From contig CAKZLO010000062.1 of assembly GCA_937127125.1 (NCBI GenBank), positions 1 through 64,000 on the forward strand: a stretch of DNA of 64,000 bases, given 5' to 3'. Below, piece by piece: positions 1 to 64,000 of this stretch. The notes under the pieces are model-generated. The model worked only from the letters and a program-made list of their open reading frames with translations. It searched no databases and was not told where the DNA came from. Position 1 is the first letter of the stretch. Every line of letters begins with the position of its first letter. The translations under genes were made by a program, and so were the position numbers. This DNA is from an uncultured Ardenticatenia bacterium. GTDB taxonomy: Bacteria; Chloroflexota; Anaerolineae; 4572-78; NAK82.

Positions 1-841
1 CACGGCCACTTCAGCCAGCGGCACGTTGTGCGACTTGGCATACGCCACCAGCGTCTTGTTTTGCGAGAAATGGTTGACCCCGTTGAACAGTAATACAGCC
101 CCACAATGATGTTGAGCATCGTGTGCCGCGCGCACCGGAATGGTTGGTAATGAGCACCACTTCATGTACCGGATCGGGATTATGTACCACCAACACCCCA
201 TGAATCAACTGGGTTGGCAGGAGACGGATTTTGAACCATCCCCAAGCGACATCCACTGTCGCCCGTCATGGCCTCCTACACCTCCATCTCTATTAACCAC
301 CCGCTGTAGTCTCCCACCAGCGCTTGTGACCCACTCTTTGATACTCCCCACCTTCGTTAAGGCCGTGCACGCTTTCGCCGCCCCTCGGTAGGACGCCATC
401 CCCATCCCTAACCGAACCGTCCTCTTCACCGTCTCGGGTGTGTCCAGCGATGCTCTCCCAACTTCAGCCGCTGATCCAGAAAAAAAACCACGGTTACACC
501 CGGGGCAGTGGTAATACGCCCGTCGTAACGCACTCTTCCCCTCTTAAATACCCCCTCTCCCGCAGCGACCGACCTTTATAGACCAGCGCTTGCCCACATC
601 CCTCACTCACAACCCCAGCCACCTCGAACCCATCCCCATGCTGGCAGGCCAACCCGACTAACAAGCTGACCCGCAACACCTGCCACCGCAGAGTCACTTG
701 TTCTGCTATCTCGTCAAAATCGGCTTCAGGATGTGCCTCCTGCCACGTCTGTAGTTCGTCCATCATCTCATCCAGCGCGTCGTGCATCGCCTCGCGCACC
801 TCTTGCCTGCAATTCGCGTTGTGCATCGTCATAACCTCCAC
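1..841 (-). pseudogene. Degenerate transposase-like remnants (ISKra4-like fragment plus other broken frames)
   Basis: Minus-strand frames read CGQALVYKGRSLRERGYLRGE, then in another frame AYYHCPGCNRG and LDQRLKLGEHRW, then TVRLGMGMASYRGAAKACTALTKVGSIKEWV. These are pieces resembling an ISKra4-type transposase N-terminus broken by frameshifts. No intact long ORF. Confidence 0.5.
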
Positions 842-944
842 CGTTCAAATGCCTCCATTGTGGACGAGTCGAGTACTACCCAAAATCCCGAGCAGACCCC
901 AACGTCATGATCTTTGGATTTCACGAGGTTCTCTTCAGCCGTTA

Positions 945-3638
945 TCAGGAGGTGTTTTCCAAATCGACTGTTGCCACAGTTAAGAACGTGCCCTGAGGAT
1001 TGTTTGCGACGTCCAGCAAATCCATCCGTTGCTGTGTCTGAGGTTCGTAAAGTCCAACACGCAAAGGGTAGCTGCCGGCGGGCAGGTCGGCGGGTAGTTC
1101 GATTATGTGACGGTCTGCTACGATCTGGTCCGTGCGCCAAGTTTGGGTTGGACGTGTGCCACACGCTGGAAAGTCGTCAGCTTGGGCTAACGTACGGGCT
1201 GTGACTTCGTCGTCTAGGTGTACAAACACTTTGTAGGGTAGATTGACTACATCCATCGCTTGCCAGTAGAGTGTTAGGAGTAGTACGCCACCTGGCCTAG
1301 CCCATTGCGTATCCAAATCGTAGCCCAGCAATGCCACCTTGTCATGCACTCCCAAGACGCGCGCATCGCCATAGTAATCGGCGATGCGCTGGAGCGCTTC
1401 CGGCGCGGGACGGAAGACAGCTGGCGATGCCAGTGGGGTGGAAATCGTCAGCGCGGGTTCAGTATAGGGTAAGGTATGAAAATCGGCTGGTGTAACGAAG
1501 CTGGTGTAATTTTCTGGCTCCGACCATATGGCTGGTCGAGTCTGTTTTCTCAGTGGCGCGAATTCGTAGACATCTATCTGCAGTCGATCACGATTCCGGA
1601 TCTGCCCAATGTGTGCATAATAATCCAGCTTGAAAGACGGCTGTGCCACACCGTGCTCACGTTCCTTTTGTTCAAATTGAGTTGCAAAGTAATACCGCGG
1701 ATAGCACGGGTTGCGTGGCCAGCCAAGAGTGTACCAGAATAGGTTGGTGCCGTCGTCGTTGCTGTCCCAGTCGCCCTGCAGCGTCCCGTCCAGGAAACGT
1801 TGCTGGATCATCTGCCAACCTAAACGGTGGGGCATACCGTACGGCCGCCGTGATCCGAAGGGAAAGGCAGGATCTTCCCAGAATATTTCATTCTTGTGTG
1901 CTGGATAGGTGAAGACGTATTCCGCCTGTATATCGAGGAAAAGCAGGTACTGATACCAACCGAAGAGTGGCAAGAGGGCTAAAGTGAAAATCAGTAAGCA
2001 AGGTTTCAACCAGTTCAAGAAGCACTTCCCTACGCTTTGCAACCAGATAATCCCTCTCGTTGATCCACCTCCGCTTGCTACCGGCTGATTTGACGTGTCA
2101 ACACAAGGGTGCAATGTCAGGCGGACGCCTTCGAGGACTGCCAGCGCTGACAACACGAGCCATGGCGGATAGATAACCCTTAGGTGTGTGCGAGGTTGAC
2201 TCACCAAGAAAACATAACCAATATATGATACAGTGAACCATATGTATAGCGTACGTGTTTCTGCACCTGCCGTTGTGAAACCAATCAACGCCCCAAGTAT
2301 TGCAAAAGAGAATATCATTAATAAGAGATCGCTCCGCCCCCCTACTACCACACCTAGAGCCACGAGTGCTGCAGAAGCCAGCAATAGCCAATGTGCACGC
2401 TTACGCACTGCTTGGCGCACGCTATTCTGCAAATCTTGTAGCAGCTTTGAACCACCCAGTATAGTGACCAAACCTATGTAATAACCGGAGTTATATAGGA
2501 GGCTGAATCGATACAATGCGTCTAAATTGTTAACTGGCCAGATAGTTCCACCAATGCGCTGAGTCAGGTAAGGTATAGTGTCATTCTTACTGGGATGCAG
2601 CACTAATGGGAGGTAAAAAAAGGCAAGCACAGACAAGAAAATGATGCTCGCAAACCCCATATGCAGGAATTCAGCTTTTGGAAGCCTGAACCTCCACGAA
2701 AGGCGAGACCAAACGAGGTAAGCAATGGCAGGTAGCATCAACAGTGTTTCATAATGTGCCAACATGCCAGTACCCGCCAGCAACCCGGCCACAGTCACGT
2801 TGGCGGCCCGGCCACCTTTATAGAAGCGATATGCGGCCAAGATGGCTAACGTACCGGTGAGGAAAACAACCGCCTGATACTGCACCATGCGCCCAAAGGC
2901 GATGTATAGACCGTTGAGACTCAGAAACGCAGCCGCCAACAAGGCGACATTTCTCCCAAACATACGCCGTATCAACAAGTAGAAAGCGGCGATCCCTGCG
3001 ACGTGCGCCAACGTGGAAGGGAGGCGCACGGTGAAAGGGTCAAAGCGACTCACAAGCTGAGCCAAAACTGCAGGGACAATGATCTCAACTGGACCTTTAG
3101 TATGTTCGAAAATCGTCTCTGAGCGACCACCAATAAGGGCCACAGCGCGCAGCAGGCCATTCATCTCATCGCCCCAATAGTCGGCATAGCTCAAGTTGAA
3201 CACGACAAAGAACGCGGCCAGGATTATACAGGCACCAAAGAAACACAGGTCGCTTATGGCAATGCGAAATCCCTGTTCACACAAGGCTGCGGCGCGGCGC
3301 CATCTAACAGCTGTGAGTGCCAGCGAGATCCCCACTAGCGTTCCAACAATTGCTGCAGGAGGCAAACGTCCAAGTAGATAGAGCAATGCGATTGAGGCCA
3401 ATGTTGTCAACCCATAGCTCAGGCCGACAGCCAGCGCAACTCCTTCTAACAAACTGTCGACATCCAAACGAAGAATGGTTATGAGCAACCAGCCCGGCAC
3501 GAAGCAAGTCAGGAACATGGCGAGGACTAGGCGGATAGCGTAGGGCGTCGGACCTGCTAGTCCCAGAAGCAGAATGAGCAATGGGATCAATCGCATAACA
3601 AAGCGATAGGAGCTGAACTGTAAATGTGTCAATGACAT
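945..3638 (-). CDS. Membrane glycosyltransferase, GT39/ArnT-like, with C-terminal beta-type domain
   Basis: 897 aa ORF; many TM segments; early loop DYWGDEMNGLLRAVALIGG; soluble C-terminal module KVALLGYDLDTQ...LTLYWQA...LPAGSYPLRVGLYEP. Confidence 0.85.
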   Translation of the reverse strand: MSLTHLQFSSYRFVMRLIPLLILLLGLAGPTPYAIRLVLAMFLTCFVPGWLLITILRLDVDSLLEGVALAVGLSYGLTTLASIALLYLLGRLPPAAIVGTLVGISLALTAVRWRRAAALCEQGFRIAISDLCFFGACIILAAFFVVFNLSYADYWGDEMNGLLRAVALIGGRSETIFEHTKGPVEIIVPAVLAQLVSRFDPFTVRLPSTLAHVAGIAAFYLLIRRMFGRNVALLAAAFLSLNGLYIAFGRMVQYQAVVFLTGTLAILAAYRFYKGGRAANVTVAGLLAGTGMLAHYETLLMLPAIAYLVWSRLSWRFRLPKAEFLHMGFASIIFLSVLAFFYLPLVLHPSKNDTIPYLTQRIGGTIWPVNNLDALYRFSLLYNSGYYIGLVTILGGSKLLQDLQNSVRQAVRKRAHWLLLASAALVALGVVVGGRSDLLLMIFSFAILGALIGFTTAGAETRTLYIWFTVSYIGYVFLVSQPRTHLRVIYPPWLVLSALAVLEGVRLTLHPCVDTSNQPVASGGGSTRGIIWLQSVGKCFLNWLKPCLLIFTLALLPLFGWYQYLLFLDIQAEYVFTYPAHKNEIFWEDPAFPFGSRRPYGMPHRLGWQMIQQRFLDGTLQGDWDSNDDGTNLFWYTLGWPRNPCYPRYYFATQFEQKEREHGVAQPSFKLDYYAHIGQIRNRDRLQIDVYEFAPLRKQTRPAIWSEPENYTSFVTPADFHTLPYTEPALTISTPLASPAVFRPAPEALQRIADYYGDARVLGVHDKVALLGYDLDTQWARPGGVLLLTLYWQAMDVVNLPYKVFVHLDDEVTARTLAQADDFPACGTRPTQTWRTDQIVADRHIIELPADLPAGSYPLRVGLYEPQTQQRMDLLDVANNPQGTFLTVATVDLENTS

Positions 3639-3764
3639 TTCTTACTTGCGCGTTTCGACACCTAACAGTACCGAGATCTGCAACGTGTATGATAATGGCT
3701 CTACACGACTACCTTGGCAGAGTCTCATCCATACGAGAAAGGGGACGCCCATGGTTTTGCGAAC

Positions 3765-6700
3765 TTATCGAACCACATACAGGTCTGTACCCAGCTCGAT
3801 ATAGTCTCCGATTATCTGACCAGTTGAGTCAATCGCTTGCAGCCGCGTTCCATCCTTTGGGAGATACATTCCCACAATGATCCGATAATTCCCTGAAGGT
3901 ATTTCGGAAGGGAGCATAAGCCGATGCTGGTCAAGCACGTACTCACCAACCGCCCATGTAGTTGTGGCCAACTTGTCTTCGCCAGGTTGACCATCATGCT
4001 GGGCATATATACGGTTATCGTTGTCGAGCAGCTGCACAAAGACAACGTAATTGTGATCAATTGTCCCCATTGCTTGCCAGACCAGCGTCACGTCAAGAGG
4101 TTGACCAGGCACAAGACGACCATCCTTAGCTGCACCAGAGAGTTCATAACCTAGCAACCGTATCGCATTACCCAACTGTGCCTGCTGTACGTGAGCAGGT
4201 GGTCGAGCCAAGCTAAAATTGTGTTCGCGCCCTTCCACAGTTATATTGGCGATCACAATGCGACCGATCTCCCGGTCTCCAGTACCCAGCACTTGTATTC
4301 CCAACTCATAGTCACCTGATGGAAGGTTAGATGGTAGCGTCAATTTCCACGGATCGCGCACCACCTCACCTTTCTGCCAAAACAAGGTGGGATAGTGCCC
4401 ATTAACCGGCTTGTCCCTCCACTCGGCATATCGGCCGGGACCTGCTCCTCGCAGTGTTATCCGGAAGGTATAATCTTCCCCGATGTTCTGCAGTGCCCGC
4501 CAATACAGAGTGAGTGCTACTATCTCTGCCGGCCGACGAATCGCTGGGGAGTAATCATAGCCAATCAGTGCCAAGCGATTACCAACTGGCCTGGATACAC
4601 GATGTGCGATGGTAATTTCGCGATCATCGGGATAAGTACTAGGTCTTGAGACATGCAATGTGCTTTCTTCTGGAGGAGGGAACACCTCACCAACGACGGT
4701 GCCGTCGTCCTCGATGATACCCGCACGTAGGAGATATGCGCCCGGCGGAGTACCTGGTGGCACTGCTATTCCACACTCAACCTCGAAAATATCGTCATCG
4801 AGCCAACCCACTCTATGCTCGTAGAGAGGGTCCATTGTGCACAGACCTCGGCCCCACTCTTGACCGAGCTCGTCTACCAACCGTGCATAGAACTGATCAT
4901 CCGGTTGCAATCCATCATTCATCCAGTATAGCCGCACTTGGGCAATTTGCCCTCCTACTATTGTCCCAAGCGGCTGGAAACCGATCAGATTCGCTTTGCC
5001 TGTAAGACGGTTCGATTTACGAAACGGATCGATCGGATATTCGACACTTTCACCCTTGAAAACGTAGGCGTAATCAATACCTGCCAGCTGAACAACGTGT
5101 AGCAATGGCCTGCGAAGAACGTAGCGGATAATGCTCTCCTTTGGCTTTTGGCGCTGTAGTTGGTTGATGTAAAAGATCACATAGTCACTGCTAATAACGT
5201 TCTGTGGATGGACAACGTCCACCACGCGCGCAGTGCGACCATCTGGGTACAAGGTATCTGCAAATAGTACCTCAACGGTGGTACCATACCAAGTGGCCAC
5301 CTGTGGTGACCGCGTATCTCCCCTCCCCTGAATGAAACGGGCGGCCTGATCGAGTCCTTCACCACGTCCTACTAAGACAACTTCCTTTGCTTGTCGAGCT
5401 CCTCCCAGCATTGGATTATAGAACGTTGAATAGTAGGGCGCTGTTGACCAAGCGCAGACCACTTGGCCGCTTACCGGGAGAATCAATGTTATACTAGTTG
5501 CAATCAGGGAGACATTCACAGATTGCCTTTTGAATCGGCATCTGCGCAATACTTGGCTGAGTCTGTACCACCCCCAGCCAGCGAGCACGTCTATGGCTAT
5601 CGCAGCGGGCAACACATAACGTTCCTGTTTTTTCCCTATCAAGGACATGTAAATGACAAATGCCACGATATAGACGAGTAGCCAAGTTGGCCACGAAATC
5701 GTCTCTTGCGTCCGTCGGACGTCAGAGGTCAATATGCGCATCCAGTTGAAAATCAAATGGGATGTTGCTAACGCGAACCCCAACAATGAGAAGGGTGTCA
5801 TGACAAAGGACAAAGCAACAGGGTAGTACAATACACCTGGATCTAATACAGGACGTCCCAGGAAGAAGCTACCGCCTCCGTGTGCTCCTTTTTCTTTCTC
5901 GATGAAATCAATGATTATCCCCAGAGTCTCTTGAGGTGCCGCCCAAAGCGCGGGCCACACCAGCATAATAACCGCCAGAGCGACGATTGCCATCTGTAGC
6001 CAAGGTATGGCAACACGTCTTAAGAAACTTGCGGGGTGTAAGGCTTCCCGCCAACATAAGATCAACAGAGTTAGCCCGAAAAACGCGAGTAAGAAAAGAG
6101 ACGAGATCTTGCTCAAGATCGCCAGTGCCGCACTGGCTGCAGCAAGAACAAAGCTCCATCTACGTTGTTCCTTCAAATATAGTAGCCAAGACAATAATGC
6201 AAGTAGTGAGAAATTGGCAGTTGGCGAGTCGTGATGCAGCACCCGACTGTGAGCAAGGTAGAAAGGCTCCATTGCCATCAATACAGCACCCAAGAGTGCC
6301 GGCCAAAAGCCTATCAGGCGGCGCGTCAGACCGAATGCCAACACTACGGTCAACGCCGAAAACAGTGCCAGAGGCAAACGCAGGCATCCAATCGTTGCCA
6401 GCGTGCCAGTCGTGTTTGACATACGTGCTGCGAATTGCCACAGTGATTCAGTTGACGCTGACGCTGCATCTTGCAGAAAGCGAAACAACAGGCCGACAAC
6501 GCCGGACCACATTGTCGTGACACCTGGATGTCCGGTCTGCGCGGTCTGAGCAAAATCACCGCTCAGCAAGGCCAACATAAACCTTGCGGAACGTTCGTAC
6601 CAAAGGTTTTCGTCCACCATCAGAAAGTAATCAAGATTGGCTATTCGAGGGATAACAGCCAACACAAAAACGATCACCCACCAACACACGATGATCAGAG

Positions 6701-6833
6701 GTTTTTGGAAATTGACCAAGGTACTATAGCGAAGAGAGCTCTTATCGCTGACCACCTCGGGTGTCCGAAGCGACCGGGGTACTGAAAGGTTAAGGGTAGA
6801 TTTACTCGGCAAGAGTGGTGCTAGATACATCAC
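3765..6833 (-). CDS. Membrane glycosyltransferase, GT39/PMT-like, with about three C-terminal beta-type repeats
   Basis: 1022 aa ORF; VDENLWYERSARFMLALLSGDFAQTAQTGHPGVTTMW motif; TM core; three LIG(F/Y)..-(V/L)xLYWxA..-LPSGxYxL modules. Start overlaps the stop of the upstream gene. Confidence 0.85.
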   Translation of the reverse strand: MMYLAPLLPSKSTLNLSVPRSLRTPEVVSDKSSLRYSTLVNFQKPLIIVCWWVIVFVLAVIPRIANLDYFLMVDENLWYERSARFMLALLSGDFAQTAQTGHPGVTTMWSGVVGLLFRFLQDAASASTESLWQFAARMSNTTGTLATIGCLRLPLALFSALTVVLAFGLTRRLIGFWPALLGAVLMAMEPFYLAHSRVLHHDSPTANFSLLALLSWLLYLKEQRRWSFVLAAASAALAILSKISSLFLLAFFGLTLLILCWREALHPASFLRRVAIPWLQMAIVALAVIMLVWPALWAAPQETLGIIIDFIEKEKGAHGGGSFFLGRPVLDPGVLYYPVALSFVMTPFSLLGFALATSHLIFNWMRILTSDVRRTQETISWPTWLLVYIVAFVIYMSLIGKKQERYVLPAAIAIDVLAGWGWYRLSQVLRRCRFKRQSVNVSLIATSITLILPVSGQVVCAWSTAPYYSTFYNPMLGGARQAKEVVLVGRGEGLDQAARFIQGRGDTRSPQVATWYGTTVEVLFADTLYPDGRTARVVDVVHPQNVISSDYVIFYINQLQRQKPKESIIRYVLRRPLLHVVQLAGIDYAYVFKGESVEYPIDPFRKSNRLTGKANLIGFQPLGTIVGGQIAQVRLYWMNDGLQPDDQFYARLVDELGQEWGRGLCTMDPLYEHRVGWLDDDIFEVECGIAVPPGTPPGAYLLRAGIIEDDGTVVGEVFPPPEESTLHVSRPSTYPDDREITIAHRVSRPVGNRLALIGYDYSPAIRRPAEIVALTLYWRALQNIGEDYTFRITLRGAGPGRYAEWRDKPVNGHYPTLFWQKGEVVRDPWKLTLPSNLPSGDYELGIQVLGTGDREIGRIVIANITVEGREHNFSLARPPAHVQQAQLGNAIRLLGYELSGAAKDGRLVPGQPLDVTLVWQAMGTIDHNYVVFVQLLDNDNRIYAQHDGQPGEDKLATTTWAVGEYVLDQHRLMLPSEIPSGNYRIIVGMYLPKDGTRLQAIDSTGQIIGDYIELGTDLYVVR

Positions 6834-9091
6834 TCAATCACGTACACTTGATCCTCATTCGTTGGCAGCTCAAAAATCAGCTCCCCCTCTGTCACCGCAG
6901 GCGCTCGCGTGTAAAAACCGATCTGCAATTGGTATTCGCCGAGTGTCACATCCGGCGGCATCCGCAGTTCTCCCTCTTCGACGATGATTTGGCCCTTTCG
7001 CCAACTTGTCGGATCGCCATTTTCGTCCAACAAGGGGTGGCTGAGAGCTTCGACCACGCGATTACCCTTCTCGTCCAGTAGCCTGAAGAAAAACTTTTCC
7101 TCAGGACGTTTGCCCAGATACTCCCAGTAGAGACGAAAACGCAGAGTTCCACCAGCATCTACGGTGGGATGATCCCCATCAGCAACCCCTAGCCAGTCCC
7201 AACCCAGCAATGCTGCGATGCCACGATAGTTGCGTCGATGTTCGTCCACGCGATCTTCCACGTAATGTTGCATTCCTGGTCCTGGGTAAATCAGCACGTA
7301 AGGGATGCCATGCAGTGAAATGCTCGCCTCGGGCTGATAACGTCGCTCAAAATAGCGAAAGAGTTCTTCATCCGGAAAACGTCGTTGCAGCTGATTAATA
7401 TAAAAGAGTACATAGTCCCCACTTAGCGCTTTGCCTTTCTCCTTCGAGTAGCTAATTGCTTCACCTTTAAAGAATGGAGCAAAGGTGGACTGGTACCACG
7501 CAGCCACCCGCAGGTGCTCTGCGTTCGGCTTCTGGTTGAGGTAGGCTGCCGCGAGATCAAGACCCTCGCCCCAGCCAATTGTCACCATATGCTGCGCTGC
7601 GCGGATACCACCCAACAACGGGTTGTAGTAGGTGAAGTAATAAGGATAGTTCGCAGCGACCAAGAAACCCTGTAAGCCCATGATCATCACTGACAATACA
7701 GGAAATACAGTGCGCATACCCCATGGATGCTGTGCCACTTTTCCTTCCAGCCACCACACCAGGCTGACTATGCCCGCGGCAGCGAACGTCGTGAGGATGG
7801 GGTAGATTGGCAGAAGATAACGGTCCTGCTTTTTCTCGCCAAAGGTCATAAATATTGTGTAAAGTATTGTGTAGATCAGTAGTAACCAAAGGACGGGTGC
7901 AACATTCGAATGCATCCCTGCCCTCGTCAGGCCAGCCCTGTGCGACACACTGGGCACACTTCCGCTGGCGAACGCATCATTCGCATCCAGCTCGCTCTCA
8001 ATGACAAATGTTCTACCTGTCAAGCACCTGATACCCATCCATACCAGCGCTAGCAGCCCTACCCAAGCCACCGGTGAGCTGCGTAGCAGCCATGTGAGAG
8101 GATAGAAAAACACCCCTGGGTCGTTCGAGACAATGCCTAAGAAGTAGTTGCCCTTCGCATGACCCTCGCTGGCATATTTCATCCCCACAGAGAGAATGGT
8201 ACGCACGGCATCCACTGGCAGTACCCACATCGCCGGCCAGCAGACAAAAAATGTGCCCATCGCAGCAGCTAACCACAGACCTCCCTCGCCTGCGATGATC
8301 AACAGGCTACGCCAGCTAAGCGACTTGCGGTGTGCATCTCGCTGCAACAGTGACCACATGACCGGAAAGAGGATGAAAGGTATTAGGAACAGGCTGGAAC
8401 TTTTGCTAAGGAATGCCAGTCCACTACATACCCCTGAGACAATCAACCAGCCGCGTGATCTATGCCGTACCCAGTACAATAAGGCGGTCAAGACAGCCAG
8501 GGTCATAAAAGTAGCTGCCAACGCATCGTGGTGGATGACGCGTGACAGAGCGGCATGAAACGGATCGAGTGCTAGCAACAGGCCAGCTAAGAAACCAACG
8601 CGACGATCGCCAAAGAGATATCCAGTCAGCCAAGCTATCGGTATTAGAGCCAAGCTGATCAAGATCGTCGAGGGTAAACGTGCAGGCGCGATCAATCGGG
8701 CATCTAGAGGATTGGTGCGCAAGTCCACAGTGTAGTTCAACAAGCTCTCAGGTGCACCGTCCGCCAGATAACGCACCATAATGCCCAGACTACCCATCCA
8801 CATGGTAGTCACACCGGGATGGCCGGTGCGCAGGGTGCATGCCATCCCCTGCGCTTGCTCGAGGCCGGTATGCAGGCTCTCAGACTCACAGATGAATCCG
8901 GGATCAAGCAACCCAGCGAGAAAATTGCGCGAGCGATCCACCCAGAGAAACTCATCAGGTGTAAGAAACGTGCCCAGGCCTGGTAGGCGCACGGCCAATG
9001 CCACGGCGACCAGTAAGAGCAATAACGACCAATGTCTCCACGTTCCCGCTAAGCGTAATGCCATAGCACGAGCTCGCGATACGATGATCAC
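6830..9091 (-). CDS. Membrane glycosyltransferase, GT39/PMT-like
   Basis: 753 aa ORF; TPDEFLWVDRSRNFLAGLL and RTGHPGVTTMW motifs; TM core; one C-terminal beta module (AALLGWDWLG...FRLYWEYLG...LGEYQLQIGFY). Confidence 0.85.
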   Translation of the reverse strand: MIIVSRARAMALRLAGTWRHWSLLLLLVAVALAVRLPGLGTFLTPDEFLWVDRSRNFLAGLLDPGFICESESLHTGLEQAQGMACTLRTGHPGVTTMWMGSLGIMVRYLADGAPESLLNYTVDLRTNPLDARLIAPARLPSTILISLALIPIAWLTGYLFGDRRVGFLAGLLLALDPFHAALSRVIHHDALAATFMTLAVLTALLYWVRHRSRGWLIVSGVCSGLAFLSKSSSLFLIPFILFPVMWSLLQRDAHRKSLSWRSLLIIAGEGGLWLAAAMGTFFVCWPAMWVLPVDAVRTILSVGMKYASEGHAKGNYFLGIVSNDPGVFFYPLTWLLRSSPVAWVGLLALVWMGIRCLTGRTFVIESELDANDAFASGSVPSVSHRAGLTRAGMHSNVAPVLWLLLIYTILYTIFMTFGEKKQDRYLLPIYPILTTFAAAGIVSLVWWLEGKVAQHPWGMRTVFPVLSVMIMGLQGFLVAANYPYYFTYYNPLLGGIRAAQHMVTIGWGEGLDLAAAYLNQKPNAEHLRVAAWYQSTFAPFFKGEAISYSKEKGKALSGDYVLFYINQLQRRFPDEELFRYFERRYQPEASISLHGIPYVLIYPGPGMQHYVEDRVDEHRRNYRGIAALLGWDWLGVADGDHPTVDAGGTLRFRLYWEYLGKRPEEKFFFRLLDEKGNRVVEALSHPLLDENGDPTSWRKGQIIVEEGELRMPPDVTLGEYQLQIGFYTRAPAVTEGELIFELPTNEDQVYVIE

Positions 9092-9244
9092 CCTTCGCGG
9101 AGCAAACTCAGCACGTGAACTTCAGGCTGTCGCTCCAAGCCCTGATAATAAAACAAAGGCGCGCGTAGGGCAATCACTGGATGGGCCGAGGGCTAAAAGG
9201 GAAGAGGGACACCTGTCAATTGTGAGCTTTAGGCGATCGGGTTT

Positions 9245-9273
9245 TTGACATACAGCAGATCGTGTGTTATCAT
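9245..9273 (+). promoter_or_regulatory. Sigma70-like promoter TTGACA-17-TATCAT
   Basis: TTGACA at 9245-9250, 17 nt spacer, TATCAT at 9268-9273, upstream of the LacI-UroD fusion gene. Confidence 0.6.
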
Positions 9274-9277
9274 CTAA

Positions 9278-9307
9278 ATGAAAACGATAGCATGATATCG
9301 TTTTCAT
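9278..9307. promoter_or_regulatory. LacI-family-type operator palindrome
   Basis: ATGAAAACGAT-AGCATGAT-ATCGTTTTCAT: 11 bp perfect arms (12 bp counting the inner A/T pair), 4 bp downstream of the -10 and upstream of a LacI-HTH gene. Confidence 0.65.
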
Positions 9308-9399
9308 CCCCATTTATTTATGTGAGGGATATAGGTGTCTCCCATAAGCGCTCTTGACAATCCCTCCTTATAGTCAGGTACGACGGCAGAGGAGGAAGC

Positions 9400-11631
9400 G
9401 TGCCTACTATCACAGATGTAGCTCGCCGTGCAGGTGTCTCGCCGGTCACTGTATCACGCGTACTGAATGGCACCGCACGCGTTAATCCAGCCACGCGCGA
9501 TGCAGTAGAGCGTGCTATCGCTGAAATGGGCTATGTGCCTAATGTTGTGGCGCGCAATTTGCGCTCGCGACGTACCGGTATAGTTGGATTGGTGCTACCC
9601 GATATAAGTCATCCTCTATGGGCGGCTGTTGCGCGTGGTGTGGAAGACGCAGTCCGCAGCCATGGTTATGCAGTTTTTCTAGGGAACACTGACGAAGACC
9701 CATCTAGGCAAGAGCAATATCTCCAAGCAATGCTGAGCCAGCGCGTTGAAGGAATAATTATCGCACCCTGCGAGGTGGACGTACACATTCTGATGCCGTT
9801 CTCCGAGCAGGGTATTCCGGTAGTAGCGGTGGATCGAACCATCCCTGGATGGGACATGGACACGGTCACTACGGATATGGCAGCGGGGGCACGCGCGCTG
9901 GTGCGTCATCTCTTGGCAGTGGGCCGTAGACGCATTGCGATGCTCTCTGGCCCTGTCGGTATTTCGTCTGCTAATGACTGTGTCGCTGGCTACTGCCTGG
10001 CACTCGAGGAAGCAGGTATCCCTATTGATCCACGTTTAGTACGACGTGGTGAGCTCCGTGTGATCCCCGGAGCGCATATGACAGCTCAACTGCTGGATGA
10101 AGACCTTCATGTGGATGCCATTGTGGCAGCCAACAGTGCTTTAGCGCGTGGTGCGCTGGAGGCGTTGCAGCAGCGTGCTTTACGAGTGCCCGATGATGTG
10201 GCTTTAGTTTGTTTTGACGATTCTGGATCACTGCCAACCTCTTTCCCTTTCATGACAATCGTGGCCCAGCCTGGCTATGAGTTGGGTAGCAATGCAGCTC
10301 AACTACTTTTCAGCCGTGTTAAAGGGAGGCAGCCTCTGCCTCCGCGTTGCATTGTATTGCCAACACGTTTGATCGTGCGCTACTCGTGCGGATACCACCT
10401 TAAGCAACGTGGCGAGCAAGTTCACTTGTCTCCGTCTACTCTGCATGCGTCGAACATTCAGGGTGCGCTGGTCAAACCTTTGAGTGATGCAGAGCGGCGT
10501 GCAGGGTATACTTGTCTCGGCTTGGCCGACATGCAGCTTCTACGGCAAACTCTTCGTCTCTCTGAGCATAACCGGCCCGATTCTACACGTCTATTGCGTG
10601 TCCTACAGCATCAAGATGCGGATCGAGTGCCTCATCTGCACCTTTGGGTAACAAGCCGCTCTGTATATGAATACGTGCTGGGTCGTGCACTACGCAACCC
10701 GGTGCAGAGCCAAATACCTGATCAGCCACCTGCAACACCTGAGGAGCAAGTGGAGTTCGCTGTGCGGCTGGGTATGGATGCGGTGGCCTGCGATTTCATT
10801 TGGCAACCGAACAACATCTTTGCAAGTTCCTCAAGTGGGTCGACGTGCTATGTAGGTGGCTCGGTGCGCCACTGGGGTGATCTTGACAAACTGGAATCTC
10901 CCCCTGTGCTGGCTGACCAGATAGACATGCTGGAGCGTTATTTGCGGGCCGCGCACGGAACAGGAGTTGGTATCATAGCCAGTTTTTCTTCCTTCTTTGA
11001 TTGTGCAATGCGTGCTGTGGGTGTGATAGAGGCACTCTATTTGTTTTATGACGACCGCCCTTTTCTGGAGGCACTAATGGATATCCTGCTCGAACATCAA
11101 GAGCGGGTAATGCGTGCCGTATGTGATCGCTTTGCCGGGGATCTGGCATTCATAGTGGTTAGGGATGAGATCGCCCATAACGTTGGTTTAATGATCCGCC
11201 CCGACATGTTTGAGGAGATTTTTGTGCCCCGTATGCGGCGGCTGATTGCACCTGCGAAGGAACATGGTAAGCTAGTTGGTCTGTATACGCGCGGACGCCT
11301 AGAGAAGGTTCTGCCAATCCTGGAACGCATCGGTTTTGATATTGTGTTGCCAATGGAGCCAGAGTGCAACGATCTGGTGCGTCTGAAGCGGCAATGGAGG
11401 GGTAAGATAGCTTTCGTGGGAGGCATTCCTCTCCCACTTTTGGCATATGGTAGCTGGGAGAAGATCGAGGAAACGGTCCGAGAGGCGTGTACCCAGCTCG
11501 CACCTGGCGGTGGCTACGTATTGGGCGCCAGCGGCCCCATCACAGAAGGAGTACCGCCTCAGAATGTGTGGGTGATGGCACAGGCAGTGCATCGATACGG
11601 AAGATATGTACGGACGGGCGAAGAAGCCTGA
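9400..11631 (+). CDS. LacI-family transcription regulator fused to a UroD/MtaA-like (uroporphyrinogen decarboxylase superfamily) domain
   Basis: 743 aa single ORF; N-terminus TITDVARRAGVSPVTVSRVLNGTARVNPATRDAVERAIAEMGYVPN (LacI HTH) plus complete sugar-binding-like domain; C-terminus HNRPDSTRLLRVLQHQDADRVP...FVGGIPLPLLAYGSWEKIEETVREACTQLAPGGGYVLGASGPITEGVPPQNV resembles the UroD family. GTG start with upstream GAGGAGG. Confidence 0.85.
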   Translation: MPTITDVARRAGVSPVTVSRVLNGTARVNPATRDAVERAIAEMGYVPNVVARNLRSRRTGIVGLVLPDISHPLWAAVARGVEDAVRSHGYAVFLGNTDEDPSRQEQYLQAMLSQRVEGIIIAPCEVDVHILMPFSEQGIPVVAVDRTIPGWDMDTVTTDMAAGARALVRHLLAVGRRRIAMLSGPVGISSANDCVAGYCLALEEAGIPIDPRLVRRGELRVIPGAHMTAQLLDEDLHVDAIVAANSALARGALEALQQRALRVPDDVALVCFDDSGSLPTSFPFMTIVAQPGYELGSNAAQLLFSRVKGRQPLPPRCIVLPTRLIVRYSCGYHLKQRGEQVHLSPSTLHASNIQGALVKPLSDAERRAGYTCLGLADMQLLRQTLRLSEHNRPDSTRLLRVLQHQDADRVPHLHLWVTSRSVYEYVLGRALRNPVQSQIPDQPPATPEEQVEFAVRLGMDAVACDFIWQPNNIFASSSSGSTCYVGGSVRHWGDLDKLESPPVLADQIDMLERYLRAAHGTGVGIIASFSSFFDCAMRAVGVIEALYLFYDDRPFLEALMDILLEHQERVMRAVCDRFAGDLAFIVVRDEIAHNVGLMIRPDMFEEIFVPRMRRLIAPAKEHGKLVGLYTRGRLEKVLPILERIGFDIVLPMEPECNDLVRLKRQWRGKIAFVGGIPLPLLAYGSWEKIEETVREACTQLAPGGGYVLGASGPITEGVPPQNVWVMAQAVHRYGRYVRTGEEA

Positions 11632-11754
11632 CAGAGCAATATTTCTTTCGTTGAACTGATTTTTGGATCGACAGGGGAGCATATAAGCAGTGTCCGCCTC
11701 CTTGTAGGCTTGACCTAATAAACAAAATCTTTGACAAGAAAAGGAGAAAGCAAT

Positions 11755-12390
11755 ATGAGTCTCGAAGGTATTTACGACGCAGTGTTGAACGGTGATGCCA
11801 AGAAAGCTGCTGCCGAGACGGAAGCTGCACTCAAAGCTGGTGTCAAAGCAGAGGACATTCTGCACAAGGCCTGCATCCCGGCTATGGCAGAGGTGGGTCG
11901 CCTCTTTGAGGAAGGTGAGAAGTTCGTACCGGAGATGCTTATCTCCGCGCGTGCTATGCAGGCGGCTATGAACATCCTGCGCCCTGAGCTCGTGAAGGCC
12001 GATGTCAAGACACTGGGCAAGGTGGTTATCGGCACAGTGCAAGGTGACTTGCATGACATCGGTAAGAACTTGGTCAAGATGATGCTGGAAGGCGCTGGCT
12101 TTGAGGTGTACGACTTGGGGGTGGACGTGAGTGCTCAGAAATTCGTGGAAACTGCCCGTGAGAAGAACGCTGACATCATTGGGCTTTCAGCGCTGCTGAC
12201 CACTACTATGCCAGGCATGAAGACAACCATTGAGACACTCAAGGAAACAGGATTGCATGGCAAGGTCAAGGTGATGATCGGCGGCGCTCCCATCACCCAG
12301 GATTACGCTGACGAGATTGGCGCCGACGGATATGCGCCGGATGCCAGCAGTGCTGTGCGCAAGGCAAAGCAGCTTTTGGGAGTGGCGTGA
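11755..12390 (+). CDS. Corrinoid (B12)-binding protein of methyltransferase systems (MtbC/MtmC-like)
   Basis: VIGTVQGDLHDIGKNLVKMMLEGAGFEVYDLGVDV (DxHxxG B12-binding motif), helical N-terminal cap, AxxITQDYADEIGADGYAPDASSAV; RBS AAGGAGAAAG upstream of ATG. Confidence 0.92.
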   Translation: MSLEGIYDAVLNGDAKKAAAETEAALKAGVKAEDILHKACIPAMAEVGRLFEEGEKFVPEMLISARAMQAAMNILRPELVKADVKTLGKVVIGTVQGDLHDIGKNLVKMMLEGAGFEVYDLGVDVSAQKFVETAREKNADIIGLSALLTTTMPGMKTTIETLKETGLHGKVKVMIGGAPITQDYADEIGADGYAPDASSAVRKAKQLLGVA

Positions 12391-12477
12391 CGTTCTCGCC
12401 TCCGATTTTTCGCGTTCTATCCAGCTTCTGGCATTCAGTTGCTGTAACCTAGCTGGCAGAAAGCGAAGCCTATAGCA

Positions 12478-12515
12478 AACCCTTTCCCCTCTCCGGAGTC
12501 AGAGGGGGAAGGGTT
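12478..12515. repeat. Strong imperfect hairpin (15 bp stem, one G-U wobble)
   Basis: AACCCTTTCCCCTCT-ccggagtc-AGAGGGGGAAGGGTT, 87 nt after the corrinoid gene stop; no U-tract. Confidence 0.7.
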
Positions 12516-13233
12516 CGTCGGCAAACTGGTCCCAGAATGGGATATTGAGAAACAGGGCTGGGAAAATCGATCCAAGTTCTTGGGTGTATTGCCTAGCCGA
12601 TTACATGTGCCTTTGAAGTGGATCCCCACTGTCGCTGGTACCACTTGTAGCCGACTTCGATTTCGCTTCGGTCAGCAGGCTGATTTATCTCCAAGTTCTG
12701 GCCCACAGAGTTACATCTCCCTCAAAGAAAGAATGCTCCAATGAGCCATCACACTATCCTCTTCGAATCCAAGAGCGGCAACTGTTCTCCTTGTCCTCGC
12801 AGCTATAATTGGCCCCGGGGATCTTCGCTGGCTGAGATTTGCGTTGGACTGTTATTGAATAACTAGGTGGATTGCTCGTCGCTCGGCATTGTCACTCATC
12901 GTTATCGCTTGCCTTTCGTCCAGCTGGCTCACTCGATCCAGCCACTTCGCCTGACAGCACACCACTGACACATAGCCAGGGGATCATTCCTCCAAGGGGG
13001 TTCCGCGCGGTAGAACGCGATTTCTTGCATATGCAAAATTAGAGGAGTAAAATCCGCGCGCCACGGCAGTCGCATTGCCTGACAACCAATTACCGCGAAT
13101 CGAAATTCCCTTCTAGGTCGCGGATTGTGATTAAGCAGTGCGACGCGATCCTCACTATAGTGGGGGATCTCTCGTGACCTTGAAATGGCGTTAACCGAAA
13201 AACAACCTTTCCAAACCAGAGGAGAGGGCAAAA

Positions 13234-13947
13234 GTGAGCGGTAGGGGCAAGTCACCTTCTCAGGTGCACCATCAGCCAGTGAGAGAGAGACAAGGTGTCA
13301 CAAAGGCGCAGATAATCCTTGTGGCAGGCACAACAGTAGTGGCTGCTTTTCTGTTAATAGTGCTAAATAGCACTCAGTTGCGACAGGCAGGTGGGGGTGC
13401 ATTCTCCTACCCAATAGGGATCACACAGAGCGGCCATCCGTACAAGGGCCCGCCAGAGGCGCCTCTTAAGATGGAATTGTACTCTGATTTTCTGTGTGGA
13501 CATTGCGCCGAATTTGCCAGCGTATTGGAAGCGATCAGTACGGACTACATCCAGAAAGGTAAGCTGCAGCTCATCTTTCACAATTTTGCTTTCCTCACCC
13601 CGGAGTCAGTACAGGCTGCCCAGGCATCATTGTGCGCACTGGATCAAGGCCCAGCATACTTTTGGCGGTATCACGATCTTCTGTACACCAGTCGAGCGGG
13701 AGGTATGGCAGCCTACAGCAACGTCCGACTGAAGGCGTATGCCCAAGAGTTGGGTATGGATACGGAGGCTTTCAATCGTTGTCTCGATACGCACGCCAAA
13801 GCCGGTCAAGTGCAGGCAGATCTTTACGCAGGAATACAGGCGGGTGTTGAAGGTACACCCACTTGGTTTCTGAACGGCCAAAAACACGTGGGTTTTATGT
13901 CGGAAGACAAACTACGTAATCTGCTCGATAGTATGCTTTCTCAGTAG
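13234..13947 (+). CDS. Membrane-anchored DsbA-family thiol-disulfide oxidoreductase
   Basis: TM near N-terminus; PPEAPLKMELYSDFLCGHCAEFASVLEAI with CGHC active site; GVEGTPTWFLNGQ cis-Pro motif. Confidence 0.88.
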   Translation: MSGRGKSPSQVHHQPVRERQGVTKAQIILVAGTTVVAAFLLIVLNSTQLRQAGGGAFSYPIGITQSGHPYKGPPEAPLKMELYSDFLCGHCAEFASVLEAISTDYIQKGKLQLIFHNFAFLTPESVQAAQASLCALDQGPAYFWRYHDLLYTSRAGGMAAYSNVRLKAYAQELGMDTEAFNRCLDTHAKAGQVQADLYAGIQAGVEGTPTWFLNGQKHVGFMSEDKLRNLLDSMLSQ

Positions 13948-13959
13948 TGAGTCGCACGT

Positions 13960-14433
13960 ATGAACACTTATAGCAGAACCAGTTCCGTTGTCCCTGCTTC
14001 ACCTGTGGTTGCGTGGCGTTGGTGGCTGATGATAGCACTCTCTCTGGCAGGCATCGGAGTGGCAGGCTATCTTAGCTACACGCACCTGTTCGAGTTACCG
14101 GTGATATGTGGCGCCTCGCAGGGATGTGATTTAGTCGCCCAGAGTGTCTATGCAAAAATGTTTGGAATCCCAGTTGCTGTTTTTGGATTGTTGGCCTATA
14201 TTGCCCTGCTGGTGCTGTTGGTGGCGCGGCGACGGGTAAGTGAAAACCTGGAAGCCTATGTCACGCTAGGTGTATTCGGAATATCACTTTTGGGTGTGCT
14301 GTTTTCTGCTTATCTGACTTACCTTGAGATATTCGTCATACTGGCTGTGTGTATGTGGTGTGTAGCCTCGGCGATTATTATGAGCGTCTTGTTTGTCCTG
14401 AGCATCTTGGAAATGAAATCGGTCACCCTATAA
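13960..14433 (+). CDS. Vitamin K epoxide reductase (VKOR) family protein
   Basis: Four TM; CGASQGCDLVAQSVYAKMFGIPVAVFGLLAY and CMWC motifs; adjacent to DsbA. Confidence 0.88.
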   Translation: MNTYSRTSSVVPASPVVAWRWWLMIALSLAGIGVAGYLSYTHLFELPVICGASQGCDLVAQSVYAKMFGIPVAVFGLLAYIALLVLLVARRRVSENLEAYVTLGVFGISLLGVLFSAYLTYLEIFVILAVCMWCVASAIIMSVLFVLSILEMKSVTL

Positions 14434-14506
14434 AGGGTGAGGTGTGTTCTTTCGCCAGTTGGGCGCCGAGACGGTGCCGAATGCCATTCTTACTGGAGGA
14501 AAAGTT

Positions 14507-14755
14507 ATGACTAAGATCATCTGTCGTGCAAGTGATTGCGTCCATTGGGACGAGGGCGTATGCTCTTCCGAGCAAATCACGTACGACCCTGACCGTGGAT
14601 GCCTCACCTACGAAGGCATTGAAGATGCAATGCTGGAAGACGACGAGGAGTGGGGAGAAGAGGAAGAAGAAATTCTCGATGAAGAACCGCTGGAATGGGA
14701 TGAGGAAGAAGAGGAAGAGCTCCTCGACGAGGACGAAGAAGACGACTGGGTCTGA
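14507..14755 (+). CDS. Small Cys-containing protein with highly acidic C-terminal tail
   Basis: MTKIICRASDCVHWDEGVCSSEQITYDPDRGCLTYEG followed by an Asp/Glu-rich tail; ATG 14507 after GGAGGAAAAG. Confidence 0.7.
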   Translation: MTKIICRASDCVHWDEGVCSSEQITYDPDRGCLTYEGIEDAMLEDDEEWGEEEEEILDEEPLEWDEEEEEELLDEDEEDDWV

Positions 14756-14822
14756 CTTGGAGGTGCAGTTTCGCGGAGACCGGACTCACTCGGTCACAGG
14801 CATAAAACAAAGAATTTCGAGC

Positions 14823-14861
14823 ACAAGCCAGCGCGGTTTCGTTACCTTGCTGGCTTGTTTT
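14823..14861 (+). terminator. Rho-independent terminator
   Basis: ACAAGCCAGC-16 nt-GCTGGCTTGT perfect 10 bp stem running into TTTTG, after the acidic-protein gene. Confidence 0.65.
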
Positions 14862-14897
14862 GTAATGGCATGCAAAGCAATCTCTGAGGCCTGGTAG

Positions 14898-16886
14898 ATG
14901 AGTGCGAATACGGCTGACTGGTTACTGGTGCATGGTACTGTAATCACTATGGATGCAACCCGACGCATCATCGCAGACGGTGCTGTGGCGGTGCGTGGTG
15001 ACAGTATTGTGGCAGTTGATACGGCTGCGAAGCTTACGGAGGAGATCGCGGCGGTAAATTCAGTAGACTGCACAGGGTGTGCTATTATCCCGGGACTCGT
15101 CAATGCGCATACCCATGCGCCTATGACGTTGTTGCGCAGTCTTGCTGACGACTTGCGGTTGGATGTATGGCTGTATGGCTATATGATACCCGTGGAGCGC
15201 GAGTTTGTCGGTGCAGATTTCTGTCGCGTGGGCACACTGTTGGCATGTGCCGAAATGATCCGCTCGGGAGTTAGCACCTTTGCCGACATGTATTACTACG
15301 AGGAAGAGGTAGCCTACGCCGTTGCTGAAGCTGGTATGCGCGCGATATGCGCTGAGACGATTCTCAAATTCCCTTCGCCAGATGCAACCAGCTATGAGGA
15401 GAGCTTGGAATATGCACGTGGCTTCATTGAGCGTTGGCGTGGGCACCCGCTCGTGATACCAGGGGTTGCTCCCCACGCTGCATATACTGTCACACCTGAA
15501 CTGCTGCGCGCGTCTGCCCGACTGGCTATCCAATATGACGTACCGTTACAGATCCATGTTGCCGAAACCAGTCAAGAGGTGGAAGACAGCCGCGCACGCT
15601 ATAATGTACCTATCGTTCCATGGCTTGAACGATATGGAGTGCTAGACACAAAGATGATCGCCATCCATTGTGTCCACTTGGAAGAGGGAGAGCTGCGAAC
15701 TTTGCAAAAGTATGGTGCAGGCTTGGTGCATTGTCCGAGCAGCAATCTGAAGCTGGCGAGCGGTGTCGCCAATGTCTATAAAATGATTAATCTAGGCTTG
15801 CCTGTGGGCGTCGGCACGGATGGGCCAGCATCGAACAACGATCTTGATATAGTAGAGGAGACTCGCTTGGCTGCTCTGTTGGCGAAGGGCTGCTTTGGCG
15901 ATCCGGTTGCTCTACCGGCGGCCTCTGCCTTCGCTATGGCCACCATCGAGGGAGCAAGAGCATTGCACTTAGCGCAAGCGATTGGCTCGCTCGAGGAAGG
16001 TAAACGAGCGGATATCGCTGTCGTGACGCTGGATCGCACGCACCAACTTCCTTCCTTCCACCACAACCCGGAGACTGTCTATTCGCGGCTGGTTTATGCC
16101 ACAAAGAGCACCGATGTACGTGACTTGATGGTCAATGGACGGTGGCTAATGCGCGAACGTCACCTGTTAACCGTGGATGAGGAGGTGCTGCACAAGGAAG
16201 CGCAGCGTTTTGCGCAGCGCATCGACTCCTTCCTGATTGCGCGTGAGGAGAATCTGCTCTCCAAGCTATTGGCGGTGGGTGGAGGGATTATGGCGCAGGA
16301 GATATATGAAGTGCAGGTCAAGGTGCGCCTTGATGACGTGCACTCGATGCGAGCCCGTATTGAGGGCATGAACTTAGGGATCAACCGTCCGTCAACGCGC
16401 AACCAGTTTGATACATATATGTTGTTCCGAGAGCGCGAACAGGGTCGTCTGCGTTATCGTGAGGATGAGATTCTGAATGCCGATGGAACGGTGCAAAGCG
16501 CCGAATACACCCTCACTTTGGTACTACCTATGTATGAGAAGGAGTACGATCATTCAGTAGTATTGACGCGCTCACGTTACACAGCGCCGGCTAATCGCAG
16601 CTTGCGCTTTTATCGGGAGTACTTCAAGCCGTATGAAGAGCGGCAGGTAGTGAAACATCGTTATCGCTTCCACATCACATACCGAGACACCGATTTTGCT
16701 GTAAACCTGGATGAGCTCATAACATCGAAAGGCAAGGGTCACTTCCTAGAGCTCAAGAGTCGCACGTGGTCGGCCCGTGATGCTGAACACAAAGCCAGAT
16801 TGATAGGGGAGCTGTTAGAGCTGATGGAAGTTGCATCTCACGACTTGGTCAAGGTCGAATATGTTGACCTAGTATGTGAGATATGA
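14898..16886 (+). CDS. Amidohydrolase (MtaD/SAH deaminase-like, TRZ/ATZ family) fused to a C-terminal CYTH-like domain
   Basis: GLVNAHTHAPMTLLRSLADDLRLDVWLYGYMIPVE, HVAETSQEVEDS, GVGTDGPASNNDLDIVEE; then from residue 465 MAQEIYEVQVKVRLDD...FLELKSRTW (CYTH-like). Confidence 0.85.
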   Translation: MSANTADWLLVHGTVITMDATRRIIADGAVAVRGDSIVAVDTAAKLTEEIAAVNSVDCTGCAIIPGLVNAHTHAPMTLLRSLADDLRLDVWLYGYMIPVEREFVGADFCRVGTLLACAEMIRSGVSTFADMYYYEEEVAYAVAEAGMRAICAETILKFPSPDATSYEESLEYARGFIERWRGHPLVIPGVAPHAAYTVTPELLRASARLAIQYDVPLQIHVAETSQEVEDSRARYNVPIVPWLERYGVLDTKMIAIHCVHLEEGELRTLQKYGAGLVHCPSSNLKLASGVANVYKMINLGLPVGVGTDGPASNNDLDIVEETRLAALLAKGCFGDPVALPAASAFAMATIEGARALHLAQAIGSLEEGKRADIAVVTLDRTHQLPSFHHNPETVYSRLVYATKSTDVRDLMVNGRWLMRERHLLTVDEEVLHKEAQRFAQRIDSFLIAREENLLSKLLAVGGGIMAQEIYEVQVKVRLDDVHSMRARIEGMNLGINRPSTRNQFDTYMLFREREQGRLRYREDEILNADGTVQSAEYTLTLVLPMYEKEYDHSVVLTRSRYTAPANRSLRFYREYFKPYEERQVVKHRYRFHITYRDTDFAVNLDELITSKGKGHFLELKSRTWSARDAEHKARLIGELLELMEVASHDLVKVEYVDLVCEI

Positions 16887-16913
16887 GACAGCATAACTGA
16901 GATACTCTTGACT

Positions 16914-17741
16914 ATGGAACGCGAGCGCCTGTACCGCACTGAGGCTCTTATCCTCCATCGCAGCGATTTTGGCGAGGCGGATCGCCTGTTGCACGTACTC
17001 ACTCCACATCTGGGACGTTTGCGCCTGCTGGCGAAAGGAGTGCGCAAGCTGAGCAGCCGCAAAGCTGGCCACGTGGAGCTATTTTCCCATGTCAACCTGT
17101 TGGTAGCTCGTGGATCGACGTTTGATATTGTGTCTCAGGCAGAGTTGTTGGAACCATTTCGCACGCTGCATGACAATCTCGAACGTGCTAGCATGACCTA
17201 TTATGTTGGTGAGCTGATCGTTCGTTTGACAGAGGAGCAGGATGAGAATGCTCCTCTGTTCTATCTGACGCTGGCCACGTTCGACCGGCTGTGTACCGCG
17301 CGCGATCCGCTTCTTGCTTTGCGTTACTTTGAGCTGCATGCCTTAGAACTGGCAGGCTACCGTCCCCAGCTCCATTTCTGCGTTGTCTGTCAACGGCGCA
17401 TCGAGCCGGTGGCCAACTTCTTCAGTGCGTCTATGGGTGGGGTGCTTTGCTCACATCATAAGGGGCAAGTAGAACAAGCAATGCCACTGACGTTGCATGC
17501 GCTTAAGGTGTTGCGTCATATGCAGACGCAACCGTGGGAACAGGTAGCTGTCTTGCGATTGAACTCGAATCTCCATATGGAGATCGAGACACTAGTGCAA
17601 GGCTTTATCGTCCACGTTTTAGAGCGACAGCCCAAATCGGTGGAGTTTATCCACCGCCTGCGCCGCGAGCTAAGAGAGAATTCGCTCAAGGAGCAGCTAC
17701 ATAAGACGCGTAACACAACCCAAGAAGGTGTGTCCTTATGA
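16914..17741 (+). CDS. recO: DNA repair protein RecO
   Basis: [69 protein letters not shown]...F.ASMGGVLC zinc-finger-like part. Confidence 0.92.
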
Positions 17742-20700
17742 CGAAACCACTTAACTTTCAACAAATTATTATGAGGTTACAACAGTACTGGGCTGATCAT
17801 GGTTGCCTTCTTTGGTTCCCTTACAGCGAGAAAGTGGGTGCCGGCACGGCGAATACGGCAACCACGCTCCGTGCACTTGGCCCCGAGCCCTGGAATGTAG
17901 CCTACGTTGAACCATCCTTCCGTCCGGATGATGGTCGTTACGCTGAGAATCCCAACCGGATGCAGATGCATACCCAGTTTCAGGTTATCCTCAAACCTGA
18001 CCCTGGTAATCCTCAGGAGCTCTACTTGGACAGTCTATATGCACTGGGCATTAAGCCTGAGGAGCATGACATTCGCTTTGTGGAGGATAATTGGGAGAGT
18101 CCTGCGTTGGGCGCTTGGGGATTGGGCTGGGAAGTCTGGCTGGACGGTATGGAAATCACCCAGTATACCTATTTCCAACAGTTCGGTGGATTTGATGCCG
18201 ACCCTGTGGCCGTGGAACTGACATATGGACTGGAACGCATTGCTCTTTACTTGCAGGGAGTAAGTTCGGTCTGGGAGATAGACTGGGATGGTGAGCATAC
18301 CTATGGCGACATCCTGCGCCGTCAGGAGGTTGAGTACTGCACTTACAACTTCGAAGTCGCTGACGTGGCGCGCATGGTGCAGAGCTACAACCTATTTGAG
18401 CAGGAGGCCAAGGAATGCTTAGCACGCGGGCTGGTTGTCCCTGCGCACGATTATGTGTTACGTTGTTCGCACACCTTCAACGTATTGGACGCGCGTGGCG
18501 CCATTGGGGTCACAGAACGTGCCCGCTACTTTGCCCGCATGCGCGAGCTATCAAGGCAAGTCGCTGCTGCTTTCATCCGACAGAGGGAAGAGGCCAACTA
18601 TCCTTTCTTCAAACGACCTGTGCGCACCGAGGAGATAGCTAGCCTGCCACCTCTTCCGCAGTTCAGCCATCCTGTCCCTTTTCTGCTCGAGATAGGCACG
18701 GAAGAGTTGCCACCACAAGATGTGACCACCGCGATCACTCAGCTGCGTGACGCGGTGCCAGAGCTGTTAAAGCAGCTGCGATTAGAACATGGAACTGTGC
18801 GCGTCATGGGCACGCCACGTCGATTGGTAGTACTAGTTGACAGGTTAGCGGTGCGTCAGCGCGATGAAGAACAGCTGGTAAAGGGGCCACCAGCTCATGT
18901 CGCTTATGACTCGGAGGGACAACCTACGCGTGCTGCAGAGGGGTTTGCTCGCAGCCAACATGTCTCGGTCGCCGACCTACAGGTGCGCGAAGCGGAGGGT
19001 GGTCGCTATGTCTTTGCTGTGAGACGGATCCCGGGGCGTCCTGTTGCCGAGGTATTGAGTGTTGCATTGCCAGATCTTATTGCTAGCATCAAGTTCGAGA
19101 AGAACATGCGTTGGTTGCCATCGCCTCGCGCTGGGGGTGAAAGTCCCAGTGTCAGCTTCAGTCGGCCCATCCGCTGGCTGGTGTGTCTATTGGGAGAAGA
19201 GGTGCTTCCATTCCGTTATGCTGGTGTTATGAGCGGACGCATCAGCCGTGGAGCACGCTCTGCTGGCTCTCCGCCGATTGAGATTCAAAGCGCAGAAACC
19301 TATGTGACGGCCATGATAACACACAGTATTCAGGTGGACGAAGAAGAGCGAAGAGCCTCTATTCATCTTCAGGCAAAACGGCTGGCAGCTGAGGTAGGTG
19401 GCCAGGTGCTGGATGATTCTGCATTGCTTGATGAGGTGACCAACTTGGTGGAGCAGCCTACTGCCTTGCGCGGTTCCTTCGATCCACGTTATCTGGCGTT
19501 GCCAGAACCAGTATTGATAACTGTGATGAAGAAGCATCAGCGTTATTTCCCAGTGATAGATCAGAAGGGGCACCTAATGCCCTGTTTCATCGCGGTGCGC
19601 AATGGGGATACTCAAAATCTGGACGTTGTGCGGCAGGGCTACGAGAATGTATTGCGTGCCCGCTATGACGATGCCGAGTTCTTTTTCAAAGCGGACAGCG
19701 CTCAACCGTTGGAAAGTTTCTTGCCTCGTCTCGACACCTTGTTGTTCCAGGAACAGCTTGGGTCAATGCTGGATAAGACAAAGCGCATTGAGCAACTGGC
19801 GCCGATAATCGGCGAGCAACTGGACCTATCCCAAGAGGAAATGGGGACACTGCGCCGGGCCGCCCGTCTCTGTAAGGCAGACTTGGCCACCCAAATGGTG
19901 ATCGAGCTGACCAGCTTGCAAGGCATTATGGGGCGCGAGTATGCCCTCCACTCCGGTGAGGACGAAGCCGTCGCCACGGCGATCTTCGAGCATTATCTAC
20001 CACGTTTCGCTGGTGACGCATTGCCACGCACGCGGCCTGGCGTGGTGCTGGGCATGGCCAATCGGTTGGACAGCCTGGCTGGTCTCTTCATCGTAGGCCT
20101 CGCTCCCAGTGGCTCTGCCGACCCATACGGACTGCGTCGTGATGCTCTAGGCCTGGTAACTGTGCTGTTAGAGCATGGCATTGACTTTTCTGTCAGCTAT
20201 GGACTGCAAGTTGCCACTCAGTTCCTACCCGACGTTTCCGCAAAGCTAACTGCCGGCGACGGAGGTCGCTCAAACGATCGAGAAGCCGCTCTGGCTGCCT
20301 GTGCGGAATTTATACGGCGACGCCTGGAAACGATCCTGCGCGAGAGAGGACTGCGTTACGACGTGGTTCAGGCTGCACTGGCGGAGCAGGGAGACAACCC
20401 CGTGCGCTGTCTGGCAGCTGCTCAAGCACTGCAACGCTGGGTGGAACGTCCTGACTGGGAGCGCACGCTGGTAGCGTATGCACGTTGTAAACGTATCGTA
20501 CGTCCTCTGCTGGATGAAGTGCGTACATATCGCCTTGATCCAGAGACACTTGACCCGGACAGCCGAGCTCTATGGCAAAGGGTGCGCGACACAACCGCTT
20601 CACTTGAAAGCTCCCGAAATGTTGACACCGTACTGAGCGCGCTCGCACAGCTGACCGATGACATTAACCTTTTCTTCGAGCGGGTGCTAGTAATGGCAGA

Positions 20701-20797
20701 GGACGAGGCAATGCGTCGCAATCGCCTGGCGCTGGTCTATTCCATTGCAGCACTGCCCGACGGATTGGTGGATCTCAGTCAGCTGATGGGCTTCTAA
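17738..20797 (+). CDS. glyS: Glycyl-tRNA synthetase, fused alpha+beta chains
   Basis: 1019 aa; N-terminus [78 protein letters not shown] (GlyQ); then [15 protein letters not shown]...HQRYFPV (GlyS beta). Confidence 0.95.
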
Positions 20798-20837
20798 GCG
20801 TGTGCCAACCTGTCCGTGCGTCAAGCAAGGAGCAGGT

Positions 20838-21173
20838 TTACTCTTCGCTTTGTTCTCTGCTAATCTTGATGATGGAGTCCTTGGGCAATGCCAGCCCAGC
20901 TGCCACCTCTACTGCCTTCAGAATGCCTGCCGGCACGGGGCAGGCAGAGTGCGTCAGATACTTGGCTGCCATCTGATGGGTGAGCGGACCCTCGCCGCGA
21001 AATGTTATCTCGCGAAACGCGTCCACCTCGGTCAGCTCTTGGGCCAGCCGTTGACAGGCCTTACAATCACTGATGATCTTCAGGTGGAAACATTGGTGAT
21101 CCCTTTCATCCCTTCTCGCCTCCACTGTTGTCACAAAACCACACACGCCGGAATGTATCTCTGCCTTCACCAT
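20838..21173 (-). CDS. Small conserved Cys-containing protein (DUF6951-like)
   Basis: VKAEIHSGVCGFVTTVEA...IISDCKACQRLAQEL...SACPVPAGILKAVEVAAGLALPKDSIIKI; family call from recall. Confidence 0.6.
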   Translation of the reverse strand: MVKAEIHSGVCGFVTTVEARRDERDHQCFHLKIISDCKACQRLAQELTEVDAFREITFRGEGPLTHQMAAKYLTHSACPVPAGILKAVEVAAGLALPKDSIIKISREQSEE

Positions 21174-21389
21174 ACTAGACTAACCCCTTCGTGAAACCTA
21201 GAGAAAACGATGTCACAATTCCCCTTGTCATATGGCATACACGAGCGATTCACCTATTCCGGTTGAAAAAAGAGGGGACGCAATAGTCCGTGATGCACAA
21301 AGGTTTTCAGTGGACCATTGCGTCTCCCTTAGAGTAGAATCTTTGACGTGTCTCTTAGCGTCCTGGGTTCATCTAAGTGAGAGATGGCC

Positions 21390-21842
21390 TCACGCTGCCC
21401 TTCTTCTCACTCGCACAATGGGCGATCTAACCGGGCGGATACCGTAGTAGACTTGGTGTCCTGCAAGGGTACGCAGAATTGTGGACGCCGGACGATATCC
21501 CAATTGCTCATACAGTTCTATTGGTGTGAGCGGCTTGTTATCGTTGGCCACGAAGATCAGAAACACGGCATAGGTAAGTGGTGTCTGCGCGGTGATGTAA
21601 TCAGGATGCTGGCTACAGCAACTTCGAATGGTTTCCCACAGAGAGGACAAGCGCCTGACCTCTCCTGTATAAGGATCAACCCAGTCTATGATCTCTGGCT
21701 CATCACTTCCACTGCACTTCTGTTTGCACTCTGGGCACAGACGTGAAGCTAAGTAGATATCCAGATCTCTACCTTGTTCCTGCCACCAGTCAAAGTCTAT
21801 ATGGAATTTGGTCTCAAGAGTTGGTTTGATATATTCACCCAT
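21390..21842 (-). CDS. Hypothetical protein with CPECKQKC zinc-finger-like motif and possible winged-helix C-terminus
   Basis: 150 aa ORF in a plausible operon with the 527 aa ORF; CPECKQKC, LTPIELYEQLGYRPASTILRTLAG. Confidence 0.6.
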   Translation of the reverse strand: MGEYIKPTLETKFHIDFDWWQEQGRDLDIYLASRLCPECKQKCSGSDEPEIIDWVDPYTGEVRRLSSLWETIRSCCSQHPDYITAQTPLTYAVFLIFVANDNKPLTPIELYEQLGYRPASTILRTLAGHQVYYGIRPVRSPIVRVRRRAA

Positions 21843-21889
21843 CTGTTGCTAGCCTTGACAGACAAAGTTGAAGGTCTCGCTTTAAGGGA

Positions 21890-23473
21890 TCATGCTTTGC
21901 TGGCGTCGTAAGTCCAATATCCGTGACCCATTGGCACGAAGCATGCATTGCGCACAAGTTCTTGGAAGATGGGGCCGGGTGGGCATCGCCGCACCACGTT
22001 CACAGCACTGTACAACGTTTTAGCGTGTACGGTGCCTTGGGGATTGATCTTGATCAGCTCTAAGGCTATCTGCCGCAACAGTTGCACCAATGGTTTGTTG
22101 CTATGCGGGTCCTCCCACAGTGCGTCTACTGCAGCTGGATTGTCTTCACCGACGATCATCAGCTCGTCATACTGGCATGTGATCTGCAGGCGCATGTTTT
22201 GGAAGGTCAGCCGTCCTCCCTGCACCGTTACACCGCGCACCCATTCGCGTTTGGGTCGCACGGGACGATAACTGATTTCGACCGAAAGGGGTGAATCAGT
22301 GCGATGCAAGGTAATGTAGGCACCAGTCACCAGCTGATGTCGGGCGTACCAATCTGCCAAGCCCCACACATAGTTATAATTGCCAACCACCCAACCGGGT
22401 ATGCGCTCGCCACTTTGTCTGTCAACAAATGTGATGCGCACGTACTGGTCGTCAGGTTGGGGAAAGAAAGGGGCTGTCCGTGCAGTAATCGGCAGTGTGC
22501 CAGCACGACGATGTGGCCAGCTAAGCACTAAAGTAACCTCATCACCGGTGCTTGGCGGCACAGGCAGCAAACTGTAGTCGGTTGCTTCATCATCAATTTC
22601 AACTAGCAGATGACGCAAGTCATCATCCAGCTGGTCAAGTTCAAAGGACAGATCAGGAAGCTGTAAATGACGTGGCACTTGCCCAACCGTTGCTGGTTGC
22701 ATCCGACGTAGATACCACAGCACCTGCCCGCGCGGACCCACATTCACGAAGCGCTCGTCGGCCGCCAATGCATAATTAAGCGAAAACTCCTGTGTCGCAG
22801 GAGAAGTGGTCGAGGGCAGTTCCAAGTCCTTTAGCAGGCTGGCTGCAGGTAGTGGGCGATTGTCGTAGTCAATGGCAGCTTCTGCGATGTTTAGATGCCC
22901 AGCGCTGATAGGCGCTAGCAGACCTTTCAACAACCAGCTGTCGCGGAAATGAACGAAATCGGGGCTGCTTTGCAACGCATCAAGCAGCTTGGGCAAGATC
23001 CAGTTGCGATAGCGCGCATAGAGGTCGGCTGCAGATGCCCTCTCCTCAACATCTGCCACACCGCGTCCGTCACCGATGTTCAGTGGGTGTGGGTGTGGGA
23101 ACTCGGAGGCAAACTCACGCACCCCGTACGGTGCGCCAAAGTCCACCTGTACCACCGAGAAACTACCATAACGAGGGTGGTAGCCGGTACGCTGCCCTAC
23201 TACGGTGCCACCAGCATAGTTATATCGAGGAAAGACAAGCCGATCCCCCATGCCATAGCGACCCTGAGGCTGGTAAACCATCCCCCCTTCCATCTCCATC
23301 TGCATCGCCAATTCTTCTTGCTCCAGGCGATGCTGAATCAGAGCAAGCGCCAGTTGTTCCGTAGTATGTGGCTGAGCGCTATCTAACAGCACTTTGAAGA
23401 GGTATTCAAGGTCGTCAGGCTGTATAGTAAGATCCTGCCAGTATTTGGGTGATTGCGTTTCGCGCTGTGCCAA
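21890..23473 (-). CDS. Hypothetical protein, uncharacterised 527 aa
   Basis: Long ORF without shadow competition; KYWQDLTIQPDDLEYLFKVLLDSAQPHTTEQLALALIQHRLEQEE...; no family recognised. Confidence 0.7.
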   Translation of the reverse strand: MAQRETQSPKYWQDLTIQPDDLEYLFKVLLDSAQPHTTEQLALALIQHRLEQEELAMQMEMEGGMVYQPQGRYGMGDRLVFPRYNYAGGTVVGQRTGYHPRYGSFSVVQVDFGAPYGVREFASEFPHPHPLNIGDGRGVADVEERASAADLYARYRNWILPKLLDALQSSPDFVHFRDSWLLKGLLAPISAGHLNIAEAAIDYDNRPLPAASLLKDLELPSTTSPATQEFSLNYALAADERFVNVGPRGQVLWYLRRMQPATVGQVPRHLQLPDLSFELDQLDDDLRHLLVEIDDEATDYSLLPVPPSTGDEVTLVLSWPHRRAGTLPITARTAPFFPQPDDQYVRITFVDRQSGERIPGWVVGNYNYVWGLADWYARHQLVTGAYITLHRTDSPLSVEISYRPVRPKREWVRGVTVQGGRLTFQNMRLQITCQYDELMIVGEDNPAAVDALWEDPHSNKPLVQLLRQIALELIKINPQGTVHAKTLYSAVNVVRRCPPGPIFQELVRNACFVPMGHGYWTYDASKA

Positions 23474-23732
23474 CGATAACTTACTCCTGATCTCACCAGA
23501 CTGCTAGATCTATTGGAACCAAGCCAAGTTAACTATTTTAGTAGTTCAAGGTGATTTTGGCAAATTAGGGACCCGCGGTGTTGGAAAACTTCCTGGCTGG
23601 CCGGCCTGCCTCGGCATGTCCTCTCGCAAAAAACTTGCGGTACCGCGCTCTCTTTCCACACTCGTGGCGGCCCCAATGGAGAATCTCTTATCCGCTAAGG
23701 ACCTCCAATCTTCCAGGGTTTCAATCATAAGA

Positions 23733-26700
23733 CTACGGGGTGACGGACGGGGCAAGTTCCTGCGGCAGTGGGCTGGCAGTCGGCCATGGAACTGGCGGCT
23801 CCTCCGAGGTTGGCATCGGGGCCACTTCGCCAGATCCCGGCGCGGGGGTAATCGATGCGTCCGATAACGGCGGGACCGGCAGCTCATCACTATCTGGCAG
23901 GGGCATCATGTTGCCATCGGTCTGTGGTGTCGTCGTGTCGAGTTCAAGTGGAGGAGTTGGTAATTCGGGTACAGGTCCGAGCTCAAATGGGGGCACTTCA
24001 GAGGGCATCACAGGAGGAAAGAGATCAAGAGGCCACGGCATAGGTGTTGGCGTCTCGCCCCAAGGAAGAAATGGAGTCGCTTCCGGTAACGGGTTGTTGA
24101 TCACAACGACAGAACGTCCCTCGTACTGTCCCCCAAAGCGATCAAAAACCACTACACGTAGCGTGTAGGGACCGTTGGGAAGTTGGCGTGTATCCCACAC
24201 AGCCAGCGTTCCCCCTTCGATTGATTCCGTCCGTGGCGTCGTAAGCGGGATAAAGGTTTCGGGTGACCATCCTATGCCATATTCCACCACGTAGTACGAG
24301 AAGCTGGCTGCCAGTGCTACGCCTTGAATCGTTACAACGCCATCGACCTGCTGACCATCGCCAGGCCAGCTAATTGAGGCAACTGCAGACCTACCCGATG
24401 GCGCACAAGGTGGCGGTGGCTGCTCGATACCGTGTTCGATGGCCCACGCTCGTCCCTCGGGCGGATAGACCTGATAGTAGCGTTCCTCTATTTCTTCACC
24501 GACTGAACGATCGTCGGTCACGACACAGTTGGCACGCCTGTCAACGCGCAACCGTTGATGGATATCGTGTTCAGGTCCTAAGGGCAGTTGATCGTGGGCA
24601 AACAGCTCGACACGACGCTGTGGGCAGGCTGGGCTGGGGATCGTGCCCGAATCAGCGCAAATCTCCACCTCCACCACGCCCGGCGGACGGGGAAAATCTC
24701 GCACCGGTGTGCCTTCCACAGTACGCTCTATGATGGCGTGCCAGATGGGAGCTGCTCCTGCCAGCCCGCTGAGACCACGCGTTGGACGGTTGTCAGCATT
24801 GCCTACCCATACACCTACGACGATTTCAGGTGTGTACCCGATGGTCCAACTGTCGCGGTAGTCATTTGTGGTACCAGTCTTGGCAGCTGCTGGACGTGAT
24901 AGGCGCAACGGGCTGTTAGACCCGAACACGGGCGTGCGTGCCTCATTATCAGCCAAGATGTGTGTAATAAGGTAAGCATGTTCAGAGCGGAGTACCTGTT
25001 CCCCCTGTGAAGGCCTATACTCTTCGACCAGACGCCCCAATCCATCGGTCACACGTAGGATGGCGACGGGAGGCATCCGTCGTCCGCCGTTGGCTATGGC
25101 TTGGTAGGCGCTGGCCAACTCCAACAAGCTCACCTCACCGCCTCCCAACGTCAGACTCAAACCATAGTCGTTTCGCGTTAGGCTCGTGATACCCAGCCGC
25201 TTGGCCATCTCCTGCAGCGTCGGCACCCCGACGAACTCTAATGCCTTGATGGCGGGTATGTTTAGCGAGTTAGCCAACGCCGCGCGCACCAAGACAGGTC
25301 CACGAAACTTGCCATCGTAATTCGTTGGGCGATACATTCCCCCTCTTCCGTCTGGGTACTCTGTCGGTATATCCATGATCAATGTGGCTGGCGTCCAGCC
25401 GCGCTCGAATGCAGCTAAATAGGTGAGCGGCTTGATCGCCGAGCCAGGCTGACGAGGTCGCAGCGCCATATTGACCTGACCAGAGATGTGCTCGTCATTA
25501 AAATCCCGGCTGCCCACCAGCGCTAAAATTTCCCCTGTTCTGACGTCTAATACCACGGCGGCACCGTTGGAGGCTTCTCTGTCCTGTAGGGCAGCTACCT
25601 GGCGTGCTATCTCCTCTTCGGCAATCACTTGAATGCGTGGATCAAGTGTGGTTACTACTTTCAAACCAGGTTCATGATACAGTGCATCAGGTCCATAACG
25701 CGATTCTAGCAGCTGGCGTACATACATAATGAAATGGGGAGCGTCGAACTTCACTGGAGGCGGGGAGTATTCCAAGTATTGCTGATAGGCAGCTAAGGCC
25801 TGAGCTGGCGTTACATAACCTGCTTCGACCATCAGGCCCAGCACGATCTGCTGGCGTTTCTTAGCACGTTCCGGATAAGCGATTGGATCATACGTGGCCG
25901 GCGCCTGAGGAAGACCCGCTAGCAGTGCTGCCTCTGCCAAGGTCAGCTCTGCGGCAGATTTGCGGAAATAGGTTTGACTGGCTGCTTCAATACCATAAGC
26001 CAGATTCCCGTAATAGACTTGGTTCAGGTAGATCTCCAAGATCTTATTCTTAGGATAGCGACGCGCCACCTCGATGGCCAAAACCGCTTCACGCAATTTG
26101 CGCCCGAGAGTCTTCTGAGCACGTTCTTCCGGGTTGAGAAGCACATTGCGCACTAGTTGCTGCGTGATGGTACTTCCGCCGGATACGATCTCTCGCTCAC
26201 TCAGGGCGTAATATACCGCGCGCACTATAGCAATCGGGTCCACACCCACATTGGCATAGAAGAAGCGATCCTCTGTAGCGATAGTAGCTGCTATGGCATA
26301 ACGAGAGACACGATTCAGCGGTATCCATGTGCGCCGCCCGCCCTGTGGATCTATCAGCTCCCACATCAGATTGCCATTGCGGTCATAGATTTGGGTGCTC
26401 GCAAAGCGAAAACCGCGCCGTTCCAGTTCTTCAGGCAGAGGGAGCTGAGCTGCTATATAGTAATATCCTGCTGACCCAATCAAGGTGAGAAATACGCACA
26501 GGAAACCCCATCCCAGCATGACAAATCCGAACAGTCGCCAGAACCGTTGTGCGGCTCCGGATGTGGACGAAAGACGCGCATTTGACAACAGGTCACTTGG
26601 CGAGTCCGAAGAAACAACGAGCTTGGTACGGTCCGGTGAGGATGGTGACACTCGGTCCGGGCGTTGCGGCACATATGGACGGGTGGATCCCTCAGAAGTC

Positions 26701-26771
26701 GTCCGAGGGCCAGATGAAGGAGGAGTCGGACTACGTACTGGCTGCCGGGGTTGCGTCGGATGATCGCTCAT
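23733..26771 (-). CDS. Penicillin-binding protein 1A-type (transglycosylase/transpeptidase) with Pro-rich C-terminus
   Basis: ATEDRFFYANVGVDPIAIVRAVYYALSEREIVSGGSTITQQLVRNVLLNPEER; RQPGSAIKPLTYLAAFERGWTPATLI; AAKTGTTNDYRDSWTIGYTPEIVVGVWVGN. Start reassigned to MSDHP. Confidence 0.93.
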   Translation of the reverse strand: MSDHPTQPRQPVRSPTPPSSGPRTTSEGSTRPYVPQRPDRVSPSSPDRTKLVVSSDSPSDLLSNARLSSTSGAAQRFWRLFGFVMLGWGFLCVFLTLIGSAGYYYIAAQLPLPEELERRGFRFASTQIYDRNGNLMWELIDPQGGRRTWIPLNRVSRYAIAATIATEDRFFYANVGVDPIAIVRAVYYALSEREIVSGGSTITQQLVRNVLLNPEERAQKTLGRKLREAVLAIEVARRYPKNKILEIYLNQVYYGNLAYGIEAASQTYFRKSAAELTLAEAALLAGLPQAPATYDPIAYPERAKKRQQIVLGLMVEAGYVTPAQALAAYQQYLEYSPPPVKFDAPHFIMYVRQLLESRYGPDALYHEPGLKVVTTLDPRIQVIAEEEIARQVAALQDREASNGAAVVLDVRTGEILALVGSRDFNDEHISGQVNMALRPRQPGSAIKPLTYLAAFERGWTPATLIMDIPTEYPDGRGGMYRPTNYDGKFRGPVLVRAALANSLNIPAIKALEFVGVPTLQEMAKRLGITSLTRNDYGLSLTLGGGEVSLLELASAYQAIANGGRRMPPVAILRVTDGLGRLVEEYRPSQGEQVLRSEHAYLITHILADNEARTPVFGSNSPLRLSRPAAAKTGTTNDYRDSWTIGYTPEIVVGVWVGNADNRPTRGLSGLAGAAPIWHAIIERTVEGTPVRDFPRPPGVVEVEICADSGTIPSPACPQRRVELFAHDQLPLGPEHDIHQRLRVDRRANCVVTDDRSVGEEIEERYYQVYPPEGRAWAIEHGIEQPPPPCAPSGRSAVASISWPGDGQQVDGVVTIQGVALAASFSYYVVEYGIGWSPETFIPLTTPRTESIEGGTLAVWDTRQLPNGPYTLRVVVFDRFGGQYEGRSVVVINNPLPEATPFLPWGETPTPMPWPLDLFPPVMPSEVPPFELGPVPELPTPPLELDTTTPQTDGNMMPLPDSDELPVPPLSDASITPAPGSGEVAPMPTSEEPPVPWPTASPLPQELAPSVTP

Positions 26772-26782
26772 TGTACAGGCAA

Positions 26783-26804
26783 CAAAAAAGGACGCTAACG
26801 TCCT
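26783..26804 (-). terminator. Rho-independent terminator downstream of infA
   Basis: Minus strand AGGACG-TTAG-CGTCCT followed by TTTTTT; plus strand AAAAAAGGACGCTAACGTCCT. Confidence 0.8.
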
Positions 26805-26894
26805 CTGAGCAAAATAGAGTTTACTGATGAGGAGCTGAAAGGCCAAGGAGAAGGCCAACCACTCCTTGGATGATGCCAAGGAAAATTGCTTGTA

Positions 26895-27146
26895 TCAGAA
26901 CTCTAAGTCCTCCTCAGCCGGAGACCTCTTGTAGCGGTAGATGATGCGGCCACGCTCCAGATCATAGGGTGACACTTCAACGCGCACCCGGTCACCCAAC
27001 AAGACGCGAATATAGTACTTTCGCATCTTGCCTGAGAGGTAGGCTAGCATCTCGTGTCCATTATCGAGCTGCACACGGAACGTCGTGTTAGGCAGGCTCT
27101 CCACGACAGTACCTTCGAGAATCAGTTTGTCCTTGCTGTCAGCCAT
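26895..27146 (-). CDS. infA: Translation initiation factor IF-1
   Basis: [66 protein letters not shown]. Confidence 0.95.
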
Positions 27147-27448
27147 TGCACTCCTTTCTGTTTATTTCAAACATAAAACATCTCATAAGTATTGCCGAAA
27201 AAGTTTAATACACTGTAACATTGCTTCATTATTCTGTCAATTTTCGCAATGAGGTTGGGCCAGCGGGTGCTTCGTTGGCCTGAGCAAGCTGGCGAGGAAA
27301 TGCTATTGAAAGGAAAGTGTATCATAGTCCAGGCTGAGGGAACCGGGAGGAGCCCCCCATTTCGCCAATACCTGTGCTTGATACTGACTGTCGAGAGCTG
27401 CCAGAAGAACAGAGGTACCCTATCTATGACAAAGCTATTCCGCGCTAG

Positions 27449-28114
27449 CTAGCTGTCTGGGGCAGCCTCGCAAAGCATCGCCAGCAGGAGGTCAGGTAGC
27501 TGGGCTGGATCAGTTACCAGTGCGTCTGCCGTTGCCAGCTCCTCTGCTGACCCATAACCGTATAGAACCCCGACCGCACGCAAACCGTGCGCATGGGCTG
27601 CTTCAATATCCACTGCGCGGTCACCCACCACCACCGCCGGGCGAGGTGCCAAATGTTGCAACACCTCACCAATCATCAGACGTTTATTGTCCGTAGGAGA
27701 TTGGCGACACCTGATCAAATCAAAGAAATCCGCGATTGCATGGCTATTCAATACCTCAGTGGCATAGCGCGAAGATGCATAGGTACAGAGGGCCATAGCG
27801 CCGACAACAGAACGCAATTGGGTCAAAACCTGACGCACACCATCATAGAGATGGCCAGATCGAGAGAGCAACCTATGCTCTCGCTGGAGCACTGCTTCCA
27901 GTATCTCATCCGCCAAGTGGGTTGGACAGAGGGAACGTACCCACTGATGAAATTCATCTTCCAGGGGACCAATATATTGGACGATCTCTTGCTCGGTCGG
28001 GGGTTGCAACCCGTATTCGGCAAAAACCTGTTGCATTGCTGGAACAGTAGCACGATCCGAGCAAAAAAGGGTGCCATCGAGATCAAAGATAATCAGTCCG
28101 CGATGATTCTCCAT
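27449..28114 (-). CDS. HAD-family hydrolase (phosphoglycolate-phosphatase-like)
   Basis: LIIFDLDGTLFCSD; VVVGDRAVDIEAAHAHGLRAVGVLYGYGSAEEL. Confidence 0.85.
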   Translation of the reverse strand: MENHRGLIIFDLDGTLFCSDRATVPAMQQVFAEYGLQPPTEQEIVQYIGPLEDEFHQWVRSLCPTHLADEILEAVLQREHRLLSRSGHLYDGVRQVLTQLRSVVGAMALCTYASSRYATEVLNSHAIADFFDLIRCRQSPTDNKRLMIGEVLQHLAPRPAVVVGDRAVDIEAAHAHGLRAVGVLYGYGSAEELATADALVTDPAQLPDLLLAMLCEAAPDS

Positions 28115-28132
28115 AGGGTGCTCACGAGGTGT

Positions 28133-28645
28133 TCACACAGTGAAACGGGCGATTTGGGCGGCCAAGAAAGCAGCAATCGCTTCGTCGGAAAATGGCCAAG
28201 CATACGTGAATGTGACGTCGGGATGACGCTCTCGGGCTTGTTCGATAGCGGCAGGGATCTCTTTTTCCGCATGTTCGCCGCCACGCGTCAACATGGGGGT
28301 GAGCACCACAATGTGTTGCGCGCCTCGCTGAACAGCAATGTCTAACCCTTCCTCTAAGGAAGGGGCACAGAATTCATTGAAGGCGACTATCACTTCTTTA
28401 CCGGTCAGACCTCTGAGCCGAGTGGCGATCTCTTGTGACGCGGTGTAGAAGGGATCATTGGCAGGGGTACGCGGCCACGTGCGCACTCGCCGATCCAGCT
28501 CTCTGAGATGCTGTTCGAGCAATGGCCGATCTTCCGGCAGAGCACGCCTAATCTGAGCCCGCAAAGAAAAGAGCTCCTCCAGCTCTTGGCGGGGAAAATC
28601 ACTAGGCAGTGCACCATGCGTGGCGAGCACAATGACAGTCTTCAT
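28133..28645 (-). CDS. CbiX/sirohydrochlorin-chelatase-like protein
   Basis: VIVLATHGALPSDFP; VVLTPMLTRGGEHAEKEIPAAIEQARERHPDVTFTYAWPF. Confidence 0.8.
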   Translation of the reverse strand: MKTVIVLATHGALPSDFPRQELEELFSLRAQIRRALPEDRPLLEQHLRELDRRVRTWPRTPANDPFYTASQEIATRLRGLTGKEVIVAFNEFCAPSLEEGLDIAVQRGAQHIVVLTPMLTRGGEHAEKEIPAAIEQARERHPDVTFTYAWPFSDEAIAAFLAAQIARFTV

Positions 28646-28832
28646 AGCGCGAGCTTCACTATGCCTTTCTTCTCTGAAGAATTAGTGTTGCTACGTAGGC
28701 ACAATATGTTACCACGTCCCAGCAATGAATCCATAATCTTTGCCCGCGAGACACATAGTAAGACTTTTTTGTTACCACGCGCCAAACTTTTAGTGCCCAG
28801 GGCAACTATCGAATTAGCCAGTAATGATTGCC

Positions 28833-28872
28833 AAAAACGAGATAGCGCCCAACAACCACATGGGCGCTATCT
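28833..28872 (-). terminator. Rho-independent terminator of the sulfur cluster
   Basis: Perfect 11 bp stem AGATAGCGCCC / GGGCGCTATCT; on the minus strand followed by CGTTTTTGG, just after the DsrE-like stop. Confidence 0.75.
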
Positions 28873-28881
28873 TTGCGCTTC

Positions 28882-29352
28882 TCAGATGAAGATAATTTGG
28901 GCGCCTTCGCTAATCTCCATAAACTCCATAGCGCCCAGGACACGTTCCACGCCTGGGAACAAGTCCTCCTTGGTTAGCTTCATCATGTCCATAGACATCT
29001 TGCAGCCGTATAGATGACCTCCAGCATCCACTATCATCTGCAGAAACTCGCGCACAGGCGGGAAGTCCAGCTTTGCAATTTCCTTCTTCATCATAGAAGT
29101 TGCCATAGCGGTCATTCCGGGCAAGATGCTGAGCAAGTTGGGCATTCCCATACTCGGGTTACCGAGGGGGGTTATCTTCAAGTTGTCCATTTTGCGGTCC
29201 ACAATCATGTCGAGGCCCCAGAAGGTGAAAAACATGTGCACCTCAATGCCTGACATAAGCGCTGCATTCGCCAGCACCATGCCCGGGTAGGCCATATCAA
29301 GGCTGCCTTTAGAACAGATAATCGCCAGCTTACGCTGCTTTTCTTCGCTCAT
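28882..29352 (-). CDS. DsrE/DsrF-like (DsrE2-type) sulfur-carrier family protein
   Basis: KLAIICSKGSLDMAYPGMVLANAALMSGIEVHMFFTFWGLDMI...GGHLYGCKMSMDMM. Confidence 0.85.
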   Translation of the reverse strand: MSEEKQRKLAIICSKGSLDMAYPGMVLANAALMSGIEVHMFFTFWGLDMIVDRKMDNLKITPLGNPSMGMPNLLSILPGMTAMATSMMKKEIAKLDFPPVREFLQMIVDAGGHLYGCKMSMDMMKLTKEDLFPGVERVLGAMEFMEISEGAQIIFI

Positions 29353-29391
29353 CCCATCCTCTCCTTGCTGTAATGTACTCTCTCTTGCCAA

Positions 29392-29709
29392 TCAGATACA
29401 ACCGGTTGGCTTGCCCAAGCCGGCAATGCGTGCCACCTTCTTAGCTGGCCCTTTTGGGAACAAAGTGTAAAGCGTCTTGGTGTCCACTCCGCTCTCCTTG
29501 GTGATGCGGCGCAATGTGGGCGGTTCCCCTCGCGCCTTGAAGTCAGCGCGACAAAACTCGATCACTTTCCAGTGCAAATCGGTCAGTTGCTCAATACCCT
29601 CTTCGCGGGCAATCTCCTCAGCTATCTCCTTGCTCCACTCATCTGGATTGCACAGAAACCCCTCTGCATCTACTTCTACAACTTTTCCTGCGATTTCACG
29701 GCTTGGCAT
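29392..29709 (-). CDS. DsrC/TusE-family sulfur relay protein
   Basis: VDAEGFLCNPDEWSKEIAEEIAREEGIEQLTDLHWKVIEFCRADF...LFPKGPAKKVARIAGLGKPTGCI. Confidence 0.92.
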   Translation of the reverse strand: MPSREIAGKVVEVDAEGFLCNPDEWSKEIAEEIAREEGIEQLTDLHWKVIEFCRADFKARGEPPTLRRITKESGVDTKTLYTLFPKGPAKKVARIAGLGKPTGCI

Positions 29710-29805
29710 ATTTCCCTCCTAATACTTTTTACTTTATAAGGTGTCCTTATGGTTCAAATCCAGTACAGGTAATCAGTGTAACATACAATGCTTCTTTCGT
29801 CTCTA

Positions 29806-30489
29806 CTATTGTTCACCCAACACGTTGAGCACACGTAGAGTGCGTGCCAGCCCACGACGGGTGGCTGGATTGTTCAGTTGACGGATCAGACTGAACCAAG
29901 AGGCATCCGCTGTCCCATCCTCCTGCACAGCGTGAAGTGTGCGCTGTAGCAATTCTTGTGTCTCAGGTCGGGCCAGATCCTTAAGTGTCGTCACTAAAGG
30001 ACCAACGTTATGGGGTAGCTGCTCCAGCTCCTCCTGGCTGAACGAGCTTACTACTCCCTCGAATGAGTCGAACACAGCACGCAGGAAGGCAAAATATCCC
30101 TTGCGTTCCATTTCATCGAGGCGGTTGATGAGAGTGATGACCACGTCACGTGTGAGCGGGCTGAAGTCCTGCCAGAAGTCCATTACACTTTCTATCTGCT
30201 CCAGCATCTGCCCCAACATACAGGTGTCACGCAACAGTCTCTTGATCAACAGAAGGACATTTTCGATGCGGGCACACTGTTCCACCTCTTCGAGCTGCTC
30301 GGATAGAAGCTGAAAAGCTTCCTTGGAAATGGGTGTAAGATCAGCGATCAGATCATCCCATTGCTGCTGTCGTTGCCTCTGACGCAAGGCTTCCTCAGTA
30401 AGGAATTCCACCTGAGCTGTCAGGCGATCAAGTTTTTGGGACAGCTCAGCAAGCGATGTCTCCGCGAGCGCTGTAGTTTCTTCTGCCAT
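29806..30489 (-). CDS. DUF1641-domain protein
   Basis: Helical protein; LDRLTAQVEFLTEEALRQRQRQQQWDDLIADLTPISKEAFQLLSEQLEEVEQ, adjacent to SQR. Confidence 0.75.
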   Translation of the reverse strand: MAEETTALAETSLAELSQKLDRLTAQVEFLTEEALRQRQRQQQWDDLIADLTPISKEAFQLLSEQLEEVEQCARIENVLLLIKRLLRDTCMLGQMLEQIESVMDFWQDFSPLTRDVVITLINRLDEMERKGYFAFLRAVFDSFEGVVSSFSQEELEQLPHNVGPLVTTLKDLARPETQELLQRTLHAVQEDGTADASWFSLIRQLNNPATRRGLARTLRVLNVLGEQ

Positions 30490-30499
30490 AGCGCCTCTC

Positions 30500-31732
30500 C
30501 TACGCCCACTTGCCAGCCATTGACATATGGGTGGTGATGGGTAACTCCTTACCCTTAAGCAGCAAGTTCCAGTAGATCCAACGGAACATCATTTTGCCCC
30601 AGTGGTTGATGGCTGACTCCTGCAACAGGGAGAAGGGACCCAATCCAGGCAAGGGATAACGGCCTGGCAGTGGTTCAACATCATAGTTGAAGTCGATCAG
30701 GAAACCTTTGCCAAAACCCGATTCGATGTAGCAATTGGCGTGTCCATCGAAACTTGCCGTCATCTCCAAACCATCGATGTAGCGCAAGAAATTCTCGGTG
30801 AAGACCTCGGCTTGGAAATGAGCCACCGAGCCCGCTTTGGAGGTGGGAACATCTGCTGCATCACCCAACGCGAAAATGTTGGGGTATTGGATCGAGAGAA
30901 GAGTATGCTTGTCCACCGGTACATGATTAGTGTCATTCCCCAGACCAGAACGCGCGATCACATCATCTCCCATATGGATTGCTACAGAGACCAGCAGGTC
31001 ATACTCGACCTCTTGACCGTCATAAGAGACAATCTTATGTGCCTCGGCATCCACGGACTCCACAGCGAACTCAGGCACTACGTGGATATTTTTTTCTGCC
31101 AGCAGGTTACCCAGCAGCTGCGAAGCGCGCGGTTTGGTAAACGCGCCCGGCAGCGGTGTGACAAGCGTGAGTTCCACTCGGGAGCGCTTGCCCAGCTCGT
31201 GAAAGTACCAGTCGGCCAGGAAAAGGAACTCCAATGGAGCCACCGGACATTTAATGGGAAGCTCCGAGATATTGAGCACCAGACGCCCACCTTCCCAGCT
31301 ACGCAGATACTTCGCCAGCGCCACAGCACCTTCAAGGGTGTAGAACTCGTGAATGGACTTGTGCCATTCGGGCCCCAGCAATCCAGGGACTTCTTCGTAA
31401 CGCGGTTGTGAGCCCGTGGCGATCACCAAGAAGTCATAGGGTAAGTACCGTCCGTCTTTCTCCAGGCGCACGCGATTCTGGTCTGGTTCAATTGCCTCGA
31501 TGCGCGACAGAATCATCTTAACGCCTGGCGGAATGTAGTCGCGACGCGGTTTGAGCACGTCGTTCCTTGTATAGATACCAAACGGGATAAACAAGTAACC
31601 CGGTTGGTAATGGTGTACTTCGCTCTGATCTACAATGGTGATGTCCCACTCTTCTGGATCAAGAGCACGTCTTAGTTTGTTAACCACAATGGTGCCGGCG
31701 GTGCCGGCGCCGAGTACCAAAAGTCGCTTCAT
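30500..31732 (-). CDS. sqr: Sulfide:quinone oxidoreductase-like FAD-dependent oxidoreductase
   Basis: LVLGAGTAGTIVVNKLRR; FLVIATGSQPRYEEVPGL; NIFALGDAADVPTSKAGSVAHFQAEVFTENFLRYI. Confidence 0.88.
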   Translation of the reverse strand: MKRLLVLGAGTAGTIVVNKLRRALDPEEWDITIVDQSEVHHYQPGYLFIPFGIYTRNDVLKPRRDYIPPGVKMILSRIEAIEPDQNRVRLEKDGRYLPYDFLVIATGSQPRYEEVPGLLGPEWHKSIHEFYTLEGAVALAKYLRSWEGGRLVLNISELPIKCPVAPLEFLFLADWYFHELGKRSRVELTLVTPLPGAFTKPRASQLLGNLLAEKNIHVVPEFAVESVDAEAHKIVSYDGQEVEYDLLVSVAIHMGDDVIARSGLGNDTNHVPVDKHTLLSIQYPNIFALGDAADVPTSKAGSVAHFQAEVFTENFLRYIDGLEMTASFDGHANCYIESGFGKGFLIDFNYDVEPLPGRYPLPGLGPFSLLQESAINHWGKMMFRWIYWNLLLKGKELPITTHMSMAGKWA

Positions 31733-31891
31733 TGTTCTTCCCTCCCTAGATTGTTAAGAAGAAGTCCTATCCGGTGATGGAGCATGCCTTCCTATCCCGT
31801 CCTAGCCAATCCCCCTTGTCTATCGGGACAAGATATCAGTCCTTTACGGCGAAATACATGCATCGACATGCTCACAGTCTGACTCTCCTAA

Positions 31892-32674
31892 TCAACGGGT
31901 CAGCTCAGCAATTGCTGCCAGCTTTGCCATTAGCGCACGCCTTTCGTTGGCGATGTGGGCAATCACGTCAGCGATGCGTTGTACCAGGTCAGTCAGGCGT
32001 GCACGCTGCGCAGCGTCCGCATAGTACACCTCATGGATGTGGGCAGCTAGCAATTCGGCGTCCACGCCGTGGCGTGCAGCAATTGCCTGTATTTCCTCGG
32101 GGGACGGAGGCCAGTCATCTGGCGCAATGCCTCCCATAATAACCATCCCCTTCAGCTCGTTGCCAACACGTACCAGGCCGCGCACGCACAACAATCCAAG
32201 TGAGCTTGGCAGCATGCGCGCTTCCACCTCTGGCGTTGCGCCCAGCGTGTGCCAGCTAGCAATACATGAACGGAGCGCGTGTGGCACTTGGCTGACAACA
32301 CAAAAAAGTCCACAAGGCCGGCTCACTTCTGTCACAGGGTTGCCCTCCAGATCTGTGACAACCACCATCACCCCGGAGAGCTCAGCGAAGATGTCCTGGA
32401 TCAGCTGAACACATTGAAGGGGAAGTAAAGCGGCAAGCTCTCCTTGCAATGTGGCAACATCCGCAGGCGGAGGCGCTGTGACCTGCGAGCTATAGACTTG
32501 GGTCACAGTGCGCGACCTCAGCCAGTGCTCCACTTGGTCGCTAGGGAAGCGCCACTGCTTTCCCACCTTGATAGCAGGGAGCTGGCCCGCCTCGGCCATG
32601 CGATAGATCGTCGAGCGGTCCACTTGCAACAATGCTTGCATATCGCGGGCGGTCAACATTTCAGGCATTCGCAC
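31892..32674 (-). CDS. Excisionase-type HTH + PocR-like ligand-binding domain regulator
   Basis: LTARDMQALLQVDRSTIYRMAEAGQLPAIKVGKQWRFPSDQVEHWLRS; then FAELSGVMVVVTDLEGNPVTEVSRPCGLFC...SCIASW...LLCVRGLVRVGNELKGMVIMGG. Confidence 0.82.
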   Translation of the reverse strand: MRMPEMLTARDMQALLQVDRSTIYRMAEAGQLPAIKVGKQWRFPSDQVEHWLRSRTVTQVYSSQVTAPPPADVATLQGELAALLPLQCVQLIQDIFAELSGVMVVVTDLEGNPVTEVSRPCGLFCVVSQVPHALRSCIASWHTLGATPEVEARMLPSSLGLLCVRGLVRVGNELKGMVIMGGIAPDDWPPSPEEIQAIAARHGVDAELLAAHIHEVYYADAAQRARLTDLVQRIADVIAHIANERRALMAKLAAIAELTR

Positions 32675-32713
32675 ATCGCCCTTGCGCTTTGTGTGCAGAA
32701 TATGGATGTTTTT

Positions 32714-32758
32714 GCATCATAAGCATCAAATGCATAATACACACATAATGCATCATTT
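32714..32758. repeat. Five 9-bp-period direct repeats (GCATCAT-like), putative regulator-binding array
   Basis: GCATCATAA GCATCAAAT GCATAATAC ACACATAAT GCATCATTT, 40-84 nt upstream of the PocR-type regulator start. Confidence 0.65.
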
Positions 32759-32973
32759 GTCAAGTGCAAGAGATTGAACTTCTGGATCAGTTCGATTATG
32801 GAGCCAACAAGCGTGGAAGATCACAAGTGTGTGGGTTTGGGCTACTTTAGCCACCGGGATAAGAAAGGCACAATGATGTTGACGCGGTTGCGTTCGCAGA
32901 GATAATCATTTTTAGCGCGATTGAGACTCGCTTGTTTCTTACGCGACATTACTAGAGGACGAAGAACGCAGAG

Positions 32974-33489
32974 GTGATTGTTCTTCTCACTGGCGACCGA
33001 GGCAGTGGTAAGACAACAGCATGTCAACGTCTGGCGAACCGGGCGCGTGAGACAGGCTGGGATGTTGCTGGTGTTCTCTCACCAGCTGTATTCACAGGTG
33101 GAGTAAAAGTAGCGATTGACGCGGTTGACTTGCGTAACGGGGAACGACGCCGTCTGGCCACCGCACGCACTGCCGTTACGCTGTCCGGGGGACTACACAC
33201 CCTAGCTTGGTCCTTCGACGCGGCAACCATCACGTGGGGCAATGAGGTACTGACCCGTGCTGTGCCTTGTGACCTGCTTATTGTGGACGAACTTGGGCCG
33301 TTGGAGCTGGAACAAGGTCAAGGCTGGACAGCAGGCATCATCGCGGTGAATACCAAAAGCTACCGTCAGGCATGGGTGGTAGTGCGTCGGGAGCTATTGG
33401 CAGTGGCGTTGCAACTGTGGCCAGCAGCGCGTGTGGTGGAAGTGACAGATACACAAGGGTGGGATTGGTCCTCCTTATTGGATGGCTGA
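32974..33489 (+). CDS. THEP1-like nucleoside-triphosphatase
   Basis: IVLLTGDRGSGKTTACQRLANRARETGWDVAGVLSPAVF; CDLLIVDELGPLELEQGQGW. GTG start. Confidence 0.78.
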   Translation: MIVLLTGDRGSGKTTACQRLANRARETGWDVAGVLSPAVFTGGVKVAIDAVDLRNGERRRLATARTAVTLSGGLHTLAWSFDAATITWGNEVLTRAVPCDLLIVDELGPLELEQGQGWTAGIIAVNTKSYRQAWVVVRRELLAVALQLWPAARVVEVTDTQGWDWSSLLDG

Positions 33490-33517
33490 TTGGCTTCCAT
33501 TTACATCTCTGTCAAGG

Positions 33518-34882
33518 TCATTCTTGGATGACAGGAAGGATGATGCGGAATAGAGCTCGATAGGAGTGATTGGTACGCAAGTAGTTGCCATTCCAACCGC
33601 CTACGGCATATACCTCGGCATCCAAAGCAGCTACACCCAGGTTGCGCCACTGTCCCAGGATGGGCGTTTCGAAGACACTCCACATGTTTGTTTCAGGATT
33701 GTATTTCTCGTTGGTTACGATAGAGTTGATCCATCCACCGCCAATAACGTATAGCTCTGCGCCAACGACCGCTCCCCCGGCGCCCGCTCGTCCCACCGTC
33801 ATAGGCGCTCGTGACGACCAGCTGTCCCGCTCCGCGTCATACGCCAAAGTCTCGGAAATCTCACGCATCCCATCGTAGCCGCCAGCCACGTAGATAGTTT
33901 CTCCAATTGTACCTGCTACTGCAAAGCCACACGGGTAGGGAAGTTCAGCGCGCAATGTCCATTTGTCCTGAGATGGGTTGTACTCTTGAACATATGGGAC
34001 AAACTCGGCGCCGTTCCAACCGCCGAAGACGTAGAGGCGTTTATTCAATGTAGCGAGTGCGTAGCCGCACACGGCTATCGGCATAGGTGCTGCCTGGCTC
34101 CAGATATCCTTATCCGGGTCATATACCTCTAATGCCTCGATGGCAGTATCCGAGCTCCTGCACCCCCCGGGAACGTAGATGAGATCGTCGATCGCTGCAG
34201 CCGCGATGTTGGAAGCCGGGGTGGGTTTGCTGCTGCGAGCTGTCCAAGTATCTGCATAGGGTAGATATGCATCCACTTGTCCCGTGACGCCTTCCTCACG
34301 ATCTCCGCCGATAGCGTACAAAGCGCCCCGGTAGGCGGCTAGTGCCAATCGCGTGCGCGCAACGGGCAAGTCAGCATGCTCAGTCCATCGATGGGTAGGT
34401 ATGGCTGCCAAAGATGCACTCTCGCCCGGCCGGTCCGAGATTGGATTGGTAATGTTGGCCGTGGATCTACTCGGTTCGATTGCTGGCAACACGACCAGAA
34501 CAGCCACTAGCAGCACTGCCCCCAATGCGAACAGGCGTTGCCACAGTGTCACCGGTCCCGCGACGGAGGAGAGCAGGACCATCTGTTCAGGAGGAATTTC
34601 GTGGTGAGTGGCCAGTCCCTGTTCCGGTGCAACACCTGCGCTGGGCACAGCAGCCAATCCCATCCGAATGGCCACCAAGGTCGCCTCGGTGCGCGATTGT
34701 ACGCCTAGTTTCTCGAAGATGCTACGCATGTGCGCCTTGACCGTGTTGATGCTGATGACCAGCTCGCGCGCAATTTCTTGGTTGCTCAGCCCTGTCGCAA
34801 CCAAGGCCAGCACTTCGCGTTCCCGTTCACTCAGGGGGAGTTGTTCCTCGTCCATCCGCTCTCTCAAATTGTAATGCATCAT
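33518..34882 (-). CDS. LuxR-type HTH - single TM - Kelch-repeat protein
   Basis: LSEREREVLALVATGLSNQEIARELVISINTVKAHMRSIFEKLGVQSRTEAT; TM LFALGAVLLVAVLVVLPAI; repeated LYVFGGWNGAEFV / IYVAGGYDGMREI / LYVIGGGWIN / VYAVGGWNGNYL Kelch motifs. Confidence 0.88.
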   Translation of the reverse strand: MMHYNLRERMDEEQLPLSEREREVLALVATGLSNQEIARELVISINTVKAHMRSIFEKLGVQSRTEATLVAIRMGLAAVPSAGVAPEQGLATHHEIPPEQMVLLSSVAGPVTLWQRLFALGAVLLVAVLVVLPAIEPSRSTANITNPISDRPGESASLAAIPTHRWTEHADLPVARTRLALAAYRGALYAIGGDREEGVTGQVDAYLPYADTWTARSSKPTPASNIAAAAIDDLIYVPGGCRSSDTAIEALEVYDPDKDIWSQAAPMPIAVCGYALATLNKRLYVFGGWNGAEFVPYVQEYNPSQDKWTLRAELPYPCGFAVAGTIGETIYVAGGYDGMREISETLAYDAERDSWSSRAPMTVGRAGAGGAVVGAELYVIGGGWINSIVTNEKYNPETNMWSVFETPILGQWRNLGVAALDAEVYAVGGWNGNYLRTNHSYRALFRIILPVIQE

Positions 34883-35178
34883 AGTCAGAGCAGGTAGACC
34901 TCGTCAAGTCCGATCTGGTAGGATTGGGTAGTAACAGTGGAAGCAGCACAGCACACGATCGTGACTATGAACGATAAGCCTGCATAGACGCTGGCTCCAT
35001 TGACAATGCTGGATGCATCTCAGCGCGTTAAGCTGCCTATTCTTGCTCGAACAGCCAGAGGTCGTGCCAAGTGGAAAGTGGAGCGCATGTGACGAGTATA
35101 AGTCATGGCTTTGACAAATACCCTCAAAGGCAATATACATTAGGCGAACGAGGGATACACTGGAAGGGAACACTTTTG

Positions 35179-36135
35179 ATGCGCCGAAGACTGCCAGCAC
35201 GCTATCAGCAGATCACGCGATTTGAACATCTCATTGTGATTTTAAGCAGCTTCACCTGGACAGGCGTTGTTCTGCTGATTTTGGTCGTGGTGTGGGGATT
35301 TCAGGATGTACAAGCTCGGTGGGCACTGCTGGAGCGCAGAAATAGGGCCCCAACGGTCGAACTATCGCCTGTGGTTTGGCGATCCTACATTGATGTACCC
35401 ATGGCACAAGTGTTGCCGGAGACGCCTCTAGAAGGAACACCGACTCAGACCGCGACCCCTATACCCACTATGCCTACATCGCGTCCTCCCTCCACGTCAT
35501 CTTTGTCTCAGCCCTGGCGCACCCCATTATCCACGCCAGCGCCTTCACCCACATTGGCTGTCACCTTATTGGTTCACAAGACTGCCACTCCCAACCGTAG
35601 TCCCACCCCGACTGCCTCCCGTATGCCACAGCCTCCCGTCGTGACACCAACTTATGGGACTCCCCCGGCTCCCGTCGCGCGCGAGGGAGCGCCGGACCGT
35701 TTGGTCATCCCATCGCTCGGCATTGACACACCTGTGGTTCCAGTCACGTGGGTGGTAGTTCAAGAAGGAAGTCAAACATACAATGTGTGGCAGGTAGCCG
35801 ATTATGCTGCAGGCTGGCACGTCACCAGCGCCTTGCCCGGTCAGCCGGGTAACACAGTGATCGCCGGTCATCACAACATCAAAGGAGAAGTGTTCCGCTA
35901 CCTGGCCGATATTGAGGAAGGCGCCGAGATCGATGTCTACGCGGGTGACGCGGTCTACCGTTACTATGTGGAACAGAAGATAATCGTAAAGGAAAAAGGT
36001 GAACCTTTTGAGGTGCGCCAGCAAAATGCGCGCTGGATAGGCCCGACGGATGATGTCAGACTAACTCTGATCACCTGTTGGCCCTACACGAACAACACAC
36101 ATCGCGTGATTGTGGTGGCAAAGCCGCGCCCCTGA
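35179..36135 (+). CDS. Sortase family protein
   Basis: N-terminal TM, Pro/Thr-rich linker, RLVIPSLGIDTPVVPV...NTVIAGHHNIKGEVFRYLADIEEG...LTLITCWPYTNNTHRVIVVA (TLITC plus Arg). Confidence 0.9.
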   Translation: MRRRLPARYQQITRFEHLIVILSSFTWTGVVLLILVVVWGFQDVQARWALLERRNRAPTVELSPVVWRSYIDVPMAQVLPETPLEGTPTQTATPIPTMPTSRPPSTSSLSQPWRTPLSTPAPSPTLAVTLLVHKTATPNRSPTPTASRMPQPPVVTPTYGTPPAPVAREGAPDRLVIPSLGIDTPVVPVTWVVVQEGSQTYNVWQVADYAAGWHVTSALPGQPGNTVIAGHHNIKGEVFRYLADIEEGAEIDVYAGDAVYRYYVEQKIIVKEKGEPFEVRQQNARWIGPTDDVRLTLITCWPYTNNTHRVIVVAKPRP

Positions 36136-36163
36136 ACCCGTGTCCAGGGCTGCGGAGACTTTC

Positions 36164-37240
36164 TCAACCGTTGCCCAACAACCCTAGCTGTGAGTGGTCG
36201 CCTAAGGTGAACTTGTACGCGCGCGGTCGAATGGGGGACCTTTGGATGATTACGTGGCGACCGATCAGACTGTCCTCAATGCGCTGATCCAGATCGCGTA
36301 TTTGACTGTGCTCTAACACGATAGAACGACTCACCTCGGCATTCTCAATGATCACATGATGATAAATGGAGGTGAAGGGGCCGATATAGGCATTGATGAT
36401 ACGGCTGTGTTCCCCGATAATGGCAGGTCCGCGAATGACGCTGTTGATCACCTCGGCCCCTTTCTCGATGGTCACGCGGCTGTCCACCTGAGAGGCACGA
36501 TCAACATAACCCTCAATGCACGGTGTGAGCTCCTCGAGCACCAAGCTGTTTGCCTCCAACATGTCGCCCGGACGGCCCGTATCAATCCACCATCCACGGT
36601 GGATATAGGGATGCACGGTGTAGTTGTGCTCGACGAGCCACTGGATGGCATCCGTGATCTCCAACTCCCCACGCCATGATGGCGTAATGTTTTCCACTGC
36701 CTCAAAGATGTGGTGGTTAAACATATAGATACCCACCAAGGCAAGATCACTGGGAGGATCTTTGGGCTTCTCGATCAGTCGCACAATACGCCCTTGTTCG
36801 TCCAGCTCGGCTACACCGTACTGTTCGGGCACGTCCACATGGGTGAGTACAATCTGACTGTCATAATTGCTTTCTGCAAACTCGGCGATGAGTGGACTGA
36901 TACCTCCTTGGATGACATTGTCTCCCAGGAACATGACAAACCGCTCATCTCCCAAGAAATCACGTGAGATTTTCACGGCATGCGCAAGGCCCAGTGGAGC
37001 TTCTTGGCGGATGTAAGTGATGTGAACACCCCATCGATCTCCGCGTCCGACTGCCCGTCGAATCTCTTCCTCTGTGTCCCCTACCACAATGCCGATCTCT
37101 GTGATGCCGGCGTCGCGGATCGATTCGATGACACGGAACAGAATGGGTTTGTTCGCTACAGGGATCAGCTGCTTGGCACTAGTATAGGTTAATGGATACA
37201 GGCGTGTCCCCTTGCCTCCGCTTAGAACGAGCCCTTTCAC
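36164..37240 (-). CDS. Glucose-1-phosphate thymidylyltransferase, long form
   Basis: MKGLVLSGGKGTRLYPLTYTSAKQLIPVANKPILFRVIESIRDAGITEIGIVVGDTEEEIR; C-terminal left-handed-helix-like extension. Confidence 0.92.
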   Translation of the reverse strand: MKGLVLSGGKGTRLYPLTYTSAKQLIPVANKPILFRVIESIRDAGITEIGIVVGDTEEEIRRAVGRGDRWGVHITYIRQEAPLGLAHAVKISRDFLGDERFVMFLGDNVIQGGISPLIAEFAESNYDSQIVLTHVDVPEQYGVAELDEQGRIVRLIEKPKDPPSDLALVGIYMFNHHIFEAVENITPSWRGELEITDAIQWLVEHNYTVHPYIHRGWWIDTGRPGDMLEANSLVLEELTPCIEGYVDRASQVDSRVTIEKGAEVINSVIRGPAIIGEHSRIINAYIGPFTSIYHHVIIENAEVSRSIVLEHSQIRDLDQRIEDSLIGRHVIIQRSPIRPRAYKFTLGDHSQLGLLGNG

Positions 37241-37254
37241 CTTTGTGTTCTCCT

Positions 37255-37920
37255 TCAGCGATAATTGGGATAGTAGCCTCCAAAGCTGCGATCGAAAGGA
37301 GCATTCAGCAATACCGAGCCCACTAGCCAGGCATTCACCTTGTCCAGGCGATCCTTTGCGGCGCGCACATGGTCACGCCGAGTGCTCCCAGCCTCCACGA
37401 CTAATAACACGCCATCCACCTTGCTTGCCAACAATGAAGCGTCTGTCACCACGATCAAAGGGGGAGCATCGAAGAGGACCATGTCCGCCTGTTCGCGCAA
37501 CTGAGCAATAATTTCTTCCATACGACGCGTTGCCAGTAGCTGGCTAGGAATGGAAGGCAGTGGTCCGCTGGTCAGAACCTTTAGAGTGGTATTGGGAATC
37601 GCTTGAAGCGGAAGGTCAGATGCTGCCACATTACCACGGAACAGATCGGTTAGGCCTCGCTCATTCGGCAAGCCGAAGATGGTGTGCAAGCTAGGGCGAC
37701 GCAGGTCTGCGTCCACAGCGATGACAGAGCGCTCCCCGTCTGCCAAAGCTACCGCCAAGTTGGCGAGCGCCAAGCTCTTGTTCTCCTTGGGACTGGGCGA
37801 CGTCACCAACAACGTACGCAGCACGCGGTCAACCGCGGCAAATTCGAGGTTGACACACAGGGCACGATATGCTTCCGCTGCTGGTGACGTGGGAGAAGTC
37901 AACGTAATGATTTGATCCAT
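37255..37920 (-). CDS. CpsD/CapB-like BY-kinase-family protein with atypical P-loop
   Basis: SPAAEAYRALCVNLEFA; LLVTSPSPKENKSLALANLAVALADGERSVIAVDADLRRPSLHTIFGL; Tyr-containing tail GGYYPNYR. Confidence 0.85.
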   Translation of the reverse strand: MDQIITLTSPTSPAAEAYRALCVNLEFAAVDRVLRTLLVTSPSPKENKSLALANLAVALADGERSVIAVDADLRRPSLHTIFGLPNERGLTDLFRGNVAASDLPLQAIPNTTLKVLTSGPLPSIPSQLLATRRMEEIIAQLREQADMVLFDAPPLIVVTDASLLASKVDGVLLVVEAGSTRRDHVRAAKDRLDKVNAWLVGSVLLNAPFDRSFGGYYPNYR

Positions 37921-37962
37921 TGCTTCCAGATATCCTCCCAAACCGCTGATAATTGCACAGCG

Positions 37963-38691
37963 TTATGCACCGCGCTTGGCGGCTGCCAGTCTACGTTCCG
38001 TTGCTCGACTGCCGCTTTCAGGAACAACAGGCGGGATGACGCCCAGCACGGTTACCTGAACAGCGCGTTCGAGATCTTCGTCGGTGCGGATGACATCTTG
38101 TTCCAACCATTCTAGGAAGAACACCACCAGCAGACCGATCAAAAATCCAACCAGTCCACCAGCCAGCGTGTTGATCCTGGTGTTAGGGGAATACTGCTGA
38201 TAGCCCAGATTCCACACCGAGTCTAATATGCTCACCTCGATCCGGTCGCGTTTGTCCTGTCGTTGATTCCACGCGTCACGATCTTCTACGAATACCTCGG
38301 CCATAGTTTGGGCAATAGTCATTGCGACCTGAGGGTCGGGATCGCGCGCTTCAATTTGTAGGGTGAAGGTATCGGCTGCTGGGCTGACAAACAGTTTGCT
38401 CAACAGAGTGGTTGTATCCATATCCAGCTGGGCACGGTCAATCACTTCTTGGGCCATCTTGTGTGTACGAATGTTCTCGGCATAGTTGCGTAGCAGATCT
38501 TTGGTGGTGTTGCTAAGCCCCCAATCTGCGCGCGCCGGATTGACGCTCAACTTGACACTGGCACTGTAGATAGGTATCTGCATTCTGCTGACGGCGAAAG
38601 CGGTAACAGCTGCCACGACCGCGACCAGAACGGCAATCCATCCTCGTTTTGATAGAATGCGCAAGTAATCCGTAATCTCCATCCTGTTCAC
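37963..38691 (-). CDS. Wzz/chain-length-determinant family protein
   Basis: MEITDYLRILSKRGWIAVLVAVVAAVTAFAVSRMQIPIYSASVKLSVNPA; C-terminal TM FLIGLLVVFFLEWLEQDVIRTDEDLERA. Confidence 0.85.
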   Translation of the reverse strand: MNRMEITDYLRILSKRGWIAVLVAVVAAVTAFAVSRMQIPIYSASVKLSVNPARADWGLSNTTKDLLRNYAENIRTHKMAQEVIDRAQLDMDTTTLLSKLFVSPAADTFTLQIEARDPDPQVAMTIAQTMAEVFVEDRDAWNQRQDKRDRIEVSILDSVWNLGYQQYSPNTRINTLAGGLVGFLIGLLVVFFLEWLEQDVIRTDEDLERAVQVTVLGVIPPVVPESGSRATERRLAAAKRGA

Positions 38692-38712
38692 CCCTCCCGA
38701 TTCAGAACAGCA

Positions 38713-39399
38713 TTACCGCCACCTACCGGGCACTTCGGCCAGCACAGTGATCCCCATCGCTTCCAGTTCCGACTTGTTTCTCACACTGTCGTCCAGATAG
38801 TCCAACAGAAAGCACAGTGCCACGCCCGCCAACACAGCTAGAAGCAAGCGCACCGGCAGGTCAAGGCGCTGGGTAAGGCTGGGAGGCAATGGGGCGACGC
38901 GCGGTCCATCAAAGAGGCGGACAATGGGCTGCAAGGAGCCAAGGCGACCAAAGTAGGCAGGGGCTTCTTGTTGCAACACCTCGACGGTTGTCCGGACGAT
39001 CGCGCCTGCCTGATCAGGATCGCCCCATGTTACTTGGATCTCAACCACACGATGAATCTGTTGGGAAGAGGTGGAGCTCTGGAGGATGCCTGGCGGCACC
39101 TGGATGCCCTGCGCAGCCAGCCGATCACTAACCATACGAGCCACAGAATCCCCTGTCACAAAAGCACTGAAGTCGTCCACCAGATATTCGGTTGCTTGGG
39201 GTGCGGTGAGTCGAGGGTCAAACCCCATACCTTCGACTTGCTGCAAAGGTGGCACATCCACCAACAACCGAGCTGAGGCCACAAATTGGGGCATCACAGG
39301 CTGGCGCAGCGCCAGGCTGAGAAGCAACACAATTGCCAGTAATCCCAGTGGCAGCCAAAAACGTCTGCGGATAATGGACACGTATTGTCGAAGTTCCAT
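38713..39399 (-). CDS. Second Wzz-like polysaccharide chain-length protein
   Basis: MELRQYVSIIRRRFWLPLGLLAIVLLLSL...VLAGVALCFLLDYLDDSVRNKSELEAMGITVLAEVPG. Confidence 0.82.
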   Translation of the reverse strand: MELRQYVSIIRRRFWLPLGLLAIVLLLSLALRQPVMPQFVASARLLVDVPPLQQVEGMGFDPRLTAPQATEYLVDDFSAFVTGDSVARMVSDRLAAQGIQVPPGILQSSTSSQQIHRVVEIQVTWGDPDQAGAIVRTTVEVLQQEAPAYFGRLGSLQPIVRLFDGPRVAPLPPSLTQRLDLPVRLLLAVLAGVALCFLLDYLDDSVRNKSELEAMGITVLAEVPGRWR

Positions 39400-39444
39400 A
39401 GATCCTATATGGGAAGTGTAGATAATTTCCTGCTTCCCGTCAAA

Positions 39445-40572
39445 CTATGCGCGGAACTGTTCCCAACAGGTCGTAACAAACTCGGTAAACTCTTGTTTGA
39501 AGCGCTCCACGCTGAAGCGCTGCGCGTGATGGTGAATGCGCATCCGATCAAATCGCATCTCTTCCAGACGGTGCACTGCTTCGATCAGGGACTCGACCGT
39601 TTGCTCTGGAAACAGCACGCCCGTCTCACCGTCAATCACAGTGTCGAGGGCGCCGCCGCCAGCGTAGGCGATCACAGGCCGCCCTGCTGCCTGCGCCTCC
39701 ACAGGGGCAATACCAAAGTCCTCGCAACCCGGAAAAACAAAGGCCTTGCAATGTGCCAGCAAATGTGCGACTTCGCTGCTGGGCAGGCGACCAGTAAACT
39801 GCACCGTAGGACCAGCAAGGCGCTGTAACGCAGCGCGGTCACGACCATCTCCGACCACAATAAGTGGACGCCGCATCTGAGTGAAGGCACATACTGCCAA
39901 ATCAATGCGTTTGTAAGGGATGAGACGCGAGACCACCAAGTAATAATCACCGGGCGGAGCATCGGAAGGGTGATAACGTTCAGTGTGCACAGGTGGGTAG
40001 ATCACAGTTGACTCGCGCGAATAATATTGGGCAATCCTGTGCTGGACCTCTCGAGAAATAGCCACAAAGTAGTCCACCTGGTCTGCGGCACGTCGATCCC
40101 AATTGCGCAGCCATCGGATCAACAGTCGCAACGCGACACGCGCAGCAGTGCCGATCTCCTCGCGCTTCACATAAGCTTCATAGTCCCACACGTAACGGGT
40201 AGGCGTCAGGCAGTAGTCAATGTGGAGCTGATCACGCGTAGTCCGCACTCCGTGGCAAAACCCACTCTTGTTGGAAATCACCAGATCATACCCGCGCACG
40301 TCCATGCTGTGCACAGCGAACGGATAGAACGGGAGGTACATCTGGTGATGACGGTAGATCCCGGGTGCCCGATCCAACCACGTGGAGCGAATATCCCACG
40401 ATTGGTAGTGTTTGGGCATTCCCGCGCGCCAGTAAATTGTAGTGAAGATGGGAGCTCTCGGGAACAGCTCGACGAGTGTTTCCAAGACTGACTCTGCGCC
40501 CCCCAGCTGATTGAGCCAGTCATGGACGATGGCAACCTTTGCTTGCGAGAGCTCACGGGTTATACGGGCCAC
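39445..40572 (-). CDS. Glycosyltransferase family 4
   Basis: KVAIVHDWLNQLGGAESVLETLVELFPRAPIFTTIY; VFPGCEDFGIAPVEAQAAGRPVIAYAGGGALDTVIDGETGVLF. Confidence 0.92.
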   Translation of the reverse strand: MARITRELSQAKVAIVHDWLNQLGGAESVLETLVELFPRAPIFTTIYWRAGMPKHYQSWDIRSTWLDRAPGIYRHHQMYLPFYPFAVHSMDVRGYDLVISNKSGFCHGVRTTRDQLHIDYCLTPTRYVWDYEAYVKREEIGTAARVALRLLIRWLRNWDRRAADQVDYFVAISREVQHRIAQYYSRESTVIYPPVHTERYHPSDAPPGDYYLVVSRLIPYKRIDLAVCAFTQMRRPLIVVGDGRDRAALQRLAGPTVQFTGRLPSSEVAHLLAHCKAFVFPGCEDFGIAPVEAQAAGRPVIAYAGGGALDTVIDGETGVLFPEQTVESLIEAVHRLEEMRFDRMRIHHHAQRFSVERFKQEFTEFVTTCWEQFRA

Positions 40573-41509
40573 CGACAGCAGTCGGTCCTAGCACGGTAAA
40601 CTCACCGCTGGCTAGCAGCTTAGAGCTGACGTATAGTTCGAGACGATAGGTGCCAGCACCCACCGGTTTGACAAATATGTAGGAACGATCTTGAGAGCCC
40701 CACTCCCACGTTCCCTCCTCACGGGCGAATTCCAGCCCATTGTAGTACCAAACCTGCGTCCAAGGCACTCCTTCGCGCATACCGCTAAATGGAAAGACAG
40801 CGTAAATGCGCTTCATTGTACTGGAAAAGACCTGAGTCGGATTCACGGGCATCCGGCGGCCATCAATCTCAACGGCAAACGTGATGGGTCCCATGGTAGC
40901 ATTAGGCGGCGGTGGCACAGGTGAACGTTCAGGGATTGGTGAGGGTGTGGCACTAGGCGTTGGAACAGGACTGGCCCGCGAAGTCGGTGTAGGAGTGGGC
41001 CTCTGGAGCATCACAGTCGGCGATGGCGTTAGAGTCGGGGTGGGCGAGATTGTGGCAGTGGGATCCGGCTGCGTAGGTGTGGCAGCAGGTGTAATTACAG
41101 TACTAGGGGCGGCCAGAGTAAATGTCGGGATGATAGTACCTGTCGTCTGCTCGTTTTCCGCTTGACGGGAGGAGGGTACTGTCTGTATTACATCCGTCTG
41201 CGCAGCGGGCAGTTTGGCTGTGAGCATCTCCGCCAACCGGGTCGCCTCTTCTGAGAGATTGATTCGCAGGTCTAGCAGGATAGGCTGGGCATATCCAAAG
41301 AAGCCTGATGCGGCACCAATGGCAATCAGCGCCGCGATTGCCGCTCCGAAGCGAGCACGCCGCGCGCGTGCCCAACCTTCCTCGCGCACAATCGGGAAAA
41401 TGCTGGAGCGCGCTTCACTGATAGAGCGTGACGCCACACCAAGAAGGAGAAACATTAACAGGAGAAACCCGATCGCAGCTACCACAAGCAGTAGGGATAC
41501 TGGGGACAT
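40553..41509 (-). CDS. Membrane-anchored hypothetical protein with Pro/Thr linker and C-terminal beta domain
   Basis: Two TM segments, TPTPTSRASPVPTPSATPSP linker, C-terminal domain VFSSTMKRIYAVFPFSGMREGVPWTQVWYYNG. Confidence 0.75.
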   Translation of the reverse strand: MSPVSLLLVVAAIGFLLLMFLLLGVASRSISEARSSIFPIVREEGWARARRARFGAAIAALIAIGAASGFFGYAQPILLDLRINLSEEATRLAEMLTAKLPAAQTDVIQTVPSSRQAENEQTTGTIIPTFTLAAPSTVITPAATPTQPDPTATISPTPTLTPSPTVMLQRPTPTPTSRASPVPTPSATPSPIPERSPVPPPPNATMGPITFAVEIDGRRMPVNPTQVFSSTMKRIYAVFPFSGMREGVPWTQVWYYNGLEFAREEGTWEWGSQDRSYIFVKPVGAGTYRLELYVSSKLLASGEFTVLGPTAVGGPYNP

Positions 41510-41671
41510 TCCCGATCACCCTTCGGTCGTTATCGCCTCGTCGCCTTTAACAGCACGCTCTGCAAGTGCTCCAGGTTCTGGGCGGGAGAACAAGCAACGC
41601 ATTATCATAGGCAAAGAACCATCCAATTAACAGTATAAACATTGTTGTATGTCCTGTCAAACGCGGTTCAC

Positions 41672-41699
41672 TTGACATTCCTTCAGAGGGTGATATAAT
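41672..41699 (+). promoter_or_regulatory. Consensus sigma70 promoter TTGACA-16-TATAAT
   Basis: Exact -35 (41672-41677) and -10 (41694-41699) hexamers, about 325 nt upstream of the liv SBP start. Confidence 0.75.
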
Positions 41700-42024
41700 T
41701 TTCCTTTAATTAGTGTAATAATGAAGCACGACAGTGCCTTCCTGTCGTATGTGCGTTTCTTTTAGAATTGTCCACCTCTGGTTCTTATTGGGTATCAACT
41801 TACTTTAGAGATTTTTGATGATGGCGCAAATGCATTGCATTGGGGATAACCTCCACCGGATCTACACAATTGTTCCGGTTCTCAGCAGAACGATCCGGTC
41901 TAACCGGCGCGTCAATTTATGTAGGTGAAAGGGGGGATGGCTATCGATTAAGAATGTGCCTGTTGCGCTGTCTCACTGATAGAGGTTATTCTGTACTGAG
42001 TACACTCGCAAGGAGGAGGTCACC

Positions 42025-43470
42025 ATGAAGAAGTGGTTCGTTGTCGTGTTGATCGTAACATTGGCTTTGATGCTTCTGCCATGGGGGGTGTTGGCTGCAC
42101 CGCCGGGGCAGGAGGGTAAGATCTACACTCTCGGGCCGCGGGAGACGTTGTCCTTGATCGCTGCACGCGAGTATGGCAATGTCTTGGCATACCCGGCCAT
42201 CGTCTACTACAACAATCTTGCTGCGCAGACCAATCCACAGCTTACCAAGATTACGGATCCCAACGCTGTCAAGCCGGGCGACGTGATTCTGCTCCCGACC
42301 GCAGATCAGGTGAAAGCATATCTAGCCGGTGAACGCGTCGGCCCTGCCAAGGGTGATGCACCACCTGATGATCTTTGGGGTGTGGTCACCATCGGTCCAG
42401 GCGAACCAGTCCGAATTGGTTTTGCTGCGGCGCTGAGCGGTGCCGGTGTGGATGTGCTGGGCCTGGATGAGAAGCGTGGTGCGGAACTGGCCGTGGCCGA
42501 CCGTCCCACTTTGGCTGGGCATCCGGTGGAGCTGGTTGTAGAAGATGACTTGTGCTCTGGCGAAGGTGGCACCGCAGTGGCCAACAAGTTCGTAGCTGAC
42601 CCGACTATCGTCGCTGTCGTGGGCAACATGTGCTCCAGCTCCTCCATTCCCGCGTCGGACATCTATGAGAAGGCGGGTTATACGATGGTTTCGCCCAGCT
42701 CGACCGCTGTGGCGTTTACGGCACGTGGTTTGCGCTCGGCCAACCGGGTGTGCTGGAGCGACGCTATCCAGGGGCCTGCAGCTGCCAAATTCGTTTATGA
42801 GAAGCTGGGGATCCGAAAGGTTGCTACCATCCATGATGGCAGTCCCTACGGCGAGGGCTTAGTGAATGCCTTCGCGGAAGGATTTAAGGCACTAGGCGGT
42901 GAGGTGGTGGCTCAGGAGGCAGTCTCCGTGGGCGACACCGATATGCGTCCCGTGTTGACCAAGATCAGTGTGACTGGTCCCGAGCTGATCTACTTCGGTG
43001 GCTTTGTGGCGGAAGGTGCCTTCCTGGCTAGCCAGCGCGTTGATGTCGGTATAGAGAAGGTTATCTTCATGGGCGCCGATGGCATCAAGGCAGATGACTT
43101 CATAAAGGCAGCCGGTGCTGCAGCCGAAGGTGCGTACGCGAGTGCAGCGGACTTGGCTACTGCCGGACCGGGTGTCAATGCCTTCTTGGCAAAGTACGAA
43201 GCTACCTATGGTGAGAAGCCACCAGCGCCGTTCCACCTACACGCATACGACGCGGTCAATGTGATCATGGATGCTATCTATGCATCGGCAGTGCAAGGAC
43301 CGGACGGCACACTTTGGATCGGTCGTGAGGCGCTCAACCGTGCTATCCGTGCCACCTCAGGTTATCAGGGGCTGTCGGGAGTGATCACCTGCCAGCCCAA
43401 CGGCGACTGTGGCACCGGAACAGTGGCTATGTCTAAGGTGGTGAATGGCCAGTGGGTGCCTGCGGAGTAG
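42025..43470 (+). CDS. Branched-chain amino acid ABC transporter SBP (LivK-type) with N-terminal LysM-like module
   Basis: Signal peptide, KIYTLGPRETLSLIAAREYGNVLAYPAIVYYNN...VKPGDVILLP, then IGFAAALSGAGVDVLGLDEKRGAELAV...(type I periplasmic binding fold). Confidence 0.92.
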   Translation: MKKWFVVVLIVTLALMLLPWGVLAAPPGQEGKIYTLGPRETLSLIAAREYGNVLAYPAIVYYNNLAAQTNPQLTKITDPNAVKPGDVILLPTADQVKAYLAGERVGPAKGDAPPDDLWGVVTIGPGEPVRIGFAAALSGAGVDVLGLDEKRGAELAVADRPTLAGHPVELVVEDDLCSGEGGTAVANKFVADPTIVAVVGNMCSSSSIPASDIYEKAGYTMVSPSSTAVAFTARGLRSANRVCWSDAIQGPAAAKFVYEKLGIRKVATIHDGSPYGEGLVNAFAEGFKALGGEVVAQEAVSVGDTDMRPVLTKISVTGPELIYFGGFVAEGAFLASQRVDVGIEKVIFMGADGIKADDFIKAAGAAAEGAYASAADLATAGPGVNAFLAKYEATYGEKPPAPFHLHAYDAVNVIMDAIYASAVQGPDGTLWIGREALNRAIRATSGYQGLSGVITCQPNGDCGTGTVAMSKVVNGQWVPAE

Positions 43471-43494
43471 AGCAATGAGGCTACCCTCTTGGGG

Positions 43495-43602
43495 AATATA
43501 GCGGCAGAGTCAAAACTAGCGGCTCTCGCGCTATATTTGGTATCTAGGTGAGGAAAGCTTTTGTTTGGAAGATAGGGGCGACTCTTCGTGGTTGCCCCTA
43601 TC
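43495..43602 (+). other. Two intercistronic hairpins in the livK-livH spacer
   Basis: AATATAGCG(43495-43503)/CGCTATATT(43529-43537); GATAGGGGCGAC(43571-43582)/GTTGCCCCTATC(43591-43602, one wobble). Confidence 0.7.
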
Positions 43603-43660
43603 AAGACGTAGAAGATCTTATCATAGAGCTCGGTTTCTGAGGGTCTGGAGTGCATCTAGT

Positions 43661-44743
43661 ATGGCGGTAGTATCTCGCGAAGCACAAGTAAGTCGTGCGC
43701 CGATAGTTAGAGTCTCGGTCAACCGCATCTTGCTTTGGGTAGTTGGGCTGGGTGTGGCCGCGTTGGTGGTGTGGCGTATTGCCGGCACCGCAGCGCGAGG
43801 ATTATACGGGCCCGACATATGGATTATGCAGACCCTGAACGGGTTGGTGCAGGGCTCTATGTATGCCTTGGTAGCTCTGGGATATACAATGGTCTATGGT
43901 ATCCTGCTGATGATCAATTTCGCCCATGGGGAGATTTTTATGATCGGGGCTATGGCAGGATACTTTGTCTTGAACGGCTTCCATCAGTCTGGCTTACTAG
44001 CCAGTGATCCTGTACTCGCCTTGCTTCTCACTTTTGTGGTGGGTATGGGGGTGCCCCCTATTGTGGGTGTCTTGTTGGAGCGTATCGCCTACCGTCCATT
44101 GCGCCGAGCACCACGTCTGGTGCCTTTGATCTGTGCTATTGGTGCCTCTTTCTTCTTGCAACAGGCAGTGCGGCTCCTGTTTGGAATTCGCACCAAGGTC
44201 TATCCAACTGTCGCTGTGCTTTCTGGGTCGTGGACGGTCAACGTGGGGGGACGTGACCTGCGTATTCAACATATGAGCGCCCTTATTATCGTGATCACTA
44301 TTATCCTGATGGTTGCACTATACCTGCTGGTGCGCAAGACGAAGATCGGTAAGGCGATGCGCGCCGTGGCTGAGGACAAAGAAGCGGCCGCCCTGATGGG
44401 TATAGATGTGGACTGGGTTATTATGATTACCTTCGCTATTGGATCAGCGCTGGCCGGTGCCGCAGGTGTGATGTGGGGATTGTGGTATAAGCAGGTGATT
44501 CATACGGTGGGCTTCATTCCAGGTATTAAAGCTTTCACATCAGCTGTGTTGGGTGGTATCGGCAACATCCCAGGAGCTATGATGGGAGGGCTCTTCCTCG
44601 GCTTTGTAGAGGCGATTGCTCCTACAGCACTGGATATCAGCACCCAGCTTAAAGATGTCATCTCGTTTGGTTTGCTGGTTATCGTGTTGATCTTCCGACC
44701 CTCCGGCATCTTGGGTGAGGTGTTGTCCGGCAAGAAAGCGTAA
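43661..44743 (+). CDS. livH: Branched-chain amino acid ABC permease LivH
   Basis: LNGLVQGSMYALVALGYTMVYGILLMINFAHGEIFMIGAMAGY; GGIGNIPGAMMGGLFLGFVEA. Confidence 0.92.
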   Translation: MAVVSREAQVSRAPIVRVSVNRILLWVVGLGVAALVVWRIAGTAARGLYGPDIWIMQTLNGLVQGSMYALVALGYTMVYGILLMINFAHGEIFMIGAMAGYFVLNGFHQSGLLASDPVLALLLTFVVGMGVPPIVGVLLERIAYRPLRRAPRLVPLICAIGASFFLQQAVRLLFGIRTKVYPTVAVLSGSWTVNVGGRDLRIQHMSALIIVITIILMVALYLLVRKTKIGKAMRAVAEDKEAAALMGIDVDWVIMITFAIGSALAGAAGVMWGLWYKQVIHTVGFIPGIKAFTSAVLGGIGNIPGAMMGGLFLGFVEAIAPTALDISTQLKDVISFGLLVIVLIFRPSGILGEVLSGKKA

Positions 44744-44748
44744 GAGGT

Positions 44749-46422
44749 GTGTTTGTGAAATTGTTGTCCGTTGTTCGTGCTGGGATACGCAATGGTCTAA
44801 TTGTGGGCGCTGTTGCCGTTTTTATCGTCCTGATTGGCATGGTACAGACCTTTGCCAAACGCTATCTGGTTAGTGATCTCACGCTCTCGACTGTGATCTT
44901 GGTAGCTTTTGGGCTGGCAGCTGGTGCCCTGGCTGCACAACAGGTATCCAGAAACACTACCCAGCTGGGAAGCAAAGTGCTGGCAGCAGCAGTATCAGGG
45001 TTGATCACTGGTGTCATGTTGGCTCTTCTGCTGCTCGTGGTAAGCCAGGTGCCATTGCGGGATGTGCTGGTCAATGCCACGCCTGAGATGGTAGCAGCAC
45101 TGTCCTTTGGTCTGCCGTTGTCTGGAGCTGCCTTGCTGCTGATCGGCCTGTCGGTAGTGATGGCAGTCCTAGCAGTGCTTTACGGACTGTTGCCGTCGCG
45201 GGTGCGGCGTGCCCTCCTAGAGGGTATTATGGCGGTGACCTTGATCGGGATATTCTGGGAGGCGATTGTCGGCCTGGATGTCTCTCGCCTCGTGATGAAA
45301 TTCCTGGGTGTAAAAGCTGGCAAGGTGCTGCCACTGCCAGCCGGGCTTGGCTTGCTGATCTTGGTCAGCCTGGTGACATATGTGTGGAGAGCACATCCCC
45401 AATCGAACGTGACGGTCCGACGGACAGGTGAAGGTCTGAGGCGTTACGTCTCGCTCGTATTGATCGCCGGAGCACTTATAGCACTCCCCTTTGCTGTGGG
45501 GTTGTTCTGGTCTCAGACGCTGACTACCATAGGGTTGTTTACGTTAATGGGTCTGGGCCTGAACATTGTGGTTGGCATGGCTGGGCTGCTGGACTTAGGC
45601 TATGTCGCTTTCTATGCCATCGGTGCTTACGCGATGGCGCTTTTCAGCTCGCCAGCCTCCTCACTTCATATAGGACTGCCTTTCTGGGTTGCGTTGCCAA
45701 TTGCGTTGTTATTCGCAGCAATTTCGGGAATCCTGCTTGGCATCCCTGTATTACGCCTGCGGGGAGACTATCTAGCCATCGTCACGTTGGGTTTTGGTGA
45801 GATCATTCGCATCTTGGCGCTTTCAGATGTGCTAAAGCCTTACATCGGTGGACCGCAAGGGATTATGGAGACCCCGTCGCCCTTCTTCTTCGGGATCCAA
45901 ATGAACGATCCGCGCTATCTTTACTACCTTATCCTTGCCGCATGCCTGGTGGTGGTCTTTCTGTCGTTGCGCCTCAACGACTCGCGCATAGGGCGGGCAT
46001 GGATCGCAGTACGTGAGGACGAGGATGTAGCACAAGCTATGGGGATCAACTTGGTAGCGGCCAAACTGATGGCTTTTGCGATCGGCGCCTCGTTCGCTGG
46101 GGTCGGGGGTGCCATTTTTGCGGCGCGTCAAGGTGCCATCTTCCCTATGGACTTCACCCTTTTTGTTTCAATTAACGTGTTGTGTCTCATCATTATTGGG
46201 GGAATTGGAAGTATTCCTGGCGTGATCACGGGTGCCTTCTTCCTGATTGGCCTGCCCGAAGTGTTGCGGGAAGTAGATGAATATCGCATCCTGGCCTATG
46301 GCGCCGGGCTGGTGATTATGATGCTCGTACGACCGGAGGGGTTGATCCCCTCGGCCCGTCGTCGTCTTGAGCTTCACGAAGCTGAGGACCAAGGAGAATT
46401 AGCTGCTTATACAGTCAGTTGA
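44749..46422 (+). CDS. livM: Branched-chain amino acid ABC permease LivM with extended N-terminal TM region
   Basis: LNIVVGMAGLLDLGYVAFYAIGAYAMALF...GDYLAIVTLGFGEIIRI...GGIGSIPGVITGAFFLIGLPEVLRE. Confidence 0.92.
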   Translation: MFVKLLSVVRAGIRNGLIVGAVAVFIVLIGMVQTFAKRYLVSDLTLSTVILVAFGLAAGALAAQQVSRNTTQLGSKVLAAAVSGLITGVMLALLLLVVSQVPLRDVLVNATPEMVAALSFGLPLSGAALLLIGLSVVMAVLAVLYGLLPSRVRRALLEGIMAVTLIGIFWEAIVGLDVSRLVMKFLGVKAGKVLPLPAGLGLLILVSLVTYVWRAHPQSNVTVRRTGEGLRRYVSLVLIAGALIALPFAVGLFWSQTLTTIGLFTLMGLGLNIVVGMAGLLDLGYVAFYAIGAYAMALFSSPASSLHIGLPFWVALPIALLFAAISGILLGIPVLRLRGDYLAIVTLGFGEIIRILALSDVLKPYIGGPQGIMETPSPFFFGIQMNDPRYLYYLILAACLVVVFLSLRLNDSRIGRAWIAVREDEDVAQAMGINLVAAKLMAFAIGASFAGVGGAIFAARQGAIFPMDFTLFVSINVLCLIIIGGIGSIPGVITGAFFLIGLPEVLREVDEYRILAYGAGLVIMMLVRPEGLIPSARRRLELHEAEDQGELAAYTVS

Positions 46423-46441
46423 TAATGGCGCAGGGGGTGCT

Positions 46442-47224
46442 ATGGCACTTCTGGAGGCAAAAGGGGTTACCAAACGTTTCGGTGGTCTGGTAGCGGTCAA
46501 CAAGGTCGACTTTGTGCTGGAAAAGGGGGCGATCGCCAGCATCATCGGGCCCAATGGCGCTGGAAAGACCACTCTTTTCAATTGTATCACTGGCTTCTAC
46601 AAGCCAGAAGAAGGGCAAATTGTGTTCGATGGCAACGATCTGGTGGGACTGCGTCCCGACCACATCACAGCGCGAGGCATTGCACGCACATATCAGAACA
46701 TTCGTCTTTTCAAGGAGATGACCGCGCTGGAAAACATTTTGGTGGGTATGCACACTCGTCTGAGAGCAGGGCTGTTTGGCGCCATTGTGCGCGACCCTGC
46801 CACGGTGCGCGAGGAAAGTCGGGCCGTCGAACGTGGCAAGGAATTGCTTCGGTTTGTCGGATTGCGAGGCAAGGGGGATGTCTTGGCTAAGAACCTGCCA
46901 TATGGTGACCAGCGTCGGCTGGAGGTCGCGCGGGCATTGGCAAGTGACCCGCAGCTGTTGCTCCTGGACGAGCCGACAGCGGGTATGAACCCTGCCGAGA
47001 CGGAACAGATGATGGCGTTTATCAGGAAATTGCGTGACGAACTCGGACTGACTGTGCTGTTGATCGAGCACGATATGCGTGTTGTAATGGGTATCTCGGA
47101 TCGTGTTACCGTGTTGGATTACGGCGAGAAGATCGCGGAGGGTACCCCAGCGGAAATCCAGCGTCATCCCGCCGTGATCGAGGCATACTTGGGCCGTGGG
47201 GGAGATGGCTATGGCCCTGCTTGA
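46442..47224 (+). CDS. livG: Branched-chain amino acid ABC ATPase LivG
   Basis: GPNGAGKTTLFNCITGFYKPEEGQIVFDG; LPYGDQRRLEVARALASDPQLLLLDEPTAGMNPAE. Confidence 0.94.
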   Translation: MALLEAKGVTKRFGGLVAVNKVDFVLEKGAIASIIGPNGAGKTTLFNCITGFYKPEEGQIVFDGNDLVGLRPDHITARGIARTYQNIRLFKEMTALENILVGMHTRLRAGLFGAIVRDPATVREESRAVERGKELLRFVGLRGKGDVLAKNLPYGDQRRLEVARALASDPQLLLLDEPTAGMNPAETEQMMAFIRKLRDELGLTVLLIEHDMRVVMGISDRVTVLDYGEKIAEGTPAEIQRHPAVIEAYLGRGGDGYGPA

Positions 47225-47933
47225 AGTTGAGAATATCCATACCTACTATGGCAGCATCCATGCACTGAAAGGTATTTCCATCACAGTCGACAAGGGCGAA
47301 ATCGTCACCTTAGTAGGTGCGAACGGGGCTGGCAAGAGCACAACGCTGAACACGATTTGTGGTGTTCTCAAACCACGTCATGGTGAGATCAGGTTGAATG
47401 GGGAGCTGCTGAATGCGCTTAAGCCGCACGAGATCGTGGCAAAAGGGATCTCCCAGGCGCCGGAAGGACGACGGATCTTCTCGCGGTTGACCGTGATGGA
47501 AAATCTGGAAATGGGCGCTTACGCGCGTTCGGATCGCAGGGAGATTGCTAAAGACCTGGAACGTGTCTTTGCGATATTCCCTCGCCTGAAAGAACGAGCA
47601 CGTCAGGTGGGTGGCACCTTGTCAGGTGGTGAGCAACAGATGCTTGCCATTGCTCGTGCGTTGATGGCACGTCCACGTGTGTTGCTCTTGGATGAACCTT
47701 CTATGGGGTTGGCACCAATCTTAGTACAAGAGATTTTCTCCGTTATTCGTGAGATCAACCAGCAGGGCACAACCATCCTGCTGGTTGAACAGAATGTCAA
47801 TATGGCACTCCAGATCGCACAACGTGGTTATGTGTTGGAGACAGGACGTGTAGCTTTGCAAGGTTCTGCAAAGGAACTGCGCGAGAATCCGCGCGTAAGA
47901 GCAGTCTATCTCGGTGAAACGCTCCATGCGTGA
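47205..47933 (+). CDS. livF: Branched-chain amino acid ABC ATPase LivF
   Basis: VENIHTYYGSIHALKGISITVDKGEIVTLVGANGAGKSTTLNTICG; LSGGEQQMLAIARALMARPRVLLLDEPSMGLAP. Confidence 0.94.
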   Translation: MAMALLEVENIHTYYGSIHALKGISITVDKGEIVTLVGANGAGKSTTLNTICGVLKPRHGEIRLNGELLNALKPHEIVAKGISQAPEGRRIFSRLTVMENLEMGAYARSDRREIAKDLERVFAIFPRLKERARQVGGTLSGGEQQMLAIARALMARPRVLLLDEPSMGLAPILVQEIFSVIREINQQGTTILLVEQNVNMALQIAQRGYVLETGRVALQGSAKELRENPRVRAVYLGETLHA

Positions 47934-48063
47934 GTGACGGCAGTGCGATGTTGGATCAGGGAAAGGAGGTGGTAGACTGCGCCTGAACAGGATGCGAGGG
48001 AGCGCAATGTGTGCGCGGGAAGCTCAATTCCCTGATATCCAAGTTGTTTCCAAGGAGGAGATC

Positions 48064-50790
48064 ATGAAGAAGGCCAATGTCTTGATACTTCTAGCATTAC
48101 TGCTAGCAGTCAGTTTGGTAGCAGTGCAGTGTCGGCAACCGGAGTCATTTACAGTGACCCCTGTTGCGCCAAAGGCCACTCCGACTGAAGCCCCCACTGA
48201 GGCACCCAAGGCGACCGAAGCGGCGACTGAAGCGCCCAAGCCAACCGAGGCGGCAACTGAGGCTCCCACGCCAACCGAGGCACCTGTAGCTCTGGATGGT
48301 GCCACACTTCTGCAAGAGCGTTGCACCAAATGCCACGACCTGAAGCGCGTCGAAGCTGCAAAGAAGACGGCAGATCAATGGAAGACCACCGTCGAACGAA
48401 TGGTCTCCAAAGGAGCACAGCTGACAGCTGAGGAGCAAAAGGTGCTCATCGAGTACCTGGCAGCGACCTACAAGGCTGCTGCAACCGAAGCACCCGCTGC
48501 CACAGAGGCGCCAGCTAAGGTCACCAAGATCAAAGTGGGCACCAATGCTGAGTATCCCCCCTTTGAGTTCGTAGATGAAAGTGGCAAGATCGTGGGCTTC
48601 GACCCGGACCTGATGGCAGCCATCGCCAAGGCAGGCGGGTTCGAGGTAGAGTGGGTCAACACACGCTGGGATGGCATATTTGTGGCACTGGCCAGTGGCG
48701 AGTTTGATGCAGTTATGTCAGCGGCTACTATCACCGATGAGCGCAAGAAGACAGTGGACTTCAGTGACCCGTACTTCAACGCTGGGCAGGTGCTTTCGGT
48801 AAAGATTGGTAGCCCCTATAAGAGTCCGGCTGATCTCGCAGGCAAGAAGATTGGCGTGCAGCTGGGCACCACCGGCGATATCTGGGCCACGGAAAACACC
48901 AAGGCAGAAGTCGTGCGCTACGATGAAGTCACGCTGGCTTTCCAGGCACTCGCCAACGGCGATGTGGATGGCGTGATCGCCGACGGTCCCACCTCGCTGG
49001 ACATCATCAAAGCAAACCCGGAGATGAAGATCCAGGTGGTGGGCGAGCCTTTCACCGAAGAATACTACGGAATCGCAGTCAACAAGAAGAAGCCGGAAGT
49101 CCTGGCGGCTATCAACGCCGGTCTGAAGGCGGTGAAAGAGTCAGGCGAATACGACAAGATCTACCAGAAGTGGTTCGGCGAGGAGGCAGCTAAGCCAGCA
49201 GCTGCTCAGGCGCCCCAAGCTACCGAGGCTGCTAAAGCTGCTGAGGAAGACCCTTGCGCTTACGGTGGTGAGTTCAAGTCCATCGAGGCAGTAGACGATC
49301 TGACCGTTAAGTTCACGCTGTGTTATCCAGACGTTGCCTTCCTTGCTAAGGTTGCTTTCAGTGCCTTCAGCATCCATCCCTCCGAGCAGATGGAAGCGGA
49401 GAAAGGTGGTGGCAAACTGCTGGAGAAGCCAATCGGCACCGGACCCTATCAGATCGTTGAGTGGAAACGAGGTGAGAACATCACCTTCAAGCGCTTCGAG
49501 GACTACTGGGGAGAGAAGGCCAAGACACCTAATCTGATCTTCCGATGGAGTACCGAGTCGGCGCAGCGCACGCTGGAGCTCCAGGCTGGCACGGTGGATG
49601 GGATTGACAATCCGGGGCCGGAGGACTTCAAGACCATTCAGGCTGATCCTAACTTGAAGCTCTACCCGCGCGAAGGTTTCAACATCTTCTACATCGGTTT
49701 CAACACCGCCTATCCACCCTTCGACAACGAAAAGGTGCGTCAAGCCATTGCTATGGGCATCGACCGCAAGCGCATCGTGGAAAACTTCTATCCACCAGTT
49801 GGCTCCGAGGTAGCGGACTATTTCATGCCGTGTTCCATGCCTGGCGGCTGCGAAGGACCGAAGTGGTATGAGTTCAACCCTACCGAGGCGAAGAAACTAT
49901 TGGCTGAAGCCGGCTACCCCAACGGTTTTGAGACCGAGATTGCATTGCGCGATGTGGTGCGTTCCTACTTGCCCGAACCCAAGATCGTCGCCCAGGACAT
50001 CCAAGCTCAGCTGAAGGAGAACCTGAACATTACTGCCACGATTGTAGTGATGGAGTCGGGTGCCTTCCTGGATGCTGCGGACAGTGGCACGCTCAAAGGT
50101 CTGCACCTGCTCGGCTGGAACGGCGACTATCCTGACCCCACCAACTTCTTAGATTACCACTTTGGTGCCGGCGCATCCAAGCAGTTTGGGCCTGGCTTCC
50201 CGGATATCCATGAAGTCTTGAAGAAAGCTTCCCAGCTGAGCGACATCGACGCGCGCATCAAGCTGTACGCCAAGGCAAATGAGCTGTTGCGGCTCCATGT
50301 GCCGATGATCCCGGTGGCGCATGGTGGCTCCGCAACGGCGTTCAAGGCCTCGGTCAAGGGTGCCCACGCCAGCCCGTTAGGCAATGAATACTTTGCTGTG
50401 ATGGAGATCCCGGGCAAGGACACTCTGGTGTGGATGCAGAACGCCGAGCCGATCAGCCTCTACTGCAACGATGAGACCGATGGCGAATCCTTGCGTGCGT
50501 GTGAGCAAGTGCTCGAGTCGCTGATGTCCTATGAAGTAGGTGGTATGGCAGTTAAGCCCGGCTTGGCCGAGTCGTATGAGGCGAACAAGGACTTGACCGA
50601 GTGGACGTTCAAGCTGCGCAAAGGGGTAAAGTTCCACGACGGTACCACCCTGGATGCCAAGGATGTGGTCACCTCGTTCACGGCTTGGTGGGATGCGGCC
50701 AGCCCGCTGCACACTGGCAATACAGGTGCTTTCACGTACTTCTCGTCGCTCTTTGGGGCATTCAAGAACGCGCCTCCAGCGACTGAATAG
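48064..50790 (+). CDS. Lipoprotein with CxxCH heme c motif + SBP_bac_3 + circularly permuted SBP_bac_5
   Basis: Lipobox LVAVQC; ATEAP-rich linker; LLQERCTKCHDLKR; KIKVGTNAEYPPFEFVDESGKIVGFDPDLMAAIA...(SBP_bac_3); FKSIEAVDDLTVKFTL...GTGPYQIVEWKRGENITFKRFEDYWG...VKGAHASPLGNEYF (SBP_bac_5 C-terminal portion), then KDTLVWMQNAEPISLY...VKPGLAESYEAN...TFKLRKGVKFHDGTTLDAKDVVTSF (SBP_bac_5 N-terminal portion). Confidence 0.9.
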   Translation: MKKANVLILLALLLAVSLVAVQCRQPESFTVTPVAPKATPTEAPTEAPKATEAATEAPKPTEAATEAPTPTEAPVALDGATLLQERCTKCHDLKRVEAAKKTADQWKTTVERMVSKGAQLTAEEQKVLIEYLAATYKAAATEAPAATEAPAKVTKIKVGTNAEYPPFEFVDESGKIVGFDPDLMAAIAKAGGFEVEWVNTRWDGIFVALASGEFDAVMSAATITDERKKTVDFSDPYFNAGQVLSVKIGSPYKSPADLAGKKIGVQLGTTGDIWATENTKAEVVRYDEVTLAFQALANGDVDGVIADGPTSLDIIKANPEMKIQVVGEPFTEEYYGIAVNKKKPEVLAAINAGLKAVKESGEYDKIYQKWFGEEAAKPAAAQAPQATEAAKAAEEDPCAYGGEFKSIEAVDDLTVKFTLCYPDVAFLAKVAFSAFSIHPSEQMEAEKGGGKLLEKPIGTGPYQIVEWKRGENITFKRFEDYWGEKAKTPNLIFRWSTESAQRTLELQAGTVDGIDNPGPEDFKTIQADPNLKLYPREGFNIFYIGFNTAYPPFDNEKVRQAIAMGIDRKRIVENFYPPVGSEVADYFMPCSMPGGCEGPKWYEFNPTEAKKLLAEAGYPNGFETEIALRDVVRSYLPEPKIVAQDIQAQLKENLNITATIVVMESGAFLDAADSGTLKGLHLLGWNGDYPDPTNFLDYHFGAGASKQFGPGFPDIHEVLKKASQLSDIDARIKLYAKANELLRLHVPMIPVAHGGSATAFKASVKGAHASPLGNEYFAVMEIPGKDTLVWMQNAEPISLYCNDETDGESLRACEQVLESLMSYEVGGMAVKPGLAESYEANKDLTEWTFKLRKGVKFHDGTTLDAKDVVTSFTAWWDAASPLHTGNTGAFTYFSSLFGAFKNAPPATE

Positions 50791-50806
50791 TAGCCGCTCA
50801 GCCCAG

Positions 50807-50938
50807 TTCACTCCTGCCGGGTTCGGTTTATCCGGCAGGAGTGAAAATTGCGTGCAATCTTCTACCGTGGTGGGAGATTGCACTTTGATGCTCTTGCTCC
50901 CCTTCTTGATGTGTTAGGAGACGTGGAAGGGGAGCAAG
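50807..50938 (+). other. Three consecutive intercistronic hairpins (SBP-dppB spacer)
   Basis: 50807-50820/50832-50845 (14 bp perfect); 50852-50862/50873-50883 (11 bp, one wobble); 50893-50905/50926-50938 (13 bp perfect). Confidence 0.85.
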
Positions 50939-50988
50939 GTTTTGTAACAGTTGATCCGAGGGTAGTGAACGGAGGCTGTTGATCGCCT

Positions 50989-52062
50989 GTGATTCGATAT
51001 ATCATAAGCCGCTTGTTAATGGCGGTACCAGTGGTCCTTGGTATTCTGTTTGTCACATTCGCGTTGGCGCGCTTGATCCCGGGTGATCCGTGCCGTGCTA
51101 TTCTGGGTGAGAAGGCAACTGATGTAGTGTGCGCCGAGTTCATCCGGGAAAAAGGCTTGGATCGGCCTATCCCAGTGCAGTTTGCCCTCTATCTGGGAGA
51201 GATCGCCCGGGGTGACTTTGGCACATCCTTCCGTACCAAGCAAGCAGTCACCGAAATGATTGTGGAGCGTCTGCCGCAAACCATTGAGCTCACCATCGCG
51301 GCGATGATCTTCGCTAGCTTGTTTGGCGTTCTCCTCGGCATGATCGCCGCGTATTGGGCCAACAGCAAAGTGGACGTGGCGGTCATGATTGGCGCTAACA
51401 TTGGAGTCTCGATGCCTGTGTTTTGGCTAGGGCTCATGCTGGCTTATGTCTTTGCCTTGTTGCTTAAGGACACACCTTTTTGGTTGCCCCCCTCGGGGCG
51501 TCTCACTTCAGGAGTGACTGTTGAAAATCTGACCGTCCTGTGGGGCCTCGCACCTGGGCATACCCTTTACGGCCTTGTGGCGTTTATTTCCAACCTTGTT
51601 ATCTTGAATGCGTTAATCACAGGGAACTGGGTTGCGTTGGGCGACGCGATTAAACACCTTATCCTCCCAGCTGTCGCTTTGGGCACCATTCCAATGTCCA
51701 TCATCGCCCGCATGACGCGTTCCAGCCTGCTAGAAGTCTTAGGATTGGACTACATTCGCACTGCACGCGCCAAGGGTTTGCGAGAGTTTCTGGTAATCTT
51801 TCGCCATGCTATGGCAAATGCGATGTTGCCGGTTGTCACTGTCATTGGTCTATCGTTGGGCTCATTACTCAGTGGAGCGGTACTGACTGAGACGATATTT
51901 GGGCTCTCGGGAGTGGGGCGTATTATGTATGACTCGATCACGGCACGCGACTACGGCGTCGTGCAAGCATTTGTGGTAGTGATTGCGCTGATTTACTTGT
52001 TGGCCAATCTCGCGGTGGACTTGTCATACGCCCTGCTCGATCCGCGCATCCGCTTGAGCTAG
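50989..52062 (+). CDS. Dipeptide/oligopeptide ABC permease, DppB-type
   Basis: MIRYIISRLLMAVPVVLGILFVTFALARLIPGDPCRAILGE; ARAKGLREFLVIFRHAMANAMLPVVTVIGLSLGSLLSGAVLTETIFGLSGVGR. Confidence 0.93.
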   Translation: MIRYIISRLLMAVPVVLGILFVTFALARLIPGDPCRAILGEKATDVVCAEFIREKGLDRPIPVQFALYLGEIARGDFGTSFRTKQAVTEMIVERLPQTIELTIAAMIFASLFGVLLGMIAAYWANSKVDVAVMIGANIGVSMPVFWLGLMLAYVFALLLKDTPFWLPPSGRLTSGVTVENLTVLWGLAPGHTLYGLVAFISNLVILNALITGNWVALGDAIKHLILPAVALGTIPMSIIARMTRSSLLEVLGLDYIRTARAKGLREFLVIFRHAMANAMLPVVTVIGLSLGSLLSGAVLTETIFGLSGVGRIMYDSITARDYGVVQAFVVVIALIYLLANLAVDLSYALLDPRIRLS

Positions 52063-52077
52063 TTTGGGATCATAGAA

Positions 52078-53016
52078 ATGGCACCTTCCGGATTGTTGAT
52101 CAGAAAGATGGATGAGATGTTGCCGCGCGGGTCGAGCCTGTGGGCAGATACTTTACGTAACCTCGTACACCGGCGTTCCGCCATCGCGGGTGCTACGATG
52201 TTGTTTTTCCTGATTATGACGGCCACCCTCGCCCCATTGATTGCGACACATGATCCGGAGATGGTTCTGCTCGGCGTCGAGAATGTGAAGCGTCGTGCTG
52301 CGCCTTGCATCCATTTGTTGGGTTGCCCGCCTGATCAACCACAGCATCTGATGGGCGTGGATGGAAACGTGCGTGACTTCTTCAGTCGCATGGTGTATGG
52401 CTCCCGCCTCTCGCTGCAAATCGGCTTTTCTACTGTGTCATTCGCTATCGTGGTAGGAGGCCTGCTGATCGGCGCTGTATCTGGCTACGTGGGCGGATGG
52501 GTGGATAATCTGCTTATGCGTCTTATGGACGTCATTCTGGCATTTCCCTATCTGCTGTTGGCGATTGCGATCGTCACTGTGTTGGGGCCTGGTTTGATCA
52601 ACGCCTTATTAGCAATTGGTATCGTCTCGATCCCGATCTATGCGCGCGTCATGCGCTCCAGTGTCCTTTCCATTAAGGAGATGGATTTTGTGCTGGCGGA
52701 TCGAGCGATTGGGGTGCCGCCAGCGCGTATCCTCTTCCGACGCATTATGCCCAATGCTTTGACTCCGCTGATTGTGCAAGGCACACTGGGTATTGCTACA
52801 GCGATCTTAGATGCAGCTGCTCTCTCTTTCCTGGGACTGGGAGCGCAGCCGCCAACGCCGGAGTGGGGGCTGATGCTAAGTGAGGAGCGCAACCAGCTGT
52901 TCAGTGCACCACACCTGGTGTTTTTCCCTGGCTTTGCTATTATGCTCACTGTGCTGTCTTTCAACCTGCTGGGTGATGGTCTCCGCGATGCACTCGATCC
53001 ACGCTTGCGTCACTAA
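52078..53016 (+). CDS. Dipeptide/oligopeptide ABC permease, DppC-type
   Basis: HLMGVDGNVRDFFSRMVYGSRLSLQIGF; RIMPNALTPLIVQGTLGIATAILDAAALSFLGLGAQPPTPEWG. Confidence 0.93.
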   Translation: MAPSGLLIRKMDEMLPRGSSLWADTLRNLVHRRSAIAGATMLFFLIMTATLAPLIATHDPEMVLLGVENVKRRAAPCIHLLGCPPDQPQHLMGVDGNVRDFFSRMVYGSRLSLQIGFSTVSFAIVVGGLLIGAVSGYVGGWVDNLLMRLMDVILAFPYLLLAIAIVTVLGPGLINALLAIGIVSIPIYARVMRSSVLSIKEMDFVLADRAIGVPPARILFRRIMPNALTPLIVQGTLGIATAILDAAALSFLGLGAQPPTPEWGLMLSEERNQLFSAPHLVFFPGFAIMLTVLSFNLLGDGLRDALDPRLRH

Positions 53017-53140
53017 GAGAGGTGAGTATGAAAATTGGGTCAGGTGTTGAGGTCTTCTGGACATCAGCACACTCTGTGGGTAGAAAGTGCGGGTGGTGCA
53101 CTTCCTTTGGAAAAGTTGGAGGGGAGAGGTAGTTCTGCCA

Positions 53141-54469
53141 ATGCAATCTGGGGATACCGAATCACTTTACAAAGCGCTGCAACCTGATCTAGGAGCACGC
53201 CGGCGTGGTCGCATAGGATTGGCAATTCCTTGGGAGAACATCCCATGGTGGGGCATCATTATCATCATCGTAGGTGTGATTGCAGGCTTCTCGGCTCTGA
53301 CGAATACACGTTATATTGACGCGCTCTATTTCATTTTTGACTTGCCGTGGAACAAGGCTGTAGTGGGGCGCGGCACGGTGGGTGAGGACGGTCGCTGGGC
53401 GGTTACTATACAACCAGGCCTGGCACCAGGCCGTTATACGTTTTACGCCGAGTTCAACGATCAGGAAGGACGCTTTGTAGGACGCAGTGAAGCATACCGT
53501 ATTATGGTGCCGGAAGGTGCAGCCGTCGAGGATCTGCCGCCGATCACCTCGCCTCCGTCAGATGTGCTCGAAGTGGACACTTCCACACCCACTCTGGCGG
53601 GTAGCGCGACAGCCGGCTATGAGGTAGTCCTGTATGATGATTTCAGCGACAACCCTTGGCGTATGCTCGTGCGCATTGCTAACGCTAACGGGGTGCTGCT
53701 GACTATCCGCACGACGCTGCTGGCCTATGGGGGAGCGCTGGTGCTGGGTCTGATTTTCGGTGTAATGCGCGTCTCAAACCGCTCACCTAATCTAACCTAT
53801 CGAGCTGGAAGGCGGTTGGCGATTGGCCTGGTGTTGGCGTTGGTGGCGTTGGCGCTTGTGCCCGCATGGCGTACGCTGCCGTTAGCGGGTGTGTTGGTGT
53901 TGGGAGGGCCCATTCTGTTGTTTCTACTGCCAGCGTTGCCTTATACCATTTCGACACTCTACGTCGAGGTGGTTCGTGGCGTGCCCATGTTAGTGATCAT
54001 CTTGTACATGGGTTTTGCGGTGACGCCGGCTTTGCGCGAGAGCTCCAATAATGTCCTAGATCTGCGCGGTTGGCCCTCGGCGCTGATCGGTTTGGCATTC
54101 GGTTATGGGGCCTATCTGGCTGAGGTTTTCCGGGCCGGGATTCAATCCATACCACGTGGGCAGATGGAAGCAGCGCGCTCATTGGGAATGAGCTACATGC
54201 AGGCGATGCGGTACATTATCTTGCCCCAAGCAATTCGCGTGGTGCTCCCGCCATTAGGCAACGATTTCATCTCAATGCTCAAAGATTCGTCGCTGATCTC
54301 CGTGATCGCATTGCCTGAGGTGTTACAACAGGGCCGGTTGTGGATCTCCCGCAACTTTCGTGCTTTCGAAGGTTTCAACTCAGTAGTGTTGGTGTACTTG
54401 GTGATGACCTTGCTTCTATCGCTGATGGTGCGTGCAGTGGAGCGCAAGACAACCTTGCCGGGCAGGTAA
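53141..54469 (+). CDS. Polar-amino-acid ABC permease (HisM/GlnP-type) with large extracytoplasmic insertion
   Basis: C-terminus EVVRGVPMLVIILYMGFA...FGYGAYLAEVFRAGIQSIPRGQMEAARSLGMSYMQAMRYIILPQAIRVVLPPLGNDFISMLKDSSL; insertion WNKAVVGRGTVGEDGRWAVTIQPGLAPGRYTFYAEFNDQ after TM1. Confidence 0.9.
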   Translation: MQSGDTESLYKALQPDLGARRRGRIGLAIPWENIPWWGIIIIIVGVIAGFSALTNTRYIDALYFIFDLPWNKAVVGRGTVGEDGRWAVTIQPGLAPGRYTFYAEFNDQEGRFVGRSEAYRIMVPEGAAVEDLPPITSPPSDVLEVDTSTPTLAGSATAGYEVVLYDDFSDNPWRMLVRIANANGVLLTIRTTLLAYGGALVLGLIFGVMRVSNRSPNLTYRAGRRLAIGLVLALVALALVPAWRTLPLAGVLVLGGPILLFLLPALPYTISTLYVEVVRGVPMLVIILYMGFAVTPALRESSNNVLDLRGWPSALIGLAFGYGAYLAEVFRAGIQSIPRGQMEAARSLGMSYMQAMRYIILPQAIRVVLPPLGNDFISMLKDSSLISVIALPEVLQQGRLWISRNFRAFEGFNSVVLVYLVMTLLLSLMVRAVERKTTLPGR

Positions 54470-54526
54470 GCACTCGGATGGCTGGTGTATGAGAACGGAG
54501 TAGGAGAGGAGACAAAGGGCAGAGCG

Positions 54527-55267
54527 ATGGGATCTCAGGAACCTATCATCATTCTTGAGAATGTGCACAAGCGTTTTGGCAATGTCCATGCATTGCGCGG
54601 CGTGAGCTTGCAAGTACAGCTGGGTGAGGTGGTGGTCGTGATCGGGCCGAGTGGTTCAGGCAAGTCAACCATGTTGCGCTGCATCAACCATTTAGAGACC
54701 ATCGACAGCGGGCGGATCATCGTGGATGGTATCTCGCTTGACAGAGCGCAAAACATCAATAAAGTGCGGGCAGAGGTAGGGATGGTTTTCCAGCTCTTCA
54801 ACTTGTTCCCCCATTTGACAGCTCTTGAGAACATCACTTTAGCCCAGCGAGTGGTGCGTAAGCGCAGCGAGGAACAGGCAGTGGCGATTGCGCGCGAGTT
54901 GCTTGAAAAAGTGGGGATTCCTGACAAAGCGAACAGCTATCCTCACCAGCTCTCAGGTGGTCAGCAACAACGGGTGGCAATCGCGCGTGCGTTGGCGATG
55001 CAACCCAAGATTATGCTATTCGATGAACCGACCTCTGCCCTCGACCCCGAGATGATTAAAGAGGTGCTGGACGTGATGCTCGATCTAGCCCGCGAGGGGA
55101 TGACCATGGTGGTAGTGTCTCATGAGATGGGCTTTGCTAGAGCAGCTGCAACTCGTATGATTTTCATGGATGAGGGCCAGATCATTGAACAAGGAACACC
55201 TGATGAGATATACTATAGCCCTAAGCACGAACGGACTAAGCTCTTTCTGAGCAAGGTGTTGCACTAG
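54527..55267 (+). CDS. Polar-amino-acid ABC ATPase (GlnQ-type)
   Basis: [68 protein letters not shown]. Confidence 0.94.
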
Positions 55268-55283
55268 CAACAAGAAGAAGGCA

Positions 55284-56099
55284 ATGGCACTTGTCTACTG
55301 CGTCGCCAACCAGAAGGGGGGCGTCGGCAAGACCACGACGGTCGTTAACCTCGGGGATTATTTGACCATACGCGGGTATAACGTATTGATCGTGGATATG
55401 GACCCGCAGGCAAATGCGACCTCCAGCCTGGGTTTGCGCTGTGAGGAGAATAAGTCATCAGCCCATCTCTGTCATACCATCTATGAGGTGCTCATCGCTG
55501 AGCGGCCCATTGGGAAAGCGATTCGGACAACGCGGCGACCACGACTGCATGTTGTGCCGTCTGCCTCGGCGCTGGCTGGAGCTGAGGTCGAGCTGGTAGG
55601 ACTACTAGGCCGCGAGATGCGCCTGCGCCGGGCACTAGCTTCTGTTCTGCAGTACTACGATTACGTCCTGATCGACACACCTCCCAGCTTGGGCCTGTTG
55701 ACCATCAATGCTCTGACGGCAAGCGACGATGGCGTGATCATCCCTGTACAATGTGAGTATCTCGCTTTAGAGGGATTAAGCCGGCTGCTGCAAACGATCA
55801 ACTTGGTGCGTCAGCACCTCAATCCACGTCTCAAAGTTTCCGGTGTGGTGCTGACCATGTACGATGGACGCACGCGATTGTCTCAGGAAGTGGTTCAGGA
55901 AGTGAGGAAGTTCTTCCAGTCGCATGAAGTGTTTCAAACCATTGTGCCCCGCAATGTGCGCCTAAGCGAGGCGCCTAGCTTCGGCGAGACGATTTTTACC
56001 TATTCGCCTGAGTCGGCTGGTGCGATGGCGTATGCAGCGCTGGCCGAGGAGTTTCTGGCACGTGGAAAACACCTGGTTCGTGAGCGAGGAACACTATGA
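55284..56099 (+). CDS. parA: Chromosome partitioning ATPase ParA/Soj
   Basis: VANQKGGVGKTTTVVNLGDYLTIRGYNVLIVDMDPQANATSSLG; LIDTPPSLGLLTINAL. Confidence 0.94.
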   Translation: MALVYCVANQKGGVGKTTTVVNLGDYLTIRGYNVLIVDMDPQANATSSLGLRCEENKSSAHLCHTIYEVLIAERPIGKAIRTTRRPRLHVVPSASALAGAEVELVGLLGREMRLRRALASVLQYYDYVLIDTPPSLGLLTINALTASDDGVIIPVQCEYLALEGLSRLLQTINLVRQHLNPRLKVSGVVLTMYDGRTRLSQEVVQEVRKFFQSHEVFQTIVPRNVRLSEAPSFGETIFTYSPESAGAMAYAALAEEFLARGKHLVRERGTL

Positions 56100-56965
56100 G
56101 TAAACCGCGCAGGGTACTAGGACGCGGCCTGGATGCCCTGATCCCAACAGCTGATCTCGAGACGCCTAGAGCACAGGTGGCAGGCGTAGTCGAGATACCC
56201 CTGGCACAGCTCAGGCCTAATCCACTACAACCGCGCCAACATCTCAGCTCAGAGGCGCTGGAGGAACTTGCTGCCTCCATCCGCGCCCACGGGGTAATTC
56301 AACCCCTAGTGATAACAAAGGTGGATGAGGGATACCAGATCATTACAGGTGAACGACGTTGGCGTGCGGCACAGCTGGCCGGGTTGGAAAGTGTGCCCGC
56401 CATTGTCAAAGAGACCACACCGCGTGAGATGCTCGAGATCGCGCTGGTGGAGAACATTCAGCGGGCCGACCTAAACCCGTTGGAAGAGGCTAATGCCTAT
56501 CGACAGTTAATGGATGAATTTGGTCTGACGCAAGAGGAAGTGGCAGAGCAAGTGGGTAAGAGTCGTGTGGCAGTAGCCAACACGGTACGCCTACTCAAGC
56601 TGCCGGAGGAAGTAAAGCGTGCATTAGCAGCTGGCGAGATCAGTGAAGGGCACGCGCGTGCTCTGCTAGCATTGCCTACAGCAGAGCAGCAGGTGCAAGT
56701 GTTGGTCGCTATTCAGCGTGGCGGCTTGACCGTGCGTCAGACCGAGGCATTAGTGCGTGCGCTACTGACTGCGCCAACCGAGGACTTTCCTTCTTCTGCA
56801 GAGCCTCGGCTGTCCCCCCAGGATCGCTGGGTGATTGAACGCTTTGAAAGTCGCCTGGGTACGCGGGTGGAGCTGCTGCGCCACAAGAAAGGAGGACGCC
56901 TTGTGATCCATTTCTACTCTGATGAAGAGTTGCAGGCGATCTACAAGGCAATCTTGGGCGAGTAA
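56096..56965 (+). CDS. parB: Chromosome partitioning protein ParB/Spo0J
   Basis: VEIPLAQLRPNPLQPRQHLSSEALEELAASIRAHGVIQPLVI...YQIITGERRWRAAQLAGLESVPAIV...IALVENIQRADLNPLEEANAY. Confidence 0.95.
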   Translation: MSKPRRVLGRGLDALIPTADLETPRAQVAGVVEIPLAQLRPNPLQPRQHLSSEALEELAASIRAHGVIQPLVITKVDEGYQIITGERRWRAAQLAGLESVPAIVKETTPREMLEIALVENIQRADLNPLEEANAYRQLMDEFGLTQEEVAEQVGKSRVAVANTVRLLKLPEEVKRALAAGEISEGHARALLALPTAEQQVQVLVAIQRGGLTVRQTEALVRALLTAPTEDFPSSAEPRLSPQDRWVIERFESRLGTRVELLRHKKGGRLVIHFYSDEELQAIYKAILGE

Positions 56966-57064
56966 GATTGTTCTTCTGTTCAGCTTCTCCGGCGGTTTCA
57001 GACCAGAGACTTGCATAACGAGCAAAATGGGATTACAATGATATTGCCTTTAAGTGACCGAAGA

Positions 57065-57138
57065 GGGCGCGTAGCTCAGCCGGTCAGAGCGCACGGTTCA
57101 CATCCGTGAGGTCAGAGGTTCGAACCCTCTCGCGCCCA
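57065..57138 (+). tRNA. tRNA-Val (anticodon CAC)
   Basis: Acceptor GGGCGCG/CGCGCCC; anticodon arm CACGG-TTCACAT-CCGTG (CAC); T-arm AGAGG-TTCGAAC-CCTCT; no encoded CCA. Confidence 0.95.
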
Positions 57139-57254
57139 TTGCATAGGGTTATGCGCCTTAATCCTCCCTAATGTAGGGTGTGGAGAAACGTTTTGTTGTT
57201 CCTGTGGTTTTCCCACGAGCACTACTCCCTTAAAAGGCGAACCCAGACGATGAC

Positions 57255-57947
57255 TCAACCGAGTCGATAGCCACTTTGCTCCTTGCCAATCTCGCTCATC
57301 TGACCGGTTACCGTAAAGATAGTACGCTCGCAAATGTTCGTAACCCGATCCGCTGTGCGTTCCAAGTTGTGAGCGACCCAAAGTAGGTGGTTGGCTTGGT
57401 CAATGTTTCTCGGGTTGGCCATAATAAGGGTGATTAGCTCCCGATAGACCTGATTATACAGATTGTCCACCTCGTCGTCTTCCGCCGGTATCGCACTTGC
57501 TGCTTCAATGTCACGACGTATAAAGGCATCCAGTGCACGATGTAACATCTCGCGCGCTTTGGCCGCCATACGTGGTATGTCTATCAAGGGCTTGATAAGT
57601 GGCTCTTCGCCTAGCATCAAGCTAATGTTGGCGATACCCTTGGCGTAGTCCCCCATCCGTTCCAGCTCAGCTGCGATTTCCAGCGTCGAGGCCAGCACCC
57701 GCAGGTCGCCAGCAATCGGTTGCTGAGTAGCAATGAGGGTCAGTACTTCGGCTTCAATCTGGAAGCGCTTTTCGTTGATGAGGCGGTCGTTGGCGATCAG
57801 CTGGCGGGATTGTTCTAGGTCACGCTTCTTCAGCGCGTCCACCGCATCCGCGATCGCTTGCTCCACCATACTGCCCAGGATGAGCAGCTCATCCTGGAGG
57901 CGCTGCATTTCCCGTTCAAAGGTTTGTCTGAGCATCATTGGCCTCAT
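57255..57947 (-). CDS. phoU: Phosphate transport regulator PhoU
   Basis: LRQTFEREMQRLQDELLILGSMVEQAIADAVDALKKRDLEQSRQLIANDRLINEKRFQIE; downstream of pstB. Confidence 0.93.
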   Translation of the reverse strand: MRPMMLRQTFEREMQRLQDELLILGSMVEQAIADAVDALKKRDLEQSRQLIANDRLINEKRFQIEAEVLTLIATQQPIAGDLRVLASTLEIAAELERMGDYAKGIANISLMLGEEPLIKPLIDIPRMAAKAREMLHRALDAFIRRDIEAASAIPAEDDEVDNLYNQVYRELITLIMANPRNIDQANHLLWVAHNLERTADRVTNICERTIFTVTGQMSEIGKEQSGYRLG

Positions 57948-58076
57948 TCCATTTTTTTCAGATTCCCCGGCCGACTGTATGTTTGTCTCGAAGAGACATC
58001 GCACAGGGGTATTTTACTACAACCGGGTTATACAAGATAGCTCTTTTTTACTGTGTTTGAGCGTCTATGGGGCCAG

Positions 58077-58919
58077 TTATCCAAAACGTCCGGTAATGTA
58101 ATCCTCAGTAGCTTTCTCACGCGGATTGGTAAATATCTGCGCGGTTGCCCCGAACTCAACCAGATAGCCGGCACGATCCTCGTCCATCATAAGAAAGGCG
58201 GTGTAATCGGAAATACGTGCTGCCTGCTGCATATTATGGGTAACTACCACAATTGTGTAGTTCTCTGCCAATTGGCGCATCAGCTCCTCGATCTTGAGGG
58301 TCGAGATGGGATCAAGCGCTGAGGCAGGTTCATCCATCAGGATGATCTCCGGCTTGATGGCAATTGCCCGCGCGATGCACAGCCGCTGCTGTTGTCCACC
58401 AGAGAGGGAGAGACCGCTTTGATGGAGCTTATCTTTCACCTCTTCCCATAGAGCAGCCTGACGCAGCGTTTGTTCCACCAACTCATCCATGTTGCCGCGA
58501 TATCCGTTGATGCGTGCTCCCCAAGCTATATTTTCGTAGATACTTTTGGGGAAAGGGTTAGGTTTCTGAAATACCATCCCGATGCGTCTTCTGACCTCAA
58601 CGGCATCCACCCCAGGTGTATAGATGTTGTATCCGCCAAATATGACTTCTCCTTCGACACGAACGCCAGGTATGAGATCGTTCATGCGGTTAAATGTGCG
58701 CAATAGGGTGCTCTTGCCGCAACCGGACGGACCAATGAACGCGGTAATCCTGCGCTTGGGAAGTTTTAGACTGATGTCTCTGATGGCACGGAAGTTACCA
58801 TAATACACGTTCAGATTACGCGTCTCCAGTGCGCAGGTGTCTTCCGAAATGGTCGATATGTCATGAGGGACAGGATGATTCAACGTTAAGGAGGGCGTTT
58901 CAAGCTTCAAGCGAATCAT
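58077..58919 (-). CDS. pstB: Phosphate ABC ATPase PstB
   Basis: [92 protein letters not shown]. Confidence 0.96.
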
Positions 58920-60205
58920 ATCAACCTCCTACTGTAGCGATTTCGCATCATAATGGCAGTTGCATTGAGGGTTAGCAGCAAAGCTAGCAACACCAGAATA
59001 GCTGCCGCGGCAAGATTACGAAATTCTTGTTGAGGGCGTGCTGTCCATTGATAGATCTGTACCGGCAGTGTGGTGAACTTGGAGAAAGGACCATTAGGAT
59101 CATACACAATGAAGGTTGAGGCACCCACCACCACTAAGGGTGCTGTCTCTCCCATAGCGCGCGAGATGGACAGGATGGTACCAGTGAGGATGCCCGGCAA
59201 CGCATTGGGGAGCACGTGATGCCAGACCACTTGCCATTTTGTCGCACCCAGTGCATAGCCGGCCTCACGCAAAGAACCAGGCACTGCACGAATTGCTTCT
59301 TGTGCGTTCACAATCAATAGTGGCAACACAAGCAATGCCAATGTTAAACCAGCCGACATAATGGTACGCCCATTTGCAGTTGTGGGATCCACGAGCCCTC
59401 CGATGAAGGCACCACTTGTCAATGGCTCCAAAGCGCGCACGAAGATCGCTAATCCTAACATACCATAGATGATTGAGGGTACGCCGGCCAGGTTGTTGAT
59501 GTTGATTTGGATAAGGCGAGTCAGCGGATTGAGAGGTGCATATTCCTCAAGGTAGATTGCTGCACCAACACCCAGCGGGAAGGCGACCAGAATCGTGATG
59601 ATAATTGTCCACAAGGAACCCAAAATGGCTGTGCGGACACCGGCCACTTCGGGCGCGCTAGATTGAGGTCGACTGAGGAAATTAGGATTTAGCCAGCTTC
59701 GGAACTCGAGATGTGCCGAGGGGTATCGTTGTGCCGCCTCGCTCTCTATGCTGCGGCGCCTCAATAGGGAGTCGGTCAGCGACCAGCTTTGTACGATTTT
59801 CGGCTGTACGACGCGTTCCAATACCAGGCCCAGCAGTTCCTCGCGCTCGCGCTGTTCAAGTGGTTGTTCCGCTTTCAGACGTCGCAAGACCCCTTTCGAC
59901 ACATACTTCTCTAGGATAGCTACGAGCTGTTCCGTCGAGAGATTCTCAAGGGACACTCCATTCTGCGCCAATGCGCGCGGAGATATCTTGGTTTCAACTG
60001 CCACCAGCCCGAATGATTGATCCAGGATGTTGTAGATGAGCGCGCTTAGTGCAACAATGCCTATGATCAAGGAGGCGAGGAAAAGTGCACGCCAGAGACG
60101 ACCTATGAGATGCCGTACTCTCAGGCTATGCTTTACTTGGGCATCTTCGCCAAACAAAGTTGTTTCCGTTCGGTCAGCAGCATAGGGTTCTGATCCACCT
60201 CTCAT
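58916..60205 (-). CDS. pstA: Phosphate ABC permease PstA with long extracytoplasmic insertion
   Basis: [33 protein letters not shown]...[21 protein letters not shown]; insertion of roughly 120 aa after TM1. Confidence 0.93.
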
Positions 60206-61152
60206 TCGTACACCTCCCGGAAACGATGCATTATGGCGCGACTGATCAAATTGAGTATCAAGGTCATCAGAAACAAAACTAGTCCGATGGCAAAAAGGCT
60301 GTCATAGTCGATCGAGTCATAACTTAGATCGCCACCGCTGATGCGCACGATGTGGCCAGTCATCGTTTCAGCAGCTCTGAAAGGGTTGAAAGTGAAAGCA
60401 GGACCAGCCCCTGCTGCGATGGCGACGATCATTGTCTCGCCCACTGCCCGCGATATGGCCAGAATGAATGCCGCGGTGATGCCTGATAAGGCTGCAGGGA
60501 CGACCACTTGTACCGCTGTCTCCAGACGAGTAGCACCCAGAGCATAGGCTGCCTCCCGCAACGAGCGCGGTACAGCGCTCAGCGCGTCCTCGCTCATCGA
60601 GCTCACCAGCGGGAGGATCAAGATCCCCATCACTAAGCCAGCTGAAGCAGTATTGTAGATCTCCACGATGTCTCGACCAAAGATGTAGCGGAGCAAAGGG
60701 GTCATAAAGGTGAGCGCAAAATATCCATATACCACGGTCGGGATGCCCGCCAGAATCTCGAGAATGGGTTTGAGCACATTGCGCACCCCACTTGAAGCAT
60801 ATTCACTCAGGTAAATTGCCGACGCTAGCCCCAATGGTAGTGCGACCATCATAGCAAATGTGGTGGTCATCATAGTGGCATTCACTAAGGGCCAGATACC
60901 AAACTCTCCTACTGCTGGTATCCAGCTGGTAGTAGTGAGGAATTCTAGAAGATCCACTTCGGGTGACCTGAAGAACAACCACGATTCAGTTCCCAGTACG
61001 TATACGATGCCAATCGTGGTTAGAATGGAGACTGCACCACAGGCAAAGAGAAATGTCTGGATGAGGACCTCAAGTGGGCGACGTTTCTTACGCAATTCAG
61101 GTGGCGCAGTAGTGCGGCGCACTAGAGCCCTGGCAGAAGTAGCAGTTGCCAA
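60202..61152 (-). CDS. pstC: Phosphate ABC permease PstC
   Basis: [74 protein letters not shown]. Confidence 0.95.
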
Positions 61153-61195
61153 TGGAAATCCCCCCTCTCTGTTTTTACGTATTCTGAGATAGGTA

Positions 61196-61220
61196 GGGGA
61201 GGGGTGGCCGTCCCCTCCCC
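61196..61220. other. Strong hairpin in the pstS-pstC spacer
   Basis: GGGGAGGGG-tggccgt-CCCCTCCCC, 9 bp perfect stem; T6 follows on the + strand only. Confidence 0.75.
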
Positions 61221-61256
61221 TTTTTTCGATCGATATCCGCTCTCAGTGAGTTTACC

Positions 61257-62465
61257 TCACTGACCCATTGCATCGAGCCATGCAAGTCTAGATTGGTTGA
61301 GCGTCTCAGCTCCTAGCGGGAAGTAACCGACACTCTTGATCTCCTCATTGACATAGGTGAGGTAGAAGTTTATGAAAGCTGCTACCTGTGGCTTTTCGGT
61401 CATAATCCTGCCGGTTGAGTACAGGAAGAGCGGACGTGCTAACGGATACTCGCCAGCCTCCACGGTTACTTCATCTGGCGCGATGCCATTGATGGAGAGC
61501 ACGTTTAGCTTGTCAGTGTTTTCCTGATAGTAGGCGTATCCGAAGTAGCCGATGGCATATTTGCTGCCCATAACGCCCTGCACAAGCACATTATCGTCCT
61601 CGCTAAGCTGCAGGTTAGCTGCTTTTAGGATACGCTCTTTGCCTGCATCCTTGCCATATGTGGCATTCATCACGTACTCTACGAAGAAGTCGAATGTGCC
61701 GCTATCAGTGCCTGGGCTGAACCGCTTAATATCCTCGTTGGGCCAGCTCGGGTCGACTTCCGACCATTTTTGTACCTCGTCCGAGAAGATCTTGGCGAGC
61801 TGCTCCAGCGTGAGGTTGGTCAGGAAATCATTCTCTTTGCTCACAACTACAGCCAAACCATCAGTACCAACACGGAACTCAACTGGCTCGCGACCTATAG
61901 CGCGGCAGCTCTCCACCTCGCTATGTTTGATCGGGCGGCTAGCGTTTGCGATATCGGTTTCGCCGGACTTGCAGAAGCGCTCGAAGCCAGCACCACTGCC
62001 GATGCTGTCAATCGTGATGCTACCTTGATATCCTTCATCCTTAAAACGCTCGGCCATACGCTCGGACAGTGGAAAGACTGTGGAGCTACCCGCACTAATA
62101 ATATCGCCTGTGACAGTCAACGGGTCAACCTCAGGCAAAGTCACACCCTTTGCCATAAGCTCGGCATATCGTTTGGCTTTTTCGGCTGGAGGGAGGTAGA
62201 TGACCCAACCCGGTTCCAGGCTGTTAGCATCGCTGATGGGGCTGATGTTCTTGTCCAGCCGTGCCATACGGTTGTTATAGTAAACGATCGCGGTGTACAA
62301 CATTTTGTCGCCATACTGCTTCTCAGCGATCATCGCCAGGGTGTCCCCCGCCTGCACGGTGTACTGGGTACCCTCTTCTTGGAATGGAGGAGCAGCAATG
62401 CCCGCGGTCGGCAACAATGCCAAGAGCGTTATGACTGTGACAGCAAGAACGAACAGTTTACTCAT
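61257..62465 (-). CDS. pstS: Phosphate-binding protein PstS with N-terminal LysM-like domain
   Basis: Signal peptide; TQYTVQAGDTLAMIAEKQYGDKMLYTAIVYYNNRMAR...LEPGWVIYLPP (LysM); ISAGSSTVFPLSERMAERFKDEGYQGSITIDSIGSGAGFERFCKSGETDIANASRPIK. Confidence 0.95.
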   Translation of the reverse strand: MSKLFVLAVTVITLLALLPTAGIAAPPFQEEGTQYTVQAGDTLAMIAEKQYGDKMLYTAIVYYNNRMARLDKNISPISDANSLEPGWVIYLPPAEKAKRYAELMAKGVTLPEVDPLTVTGDIISAGSSTVFPLSERMAERFKDEGYQGSITIDSIGSGAGFERFCKSGETDIANASRPIKHSEVESCRAIGREPVEFRVGTDGLAVVVSKENDFLTNLTLEQLAKIFSDEVQKWSEVDPSWPNEDIKRFSPGTDSGTFDFFVEYVMNATYGKDAGKERILKAANLQLSEDDNVLVQGVMGSKYAIGYFGYAYYQENTDKLNVLSINGIAPDEVTVEAGEYPLARPLFLYSTGRIMTEKPQVAAFINFYLTYVNEEIKSVGYFPLGAETLNQSRLAWLDAMGQ

Positions 62466-62572
62466 CTCGTTATCTCTCCTCTAGCTCTTCTAGATATTGG
62501 TTTGGTATTGCCGTTGCCACAGCAATCCACTCACTACTTTACTATGTTGCGTTTAATAACCCTTCAATTAAA

Positions 62573-62611
62573 TGTTAAGCAAATGTTAATAGTATGTTAA
62601 TGGTAGGTTAG
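62573..62611 (-). promoter_or_regulatory. PHO-box-like direct repeat array upstream of pstS
   Basis: TGTTAA at 62573, 62584 and 62595 plus degenerate GGTTAG at 62606; exact 11 bp period (TTAACA on the pstS sense strand). Confidence 0.75.
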
Positions 62612-62707
62612 TTCACCGAGGGATGAAGCGGGACACAGCAAACACTGGTAGATTGAGTATAGAATCTCATAGGCTCAGGCAAAGCCATTTTGGGCAGACA
62701 GGGCGAG

Positions 62708-63991
62708 CTAGGCAATATTCTCGGCAGGGAGAAGAGTGAAGAAAAAGGTGCTACCACTTCCTTCAACGGACTCGGCCCAAATGCGTCCGCCATGCGACTG
62801 AACAATGTGACGTGCGATCGCTAGGCCCAAACCAGTGCCTCCGCCACTCCGTGCGCGGTCAGCCTTGTAAAAGCGCTCGAAGATACGGGGCAGGTCCTCA
62901 TTGGAGATGCCCACCCCAGTATCTTGCACTGCCAAGAGCACTTCGTTGTCGTGCCATTCTGCCCACAGGGTTATCTTCCCACCCTTCGGGGTAAACTTGA
63001 TTGCATTGTGCACCAAGTTGCCTACCACCTGTCGTGCCCGCTCCGCATCAGCCAACACTGCCGGCAGGTCATCCGGCAGATGCACGGTCAATTCCAAGCC
63101 AGCTCGTTCGGCCTGTGCACGCAATCTCTCAACTGCTGGCAAGACAATATCGGCTAACTTGGTAGGAGCAAGCCGTATGGGCACTCGGCCGGATTCGGTG
63201 CGGGACAGCTCCAGCAGCTCTTCTACAATTTGTGTCATCGTGTCCACTTCGGCCTCTATGCGGTCCAGAAATCGTCTTGCTGCTGGAGGATCATCCAAAG
63301 CACCATCTCGCAGGGTATCCACGAGAGCCTTGAGGGAGGCCAACGGCGTGCGCAGCTCATGCGATACATTGCTGATGAAATCACGTCGCACAGTCTGCAG
63401 GTGGCGCAGATGGGTCACATCTTGCAAGACAACCAAACAATGTATCCTTTCCTTTCGTTGTAGGGGTATGAGAGAAGCGCGCAGCGCGATGCCCCTTTGG
63501 TCAATCTCTACACCAAGTGTACTTTCCGTAGCGCGTCCGCGACAACTGCGCTCATGCTCAATCAGTGTGTGATCACGTACCACTTGAGCGAAAGTCTTGC
63601 CGAGGGCATCCGTGATTTCTGTGTCGAACATATGTGCAGCAGCCCGATTGAGGAACTCTATGCATCCTTCTTCGTTCACGAGGATTACACCCTCTGAAAT
63701 ATGCTCTAACACAGCAGCTCGATCGACACACTGTTGTGCCGCGACTTGCAACTGGTGCTGCAGATGTTCCGCCGCTTTGTTGAAAGCATCCACATATTGT
63801 TCCACACCACTGTGTCTTTCCGGCAGCAGTCGTGCCTCCCCATCTCCTCCAGCTAGGCGCTGCATCACACGTGCCACGCGCTGCATCAGATACACATGTT
63901 GGCGGGAGATCAATATCGCCATAGTAACTATGCAAAGGACCTGGATCAGGGTGACCAGCGCGACCGCAAGACGCAAATGAGAGGGTGCCAC
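62708..63991 (-). CDS. phoR: PhoR-type sensor histidine kinase (frame remains open to the window end)
   Basis: N-terminal TM, HAMP-like and PAS-like regions; RRDFISNVSHELRTPLASLKALVDTLRDGA; NAIKFTPKGGKI; VGISNEDLPRIFERFYKADRARSGGGTGLGLAIARHIVQSHGG. Confidence 0.9.
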   Translation of the reverse strand: MAPSHLRLAVALVTLIQVLCIVTMAILISRQHVYLMQRVARVMQRLAGGDGEARLLPERHSGVEQYVDAFNKAAEHLQHQLQVAAQQCVDRAAVLEHISEGVILVNEEGCIEFLNRAAAHMFDTEITDALGKTFAQVVRDHTLIEHERSCRGRATESTLGVEIDQRGIALRASLIPLQRKERIHCLVVLQDVTHLRHLQTVRRDFISNVSHELRTPLASLKALVDTLRDGALDDPPAARRFLDRIEAEVDTMTQIVEELLELSRTESGRVPIRLAPTKLADIVLPAVERLRAQAERAGLELTVHLPDDLPAVLADAERARQVVGNLVHNAIKFTPKGGKITLWAEWHDNEVLLAVQDTGVGISNEDLPRIFERFYKADRARSGGGTGLGLAIARHIVQSHGGRIWAESVEGSGSTFFFTLLPAENIA

Positions 63992-64000
63992 CGCTGCAAT

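Follow-up and report, generated by a model that had tools for sequence, protein, structure and literature searches.

Repressors of the LacI/GalR family (CcpA, PurR, RbsR, CelR) possess an HTH, a hinge and a full-length effector domain, and act on palindromic, CG-centred operators. The UroD superfamily includes corrinoid methyltransferases such as MtaA/MtbA (4AY7), the MtvB/OdmB-type O-demethylases and CdmB. Within this superfamily, S-methyltransferases use a His-Cys-Cys site, and in O-methyltransferases the Cys is replaced by a carboxylate or a non-ligand (PMC10418091). Zinc ligands are not universal in the superfamily, an exception being CdmB, a UroD-family methyltransferase that is active without zinc (PMC13222342). 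Transcription factors whose sensor is a former metabolic enzyme are represented by MocR/GabR/PdxR (PMC5320631, PMC4944035).

Here we describe a gene located in a 64,000-nucleotide stretch of Chloroflexota DNA (the window) that encodes a LacI repressor with the HTH, hinge and full-length effector domain of its family and a predicted operator of the family type, joined to a UroD domain. Unlike LacI/GalR repressors, the protein carries a second, enzyme-derived C-terminal domain of ~340 aa. It shares fold and sequence family with the UroD-superfamily methyltransferases, from which it differs by the attachment to a repressor and by the replacement of the metal ligands in the window and in most fusions. 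Whereas MocR/GabR/PdxR combine a GntR wHTH with an aminotransferase fold, the fusion combines a LacI having its own sensor with a UroD fold; with LacI and URO-D as its domains it is not a MocR member, and the analogy is one of mechanism only. The domain families and enzyme-derived sensors (MocR) are each known already, but the open-licence papers searched yielded neither a report of a LacI fused to a UroD nor a corrinoid system acting on methylated sugars. That the metal site of the fused B12-dependent methyltransferase has mostly decayed suggests the conversion of an enzyme into a second sensor in the control of (probably methylated) 6-deoxysugar use. We favour, with a probability of roughly 0.55, the reading that the fusion is a double-sensor autorepressor of (O-methyl) 6-deoxysugar use, its UroD half being a pseudo-enzyme recruited from the pathway that it controls.

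A LacI repressor in frame with a UroD domain

A sequence-only reading of the locus had described a LacI HTH and ligand domain running without a stop into a full-length UroD domain at about 10570–11628. This architecture was confirmed by Pfam in a single 743-aa frame, with a full-length URO-D domain at aa 396–733 (Table 1). Both LacI/GalR domains, the HTH and the periplasmic-binding-protein-like effector domain, scored above the Pfam cut-offs and were supported by a fold match, the Foldseek partners of the LacI half being CelR, CcpA, RbsR and PurR. The PF01208 match reached 72 bits versus a cut-off of 23.9 and covered profile positions 4–346 of 346. The UroD half thereby has the sequence family and fold of UroD/MtaA, with the match to the MtaA/CmuA model lying far under its cut-off. 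An identity as HemE was rejected, as no HemE equivalog matched and profile and fold searches placed 4AY7 first, narrowly so in the fold search. The AlphaFold2 model (35 aligned rows) showed two confident domains with a mean pLDDT of 85.6; its pTM of 0.52 means that the relative placement of the two domains is not fixed by the model.

Table 1 Features of the fusion locus and of related corrinoid–UroD genes; positions refer to the window unless a locus is named.
Feature	Position	Strand	Basis or remark
Sigma-70 promoter TTGACA-N17-TATCAT, TG before -10	9245..9273	(+)	11/12; -35/-10 aligned in G001, G002, G006, G004
Tandem LacI-type operator, ATGAAAACGATAGCAT (9278-9293) and ATGATATCGTTTTCAT (9292-9307)	9278..9307	(+)	same tandem in G001, G002, G004, G006 and other fusions
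Shine-Dalgarno AGGAGG of fusion gene	9390..9395	(+)	sequence
LacI-UroD fusion gene	9400..11631	(+)	743 aa, single frame; GTG at 9400, stop ends at 11631
LacI HTH DNA-binding domain, aa 3-48	9406..9543	(+)	Pfam PF00356
LacI effector domain (periplasmic-binding-protein-like), aa 61-330	9580..10389	(+)	Pfam PF00532/PF13377 (Peripla_BP_1/3), Foldseek
Linker, ~aa 335-392 (~55 aa), fast-evolving	10402..10575	(+)	dN/dS 0.29-0.74; low pLDDT in parts
UroD-superfamily domain, aa 396-733	10585..11598	(+)	PF01208; closest are standalone S proteins
Y629-T-R631-G, degenerate H-x-D/C-G metal-ligand motif	11284..11295	(+)	alignments with S and 4AY7
Corrinoid (B12-binding) protein, MtgC/MtbC-like, next gene in operon	11755..12390	(+)	conserved partner in G001, G002, G006
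Corrinoid-UroD fusions (G293, G301, G225)	L129 620-2416, L131 3349-5145, L130 902-2740	(-)	

A homolog search for the same architecture identified the fusion in 21 of the 397 genomes sampled from the class of the source organism, across 10 family groups; one of the 21 (G186) is truncated at its start by a contig end. Identities of close relatives to the window protein were 77, 75, 59, 55 and 47%. Two relatives of the same genus, Ardenticatenia Nak82 and Anaerolineae SKYB15, are MAGs from the Chloroflexota. Outside the class, no fusion was found among a phylum-wide sample of 399 genomes.

The first description had also raised two ways in which the single chain might be illusory. A sequencing or frameshift artefact joining two ORFs was ruled out, as the fusion is unbroken in independent assemblies and in all 10 families. 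The second, an internal start yielding two separate proteins, was likewise rejected: among the linker start codons of the five nearest fusions none was common to all five, and the only near-shared candidate, a GTG at aa 409/410, is already part of the UroD domain and is not preceded by a good Shine-Dalgarno sequence. The linker itself is the fastest-evolving section of the fusion.

Standalone relatives and probable origin of the fused UroD

We refer to the standalone UroD closest to the UroD half of the fusion as S. It is encoded in 13 genomes, with 66–88% identity between the sampled members and 55–65% identity to the UroD halves of the window, G004 and G006 fusions. Like the corrinoid methyltransferases, S sits with corrinoid proteins and is closest to 4AY7 by fold search, this methylcobalamin:CoM methyltransferase being the best match of the S model (TM 0.71) with HemE structures narrowly behind. 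The window genome, G001, G002, G006 and the window's family in general lack S.

In the maximum-likelihood tree, whose root between the two sides is not fixed, a single branch (91/90) divides all fusions from all S proteins. This topology fits one fusion event, and the LacI–UroD fusion probably arose once. The LacI halves form one clade (99/97), which includes unfused LacIs devoid of a UroD domain, basal in G218 and G208 and nested in G147, G128 and G252; the genomes of these five sister repressors are without the S enzyme. The nested ones adjoin sugar ABC/FGGY/FucI genes. The unfused LacI gene of G218 shares an overlap with the next gene downstream, a UroD of a different type, so that LacI and UroD genes can adjoin each other without being fused.

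Degraded metal site and remodelled mouth

The sequence-only reading had placed the expected H-x-D/C-G motif at LYTRGR, and the position proved correct, aligning with H-x-D-G of the close standalone UroDs as well as with H-I-C-G of the solved structure 4AY7. Comparison with S and the other fusions supports a degraded metal site. All 13 S proteins read H-T-D-G, whereas H-x-D is kept in only four of the 21 fusions (HTDG in G004; HSDG in G225, G124 and G165). The window and its genus read YTRG, and the remaining fusions HTKG, RTQG, HTAG, HTVG, HTGG, HTQG, HTPG, HTSG, SAPG, QTSG, HSKG, RSPG or RVRG. The loss of H-x-D thus involved many different residues and at least four changes on the tree, and no consistent replacement motif was seen across the fusions. 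The later Cys of 4AY7 aligns with Thr in S and with Gly712 in the window, where E653 is retained; in place of H-x-C/D and a third zinc ligand, the window protein has Y629, R631 and G712. Together with the carboxylate reported for O-methyltransferases (PMC10418091), the H-x-D site makes S look like an O-demethylase-type enzyme.

The changes extend beyond the ligands. S-invariant residues are kept in the fusions at 0.60 at the C-terminal barrel mouth versus 0.73 elsewhere (p=0.007), and past aa 500 the window protein lost 16 of 34 such residues at the mouth versus 9 of 69 elsewhere (p=0.0003), both p-values being indicative only because the mouth was defined from predicted strands. N467 is substituted in every fusion having that residue, and the window genus shows, besides Y629 and R631 in place of His and Asp, S528, I467, R/K588 and G712 at S-invariant mouth positions. 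H-x-D is retained in 1 of 11 fusions from genomes without S and in 3 of 10 from genomes with S; as it is no better kept where S is missing, a simple takeover of the enzyme role of S by the fusion was rejected. The suggestion that catalysis is lost holds in part: the metal ligands are gone in the window and its UroD half is likely inactive, but the zinc-free CdmB is active, H-x-D persists in four fusions, and no close standalone protein that could take over is present in the window genus.

Selection on the UroD half

Selection maintains the UroD half, strongly so in the window genus. As many other synonymous distances were saturated, only the least diverged pairs were used. Between G001 and G002, dN/dS was 0.06 for the LacI half, 0.06 for the UroD half and 0.37 for the linker, and the corrinoid gene yielded 0.02 (G000, the window genome, versus G002). 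For G225 versus G124 the values were 0.33 for the fused UroD and 0.11 for S. This approximately threefold faster evolution in some lineages would be expected of a functionless, decaying relic of an accidental gene fusion, as would the N-terminal deletions of ~20–25 aa in five fusions (G072, G076, G081, G182, G315) and the nested unfused LacIs, which suggest loss in some lineages. We nevertheless regard a relic as very improbable, as dN/dS is well below 1 and in the window genus equal to that of the LacI half, no stop codon occurs in any fusion examined, and the domain has been retained across the 10 families.

Promoter and tandem operator

The two operator sites abut, 14 bp apart, directly 3' of the promoter, and this layout of promoter followed by tandem operator is kept in five genomes (window, G001, G002, G006, G004). 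Judged by sequence, the predicted operators have the palindromic, CG-centred form and promoter-near position typical of LacI/GalR sites. An operator matrix built from upstream sites returned 47 matches, training sites among them, in 549 kb of fusion/S-related loci and none in shuffles preserving local composition only. The operator also stands before a methyl-THF:corrinoid methyltransferase gene (PRK07535, above cut-off) and the genes that follow it in G004, and before a transporter–FGGY–fusion–FucI run in G038. The unfused sister LacIs have the same operator type, at L112 and at the operons of L113 and L117.

The location of the sites over the likely transcription start implies that the fusion represses its own operon. 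In the window genus the search turned up no other promoter carrying a good operator, so that the regulon looks limited to this operon; a wider regulon in the window genome was rejected, as one-mismatch operator matches elsewhere lie mostly inside unrelated genes.

UroD-family proteins are commonly dimers, and a tetramer could be required at tandem operators. CdmB forms a homodimer (PMC13222342). The UroD half might accordingly serve solely for oligomerisation or docking, for instance by recruiting the corrinoid protein or dimerising the repressor for the tandem operator, and sense no small molecule, which would agree with the active-site mouth being the least kept region. We consider this improbable, as G225, G124 and G293 have single operator sites only and yet retain the UroD half, and the unfused sister LacIs manage without one.

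Corrinoid partner and sugar genes

A corrinoid gene lies directly downstream of the fusion in the four closest genomes (window genome, G001, G002, G006), and the window genome also holds RACo-type activases and methyl-THF:corrinoid methyltransferases. The genes after the fusion in G118 encode UroD2, UroD3, a creatininase-like protein, an ABC solute-binding protein, two permeases, a corrinoid protein and S. Genes for L-fucose isomerase (FucI) lie close to the fusion or S in only part of the genomes: to the fusion in G004, G038 and G081, and to S in G105, G124, G165, G301 and G285. The FucI of G004 is above both equivalog cut-offs; the FGGY kinase of the same genome is nearest to rhamnulokinase, below cut-off.

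The adjacent corrinoid gene also speaks for the main rival to a double sensor, a trigger enzyme. Here the UroD half would still be a corrinoid methyltransferase, possibly metal-independent like the active zinc-free CdmB (PMC13222342), and one chain would be both demethylase and repressor, with turnover on the corrinoid protein coupled to DNA release. The absence of an S paralog from the window's family and the strong conservation of the UroD half in the window genus are in line with this, as is G004, which keeps HTDG and has the methyl-THF:corrinoid methyltransferase behind the same operator. In the window genus, however, other residues stand in place of His, Asp and several S-invariant residues of the mouth, and the fusions share no consistent replacement motif. 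We therefore judge a trigger enzyme rather unlikely, albeit more credible than a docking module or a relic.

The neighbouring genes and the H-x-D type of the metal site point to an S system that would demethylate O-methyl 6-deoxysugars. Tentatively, the fusion may regulate O-demethylation of such sugars by a corrinoid-dependent route that has not been described so far. For O-methyl-L-fucose, as an example, the steps would be ABC uptake, demethylation by a UroD-type demethylase with the corrinoid protein and the methyl-THF:corrinoid methyltransferase, and then FucI and the FGGY kinase. If so, a demethylase copy in the repressor would make induction depend on the methyl ether, not on the free sugar alone. 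The locus also suggests a B12-dependent route, open to testing, by which sugars would be demethylated.

A proposed double-sensor model

In the double-sensor reading, the LacI half would bind the tandem operator that overlies the transcription start of the operon encoding it, consisting of the fusion and the corrinoid protein, and its family and context suggest a 6-deoxysugar as effector, for example L-fucose or one of its derivatives. The UroD half would descend from the corrinoid-dependent O-demethylase of the same pathway (S), a copy of which was fused to the repressor, probably once. After fusion its catalytic mouth would have been remodelled and the metal ligands mostly lost, and it would most likely signal to the LacI half the methylated sugar, the state of the corrinoid carrier protein, or both. 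The architecture and its conservation, the layout of promoter and operator, the loss of the motif, purifying selection and the gene neighbourhoods are observed; autorepression, the identities of the effectors, the loss of catalysis and the coupling of the halves are what we infer here.

This reading draws on the spread of the fusion over 21 genomes and 10 families, on the retention of H-x-D in 13/13 S proteins versus 4/21 fusions together with the losses at the mouth, on purifying selection on the UroD half, and on the promoter and tandem operator conserved in five genomes with the matches of the operator matrix. It further draws on the FucI, FGGY, ABC, corrinoid and methyl-THF:corrinoid methyltransferase genes of these loci, of which some are preceded by the shared operator, and on the nested unfused LacIs with sugar ABC/FGGY/FucI genes in S-less genomes. 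Counted against it are a regulon apparently confined to its own operon, the retention of H-x-D in 1/11 fusions without versus 3/10 with S, and the patchy occurrence of FucI. The earlier idea that the UroD part senses a methylated substrate or corrinoid partner is thus favoured as regards a double-sensor regulator, by the operator, the purifying selection and the remodelled mouth, while the effectors themselves stay putative.

The fusion would then represent a conserved case in which a repressor has taken up a catabolic enzyme and made a sensor of it, with intermediates in the form of the intact standalone enzyme, fusions with an intact site, fusions with variously broken sites and unfused sister repressors.

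Additional observations

The window genome (3.7 Mb) contains ~30 UroD-superfamily stretches and three RACo-type activase matches, an unusually large corrinoid methyltransferase-like gene set. Its contig 39 (L114, 1104-12756 (-)) harbours a separate LacI operon with four UroDs, an ABC sugar transporter and FucI, and a different putative operator, ATGGTATCGGTACCAC. In G293, G301 and G225 a corrinoid protein is fused in frame to a UroD (~600 aa; B12-binding followed by URO-D), placing carrier and methyltransferase in one chain. Near an S/FucI operon, L090 encodes a 796-aa protein with MFS transporter and HEAT-repeat matches (14936-17326 (-)).

Within the window, a gene at 14898-16886 (+) encodes an amidohydrolase (aa 63-416) followed by ~220 C-terminal residues that match no Pfam family; an internal ATG (MAQEIYEVQVKVRL) may be the start of a second protein, CYTH-like at a guess from the sequence, or this part may be a fusion. 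At 17738-20797 (+), the alpha and beta subunits of glycyl-tRNA synthetase make up a single 1019-aa fusion protein that includes a DALR domain.
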